Virus record (IMG/VR): IMGVR_UViG_3300025138_012061
Location: 1-21,146 of that record
DNA: 21,146 nucleotides
Direction: 5' to 3' (one strand)
Source of the DNA: a virus
This document shows positions 1-21,146 of this stretch, piece after piece. Positions within the stretch are counted from its first letter, which is position 1. Each line of letters begins with the position of its first letter. The notes below the pieces were generated by a model. The model did no database searches, was not told the DNA's origin, and saw only the letters and a program-made list of their open reading frames with translations. A program made the translations under genes and the position numbers.

Positions 1-132
1 CAGATGAGGGACATCTCCTGATTCTATATAAATTTTAACCTTATCAATTATATCTTCATTACCGACATAACCATCTAATGTACCGGGTCTAAACTTTTCT
101 ACCCATAATGTGTGTTCTTGATTTCCAAACAT
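1..132 (-). CDS. Clamp-loader small subunit (T4 gp44-like), N-terminal fragment
   Basis: The first 44 codons of a gene run off the left edge. The ATG is at 132-130 and the frame is open to base 1. The peptide reads LWVEKFRP, then TLDGYVGNEDI, then a segment ending SGDVPHL. This is the classic N-terminus of AAA+ clamp-loader small subunits (RFC small subunit, T4 gp44), just before the Walker A loop, which lies outside the window. The family loads the sliding clamp onto primer-template DNA using ATP. The start lies one base after the dUTPase stop, and the sliding clamp gene is two genes upstream, which supports the assignment. No clear Shine-Dalgarno site is seen. The ATPase motifs cannot be checked here. 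Confidence 0.85.
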   Translation of the reverse strand, partial: MFGNQEHTLWVEKFRPGTLDGYVGNEDIIDKVKIYIESGDVPHL

Positions 133-133
133 A

Positions 134-571
134 TTAATTACCTGTTGATCCAAATCCACCATCACCTCTATCCGTATCTGTTAATTCAGAAACTTCTTCA
201 AGATCTATTTGTGGTATTGGAATTATTATTAATTGACCTACTCTATCTCCATCTTCATATCTTTTCATTCCTGCAAAATATGTATCCTTTTTAAACTTAT
301 ATCTAAATACAACTTCTCCTCTATATCCTGAATCTATTACTCCAACACCATTTGCCAATCTCAAATCTGTTTTTGATATTGATGATCTTGGAAATAATAA
401 TCCTACATGTCCTTCTGGTATTTCTATTGCAATACCTGTATGATATTGAATAAAGTTGTGATCTGTATTTATTGTATGTTTAGTTGCAACCATATCTAAT
501 CCAGCATCGCCAGACTTTGCATATGATGGAATTGTCACCGTATCTACTAATTTCTTAAACTTTACTTTCAT
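134..571 (-). CDS. dut: dUTPase (deoxyuridine 5'-triphosphate nucleotidohydrolase), trimeric type
   Basis: Hydrolyses dUTP to dUMP and pyrophosphate, keeping uracil out of phage DNA and feeding dTMP synthesis. All five motifs of the homotrimeric family are visible in 145 residues: AGLDMVA (about 23-29), PRSSISK (about 61-67), GVIDSGYRGEV (about 76-86, with the catalytic Asp in motif III), GDRVGQLIIIPI (about 108-119) and the C-terminal glycine-rich RGDGGFGSTG, which closes over the nucleotide in a neighbouring subunit. Length is normal for the family. The ATG overlaps the stop of the sliding clamp gene (TAATG), and the clamp-loader gene follows after one base. It therefore sits between clamp and clamp loader, probably co-translated with both. 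Apparently intact. Confidence 0.95.
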   Translation of the reverse strand: MKVKFKKLVDTVTIPSYAKSGDAGLDMVATKHTINTDHNFIQYHTGIAIEIPEGHVGLLFPRSSISKTDLRLANGVGVIDSGYRGEVVFRYKFKKDTYFAGMKRYEDGDRVGQLIIIPIPQIDLEEVSELTDTDRGDGGFGSTGN

Positions 572-1284
572 TATGCTGTTTGTAATTGTACTAAGTAATA
601 TGTAGATGAATAATCTTTACCTGTAAATGATACTCTTGCTAATCCTGCACTTGATACTTCTAATTTACCTGATTCTGCATCTTTATTTGATTGTAATATT
701 TCCTTAAATAAAGTTGATGAAAAACAAATAACTGACATATCTGTACTACTTGGAGCAGCTACGTCAAATTTAATTCTATTAGTATTAATTGTCGAATAAT
801 TTATAATCATTTCAACTGTTTCATTACTACACTTAATACCAAAATTTTCAGATTCTGGTAATGCATTTTTGGCTTTAATAAACTTATTAGTAAAATCTTT
901 AGATATTTCAATTGATGCATTCCAATCTGGTGTATTTTTTAGATCCGGAACTTGTCTTATAACTGATAGATCAGCTAACATGAATATCATATTAACATCT
1001 TTATCTTTAATCTTCATACTAACAGCTGTTTTACCAACACCATTTACTTTTACATCTAAATCATCACCTACTGCAGATAACATTTTTACTAAACTAGGAG
1101 TTGCATAAACACCTAATTGATGTTCTCCTAAATCTAAATTTGCATTAACTGTTCCTATTACATTTTGGTCATCTGTAATAAATTCTGTATGTAATTTTCC
1201 ATCTTTTGCAATCCATTTTACTGATGTAGTTGCTCCGGCAAGATGATACCGGCCTACAAAATTTAATAATTCATTCTTTTTCAT
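571..1284 (-). CDS. Sliding clamp (T4 gp45-like DNA polymerase processivity factor)
   Basis: A 237-residue protein starting MKKNELLNFVGRYHLAG and ending YYLVQLQTA. Length (T4 gp45 is 228), the alternating short beta-strands, and the neighbours (dUTPase, then clamp loader; polymerase in the same window) fit the trimeric phage sliding clamp, which encircles DNA and tethers the polymerase. I identify it by overall pattern and context rather than by a catalytic motif, since clamps have none. The open frame extends seven codons further to a TTG at 1305, but that would overlap the upstream gene by 20 bases. The ATG at 1284 lies one base after the upstream stop and is preferred. In T4 the clamp also takes part in late transcription; whether that applies here is unknown. 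Confidence 0.75.
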   Translation of the reverse strand: MKKNELLNFVGRYHLAGATTSVKWIAKDGKLHTEFITDDQNVIGTVNANLDLGEHQLGVYATPSLVKMLSAVGDDLDVKVNGVGKTAVSMKIKDKDVNMIFMLADLSVIRQVPDLKNTPDWNASIEISKDFTNKFIKAKNALPESENFGIKCSNETVEMIINYSTINTNRIKFDVAAPSSTDMSVICFSSTLFKEILQSNKDAESGKLEVSSAGLARVSFTGKDYSSTYYLVQLQTA

Positions 1285-1285
1285 A

Positions 1286-2533
1286 TTATTTCGCTTTTTG
1301 TTCAAAAAATTGGTTAAACTTATCTATATTAATTGTTGATATACTCTGTCCTCCAAATTTCTGATAGTATTGTTTATATTTTTCGTATGTCGTAATAGCT
1401 TTATCAGGATCTTCAAACATTTCATAAATGCTTTTTAACACTCCTGCTAAATTATTTGGAACAACATATTGAGCAACATCTTTATGAGCTGCTACTAATT
1501 TATTTACTTCTTTGATTGTATTTTGAAATACATGTACATTATGTAACACCATTCTTGGAACGGCATCTTTATTATATGCATCTAACATTCCCCAATTAAA
1601 ATCTTTACATGCAGGACAATCTAAACTACATGGAACTAATTGATCAAGTTGTAAATCTGGAACTTTATCTTCTACTAATGGAGTAATATTTCCATCATCA
1701 TCTTTTGTGCCTTTTGGCATGTATACATCTGTAAATGACAATTTCTTAAAATTATGAGAATGTAAATACGTCCCATATACAGGATATTGACCAGGTGAAC
1801 TTGAATCTGTTGTAACAACAATTCTATTACCATAATGTTTATTCAAACATTTTTGTATTGTAGATAAAATAAAGAAATCTGATATTTTAGATATTCCTAA
1901 CAAATGTAAGTATTCTAAATTTACCTTTTCAAATTCTCTATTTTTTAACATTAATGCTAATGCCCACATAAAATCAACCAATTTCTGCGGTCCTCCTATT
2001 GCCCATCCATTAAATTCAAAATGTTTAAATTTATGATACCACCATTCATATTCATTAGGATTTGAACCTTGTAACATATTTAAGTACTTAGTCTTACCTG
2101 ATTGATGTTTTTCAAACCATGCAAAATTATCAAAACTAATATCTGCACATTTTGCAAATTGATTTTCATAAACTGTTTTAGGTGGTATATCTAAATTAGC
2201 TGCTACATCTGAATTGGCTTCTAACCAATGAAATATCTTTTCTCTTAAATCATCACTATACTTTAATGCACCTGTTGCAATCTGATAACCTCCTGAGTCA
2301 CCAAACACTAATGTATCTTTACCTAATCCAAATTGCTCACGTGCATCCATTTTCTTATAATAATGACCCGCTGTTAACAGAAATGCTTTATGTCTAAATT
2401 TCTCTGGATAACTATCATCATAAAATCTACATGTTGTACCTGATGACAACTTGTCATCTTTTATTAATGATGATGCAAACCCTCCTGCTGATAAGGAAGG
2501 AAAATATATAAATTCTTTTTGTTTATTCTCCAT
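1286..2533 (-). CDS. TGT-like DNA base transglycosylase (DpdA family candidate)
   Basis: A 415-residue protein of the tRNA-guanine transglycosylase superfamily. Visible marks are FGDSGGYQ (about 77-84; TGT has DSGGFQ, whose Asp acts in base exchange), NGWAIGGP (about 175-182; TGT GYAIGG, base pocket), HLLGIS (about 210-215), a candidate nucleophile Asp in VTTDSSSPGQ (about 243), and a zinc-site-like cluster PCSLDCPAC (Cys 302, 306, 309) with a downstream His in VLHNVH (about 331 or 334). Phage proteins of this kind, with FolE, QueD and QueE in the same genome, belong to DpdA, which swaps guanine in DNA for a 7-deazaguanine. That context is present here, so a DNA target is favoured over tRNA, though not proven. 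ATG 2533 is preferred to TTG 2536. The gene overlaps the glycosyltransferase gene by 11 bases. Confidence 0.8.
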   Translation of the reverse strand: MENKQKEFIYFPSLSAGGFASSLIKDDKLSSGTTCRFYDDSYPEKFRHKAFLLTAGHYYKKMDAREQFGLGKDTLVFGDSGGYQIATGALKYSDDLREKIFHWLEANSDVAANLDIPPKTVYENQFAKCADISFDNFAWFEKHQSGKTKYLNMLQGSNPNEYEWWYHKFKHFEFNGWAIGGPQKLVDFMWALALMLKNREFEKVNLEYLHLLGISKISDFFILSTIQKCLNKHYGNRIVVTTDSSSPGQYPVYGTYLHSHNFKKLSFTDVYMPKGTKDDDGNITPLVEDKVPDLQLDQLVPCSLDCPACKDFNWGMLDAYNKDAVPRMVLHNVHVFQNTIKEVNKLVAAHKDVAQYVVPNNLAGVLKSIYEMFEDPDKAITTYEKYKQYYQKFGGQSISTINIDKFNQFFEQKAK

Positions 2534-3584
2534 CAAATAATACTTTTTTTAATCCATTACATGAAAAATAATTCTCATGTAAAAATGTTGTTAATTTGTT
2601 CAATTTTTTACTCTTTATTATTTCATCATATCTTGATATCCATATTTTTATTTCATTAACTAATAATTGTTTATGTCTTTTATATGAAGTCCAAGATTTT
2701 GTCCATTCACTAGGATATTTAAAATCATCGACATACATTTCTGAATAACTTAATCTATCTGGAACCATTGGTAATGCTCCAGCTAACGCTCCTTCATAAC
2801 ATGATATACCTAATGTTTCTTGAAGATTAGCAGAAAATACTATTTTAGCACTTTCTAATAATTTATGATATTGAGCCTTAGTAAACTCAAATTCTTGGCA
2901 TACTATAAATTCATATTCAGGCAATTCTTTTGCTAAGTCTTTAAATATATTTAATTGTTTCTCCGGTGCAATCCTATGCGGAAATAATATAATATCCCTC
3001 TTTTCTACTGGAGTAAATGTATCTTCTAAATATTCCATTGGCCAACCTGTTCTAAACAATTCAATTTCTTTAAATCCAAAATTCTTTCTAAACATATTTA
3101 AATGATAATCAGATGCAAACCAATTATAATCTATTGCCTGAGCTAATGACTTTTCAAATGTCTTAACCCATTGACTATTAATCAATCTACCTAAAAAATC
3201 ATTTTTATCATAATTACCTGCATGCCAAAATCCATGTATCATAATTGGAATATTTAATAATTGACTCATATACTTCAATTGAATAATAGTTGGATTCCAT
3301 GCATCAGTATAAATAAAGTGATCGCCGTCTTTAACTTCCCCTTCACAAAACAATCTACTTATCTTTTCCATTTGAGCACTTTTATATATGTTAGTGCCAC
3401 CAAAATTTAAAAATGCACCAGGTGTTGTTGCTTCTGGTATATCAATTGGTCCTTCAATAACTTCTATTTCATACTTATCATGTATAAGAGATTGTACTTC
3501 TAATATTTGTGGAATATGAGTTTTCCATTGACCAGTGTATCTACTCTCTACAGCTTCTAAATCTACTATCCAAATTTTATTCAT
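2523..3584 (-). CDS. GT-B fold glycosyltransferase (GT4-like)
   Basis: 353 residues from the ATG at 3584. The C-terminal half carries the hallmarks of retaining GT-B enzymes: FPHRIAPEKQLNIF (about 201-214, with Arg and Lys positions used to bind the sugar-nucleotide phosphates) and an E-x7-E motif in ETLGISCYE (Glu 256 and 264), followed by GALAGALPMVPD. The N-terminal half (MNKIWIVDLEAVESRYTGQW) would form the acceptor domain. The acceptor is not evident. It overlaps the TGT/DpdA-like gene by 11 bases, so it may act on phage DNA or on the deazaguanine, as T4 glucosyltransferases act on hydroxymethylcytosine. Cell-surface or virion protein glycosylation is the alternative. A longer frame to 3668 exists but would overlap the upstream gene by 92 bases; the ATG at 3584 gives an 8-base overlap. 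Confidence 0.8.
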   Translation of the reverse strand: MNKIWIVDLEAVESRYTGQWKTHIPQILEVQSLIHDKYEIEVIEGPIDIPEATTPGAFLNFGGTNIYKSAQMEKISRLFCEGEVKDGDHFIYTDAWNPTIIQLKYMSQLLNIPIMIHGFWHAGNYDKNDFLGRLINSQWVKTFEKSLAQAIDYNWFASDYHLNMFRKNFGFKEIELFRTGWPMEYLEDTFTPVEKRDIILFPHRIAPEKQLNIFKDLAKELPEYEFIVCQEFEFTKAQYHKLLESAKIVFSANLQETLGISCYEGALAGALPMVPDRLSYSEMYVDDFKYPSEWTKSWTSYKRHKQLLVNEIKIWISRYDEIIKSKKLNKLTTFLHENYFSCNGLKKVLFDGE

Positions 3585-4014
3585 ATCTATCGTATTTATA
3601 ATCATCAGGTGTAACCTTTTGCATATTTTGTATACTTGTACAATATAAACTATATGGAGCATGTACAACTTTTATACTATCATTTTTCTTTAATAACCCA
3701 ACTTCTTTTAAAGAAATCATATACATGATATGAGTCTTGATTCTAATCATATCTGGAATATTATGTAACATAAGAGGTTCACATTCTAAGCTTATTGTTA
3801 TACCTGTTCTATCAATAAATTTATTCATCCAATCCCAATTCAAATCACCTTTATCTTTTATCAATTGTTCTACTGCTCCAGAACAAAAATAGATATGAGG
3901 CATCTTTTCCATATCTACTCCTTTTACTGTAATGTCGGCTATAAATAATGTTTCAACATCTGTTAATCTGCCTTCACATTCTTTACCATACCAATGTTTT
4001 CTAAATCCTATCAT
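3577..4014 (-). CDS. Uncharacterised protein, 145 residues
   Basis: I do not recognise this family. The protein begins MIGFRKHWYGKECEGRLTDV and is mixed alpha/beta, with hydrophobic strand-like stretches (TLFIADITV, PHIYFCSGAV) followed by a helical stretch with WDWMNKFIDR and IRIKTHIMYMI. No signal peptide, membrane segment or known catalytic motif is apparent. It has its own promoter-like element just upstream (4017-4054) and overlaps the glycosyltransferase start by 8 bases, so it begins a transcription unit leading into the glycosyltransferase, the TGT-like gene, the clamp and dUTPase. A role beside the glycosyltransferase is only guilt by association. ATG 4014 is the only sensible start. 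Confidence 0.7.
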   Translation of the reverse strand: MIGFRKHWYGKECEGRLTDVETLFIADITVKGVDMEKMPHIYFCSGAVEQLIKDKGDLNWDWMNKFIDRTGITISLECEPLMLHNIPDMIRIKTHIMYMISLKEVGLLKKNDSIKVVHAPYSLYCTSIQNMQKVTPDDYKYDRYE

Positions 4015-4016
4015 AT

Positions 4017-4054
4017 TAATTTAATATAAGAAATTTTTTGCAAACGACCTAATT
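4017..4054 (-). promoter_or_regulatory. Promoter-like element (TTAG-N20-TATATTAA)
   Basis: On the minus strand ATTAGGT (complement of 4047-4053) is followed, with exactly 20 bases between the TTAG and the second box, by TATATTAA (complement of 4021-4028). The same layout recurs upstream of several other genes in the window. It resembles the Bacteroidota housekeeping promoter (TTTG about 20 bases before TAnnTTTG). The second box ends only six bases before the ATG at 4014, so the transcript would be nearly leaderless. Confidence 0.6.
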
Positions 4055-4060
4055 ATTTAA

Positions 4061-4384
4061 CTACTTTTTTAGTATATCCGAATTTGGATTTACTGTCTCA
4101 TTTAATTTGTTAATATCACTTGCAAGATAATCAAATCTACGATCGGTGGATGATACCCACCCGTTAATTCGATCTACATAATCTTTTTGTAAATCGTCAT
4201 CACTTTTACGTAAATCAATTTCAAGCTTTTCAATCATTCGATCAAGTCTATTTTGAACATCCATTACTTCCATTTGAAGCATATCATGTTCTTGAGCTTT
4301 TTTGTTCAACCTAACCAAATTAATAACTGCAACTATTAAAGCCACAACTATTAATGTAATTAGCACTGTCATAATTATTTCCAT
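4061..4384 (-). CDS. Small membrane-anchored coiled-coil protein
   Basis: A 107-residue protein with an N-terminal hydrophobic segment (MTVLITLIVVALIVAVINLV, about 5-24) that would span the inner membrane, followed by a basic patch (RLNKKAQ) and a long, charged, probably coiled-coil helix (about 34-78, with heptad-like MEVMDVQNRLDRMIEKLEID). The layout suggests an N-terminal anchor with a cytoplasmic tail, as in some phage spanin, holin-associated or membrane-tethering proteins, but nothing specific identifies a function. The start is well supported: AAGGAGA lies seven bases ahead of ATG 4384, one of the few strong Shine-Dalgarno sites in the window. It follows the polymerase gene by 35 bases. 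Confidence 0.75.
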   Translation of the reverse strand: MEIIMTVLITLIVVALIVAVINLVRLNKKAQEHDMLQMEVMDVQNRLDRMIEKLEIDLRKSDDDLQKDYVDRINGWVSSTDRRFDYLASDINKLNETVNPNSDILKK

Positions 4385-4419
4385 AATCTTTCTCCTTTAT
4401 TTAATTATTATTAAAATCA

Positions 4420-6903
4420 TTAGTCGAATGCAAAAAATTTCCCTAAGTTATTATTTTCGGGGACCTTCCCCCATTTCATTGCACCATAAAAATCATTCAA
4501 TTTGTTTGCAAATGCTGATTTGAAAACTTTATTATGATTAATATGCTGTTCTACAAATTTTTCTATTGGCACCGGGTCATCATATCCTTTTAATGCCATT
4601 GTTTCTAAACCCATATTGTTATTTGTCAAATATGTCCATTTAATTTTTTCACCATTAATAATACCACGAATTGTTTTTATCTTATGATGACGTAACATGT
4701 CATTATAATTTAAAGCAGATTTAACATGTACTGGCGTACCCTTCATTCTTACTGCAAATGGCTCATCGCCTTTTCTTGTATACTTTTTAACATTCTTAAC
4801 TCCAATCGGAAACATCACTTCCATTAATGGTAATGTTTTCATATGTTCTTTAAAGTCAAGAATCTTTTGATCTAATGTTACCTTATCAATATCATTCAAT
4901 ATATCTTCTAATATCTGTGCCATGAACTTCCTAAATGATGGAGGAAAGGATGACCTAACAACATCTAATCCTTTCACATCTAATTTTGATACCGTATGAC
5001 CTTCAACATTAATAATCCATTGTGCATATCTTTTTTTGGCAATCCATAAACCAGCCTTGGCAACATTTTCTTGTTTAATATCAAATCTATGAGTATCTAC
5101 ATTATGAAATCGTTTACCGTATATATCATATGACCTATTCATAAAGTCTTGGACTTCATCCGCAATTTCAATTGTTTTATCAGCCATCCATTTTTCATCT
5201 GTTATATCAAAATCCGGATACCTATGTTTAATGATTGGTAATGATGAAAAGAAAGTTGAATCTGTATCTGTATAAATACAATAATCTTTTTCTAGACCTA
5301 ATTCTCTTATATAAAACTTATTTCCAATATCAGCTGTGAACTTAATCAATTGCTGTCCTGTACTTGTAATTGCAACAGCATTGTCTGGATCAAAAAATCT
5401 AAAACCAGGATTACCTAATACTCCATAAAATGAATTCAATAAAATTTTAGTTACCAATTGCATCCTATCAAAATATTCTGCTTTAACATCATCTCCTTCG
5501 GCTTCATATTTCTTTCTTAAATTTTTATATTCAACTCTTTCATTAAACCATTTATCCAATATACTTGGCAGAAATCCTTTAATTTGAGTATCATATACAA
5601 CACCATTAGCGGCAATTGAATATTTATTCTTTTCTAAATATTCTCTTAAGTCTTGACTAGTTTCCCAACCATTCCATTCATCAGAATAATGTTGTCCTTT
5701 ATTTTTTACATATGCATGGCCATTAAACTTCTGTAATTTAGTTACTTTAGTTTCTGGAGAAACATTCAATGTCATGATGATACTAGGATACAGAGATGTT
5801 AAATCGAGGTCGTAAACCCACTTATATCTACCTGGATTAGGTGCCTTTACATATGCTCCTAGTAACTCTAATGGTTCATCTGATTTTCTTAATTTTCTAC
5901 TAGGAGAAACAATATCTAATCGTTTCAAATATGTTAAAGCAGCTCCATCTAAATATCTAGTTGGAAATAAAAAATCTTCATATGGAACATGTCCTTTATG
6001 ACATATACTTCTAGCCAAATCCATCAACTTCATTTTTTGATCTATTTCCCATACCAAATCAACATCATTCATGTTGTAATCAATATAACCTTGTATATCA
6101 TCTCTCATCAAATCATTTAATGAGCCTTCATATTTCATCTTACCTTTACCTAATTCTTTTTGTGATATAGCTTCAAGTGAATAACTTGATTCTTGATTAT
6201 AAGTAAAGTTCTTATAAAGTGCCATATAGTCTAAACATGATACACCAGATATTCTATATCTATTTCTATGTTTTAGCCAAATAACATCATTAATTGGAGA
6301 TAACCCTCTTGCTTGTTTTTCTCCTAATATCCTTACCATTCTATTGTACAAGTATGGAATATCAAAAAAGTCTATATTCCAACCAGTTATTAAAGTAGGT
6401 CTAATTTCTTGATACTTGTTTAAAAATCTAGCTAACAATATTCTCTCATCTGAGCATGAAGTAACTTCATATCCGGGCTGTACAACATTATCAACAACTT
6501 GATCTTTATCTAAAATCCATACACATCTTTGCTTACCTGCTTCATCAAATATTGCAATTGATGTAACTTCATTTTCTGCCTTTTCTGGTGTTGGAAACCC
6601 GGATTCGATATCTACTTCAATATCAATAAACAATGGAGTATGTCCTACTGATGCTTCATCTGAATCTGTATACATATCAATCAATGTTCTCATTTCTGGA
6701 TTGATATCAACTTCATATAAACTTCGATCACCAGGATCTGGATTGTAAACCTTTTCTACTTGTTTGCCATCTAATGCTACAAATTTACCGTAATTTGATT
6801 TACGATAAGCATAAGGCTTATAATCTACTTCAATATGACCTTTTTGGTCATCCCATATGTGTACTTTATTAGTACGTTTGTGATATGCTATTGCTTGATA
6901 CAT
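4420..6903 (-). CDS. Family B DNA polymerase with 3'-5' proofreading (T4 gp43-like)
   Basis: The replicative polymerase, 827 residues (T4 gp43 is 898). Proofreading motifs are intact: Exo I FIDIEVD (Asp 94, Glu 96), Exo II GWNIDFFDIPYL (about 174-185) and Exo III YNMND (Tyr 276, Asp 280). Polymerase motifs are also intact: motif A DLDLTSLYPSII (about 365-376), motif B KILLNSFYGVLGNPG (about 486-500), motif C YTDTDS (about 544-549) and the DNA-contacting KKRY further on. The C-terminus ends LGKFFAFD; a short aromatic tail here may dock on the sliding clamp, as in T4/RB69, which is inference. ATG 6903 directly abuts the stop of the small membrane protein gene. No intein or frameshift is seen. 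Confidence 0.97.
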   Translation of the reverse strand: MYQAIAYHKRTNKVHIWDDQKGHIEVDYKPYAYRKSNYGKFVALDGKQVEKVYNPDPGDRSLYEVDINPEMRTLIDMYTDSDEASVGHTPLFIDIEVDIESGFPTPEKAENEVTSIAIFDEAGKQRCVWILDKDQVVDNVVQPGYEVTSCSDERILLARFLNKYQEIRPTLITGWNIDFFDIPYLYNRMVRILGEKQARGLSPINDVIWLKHRNRYRISGVSCLDYMALYKNFTYNQESSYSLEAISQKELGKGKMKYEGSLNDLMRDDIQGYIDYNMNDVDLVWEIDQKMKLMDLARSICHKGHVPYEDFLFPTRYLDGAALTYLKRLDIVSPSRKLRKSDEPLELLGAYVKAPNPGRYKWVYDLDLTSLYPSIIMTLNVSPETKVTKLQKFNGHAYVKNKGQHYSDEWNGWETSQDLREYLEKNKYSIAANGVVYDTQIKGFLPSILDKWFNERVEYKNLRKKYEAEGDDVKAEYFDRMQLVTKILLNSFYGVLGNPGFRFFDPDNAVAITSTGQQLIKFTADIGNKFYIRELGLEKDYCIYTDTDSTFFSSLPIIKHRYPDFDITDEKWMADKTIEIADEVQDFMNRSYDIYGKRFHNVDTHRFDIKQENVAKAGLWIAKKRYAQWIINVEGHTVSKLDVKGLDVVRSSFPPSFRKFMAQILEDILNDIDKVTLDQKILDFKEHMKTLPLMEVMFPIGVKNVKKYTRKGDEPFAVRMKGTPVHVKSALNYNDMLRHHKIKTIRGIINGEKIKWTYLTNNNMGLETMALKGYDDPVPIEKFVEQHINHNKVFKSAFANKLNDFYGAMKWGKVPENNNLGKFFAFD

Positions 6904-7101
6904 TTAAACTAGTTCTTCAAAAATTCCTAATCCTTCACTTAATGCTAAAACAATAACTGCTGTTGTTATATCAACTGTTAGTAAAATATAACCAAATATT
7001 CTAACTCCTGATTTGATAAAACTAATCAATTGATGTTTTTTAGCATCTGGATATGCTATTAATGATTTTATTCGTCTAGATTGTGCTTTTGCTTTTCTCA
7101 T
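6904..7101 (-). CDS. Small membrane protein, 65 residues
   Basis: A very basic N-terminus (MRKAKAQSRRIKSLIAYPDAKK) is followed by one hydrophobic stretch (about 28-57, with FGYILLTVDITTAVIVLALSEG) and a short acidic end (FEELV). This fits a single-span inner-membrane protein with the positive end in the cytoplasm. I do not recognise a family; the size alone does not justify calling it a holin. It lies directly before the DNA polymerase with no gap and is preceded by a strong promoter-like element, so it is the first gene of a transcript that continues into the polymerase. Confidence 0.65.
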   Translation of the reverse strand: MRKAKAQSRRIKSLIAYPDAKKHQLISFIKSGVRIFGYILLTVDITTAVIVLALSEGLGIFEELV

Positions 7102-7116
7102 AACTTTTTCTTTTTA

Positions 7117-7158
7117 TTATATATAAAGATAAGGAATATATTTCATATAACCTAATCT
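7117..7158 (-). promoter_or_regulatory. Promoter-like element (TTAG-N20-TATCTTTA)
   Basis: On the minus strand GATTAGGT (ATTAGGT complement 7150-7156) precedes TATCTTTA (complement 7124-7131) with 20 bases between TTAG and the second box; the spacer contains TGAAATATATTC, shared almost exactly with the element at 18901-18938. It sits 22 bases before the ATG of the small membrane protein and would drive that gene plus the DNA polymerase. Confidence 0.7.
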
Positions 7159-7161
7159 TTT

Positions 7162-7668
7162 TCAATTTATTTTATAAATGTTTCTATAATTTCTTTTTAA
7201 TGAATTATCATCTAATCCATAACCTACCACCCATTCATCATCTATTTCAAAACAGAAATGATCAACTGGAGGACTATTTTCTTTACGTTTAAGTAACGTA
7301 ACAACTTTTACATCTGATGGCATCATATCATTTACTAATAATAAGATTTCAAACATTGTTTTACCTGTATCAACTATATCATCTACAATATAAACACGTT
7401 TACCTTTACAGTGTATTTCTAAATCTTTTGTAATTTTAACACCTTGTGAATTATCTCTCCCATCATATGATTTTGCTCTAATAAAATCAACTTGTATATC
7501 GATACCCATATCTTTAACCAAATCAGAAAAGAATGCAAATCCACCATTCAATACACAAATCATTACTGGTGGCATAATATCACCTGAAGCTTTATGTTCT
7601 TCTGAAATCTTATGTGCCATTGATCTAACACGTCTTTCTATTTTAAATTCTGGTATTAATATTTCCAT
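7162..7668 (-). CDS. Hypoxanthine/guanine phosphoribosyltransferase-like enzyme
   Basis: Transfers phosphoribose from PRPP to a purine base (hypoxanthine or guanine to IMP or GMP). The 168-residue protein has the type I PRTase fold: VLNGGFAF (about 39-46, pyrophosphate loop), the flexible-loop KSYDG (about 66-70), the PRPP-binding VYIVDDIVDTGKT (about 92-104) and the base-pocket VVGYGLDDN near the end (about 147-155) followed by RN. Length matches bacterial Hpt (about 170-180). Its ATG overlaps the FolE stop (TAATG), so the two are probably translated together. In that setting it may raise the GMP/GTP pool that FolE consumes; acting directly on a 7-deazapurine base is a more speculative option. 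Confidence 0.9.
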   Translation of the reverse strand: MEILIPEFKIERRVRSMAHKISEEHKASGDIMPPVMICVLNGGFAFFSDLVKDMGIDIQVDFIRAKSYDGRDNSQGVKITKDLEIHCKGKRVYIVDDIVDTGKTMFEILLLVNDMMPSDVKVVTLLKRKENSPPVDHFCFEIDDEWVVGYGLDDNSLKRNYRNIYKIN

Positions 7669-8324
7669 TAGTACCCTCTTACAAATTCATAATACTCATT
7701 TCTTGTAGCAGAATCATCTTTAAATGCTCCAGTCAATTTACTGGTCTTCATACTTGCACCTCCATGTTTAACTCCTCTACATTGTACACAGTTATGAGTT
7801 GCATCAATCATTACTCCAACACCTGCATTATCTGAAATAATTTGGTTAATAGCATTATGAATAGCAACTGTCAATTGTTCTTGAATAGCACCTCTTCTTG
7901 CAAAATGTTCTACCAATCTATTTAATTTACTTAATCCAATTACTCTACTATCTTTACCTGGAATATATGCAACATGCACTTTACCCATAATAGTTTGATG
8001 ATGATGTGAACACATACTAGTTAGTGGAATACCACCTTCAAATACCATGCCATCATATCCATCACTTGGAAATGTTGTTATTGCAGGAGGAGCTTCATAT
8101 CTTCCTGCCCATAAATCATTAACATATGCTTTTGCAACTCTATGTGGTGTTTTATCTGAATTAGGATCTTCTCTCCAATCTACTTTTAATGCATCTAAAA
8201 ATTTACCAAATGCATTTTCAGCATCTACAATCATTTGAGCTTTTTCTTCTTCTGTTAAAGGACGTCCATTTGCAACACCATTTGCATATCCCTCTTTAAC
8301 TAGTTCTAAATTAATTTTATTCAT
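7668..8324 (-). CDS. folE: GTP cyclohydrolase I
   Basis: Converts GTP to 7,8-dihydroneopterin triphosphate and formate, the shared first step of folate, biopterin and 7-deazaguanine synthesis. The 218-residue protein contains the zinc and active-site segments SMCSHHHQTIMGKVHVAYIP (Cys 105, His 107-108) and THNCVQCRGVKH (Cys 179/182), plus TPHRVAKAY (about 59-67) and VIGLSKLNRLVEHFARR (about 128-144), all typical of the decameric FolE family. Length is normal. It lies in a run QueD-QueE-small ORF-FolE-PRTase, which points to deazaguanine rather than folate production. The start at 8324 overlaps the end of the 51-residue gene by 8 bases. Confidence 0.95.
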   Translation of the reverse strand: MNKINLELVKEGYANGVANGRPLTEEEKAQMIVDAENAFGKFLDALKVDWREDPNSDKTPHRVAKAYVNDLWAGRYEAPPAITTFPSDGYDGMVFEGGIPLTSMCSHHHQTIMGKVHVAYIPGKDSRVIGLSKLNRLVEHFARRGAIQEQLTVAIHNAINQIISDNAGVGVMIDATHNCVQCRGVKHGGASMKTSKLTGAFKDDSATRNEYYEFVRGY

Positions 8325-8472
8325 CTTTTAATTTTTCTATTATAGTTCGTAATTTATTTATTAATACTGATACATCTTCTGGGTCCATTGTTATTGCACA
8401 ACATGTATCAGTATTTTCTTCTATCTCGTTTAGCAACTCAAGTGCCTTATTAAACTCCTCGTTCCGTATCAT
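8317..8472 (-). CDS. Small acidic protein, 51 residues
   Basis: A short open frame from ATG 8472 to TAA 8317, bridging QueE and FolE. It reads MIRNEEFNKALELLNEIEEN, then TDTCCAITMDPEDVSVLINK, then a charged helix ending IIEKLKDE. It overlaps the end of QueE by 23 bases and the start of FolE by 8 bases, the usual packing here, and it exactly fills what would otherwise be a 125-base gap. Composition looks like a real two-helix acidic protein. No family recognised; the Cys-Cys pair is notable. An internal Met (residue 29) is a possible alternative start. Expression is inferred only. Confidence 0.6.
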   Translation of the reverse strand: MIRNEEFNKALELLNEIEENTDTCCAITMDPEDVSVLINKLRTIIEKLKDE

Positions 8473-9223
8473 ATGCTATTATGTGATCTCTACCTGTCAT
8501 GTTATAACCATGTATTGCTACCATTTCAAATACTTTTGGATACATTTCAACTAATGTTTTCCTAGTATCACCTGCTGGCATAATATAAGTTTTATCTTTT
8601 GGAATACCTAATTCAACTCGATAATCTTCTATTTCTGCTAAATTTTCATCTGTACCATCCCATACTGGTTTATAATGATAATCTTTATGAAATGCAATCA
8701 TTTGTTTTATGGCATCTGTATTTTGTCTTTTTCTATTATGAATCTTAACCATTCGCTCATCTACAACTTTACCTGCAGGTGTAATAGCTCCTACTACTGG
8801 AACGCTATTTGAAAATTTAGGACTTAAAGATAATAATCCTAATGGATAATCTGTCTCAACATAATGACTACCTTCTGTTTCAATTGTAATCAAAATACCT
8901 CTTTCATTTGCAAAATGAGTCAATTCATTTACTAATGCTGGATGCATTGTCGGAGATCCTCCTGTTAACATCATTTCTTTTACCTGTGGATTATCATCAT
9001 ATATTTTAACTATGTCATTAAAACAAAATGTTCCTTTTTCTGGATGGATACTTGTATACCAACTATCACACCAGCCACCTGCTCCAAAATAACATCTATG
9101 GGTACAACCTGTTGTTCTAACAGCAATAGTCGGTCTACCAAATCTTGATCCTTCTGATTGTACACACCTATATACTTCTAATACAGGTAAAGTTTTATTA
9201 TAATCTTCTATTCTTTTATTCAT
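8450..9223 (-). CDS. queE: 7-carboxy-7-deazaguanine synthase (QueE-like radical SAM enzyme)
   Basis: Radical SAM enzyme that contracts 6-carboxytetrahydropterin to 7-carboxy-7-deazaguanine. Evidence in 257 residues: VYRCVQSEGSRFGRPTIAVR (QueE substrate/SAM N-terminus, QSEG and RxxG), the iron-sulphur cysteines in TTGCTHRCYF and GGWCDSWYTS (Cys 40, 44, 52), LTGGSPTMHP (about 85-94, SAM-binding GGxP) and ETEGSHY (QueE ETNG-type motif). The cysteine spacing is C-x3-C-x7-C instead of the usual radical SAM C-x3-C-x2-C; loops in this region vary among QueE proteins. The ATG at 9223 overlaps the end of QueD by 8 bases; the GTG at 9244 would lengthen the overlap without adding conserved sequence. Confidence 0.88.
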   Translation of the reverse strand: MNKRIEDYNKTLPVLEVYRCVQSEGSRFGRPTIAVRTTGCTHRCYFGAGGWCDSWYTSIHPEKGTFCFNDIVKIYDDNPQVKEMMLTGGSPTMHPALVNELTHFANERGILITIETEGSHYVETDYPLGLLSLSPKFSNSVPVVGAITPAGKVVDERMVKIHNRKRQNTDAIKQMIAFHKDYHYKPVWDGTDENLAEIEDYRVELGIPKDKTYIMPAGDTRKTLVEMYPKVFEMVAIHGYNMTGRDHIIAYDTERGV

Positions 9224-9650
9224 AATATTCTGCCATATTTTCACTATGTTCCCAACACTGTACTTTATATACTTTCACTCTACCTCCTGTTTCTACTTTA
9301 ATTTTTTCATTCAGATATTTAAATACATGTTCTGCAAATTTTTCACAACCTACATCATCCAATATTCGTAACTGGATAAGACCTAAATTATGTAAATCTT
9401 TAAAATGTTCTAAATGTGGATCATCTTTTGCTATACACGTAGTATGATCAAATTGAGTTTTAAACCAATCCTTAACACCATTACGCTTAAAACAGCCAAA
9501 ATCGACAACCCAATTTCTATCATCTAGTTCTCCATCAAACCATACTTTAAATCGTAAAGCATATCCATGGATAAATCTACAATGTGAATCAGCTCTATAT
9601 TGTCTAAATGCTGTACTATAACCATTAAATTCTTTATAACTTCTATACAT
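9216..9650 (-). CDS. queD: QueD-like 6-carboxytetrahydropterin synthase (PTPS family)
   Basis: In the pathway QueD turns dihydroneopterin triphosphate into 6-carboxy-5,6,7,8-tetrahydropterin. The 144-residue protein keeps the family frame: Cys 24 in SHCRFIHGY (catalytic Cys, C-x3-HG), WVVDFGCFK (about 47-55), FDHTTCI (Asp 68, His 69) and a late Glu in CWEHSENMAEY (about 134). Two of the three expected zinc ligands differ: the first His is Phe 15 (STAFRQ where the family has AAHRL) and HGH reads HGY (Tyr 30). From memory, marine phage QueD-like proteins share this pattern, so it may be a subfamily. QueE follows with an 8-base overlap. ATG 9650 lies one base after the upstream stop; a TTG frame to 9701 is unlikely. 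Confidence 0.85.
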   Translation of the reverse strand: MYRSYKEFNGYSTAFRQYRADSHCRFIHGYALRFKVWFDGELDDRNWVVDFGCFKRNGVKDWFKTQFDHTTCIAKDDPHLEHFKDLHNLGLIQLRILDDVGCEKFAEHVFKYLNEKIKVETGGRVKVYKVQCWEHSENMAEYYE

Positions 9651-9651
9651 A

Positions 9652-9951
9652 TTATTGTCTTTTATTATGAGTCCAAGCAAACCAATATTTTTTACCTTCA
9701 AGTAAATGAGATGTTGTATATGAATATTCGCCTACAAATTCTGTCATATAATTTAACATCGTACTTTGTTGTTTAAACAACGTAAAATTATTTGCATTAG
9801 GATAATATTCATGAAAATTATAACCAGAACTCTTTACAGATTTATTATTAACTGTTTCAAATACTATTGAACGTAAATAATCTTGATCATGAGTAGGAAG
9901 CTTTTTAAAATTAAATGTTAATTCAACATCTCCAAATTTAAATTTTTGCAT
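9652..9951 (-). CDS. Uncharacterised protein, 99 residues
   Basis: Not recognised. It opens MQKFKFGDVELTFNFKKLPT and is rich in aromatic residues (YNFHEYYPN, YMTEFVGEYSY, KYWFAWTH), suggesting a small beta-rich soluble protein. No signal peptide or membrane segment. It is the first gene after a promoter-like element and stands one base before QueD, so it heads the transcript carrying QueD, QueE, FolE and the phosphoribosyltransferase. A link with the pterin pathway is positional only. Confidence 0.65.
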   Translation of the reverse strand: MQKFKFGDVELTFNFKKLPTHDQDYLRSIVFETVNNKSVKSSGYNFHEYYPNANNFTLFKQQSTMLNYMTEFVGEYSYTTSHLLEGKKYWFAWTHNKRQ

Positions 9952-9965
9952 AACTTTTTATCTTA

Positions 9966-10008
9966 TATGTATAAATATATAAAAACTTTTTCAAACGCAC
10001 AAATATTT
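9966..10008 (-). promoter_or_regulatory. Promoter-like element (TTTG-N20-TATATTTA)
   Basis: In the 68-base gap before the 99-residue gene, the minus strand carries TTTG, 20 bases of spacer containing GCGTTTGAAAAAG, then TATATTTA (complement about 9972-9979). The spacing equals that of the other elements in the window. It would drive the QueD-QueE-FolE transcript. Confidence 0.55.
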
Positions 10009-10019
10009 ACGCCTCTTTT

Positions 10020-10484
10020 TTAAAAATTTCCTGGTGCAACTTGCATACATGTTAAACCAATCTCTCTCCACATATTGACGACTTTATCTCTATCATCAAA
10101 TACTGCAACTACATCATCTTTCCAATCCATTTCATTTAACCATTGTAATTTTAATTTTTCATCAGGCATGAATTTGAAAGGATGGACCATTGGCCTCAAC
10201 TTTAATAAATTAAAAGGGACATTATGTACTTCTAACCATTCTTTAGTACCATCCTGAGATGATGCACTTCTACCTGAAAAGATTGCAATCTTATATCCAA
10301 ATGCTGTTAAAGCTTGAGCCATCATTATTACTGGCATATTAGGCTTATCTAATATAATATGTTTTGAATCAAAAAACTTATCCCAATCCATTTTACCATT
10401 TTCTTTTGTACACAATTGTCTTCTAACTTCTATATCAGCTATTGTGCCATCTAAATCAAAAATAATCCATTTGTTTTCATTCAT
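10020..10484 (-). CDS. HAD-family phosphatase, like the 3'-phosphatase domain of T4 polynucleotide kinase
   Basis: A 154-residue stand-alone HAD hydrolase. Motif I is IIFDLDGTIAD (nucleophile Asp 10, acid/base Asp 12), motif II IFSGRS (about 68-73), a Lys in MPDEKLKLQW (about 106-115) and motif III VAVFDDRDKVVNMWREIGL (about 126-144), ending CMQVAPGNF. The run FDDRxxVVxMWRxIGxxCxQVAxGxF is typical of the C-terminal phosphatase domain of T4 Pnkp, which removes 3'-phosphates from nicked DNA or RNA ends. No kinase domain is attached. A nucleic-acid end-repair role is likely; a nucleotide phosphatase is possible. The start overlaps the upstream stop by 4 bases (ATGA). Confidence 0.8.
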   Translation of the reverse strand: MNENKWIIFDLDGTIADIEVRRQLCTKENGKMDWDKFFDSKHIILDKPNMPVIMMAQALTAFGYKIAIFSGRSASSQDGTKEWLEVHNVPFNLLKLRPMVHPFKFMPDEKLKLQWLNEMDWKDDVVAVFDDRDKVVNMWREIGLTCMQVAPGNF

Positions 10485-10846
10485 AACTCTATTTGTTTAT
10501 CTAATTTTATATCTATTAACTCTACCGAATATCTTCTCATCATGATTGGTGGTCCTCCTGGATATTCATCTCCGTCATCAGACTCATATACATCTATTTG
10601 AGCATCTATATCACCTTCTATCAATCTTTCCAATACTTGGTCTGCTTGATGTTTTGTCCCAACTCTTATGTAAGGTTCAAACCAATTATTATTTCCATAC
10701 CAACTTGTTTTATATTTTAATTCAAATTTGATATCTGATTCATAATTTGCTAAACTCATTGCATGCTGTAAATATTCTTTTACATCAACCCATGCCTCCA
10801 TTTCGGAGACATAGATTACATCATTTATAACTTTATTGTTTTCCAT
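10481..10846 (-). CDS. Uncharacterised protein, 121 residues
   Basis: Not recognised. Starts MENNKVINDVIYVSEMEAWV and continues with a helix (DVKEYLQHAMSLANYES), beta-strands (KFELKYKTSWYGNNNWFEPY), a helix resembling a substrate-loop pattern (KHQADQVLERLIEGDIDAQ) and an acidic, proline-glycine-rich loop (ESDDGDEYPGGPP) before a final strand. Looks like a compact alpha/beta cytoplasmic protein. ATG 10846 lies two bases after the stop of the 91-residue gene; a TTG at 10876 would overlap that gene. The end overlaps the phosphatase start by four bases, so the three genes are a unit. Confidence 0.65.
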   Translation of the reverse strand: MENNKVINDVIYVSEMEAWVDVKEYLQHAMSLANYESDIKFELKYKTSWYGNNNWFEPYIRVGTKHQADQVLERLIEGDIDAQIDVYESDDGDEYPGGPPIMMRRYSVELIDIKLDKQIEL

Positions 10847-10848
10847 AA

Positions 10849-11124
10849 TTACGCTATTAACATTGAAATTGGACAATTATAAATTGCCGATCCATCTTTT
10901 TCATGAATAAGACAATTAGTTCTTTTAACTTTTTTGATGATAAATTTTTGACCTTTATGCTTTTTTTGGTTGATTTCAACTACTTGACCTACTTTTAAAA
11001 TAGCACCTTTTATAACTGATTCAATTGACCTTTTTGCTTTTGCCATCTTAATGACTGCTTTATTTAAAGTTAACAATTCATCTTTACTTAATTGATCTAA
11101 TTGATTTAAAATTTTATTTATCAT
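10849..11124 (-). CDS. Small basic protein with SH3/KOW-like C-terminal half
   Basis: 91 residues. The N-terminal half is a helical hairpin (MINKILNQLDQLSKDELLTL, then NKAVIKMAKAKRS). The C-terminal half reads LKVGQVVEINQKKHKGQKFI, then IKKVKRTNCLIHEK, a strand-turn-strand layout with a conserved-looking G-x2-V-x(n)-G-x3-I-x-K-V pattern that resembles small SH3-like or KOW domains, which often bind RNA, DNA or ribosomes. This is a fold guess from pattern only. It is the first gene after a strong promoter-like element (11171-11210) with a leader of about 50 bases, and is followed two bases later by the 121-residue gene. Confidence 0.65.
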   Translation of the reverse strand: MINKILNQLDQLSKDELLTLNKAVIKMAKAKRSIESVIKGAILKVGQVVEINQKKHKGQKFIIKKVKRTNCLIHEKDGSAIYNCPISMLIA

Positions 11125-11170
11125 ATCTCTTATTTATTAATTAATTATTATTTTTATTATCTAATTTCTT

Positions 11171-11210
11171 ATATAATAAAGATAAGGAAAAAATCTCGTA
11201 CTACCAAATC
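11171..11210 (-). promoter_or_regulatory. Promoter-like element (TTTG-N20-TATCTTTA)
   Basis: On the minus strand GATTTGG (ccaaatc, 11204-11210) is followed, with 20 bases between TTTG and the second box, by TATCTTTA (complement 11177-11184). The block TTCCTTATCTTTAT is identical to that at 7101's promoter (7117-7158). It lies in the 115-base gap between the 229-residue and 91-residue genes and would drive the latter. Confidence 0.7.
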
Positions 11211-11239
11211 TTTTGGCAGCTTTTTTCCAGAAAAGTTAA

Positions 11240-11929
11240 CTAATCTATAACTTTTAAATATGTAAAAAGGTATGGTTTATTGAGGTAATGGCCTGTAAAA
11301 TAATCGATGCCTATTTTATCTAGTCCAAATAATTTGGCTTTGTATTCAGCTTGTTCATATTCATCTAATTCTTGCCAATGAAATTTTGTTGATAATAATT
11401 TTTGAGCTAAATCTTCCCAATCTGCAGATTCAATAAATTTTTGTAACTTGTTAACTATATCACAAAATTTATCATAATCTCTACAATCCAATTCAATATG
11501 AAACATTTCTATAACCTGGCTTTCATCTATCCAATCTATACCAAAATCCAAACCATATTTTGGTTTTATATGAACCATTTTATATAATTTTGGATGTTCT
11601 ATTGCTTCATTAATTAATTGTTCTCTAGCTTCACCTGCAAATCCAAATCTATGTAATATATGAGCATGGTCTATATAAATATTTGGATGTGGCTTATCTT
11701 GTGTATACCAATGTTGCAATACTACATTTAATGCATCATCTGATACTCTTCTAGCCATTCTATCCTCAGTATGAATGGAAACTTCATTTACTGTATGATA
11801 TTCTTTTTCTAAACTATTTAATTGATAGCCTTCTCGATCGAAAAAATCTAAATCTAAATTATTAGATTCTTGCAATGGCTTATCTAAATATAAATCTTTT
11901 ATTATTTTTATTTTATTTCTTTGAAACAT
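11240..11929 (-). CDS. Uncharacterised protein, 229 residues
   Basis: Not recognised. From ATG 11929 it reads MFQRNKIKIIKDLYLDKPLQ; TTG 11938 is a less likely start. The middle holds DRMARRVSDDALNVVLQHWY and a His-rich stretch (PHPNIYIDHAHILHRFG), then FHIELDCRDYDKFCDIVNKL, and the C-terminus is aromatic (YFTGHYLNKPYLFTYLKVID). It appears soluble, without signal peptide. The N-terminus overlaps the end of the pterin dehydratase gene by 17 bases. It is the last gene of the RNR transcript, followed by a 115-base gap with a new promoter. Confidence 0.7.
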   Translation of the reverse strand: MFQRNKIKIIKDLYLDKPLQESNNLDLDFFDREGYQLNSLEKEYHTVNEVSIHTEDRMARRVSDDALNVVLQHWYTQDKPHPNIYIDHAHILHRFGFAGEAREQLINEAIEHPKLYKMVHIKPKYGLDFGIDWIDESQVIEMFHIELDCRDYDKFCDIVNKLQKFIESADWEDLAQKLLSTKFHWQELDEYEQAEYKAKLFGLDKIGIDYFTGHYLNKPYLFTYLKVID

Positions 11930-12278
11930 TTTTTGCAAATTCTATATCTTTTGTTGTAACAGCTTTATGAGAATGAGAATATATTTCTAATTTAACCGTA
12001 TCATAATTAAACAAGATGTCTGGATGGTGATCTAATTTTGCAGAAATTTTAGCTACATCGTTCACAAACTTTAAGGTTTTTTTATAATCTTCAAATTTTC
12101 TTTCCATGGTAATTGCGTAACTACCTTTAATTATAGTTACTCTAAAATCAGTTGCTCCTACTTTAGATAATTCTTTTGTTATATTTTCTTGAGGTATAAC
12201 TTCTCTATCTACGTCAGCAGTACCTTCAACTTGACTTGAACCACGTACTTGTTCTAATATGTTTTTAAGGTTTATCAT
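11913..12278 (-). CDS. Pterin-4a-carbinolamine dehydratase-like protein
   Basis: The C-terminal 70 residues of this 121-residue protein match the PCD/DCoH family: FEDYKKTLKFVNDVAKISAK (about 62-81), LDHHPDILFNYDTVKLEIYS (His 84 and 85, the paired catalytic histidines), SHSHKAVTTKDIEFA (His 102 or 104, third active-site His; T-x-x-D-x-x-x-A helix). The family dehydrates 4a-hydroxytetrahydropterin, recycling the cofactor after aromatic amino acid hydroxylation. Residues 1-30 (MINLKNILEQVRGSSQVEGT and on) are an extra low-complexity leader not needed for the fold. ATG 12278 is chosen over GTG 12317. It overlaps the DUF5522-like gene by 14 bases. No aromatic amino acid hydroxylase is visible in the window, so its phage role is open. 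Confidence 0.85.
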   Translation of the reverse strand: MINLKNILEQVRGSSQVEGTADVDREVIPQENITKELSKVGATDFRVTIIKGSYAITMERKFEDYKKTLKFVNDVAKISAKLDHHPDILFNYDTVKLEIYSHSHKAVTTKDIEFAKNVSKK

Positions 12279-12399
12279 TCTTATATAAATATGGACAATG
12301 CCTACATTTATTATCACAACAATGTCCTCTTTTCAAATGAAACTGTTCTGTAAAAACAATCTTCCCATTTTCTAAATAATAATCTTTAGACAATTTCAC
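12265..12399 (-). CDS. DUF5522-like cysteine-rich mini-protein
   Basis: A 44-residue open frame lying across the end of the ribonucleotide reductase gene. It reads KLSKDYYLENGKIVFTEQFH, then LKRGHCCDNKCRHCPYLYKN, then DKP. The pattern YYLENGxxVFTxxxHLKRGxCCxxxCRHCPY is characteristic of the small DUF5522 proteins common in Bacteroidota, here with Cys 27, 28, 32 and 35 (numbering from the GTG) and flanking His residues that could hold a metal. Function unknown. There is no ATG; a GTG at 12399 sits five bases after GGAGG (in the RNR Gly-Gly codons), and TTG 12393 is the alternative. It overlaps the RNR end by 14 bases and the next gene by 14. Confidence 0.75.
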   Translation of the reverse strand: MKLSKDYYLENGKIVFTEQFHLKRGHCCDNKCRHCPYLYKNDKP

Positions 12400-14242
12400 A
12401 AGCGCCTCCAGCACATGCTAATTCACCTTTTAGATCTGTCTCATCTTCTGTTTCAATAATTTCTGTCAAATCTACTGATTCTAATGAAATCATCATTTTT
12501 TCATATTTTTCTTTTGTAATATCTTCAAAAGGAGCTTGAGTATATGTACCACCATCATATGGCAATACAGCTAGACCATTATAATGTTCTTTATTATCCC
12601 ACATCCAATTACCTGCTGCTTCCCATTCATGTTCTCTTAAACTAATTGTAGCAGAAACATTATGAGTATTATTACCTGATCTGTGTCCTGTCTTAATCCA
12701 TTCTTGAGCTACTCTCTTTACTCTATCTAATAATTGAAATGGAGATTCTGTTCTCATTATTGCACCTTCCGGGGCTTTTTGTGGTATTTCAATTACCGCA
12801 GTATCATGTGGTCTAAAATATTCATCATCAACAAGTGCTGAATGATTTTCTTTTAGATATGGATAAATTGATTCGTTCTTACCAACCCTTATTCTTCTTA
12901 TGTAATAATCATTATGCCATGCATGAATACCTGATGAAGTACCTAATGTTAATGATGTTGTACCAGCTGGCTTAACTGTTGTTGTTCTTGCTGCTCTATT
13001 TATTCCAATCATTTTAGCAACTCTAACATTTTCTTCTTTTACAATTTTTGCTGCTGATTTCATATCATAACCTAATACTGTACCTGATCCTATACCTGTC
13101 ATTGAAACACCTATTAAAGCATCCTTTTCTGTTGTCCTTTGCCATACTGGTCTTAAATAATGAAATTCTGTATACCCTGCCTGAAGTGTTCCTACAAATG
13201 ATGCTGCTTTTACTCTATCATTCAAATCTTCTTGTGATTCAATATTTGAAACATTTACTTCAGTTAAGTTACAAAATTGAAAAGGTCTTAACGCAATTTC
13301 ACAACATGGATTAGTTCCCCAATCTTTATCATTTGATAAATATATTCCTGGTTCACCTGCTCCTGATTTTTCAACTCTTTCCCATAAGTTCATGAAAAAT
13401 TCTTTGGTAATTTTATGTCTCATCAATACTGCTGAATTATTTGCTCTACCTCTTTGTGCATTTAACTCCCACCATTTACCTGCTTTACAGCTAATCATTT
13501 CATCATCTTGTGCACTAAATAAACTAATAAGAGCAGCTCTTCTAATACCTCCTGCTAATACTGCATCTGCTATATGACAAACAATATCATGAGTTTCCAA
13601 ACAAGTCAATTTATCTCCATCTTCTTTTTGTTTCAACATACCCTCTATTTTAACCAAACATTCCTTTAAAGGTTGAGGTCCTGGTGCCTTTCCACCTGAT
13701 GTTACAAGTCTTGCTCCTTTTGGTCTAATATCTGTATAATCAAATTGTAATTTTGAACCTCCATAAAAATATGATTTCATTAATATTTTAACTGCATCTG
13801 CCCAACCTTCTATTGAATCTGCAATTAAATATCTTCTTTTTCTTTTTGGATTTGGTTTTCTTATTTCTGGTAATTCTTCAACATGATGTTGTTGTACTGA
13901 ATATCCAACACCTGTACCACCTAGCAATAAAAACATACATTCTGAAAATGCTCTCCAATCATCAATTGGTAGATATGCACAATTATAAACTCTATTAGGA
14001 CTTATTTCAATTGGCTTGCCGGCAAATTGCATTGATCTCATGGACGGTAATACTTTTTTATCATATACCATTTTATACACTTTATTAATTTCATCTTTTA
14101 GATCTGGATATTGTTTAAGATGCATTTTTTTATTTCTTGTTACTAACTCCTTCCATGTCTCTCTTCTGTTCTTGTTAGGTAAGAATTTTGCATACTTCAT
14201 GTACACTGTAATTTCTGATAAAATTTGTGTTGATTTGTCCAT
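12386..14242 (-). CDS. nrdJ: Class II (adenosylcobalamin-dependent) ribonucleotide reductase
   Basis: Reduces ribonucleotides to deoxyribonucleotides using a cobalamin-generated thiyl radical. The 618-residue protein resembles the monomeric Lactobacillus-type enzyme (739 residues): Cys 88 in RVYNCAYLP (redox pair member), GGTGVGYS (about 108-115), NPCCEI (thiyl Cys 313, Glu 315) and FCNLTEVN (Cys 324, redox partner), KPAGTTSLTLGTSSGIH (about 424-440), YYIRRIRV, and a C-terminal CAGGAC (Cys 610 and 615) that shuttles electrons to the active site. NPCCE carries a second Cys where Gly is common. No small (beta) subunit gene is nearby, consistent with class II. AAAGGAAG lies about six bases before ATG 14242. 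The end overlaps the DUF5522-like gene. Confidence 0.9.
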   Translation of the reverse strand: MDKSTQILSEITVYMKYAKFLPNKNRRETWKELVTRNKKMHLKQYPDLKDEINKVYKMVYDKKVLPSMRSMQFAGKPIEISPNRVYNCAYLPIDDWRAFSECMFLLLGGTGVGYSVQQHHVEELPEIRKPNPKRKRRYLIADSIEGWADAVKILMKSYFYGGSKLQFDYTDIRPKGARLVTSGGKAPGPQPLKECLVKIEGMLKQKEDGDKLTCLETHDIVCHIADAVLAGGIRRAALISLFSAQDDEMISCKAGKWWELNAQRGRANNSAVLMRHKITKEFFMNLWERVEKSGAGEPGIYLSNDKDWGTNPCCEIALRPFQFCNLTEVNVSNIESQEDLNDRVKAASFVGTLQAGYTEFHYLRPVWQRTTEKDALIGVSMTGIGSGTVLGYDMKSAAKIVKEENVRVAKMIGINRAARTTTVKPAGTTSLTLGTSSGIHAWHNDYYIRRIRVGKNESIYPYLKENHSALVDDEYFRPHDTAVIEIPQKAPEGAIMRTESPFQLLDRVKRVAQEWIKTGHRSGNNTHNVSATISLREHEWEAAGNWMWDNKEHYNGLAVLPYDGGTYTQAPFEDITKEKYEKMMISLESVDLTEIIETEDETDLKGELACAGGACEIV

Positions 14243-14374
14243 AATATCTTCCTTTCTATATGTTTTAAGTGTTAAAATGTAGCATCATTTGCTACTTAAT
14301 ATAACTAATTTTTCTAATAAATATATAACAAGCGCTCTCTCATGAACGCTTTTGCTAACTATTTTTAAACTTTT
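14243..14374 (-). promoter_or_regulatory. 132-base leader before RNR with weak promoter-like boxes and two small hairpins
   Basis: No gene. On the minus strand it has an imperfect element AAGCG-(12 bases)-CGCTT followed by TGTTATATATTTATTAG (about 14314-14345), which could serve as the helicase terminator or the RNR promoter's second box, though a matching TTAG/TTTG at 20 bases is absent. Then, inside the likely RNR leader, GTAGC and GCTAC form a 5-bp stem with a 7-base loop (14279-14295). I see no cobalamin riboswitch. Confidence 0.35.
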
Positions 14375-15730
14375 TTACTCAAAACCATCATTCTGAGTTT
14401 CTTTGTATTTTCTAGCTAATAATTGTTTAGCTAAATTATCTCCATTATCCATTTGCTTTTGTGTACTCTGTCCTTGTATAGATGTATCTGTATAAATATT
14501 AAATTGTCCATTAGATGTATTCATCTTACTTGGCAATGTAATACCGTCAGGCCCAAATCTATTTTTAATGACATGCCATCTACCTGTACCAGCCAATTTG
14601 TCTTGAATCTTTCTAGATAATGATAATACAAAATCTGCAACCATTACCTTACCATATGATTCAGATATCTTACTCGCATCAATAACATCTTCTTCTAACG
14701 CCGATCTATTTGCTTGAGATGCAGTCCAAACTGGAATTTCATATTCTCCTGCCATACCTCTCAAGTCTTCATATATACCTTCCAACTCATGTCTTTTTTC
14801 TTGTCCATGACCTCTTAACAAATCTGCATAATCAACTATAATAACATCTGGTTTTTTGTCTTGCATTATACATTTTTCAACATGCGCTCTGATTCCCATT
14901 ACTCCTACTGACTTAGTTGGATAATGTTTTATAATTAGTTCACCTTCTATTTTTTCTAATTGTTCCTTCACATCATCCATATAATGTTTTAGATTTTGTT
15001 GGGCAATTCCTGTTATAACAGAATCATATCTCAATCCAACATATGCCTCATTTAACTCTAATGTATAATGTAATACTGTTTTACCTTTCTTGACGGCATT
15101 TGCACCTATATTCATTAATGCCCATGATTTACCAATACCAGCTGGTGCAACCATTACTCCTAGTTCACCTTTTCCTAATCCGCCATCTAACAATTCATTG
15201 ATAACATCCCATGGAGTTGCTTGTACAAATCTAACTGCTTCTGTATAACGTTGTTCTATACTAACCATATAATCATGTCCAATATCTTTATCAGCACCTG
15301 CCTTCATGGCATCATCAATATTTGTCTTTATTTCATCATATCTTCCTGATTTCAATAATTCTACAGATGATAATATAGCTCTTTTGATTTCTTGGTTTTT
15401 ACAAAAATCTAATGCCTGATCTTTAATATATTCTAAATCTTCTGCCTCAGTATACTTCCAAGCATCTTTCAAATGTTGTATTATTTGAGTTTTCAATACA
15501 TCATTATCAATCTTCTCCATTTTTACTTTCATCACTTCAAGTGTAGGAGATGACTTATATTCTTCAAAATATTCCTGTATTGTTGTTACAATCCATTCAT
15601 TTGATTCAGATTCAAAATATTTAGGCTGCAACATGTCTGATATTTGCTGTAAAAAGCTTTTATCGACAAGTAATGCAGTTATTACTTTTATCTGAAACGC
15701 ATATCCATATGAACTTAATCTATCTGTCAT
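14375..15730 (-). CDS. Replicative DNA helicase (DnaB / T4 gp41 type)
   Basis: A hexameric 5'-3' helicase that unwinds DNA ahead of the polymerase, usually with a primase. 451 residues (T4 gp41 is 475). The N-terminal half is helical (about 1-170). The RecA-like domain has Walker A APAGIGKS (195-202) within LGVMVAPAGIGKSWALMNIG, the beta-strand VLHYTLELNE with the catalytic Glu, Walker B DVIIVDYADLLRG (about 298-310), and WTASQANRSALEEDVI with the sensor Gln. This order is that of DnaB-family helicases. It follows the exonuclease after 29 bases, next to UvsX and SSB, a replisome cluster. The primase partner is not in the window. Confidence 0.93.
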   Translation of the reverse strand: MTDRLSSYGYAFQIKVITALLVDKSFLQQISDMLQPKYFESESNEWIVTTIQEYFEEYKSSPTLEVMKVKMEKIDNDVLKTQIIQHLKDAWKYTEAEDLEYIKDQALDFCKNQEIKRAILSSVELLKSGRYDEIKTNIDDAMKAGADKDIGHDYMVSIEQRYTEAVRFVQATPWDVINELLDGGLGKGELGVMVAPAGIGKSWALMNIGANAVKKGKTVLHYTLELNEAYVGLRYDSVITGIAQQNLKHYMDDVKEQLEKIEGELIIKHYPTKSVGVMGIRAHVEKCIMQDKKPDVIIVDYADLLRGHGQEKRHELEGIYEDLRGMAGEYEIPVWTASQANRSALEEDVIDASKISESYGKVMVADFVLSLSRKIQDKLAGTGRWHVIKNRFGPDGITLPSKMNTSNGQFNIYTDTSIQGQSTQKQMDNGDNLAKQLLARKYKETQNDGFE

Positions 15731-15733
15731 ATT

Positions 15734-15764
15734 TTAATATAATAATAATTTTTCGTAAATCAAA
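15734..15764 (-). promoter_or_regulatory. Weak promoter-like element (TTTG-N19-TATATTAA) before helicase
   Basis: On the minus strand TTTG (caaa, 15761-15764) lies 19 bases before TATATTAA (complement 15734-15741), just ahead of ATG 15730. It fits the Bacteroidota box pattern but overlaps the exonuclease stop region and is AT-rich by chance, so support is low. Confidence 0.3.
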
Positions 15765-16809
15765 GAGATGTGTAAGCATTTAATGCATTAAAAGAATTTT
15801 TTAACCATGAATCTAAATCTTTAATAACTGTATACATTTTATCAGCCATAAACATCTTTTTAAATTCAAATGTATTTAGTTTATCTATATCACCTTTAAC
15901 TTTATTAAGAGCCAACATTTTAGCATTACCATTAATGTCAACTTCTTTCAATTGCATAAGTCTATAATTAAGATCTAATAACTCTTCATTATTTGAAACT
16001 AATTCATGTACTTTATATTTCTTGTCTACATTTGTTGCATATTCTACAAGATCTTGTACAGTCAATTCTTTATCTTCTGTAAACATAGGAAAGTGTTTAA
16101 TAAGGCTTTTAGGTCCTACACCCTTAAGGCCTGGTATATTATCGGACTTATCACCGATAAACGAACGATATAACAAGTAATTTTTTGGACTAAACCCAAA
16201 TTCTTCTTGCATTAAACTTGGAGTATATAGTTTCTTTTTAATTGGACTCCAAACTGATATTCTATTATTTACTAATTGTAAAAAATCTCTATCTGTTGAA
16301 ACTATAGTTGCTCGATTGTCATCTTTAGTGTATATTTCATTTGCAATATAAGCCATTATATCATCAGCCTCAACATTATCAATTGATATAGTAGTAATTG
16401 GTAAACAATTTAGATATTGAATTAATTTACCAAATTGTCTTTTCATACTATCTTGTTCATCCTCTAATGAGGCAAACTCTTGATATCTATTAAATGCTGT
16501 TTTATTTGCTCGATTGGCTTTATAATTTGGAAACAAGTCCTTTCTTCTTCTTGAACCTCCTTTTCCATCAAATACAATTACACATCTAGTTGGTTTATGT
16601 TGACGGATATTGGCGGCTATAGATCTTAAAAATCCAGTAACGCCGCCAATATGATCTCCATCATCATTTAGAGCTGGGACGGCTGAAAACACTCTTATGA
16701 ATGTATTCAGTCCGTCGATAATTAAAAGATGGCTGTCTTTACTCGATCCCGTCCCTTGCTCATGTTCCCTTTCTACTTCCTTCAATATGTCAAAAAAACG
16801 TCCTTTCAT
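15760..16809 (-). CDS. 5'-3' exonuclease / flap endonuclease (T4 RNase H-like)
   Basis: Removes RNA primers and 5' flaps during lagging-strand maturation. The 349-residue protein shows the FEN/PolA-N fold: LLIIDGLNTFIRVF (about 28-41, metal Asp 32), VIVFDGKGGSRRRK (about 77-90, Asp 81 and the basic stretch of the helical gateway), VEADDIMAYIA (about 146-156, acidic metal site), VSTDRDFLQLV (about 170-180, Asp 173/175) and the helix-hairpin-helix region SFIGDKSDNIPGLKGVGPKS (about 216-235, Asp 220 and 223). All acidic residues look intact. Somewhat longer than T4 RNase H (305). Two bases separate it from UvsX upstream. Confidence 0.93.
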   Translation of the reverse strand: MKGRFFDILKEVEREHEQGTGSSKDSHLLIIDGLNTFIRVFSAVPALNDDGDHIGGVTGFLRSIAANIRQHKPTRCVIVFDGKGGSRRRKDLFPNYKANRANKTAFNRYQEFASLEDEQDSMKRQFGKLIQYLNCLPITTISIDNVEADDIMAYIANEIYTKDDNRATIVSTDRDFLQLVNNRISVWSPIKKKLYTPSLMQEEFGFSPKNYLLYRSFIGDKSDNIPGLKGVGPKSLIKHFPMFTEDKELTVQDLVEYATNVDKKYKVHELVSNNEELLDLNYRLMQLKEVDINGNAKMLALNKVKGDIDKLNTFEFKKMFMADKMYTVIKDLDSWLKNSFNALNAYTSL

Positions 16810-16811
16810 TA

Positions 16812-17963
16812 TTAACTTTCTTCGTTAACAAAGTCCTCAGTAATTTCAACATCATCAATTCCAAAATCCTCGCCTGGTTTATATTTAAGAATATAGGAGT
16901 CACATATCTGTGTATAGATTTCATCTTTAAGACCATCTAGTTCTTCTAACTTCTTTTCAAAATCTTTTGATAGAAATTTCACTTCTGAACCATCTGCTCT
17001 AGTAAATGTATACCACGCACCTGCTGTTCCTACTAACTTAAACTGCTTCATAACATTAAGCCAACCACCAAAATTATCAATACCTGATTCAAAATAGATA
17101 TCATAATCAATAGTTTTTAATGGTGGACCCATTCTGTTTTTAACCACCTGGCATCTAGTCTTAATTCCGATAGCCTGATCGACACCGTCCTTTTTAACTT
17201 TGATCTGACCAACTGATTTGAGTCGTAACCTTACCGAAGCGTGAAATGGAATTGCTTTCCCTCCTGAAGTTGTATAAGGGTCTCCAAATGCTACCCCTAG
17301 TCTAGTTCTTAATTGATTTGTGAATATCAAACAAATCTTTTCACGGCCTATCATATTGGTAAGCTTTCGCATACCTTTTGATAATATAATAGCTTTACTT
17401 GTCGCATAACCATCCTTATCAAATTCTTTAGCCATTTCAATTTTTGTAGAAGCCCCCATTACAGAGTCGACTACGATTGTTACCAATCTATCTTTGTTCG
17501 ATTCACGAATCTTAATAACTATACTTTCAATAGCTTCGAAAATGTCTTCAATTGTTTCTAATGGAACATATAACATCTTGTTAAGATCAAGTCCAATTGC
17601 TTCTAGAAACTCTCTACTAATTGCATTTTCGGTATCTATATAAACAGCCAATCCACCTTCCTTTTGACAATTGGCAAGTGCATGTGCTGCTAATAATGAT
17701 TTTCCTGATGCTTCTAATCCTGTAATTTCGGATATTCTACCGACAGGAAATCCACCTTCCTTACGATTTGAAATTGCAAGATCAAGCATTGATGAGCCAC
17801 TTCCGACCCATCCTCTAACTTCACTTGGAGCCTTAGTATCTCCGTCTAAGAAAAATGCAGTTTGATATCCTGTATTCTTAAACTTCTTATTGAGACTATC
17901 TGCTAGCTCAACTGCTAACACGTCTTGAAGTTCGCTTTTTGTATTTGCTTTTGCTTTCGCCAT
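16812..17963 (-). CDS. UvsX/RecA-type recombinase
   Basis: ATP-dependent strand-exchange protein that coats ssDNA, needed for recombination-driven replication in T4-like phages. 383 residues (T4 UvsX is 391). ISEITGLEASGKSLLAAHAL contains Walker A GLEASGKS (82-89), followed by YIDTENAIS (about 108-116, with the catalytic-site Glu), Walker B VTIVVDSVMGAS (about 161-172), and the DNA-binding loop region FTNQLRTRLGVAFGDPYTTS with GGKAIPFHAS (about 215-245). KNRMGPP (about 275-281) also fits. The order and length favour UvsX over bacterial RecA. It lies between SSB (13 bases upstream) and exonuclease. Apparently intact. Confidence 0.95.
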   Translation of the reverse strand: MAKAKANTKSELQDVLAVELADSLNKKFKNTGYQTAFFLDGDTKAPSEVRGWVGSGSSMLDLAISNRKEGGFPVGRISEITGLEASGKSLLAAHALANCQKEGGLAVYIDTENAISREFLEAIGLDLNKMLYVPLETIEDIFEAIESIVIKIRESNKDRLVTIVVDSVMGASTKIEMAKEFDKDGYATSKAIILSKGMRKLTNMIGREKICLIFTNQLRTRLGVAFGDPYTTSGGKAIPFHASVRLRLKSVGQIKVKKDGVDQAIGIKTRCQVVKNRMGPPLKTIDYDIYFESGIDNFGGWLNVMKQFKLVGTAGAWYTFTRADGSEVKFLSKDFEKKLEELDGLKDEIYTQICDSYILKYKPGEDFGIDDVEITEDFVNEES

Positions 17964-17976
17964 TTTGTAACTCTAT

Positions 17977-18747
17977 TTAATCGTTAAACAAATCATCAAA
18001 TGCTTTACCAACATCATCTACTTTGTTAACTCCAGCTGGAACTTTTTCTTCTTTCTTTGGTTCTGCTGTCGAACTTGTTTCAGTTGAATTTCCATCTTCT
18101 GGATTCAACCATGCTTCTAAAGCTGCTTTCAAATCATCATATGAAGGCTCTTTAAAAATATCAGTCAAATTAGGTTGATTATTTGCAGCAGATTCTGCTA
18201 CATTTTTATCTTCCGTCATTGGAGTAACATTAGGTTTTACTCTAATTGTTGTTTTAGGAAACTGTCCTGGTCCTTCTGATGGTGTAAATTCTACTAAGAT
18301 ATCTCTACCGCCCATTGGGTCTGTGATATCACCATAATCTGGATCAGCTATTACTCCTAATAGTTCAGTATAAACTTGTTTTCCAAAACCCCATAATTTA
18401 ACTCCTTCAGATTCCTTTCCTCTAATTAGAACAGGAACATAAGTTCTCATTTTAGGTTCCATTTTCTTTCCTAGTTTCCATTCATCTGAATTACCAGAAT
18501 TTTTTAATTTTTCACAAAACTCTACTACTGGATCAGGTTTTCCATGAGTGATTGGTGATAAGAAATTTTTCTTACCTAAATCATAATGAAAGTAAAGTTC
18601 TTGAAAAGGATTATTTCTGTCGTGCTGATAAGGTACTATTCTTACAACTTGTTTACCTGGTTCAGGTTTCCACAGGTTATCTCTACGAGCTCCTGTTGTT
18701 TGTAACTGGTTAAGTTTGCGTTTTATTGCTTCTAAGTCAATTGCCAT
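17977..18747 (-). CDS. Single-stranded DNA-binding protein (T4 gp32-like)
   Basis: Coats ssDNA at the fork and recruits partners. The 256-residue protein begins with a basic N-terminus (MAIDLEAIKRKLNQLQ) suited to cooperative self-binding, has the OB-like core segments DNLWKPEPGKQVVRIVPYQH and MRTYVPVLIRGKESEGVKLW with GFGKQVYTELLGV, and ends in a low-complexity linker (NSTETSSTAEPKKEEKVP) and an acidic tail (DDVGKAFDDLFND), the typical partner-binding tail. T4 gp32 has a zinc site of three Cys and one His; this protein has only one Cys in the core (EFCEKL), so the zinc site is absent. It heads the UvsX-exonuclease-helicase cluster, behind two promoter-like elements. Confidence 0.9.
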   Translation of the reverse strand: MAIDLEAIKRKLNQLQTTGARRDNLWKPEPGKQVVRIVPYQHDRNNPFQELYFHYDLGKKNFLSPITHGKPDPVVEFCEKLKNSGNSDEWKLGKKMEPKMRTYVPVLIRGKESEGVKLWGFGKQVYTELLGVIADPDYGDITDPMGGRDILVEFTPSEGPGQFPKTTIRVKPNVTPMTEDKNVAESAANNQPNLTDIFKEPSYDDLKAALEAWLNPEDGNSTETSSTAEPKKEEKVPAGVNKVDDVGKAFDDLFND

Positions 18748-18774
18748 TTTTTTCTTTTTTTAATGGTTAATAAT

Positions 18775-18813
18775 TAATTAATAATATAACAACTTTATTT
18801 CATTTATCCTAAT
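18775..18813 (-). promoter_or_regulatory. Promoter-like element, proximal to SSB (TTAG-N20-TATATTAT)
   Basis: On the minus strand ATTAGGA (complement 18807-18813) is followed by AAATGAAATAAAG and then TTATATTATT (complement 18780-18789), with 20 bases between TTAG and TATATTAT. It lies 30-60 bases before the SSB start and is the nearer of two elements that could give the SSB-UvsX transcript a high dose. Confidence 0.55.
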
Positions 18814-18900
18814 GATTATCGAAAAAAGTTGTAAAAAAGTTTTTATTTTTTATTTTTTAATTTTGAGTTTAATTATGGCTAAACTCTAATCCTTTCTATT

Positions 18901-18938
18901 TAATATAAATATAATGAATATATTTCAAATAACCTAAT
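18901..18938 (-). promoter_or_regulatory. Promoter-like element, distal to SSB (TTAG-N20-TATATTTA)
   Basis: On the minus strand ATTAGGT (complement 18932-18938) precedes TATATTTA with 20 bases between; the spacer TTATTTGAAATATATTCAT almost equals that of the element at 7117-7158, down to TGAAATATATTC. It overlaps the 3' arm of the inverted repeat. Confidence 0.65.
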
Positions 18939-18962
18939 TATTAATTGAAATATATTCATTAT
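18911..18962. repeat. 18-bp perfect inverted repeat with 16-base loop
   Basis: ATAATGAATATATTTCAA (18911-18928) and TTGAAATATATTCATTAT (18945-18962) are exact reverse complements; the loop 18929-18944 contains ATAACCTAATTATTAA. It lies eight bases beyond the stop of the secreted-protein gene and overlaps the promoter-like element. It could be a hairpin terminator for that gene, an operator, or a mirror-image pair of promoters. Confidence 0.8.
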
Positions 18963-18970
18963 TTTTGTCT

Positions 18971-19624
18971 TTATCTGACTTTATATTTAATCTTACCTTC
19001 TTCTATATAAACACCTTTTGGTTCACGTATAATTTGGCCATTAAGATTATATAATCTATTATCTTCAATAGATTTCTTTAATATTTCTTCCATGCCACTA
19101 CTACAAGGTAATCCTGAATCGCAATCTATATATTCTGTTACAATAACATCTACATATTCTATAACATCTACATATTCAATTACGTTAACATATTCAATCA
19201 CATCAACATATTCTATAACATTGACATACTCAATAACATCGACATATACAGTTTCATAAATAGTTTCATAAATATATTCTATTACAGGTACATCTACATA
19301 TATAGTTTCATAAATATACTCTATTACAGGTACATCTACATATACTGTATCACATTCTATTACTACTGGTTCTGGACATTCTTCAATTGTTGTTGGAACA
19401 ACATCAGCTCCTTCATCAGTTGCATCTACACAATCTTCATATCCATCATTTATGTAAAATGAAGGTACACATCCGTTTGGTGAATACATTGTCCAATTGG
19501 AGGGATCTTCTCCACAATAAAATCCTTGCGCTATTGCACACTCTAAACAATTGTTAGATAAACCATTTTGTGCATTGAGTCCTAGACTCATGATTGCAAA
19601 TAAAAATATAATTAATTTCTTCAT
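18971..19624 (-). CDS. Predicted secreted repeat protein with T9SS-like C-terminal tail
   Basis: 217 residues. A signal peptide MKKLIIFLFAIMSLGLNAQ (1-19) ends in the NAQ seen in many Bacteroidota exports. Residues 26-65 are Cys-rich and end YINDGYEDCVDATDEGAD, like an acidic LDL-receptor-A calcium motif. Residues about 94-166 are repeats: two copies of a 14-residue unit (YVDVPVIEYIYETI, 95-108 and 109-122) and then five 6-residue units VxVIEY (128-157). After DCDSGLPCSS the end reads LYNLNGQIIREPKGVYIEEG, then KIKYKVR, resembling Bacteroidota type IX secretion sorting tails. No enzyme motif. It is flanked by its own promoter and a hairpin, typical of a phage accessory ('moron') gene. Role at the host surface is inference. 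Confidence 0.75.
   Translation of the reverse strand: MKKLIIFLFAIMSLGLNAQNGLSNNCLECAIAQGFYCGEDPSNWTMYSPNGCVPSFYINDGYEDCVDATDEGADVVPTTIEECPEPVVIECDTVYVDVPVIEYIYETIYVDVPVIEYIYETIYETVYVDVIEYVNVIEYVDVIEYVNVIEYVDVIEYVDVIVTEYIDCDSGLPCSSGMEEILKKSIEDNRLYNLNGQIIREPKGVYIEEGKIKYKVR
19127..19345 (-). repeat. Degenerate in-frame tandem repeat (42-bp and 18-bp units)
   Basis: This part of the secreted-protein gene encodes two 14-residue units and five 6-residue V-x-V-I-E-Y units. The DNA copies differ at synonymous positions, so the peptide repeat appears to be kept by selection, or is old. Such arrays can expand or shrink by slippage. Confidence 0.8.
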
Positions 19625-19650
19625 AACTTCTCTCTTTTTATTAATATTAA

Positions 19651-19690
19651 TTATATATAAATATCAAAAAGTTATCGCAGAATTATAAAT
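19651..19690 (-). promoter_or_regulatory. Promoter-like element before the secreted-protein gene
   Basis: On the minus strand GATATTTATATATAA (within complement 19651-19665) matches the TATCTTTATATATAA of the 7117-7158 element at 13 of 15 positions; TTTA stands 20 bases upstream in place of TTAG/TTTG. It lies in the 58-base gap before ATG 19624. Confidence 0.5.
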
Positions 19691-20069
19691 CGATTCTTTT
19701 ATGTAGATCTAAATGAATATGTCTTACATCATCGCCATCTGTTAACATTAAAGAATTATCATATATTTGCCAATTTATAATAAATTTCTTATCTAATACT
19801 CCATTATTAGATTTTCTTATTATTGCATTTAAAGCATTAACTGTATATAATGTATTTGTTTCTTTCTTCCTATGTATCATTATTGTGTTAGGAGTCTTTT
19901 TATAATCATCCGGTTCTACATTATATGTTACATATAGTTCTGACGAGTTATCTGCATTTGAAAATACAAACATTCTTTTTTCAGCTACTGTATATGATTT
20001 TGATATATAATCAATAATTAAATTTAAATCCTTTCTATGTGCAAATGTACATAATAATTGTGTTCTCAA
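19683..20069 (-). CDS. Uncharacterised protein, 128 residues, TTG start
   Basis: Not assigned. It reads MRTQLLCTFAHRKDLNLIID, then a strand-rich body (KRMFVFSNADNSSELYVTYN), PNTIMIHRKKETNTLYTVNA and a C-terminal DLHKRIDL. The even, strand-rich composition suggests a small structured soluble protein; from memory, similar sequences occur in marine T4-like phages as hypothetical proteins. No ATG precedes residue 33 (in KRMFVF), so the start is TTG 20069. It is supported by AAAGGAGGAG about eight bases upstream, one of the best Shine-Dalgarno sites here, lying in the last codons of the upstream gene (KGGE). It ends before the promoter of the secreted-protein gene. Confidence 0.7.
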   Translation of the reverse strand: MRTQLLCTFAHRKDLNLIIDYISKSYTVAEKRMFVFSNADNSSELYVTYNVEPDDYKKTPNTIMIHRKKETNTLYTVNALNAIIRKSNNGVLDKKFIINWQIYDNSLMLTDGDDVRHIHLDLHKRIDL

Positions 20070-20072
20070 AAT

Positions 20073-21146
20073 CTATTCTCCTCCTTTAGTTACAGCTGAC
20101 GCGTCTTTGGCCTTTATCATCTCTTCAAACCTATTTGCATTGACACGCAAATTTCCAGCTTCAAATGAACTCAGTGCAAGATTTAATCTATCACTATCTG
20201 ACTGTAATGCTCTTTCTAATTGATTTGACGATTCCATATATACTTTATGAGTCTTATGTGCTATTATGCCCCACCATTGAACAGCTTGTATTTTTTCATT
20301 AACCAATTTATTAAATGTTTCAATAAATACTTTAATTAGCTGATCTACAGATCTGCCACCTAATACCTCACGAATTTTTTTAGCAGTATTTTCAATAATC
20401 TTAACCGAGCCTACATCTGCCATTTTTAATATTTCATCTATATCTTTTTGAACTTCAGGTTTTGATAATTCATCTAATAATATATTAATAGATTTTCTTG
20501 TTTGAGATATATTAGTTTTGAAATCTGATAGTAATTCAAATAATATAATCATTTTTTGCATAAACACATTCGTCTCACGTGGTAGTTTTCCAAAATTAAC
20601 TGAACTGAAGCTAGCATAATCTTTTAATGATACTCCAATATCTGGTGGAATATCTACATCTGATATAATTGTGCTTCCAGCAACTCCTCCTTTTACAAGA
20701 CCATTATATTCTAATGCAAACCATAATTCACTATAATGTCCATTTACAACAATAGCACTTTTACATATTTCATAAGCTTCTTTTGCCGTCTTTGACATTG
20801 AAAATGTTCCACTCTCTGGTTTTCTTTTCCCTCCTTTAAAGAACCATTGTTTTAAATTTGGGTCTTCACGTCTTAATATTTCTTGATAAATTACTTCTAG
20901 ATTTCCTACATCCTGGCCTTCCATTGCAAATTTATTAAGAATATATTTTTCAAATGTTTCTGCTGATTCGTATATAGAATCTATATCTTCTGCTTCTTTA
21001 AGATCTTCAACTGGTTTGGCATCTAGAAATGCTTGGTCTAATTGATCCACTTCTTTTACAAACACGGACCCATTCAATCCATTCTCATCGAGAATTTCAT
21101 GTAATACATTCATTTCTTTTTTTGTATACGGCTCTTCAGCAAAACC
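20073..21146 (-). CDS. Large uncharacterised phage protein, C-terminal part
   Basis: An open frame that runs to the right edge without a stop. The residues before the first internal Met read GFAEEPYTKKE, so that Met (21113) is probably not the start and the N-terminus lies outside. About 357 residues are visible. They include an acidic stretch (DLKEAEDIDSIYESAETFEK), GGKRKPESGTFSMSKTAKEA, a hydrophobic middle (SELWFALEYNGLVKGGVAGS) and long helices toward the end (NISQTRKSINILLDELSKPE and NQLERALQSDSDRLNLALSS). No signal peptide, Walker or nuclease motif is visible. A structural or scaffold-like phage protein is possible, but I cannot assign it. The last codons provide the ribosome binding site of the next gene. 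Confidence 0.7.
   Translation of the reverse strand, partial: GFAEEPYTKKEMNVLHEILDENGLNGSVFVKEVDQLDQAFLDAKPVEDLKEAEDIDSIYESAETFEKYILNKFAMEGQDVGNLEVIYQEILRREDPNLKQWFFKGGKRKPESGTFSMSKTAKEAYEICKSAIVVNGHYSELWFALEYNGLVKGGVAGSTIISDVDIPPDIGVSLKDYASFSSVNFGKLPRETNVFMQKMIILFELLSDFKTNISQTRKSINILLDELSKPEVQKDIDEILKMADVGSVKIIENTAKKIREVLGGRSVDQLIKVFIETFNKLVNEKIQAVQWWGIIAHKTHKVYMESSNQLERALQSDSDRLNLALSSFEAGNLRVNANRFEEMIKAKDASAVTKGGE

Follow-up and report, generated by a model that had tools for sequence, protein, structure and literature searches.

A conserved family of predicted secreted proteins of marine phages with an LDLa-like head, a repeat stalk and a short tail resembling type IX sorting signals

The window analyzed here, a 21,146-base IMG/VR record, carries T4-like replication genes, viz., those for a gp32-like single-strand DNA-binding protein (ssb), UvsX, a gp41-like helicase and a family-B polymerase. 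Next to the ssb gene lies a gene for a 217-aa protein, P0001, whose succession of signal peptide, Cys-rich head, VDVIEY stalk and tail agrees with a first-pass annotation made from the sequence alone, and which we now place on the minus strand. The features of the locus are listed below.

17977..18747, minus strand: gp32-like single-strand DNA-binding protein, the conserved right-hand border of the slot (profile match, comparative loci)
18902..18971, no strand assigned: AT-rich hairpin directly 3' of the gene, a putative transcript 3' end (RNA z-score -6.5)
18971..19624, minus strand: P0001, whole gene for the 217-aa predicted secreted head-stalk-tail protein (ATG start; at least 118 relatives in viral contigs; dN/dS, signal peptide excluded, 0.10-0.13)
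18974..19093, minus strand: short sorting-like tail, residues 178-217 (motif D YNLNGQ at 192-197; PKGVYI at 202-207; K211..K215)
19094..19126, minus strand: junction DCDSGLPCSSG, residues 167-177 (common to the type B cargo family)
19127..19351, minus strand: VDVIEY / YIYETIYVDVPVIEY repeat stalk, residues 92-166 (18-nt DNA period; homologous stalk in the type B cargo of sister phages)
19352..19567, minus strand: LDL-receptor-class-A-like head, residues 20-91 (PDB profile search, structural neighbors, invariant columns)
19568..19624, minus strand: predicted Sec signal peptide, residues 1-19, MKKLIIFLFAIMSLGLNAQ (hydropathy/charge/cleavage heuristic)
19683..20069, minus strand: conserved 128-aa protein of unknown function, the left-hand border of the slot (comparative loci)

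The hairpin indeed sits just downstream of P0001, as had been proposed; its arms (18902-18932 and 18941-18971) overlap the end of the stop codon and, being palindromic, it gives no indication of direction. The gene had also been credited with a promoter of its own, which is not supported: 10 sigma-70-like sites were found against 14.6 expected by chance from shuffles, so that promoter-like sites are no commoner than in shuffled sequence. A position between replication genes holds for the downstream side, where the gp32-like ssb lies, but not for the upstream side, where the neighboring gene (19683-20069) encodes the conserved protein of unknown function. The accessory-gene layout claimed for the locus is borne out by comparison, as the content of the slot differs among phages and the P0001 family is missing from more divergent crAss-like contigs.

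The region between the 128-aa gene and ssb, 18748-19682 in the window and the same slot in L021-L096, is a hypervariable accessory slot with contents that are unrelated from phage to phage. The T4-like sibling G010 (129.6 kb), with UvsX 96% and ssb 82% identical to those of the window, has in this slot an Omp28-type signal-peptide protein with the tail ...NKIYDMLGREWKVQFGDLPKGMYIQNRKKYIKLK. Between the window and G010, the body has been swapped and the tail type kept. Elsewhere in the window, 1286-2536 and 7162-9701 hold genes for a TGT/DpdA-like protein and for HPRT-, FolE-, QueE- and QueD-like proteins, some of them named by sequence inspection only, which likely constitute a 7-deazaguanine DNA-modification set; 11913-12317 encodes a pterin-4a-carbinolamine dehydratase (Pfam E 4e-18).

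A profile built from three sequences recovered at least 118 relatives of P0001 from viral contigs, 80 of which were kept; 79 full-length members, including L002, a near copy of the window, were examined. A survey for the same architecture found the signal peptide, Cys-rich head, repeat stalk of beta-type repeats, DCDTGLPC-type junction and tail in all 79. The signal peptide of P0001 is without a lipobox, and the protein passes a rule based on hydropathy, charge and cleavage that otherwise drew only a weak match from gp41 among the genes of the window; all 79 members pass it too, and a Bacteroidota-like AQ/SQ end of the signal peptide is seen in 62 of the 79 homologs. Pairwise dN/dS over 85 closer pairs is 0.13 for the head, 0.10 for the stalk and 0.12 for the tail: the family is under purifying selection.

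Most of the relatives are found in crAss-like phages, the window itself being T4-like. The contig of the full-length relative L003 measures 72.9 kb and encodes a TerL with its nearest counterparts in crAss-like phages; Bacteroides, Flavobacterium and Cellulophaga phages are among the matches. Thus, the window represents a T4-like phage with a gene otherwise mainly of marine crAss-like phages. Within the TerL clade, the three nearest long contigs carry the family and five more divergent ones, 55-89 kb in length, lack it, which makes it accessory at the level of the clade. No relative was detected in 50,697 isolated-phage records, nor any homolog in 84,980 bacterial and archaeal genomes with the patterns used (A1). 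UniProt contains two unnamed viral proteins that the family model matches with 44% and 38% identity; hence, the family has been deposited but is apparently uncharacterized.

The N-terminal part of P0001, correctly described at first pass as Cys-rich, has seven Cys within residues 20-91. When the PDB was searched with the family profile (A3; hmmsearch), 32 matches were obtained, nearly all of them to LDLa domains (best E 0.0033), and LDLa modules are likewise the best structural neighbors (Foldseek) of the AlphaFold model of the head, which has a pLDDT of 84-95. Alignment of this model with a megalin module (VIA-align) covers 43 residues with an rmsd of 2.3 and a Z of 3.6, a value that is low because the head domain is small. 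Four acidic residues, Asp60, Asp64, Asp70 and Glu71, are invariant in 58 sequences, and we take them to correspond to the Ca2+ ligand positions of LDLa. The head shares with the LDL receptor class A module (PF00057) this acidic ligand set, the FxC...GC(V/I) plus DGxxDCxDxSDE pattern and the fold, and differs from it in having Asn in place of the fourth Cys and two extra Cys at the N-terminus. Since it also stays below the Pfam gathering score for PF00057 (13.4 bits for P0001 and 14.7 bits for L003 against a cut-off of 24.1) and is without one canonical Cys, we name it LDLa-like. The head is an LDL-receptor-class-A-like calcium module, with calcium binding as the predicted activity. The repeat stalk reported in the first-pass annotation follows as VDVIEY repeats over residues 92-166 with an 18-nt period in the DNA; its predicted structure is of low confidence.

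The tail was present as claimed, but the earlier quotation of it ended seven residues before the true C-terminus, ...REPKGVYIEEGKIKYKVR, which contains a KxxxK motif; the final KIKYKVR was absent from that quotation. The last 22 residues of P0001 comprise P202-K-G-V-Y-I207 and K211-I-K-Y-K215, which match the PxGxYVV and KxxxK motifs. In Porphyromonas gingivalis, the last 22 residues have been reported to be sufficient for secretion by the type IX secretion system (T9SS), and PxGxYVV and KxxxK are the most conserved motifs (PMC5445135). The tail is retained in all 79 full-length members of the family, which have GxY[IVF] (79/79), motif D (76/79) and K-x1-3-K (77/79), with the stricter forms PxGxY and KxxxK in 49 and 54 of the 79, respectively.

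The proposed likeness to sorting domains holds over a short stretch but does not extend to the curated models. Neither TIGR04183 nor Por_Secre_tail matches P0001, its tail or the window; hence, the tail is not a formal type A domain. The type B profiles TIGR04131 and PF13585 (CHU_C) likewise gave no match in P0001, its tail or the window. As the curated models find no match, direct filing of the tail under TIGR04183/Por_Secre_tail or CHU_C was rejected. In profile-profile comparison (hhalign), the family tail alone aligns weakly with canonical type A tails (14 columns, probability 6%, P 0.006), and a profile (A8) built from 16 diverse short tails of phages aligns with canonical type A C-terminal domains (CTDs) at a probability of 70% and E 4e-5. 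In a search of 395 Bacteroidota genomes with A8, 24 of the 30 matches inspected lay no more than 45 aa from the C-terminus of an ORF; most inspected matches were canonical type A tails with the PNP motif upstream, and in the genome with the strongest match (G431), signal-peptide proteins end in true short tails. The tail profile A5 gave 16 weak matches in 296 Bacteroidota genomes, four of them on type A-like C-termini and the others apparently by chance. The modeled tail consists of a short helix and a few strands (pLDDT 79-90) with no seven-strand Ig-like sandwich; type A CTDs are seven-strand sandwiches of ~100 aa (PMC12618676). With the type A domain (TIGR04183/PF18962), the tail thus has in common its C-terminal place, motif D, PxGxY and KxxxK and the accompanying Sec signal peptide, whereas it is ~40 aa long rather than ~70-100 and is missing the PNP half and most of the strands.

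A second line of evidence comes from domain exchange. In the sister phages L007-L018, of which L007 has crAss-like TerL and portal genes, a homologous stalk and the shared YIDCxTGxxC junction are followed by a bona fide type B domain, with matches to CHU_C (E 1e-14 to 1e-15) and TIGR04131 in most of the scanned proteins. Short tails also occur on Omp28-family proteins and on a 150-aa secreted protein of other phages. Over all fetched loci, the tail pattern is found in 164 ORFs; outside the P0001 family, these reduce to two distinct sequences, both signal-peptide proteins. A role in sorting is supported both by the replacement of the tail with a type B domain and by its occurrence behind other secreted bodies. 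The identification of the P0001 tail as a shortened type A-like sorting tail is, at the level of sequence, partly supported.

The family is further characterized by a companion gene. In all 78 relatives other than L002, a signal-peptide barrel protein of ~350 aa is encoded just upstream of the P0001 family gene, as at L003:3946-4998, separated from it by a gap of 5-8 nt in 52 cases and by 145-1057 nt in the other 26; in the reverse direction, the family gene is downstream of the barrel in 78/78 assessable loci. The window has no barrel gene adjacent to P0001 or anywhere in its 21 kb. The barrel is modeled as a 12-strand-type outer-membrane barrel, and autotransporter barrels, FapF and KdgM/NanC-type porins are among its best structural neighbors; these neighbors are generic, and as many beta barrels score alike in structural searches, we claim no specific relative. 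A sequence search found no family for it, and an identity with PorP/SprF was rejected for want of a PF11751 profile match. We found at least 571 relatives of the barrel in viral contigs, none in 50,697 isolated-phage records, and two in a search of bacterial genomes, each of them on a phage-like contig within a MAG. On the T4-like side, members of this barrel family (33-34% identity) also appear beside canonical type A cargo: among 80 loci found with the T4-like barrel, the barrel lies no more than 250 nt from such cargo in 52 and no more than 6 kb in eight more. In G010, another cargo matches TIGR04183 and Por_Secre_tail, and the barrel is found elsewhere in the genome.

Several other observations concern the surroundings of these genes. 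In L268-L347, L099:464-1501 and L100:417-1478, many of them T4-like marine contigs, the barrel family is found beside repeat proteins of ~700-1200 aa (GCTDPxAFNYDPxAN.DDGSC), which end in canonical T9SS type A tails. L354 and L355 are phage-like contigs that had been binned into bacterial/archaeal MAGs (Sphingobacteriales; Nitrosopelagicus) and that encode both the barrel and T9SS cargo. Bona fide T9SS type B (CHU_C) domains are found on phage proteins of L007-L018 and at L396:1066-2034, the genes in L007 and L013 lying a short way upstream of the crAss-like TerL gene, and one type B gene is found in the 145-kb contig G332 together with the barrel and type A cargo. A secreted protein with a dockerin-like C-terminal motif (PGDLDDNGAVDVQDLLLFLENYG), for which there was no Pfam match, is encoded directly upstream of the type B cargo at L007:4063-4431 and L013:1647-2012. 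Secreted thioredoxin-fold proteins, apparently without a CxxC motif (L003:8530-8913; L355:1951-2277; L354:2301-2645), are encoded near the cargo-barrel pair in crAss-like and T4-like contigs alike. Finally, a conserved small membrane/coiled-coil protein (MAKELNEDTGF..VSIKTLIGI..; L003:8189-8533; L355:1652-1948), possibly holin- or XhlA-like, travels with the cassette, its gene being downstream of the barrel in most of L268-L347.

With modest confidence, we lean toward an account in which P0001 is a phage accessory protein displayed outside the infected Bacteroidota cell by way of Sec, the T9SS, the stalk and the barrel. The signal peptide would direct P0001 to export by Sec, a step strongly supported by its sequence. 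In the periplasm, the C-terminal ~40 residues would hand the protein to the host T9SS for passage across the outer membrane, a routing to which the motifs, the domain exchange and the neighboring genes point. The VIEY stalk would hold the calcium-binding LDLa-like head away from the cell; the domains are present in this order, and the topology is the one that they suggest. At the surface, P0001 would probably associate with the phage-encoded 12-strand-type outer-membrane barrel; the two genes co-occur, which is consistent with a physical association of their products, and the barrel of the window phage may lie elsewhere in its genome, as in its sibling G010. As the most likely consequence, the surface of the infected cell would bind differently, with either the adsorption of further phages blocked (superinfection exclusion) or adhesion altered. 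This last step is the weakest of the five, and superinfection exclusion in itself is a tentative suggestion, somewhat less likely than not.

The main rival to this account, which we consider unlikely, has P0001 exported not by the T9SS but through the phage's own barrel, with the tail docking in the barrel, which would anchor or translocate it in a two-partner or autotransporter-like manner. It would explain the near-obligate pairing of the cargo and barrel genes and accords with the autotransporter barrels and FapF among the best neighbors of the barrel model, beside the KdgM/NanC-type porins. However, the same barrel family pairs with cargo bearing canonical T9SS type A tails, the window copy is without an adjoining barrel, and the structural matches are those of beta barrels in general for a protein that sequence search places in no family. 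It is much less probable that the tail resembles a sorting signal by chance and that P0001 is a periplasmic protein acting in that compartment: such a protein would indeed match no curated sorting-domain model, but the tail is conserved, is swapped with a type B domain and recurs on unrelated bodies, and the wider short-tail profile picks type A C-termini in bacterial genomes. Equally improbable is a helper of lysis acting at the outer membrane late in infection in a spanin-like role. Though in crAss-like and T4-like relatives the gene pair has a membrane coiled-coil gene and endolysin-like genes close by, the window neighborhood consists of replication genes, a long stalk and a calcium-module head have no obvious part in lysis, and no similarity to spanins was found. 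Least probable is a virion protein, e.g., an adhesin associated with the phage tail and binding through its LDLa-like head in a calcium-dependent way. The gene pair does lie among LamG and tail-fiber-like genes in crAss-like relatives, but one would not expect virion parts to include a beta barrel or to have signal peptides, as both genes do, and the window gene adjoins ssb, away from any structural gene.

Returning to display by the T9SS, phage-encoded cargo of this system has already been published. In the parts of the Cryophage report considered here (Bellas et al. 2020, PMC7468147), such cargo is encoded in variable genes, a hijack of the host T9SS with a role in competition or superinfection is suggested, and the case is called a unique occurrence; the cargo there comprises enzymes or PA14 proteins bearing type A domains of the standard kind, and those parts mention no LDLa-like head, short tail or paired barrel. 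The crAss-BACON proteins (PMC6949934) are similar in being T9SS sorting-domain proteins of crAss-like phages of Bacteroidota but differ in having BACON repeats, in belonging to gut phages and in not being of the LDLa-stalk family. Bacterial type B substrates are known to have outer-membrane partners encoded beside them (PMC12618676). There, as in the phages, the cargo gene adjoins an outer-membrane barrel gene; however, SprB/SprF-type pairs combine type B cargo with PorP/SprF, whereas the phage barrels accompany type A or short-tail cargo and have no PF11751 match. In the open-access literature, we found no report of the P0001 family, its LDLa-like head, the short phage tail or the cargo-barrel pairing. 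What the family adds to the published cases is thus the LDLa-like head, the short tail and the pairing with a barrel.

As relatives of P0001 in dozens of marine crAss-like phages adjoin the barrel, several groups of ocean phages appear to redecorate the surface of their hosts. More speculatively, and in our view somewhat unlikely, crAss-like and T4-like marine phages could have in common a two-part display system, in which T9SS-routed cargo is served by a phage barrel as its dedicated shuttle or anchor, with an exchangeable head and an equally exchangeable tail of the short type A-like, canonical type A or type B kind. If this were true, phages would supply their own end-stage component for the type IX route of the host.

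So far, few reports exist of T9SS cargo in phages. The present family of candidate cargo is conserved, combines a minimal tail with a eukaryote-like calcium module, has a near-obligate barrel as its companion and occurs in numerous uncultivated marine phages from two unrelated groups. Its parts may be used to ask how short natural T9SS signals can be and how the phages of marine Bacteroidota alter the surface of the infected cell.
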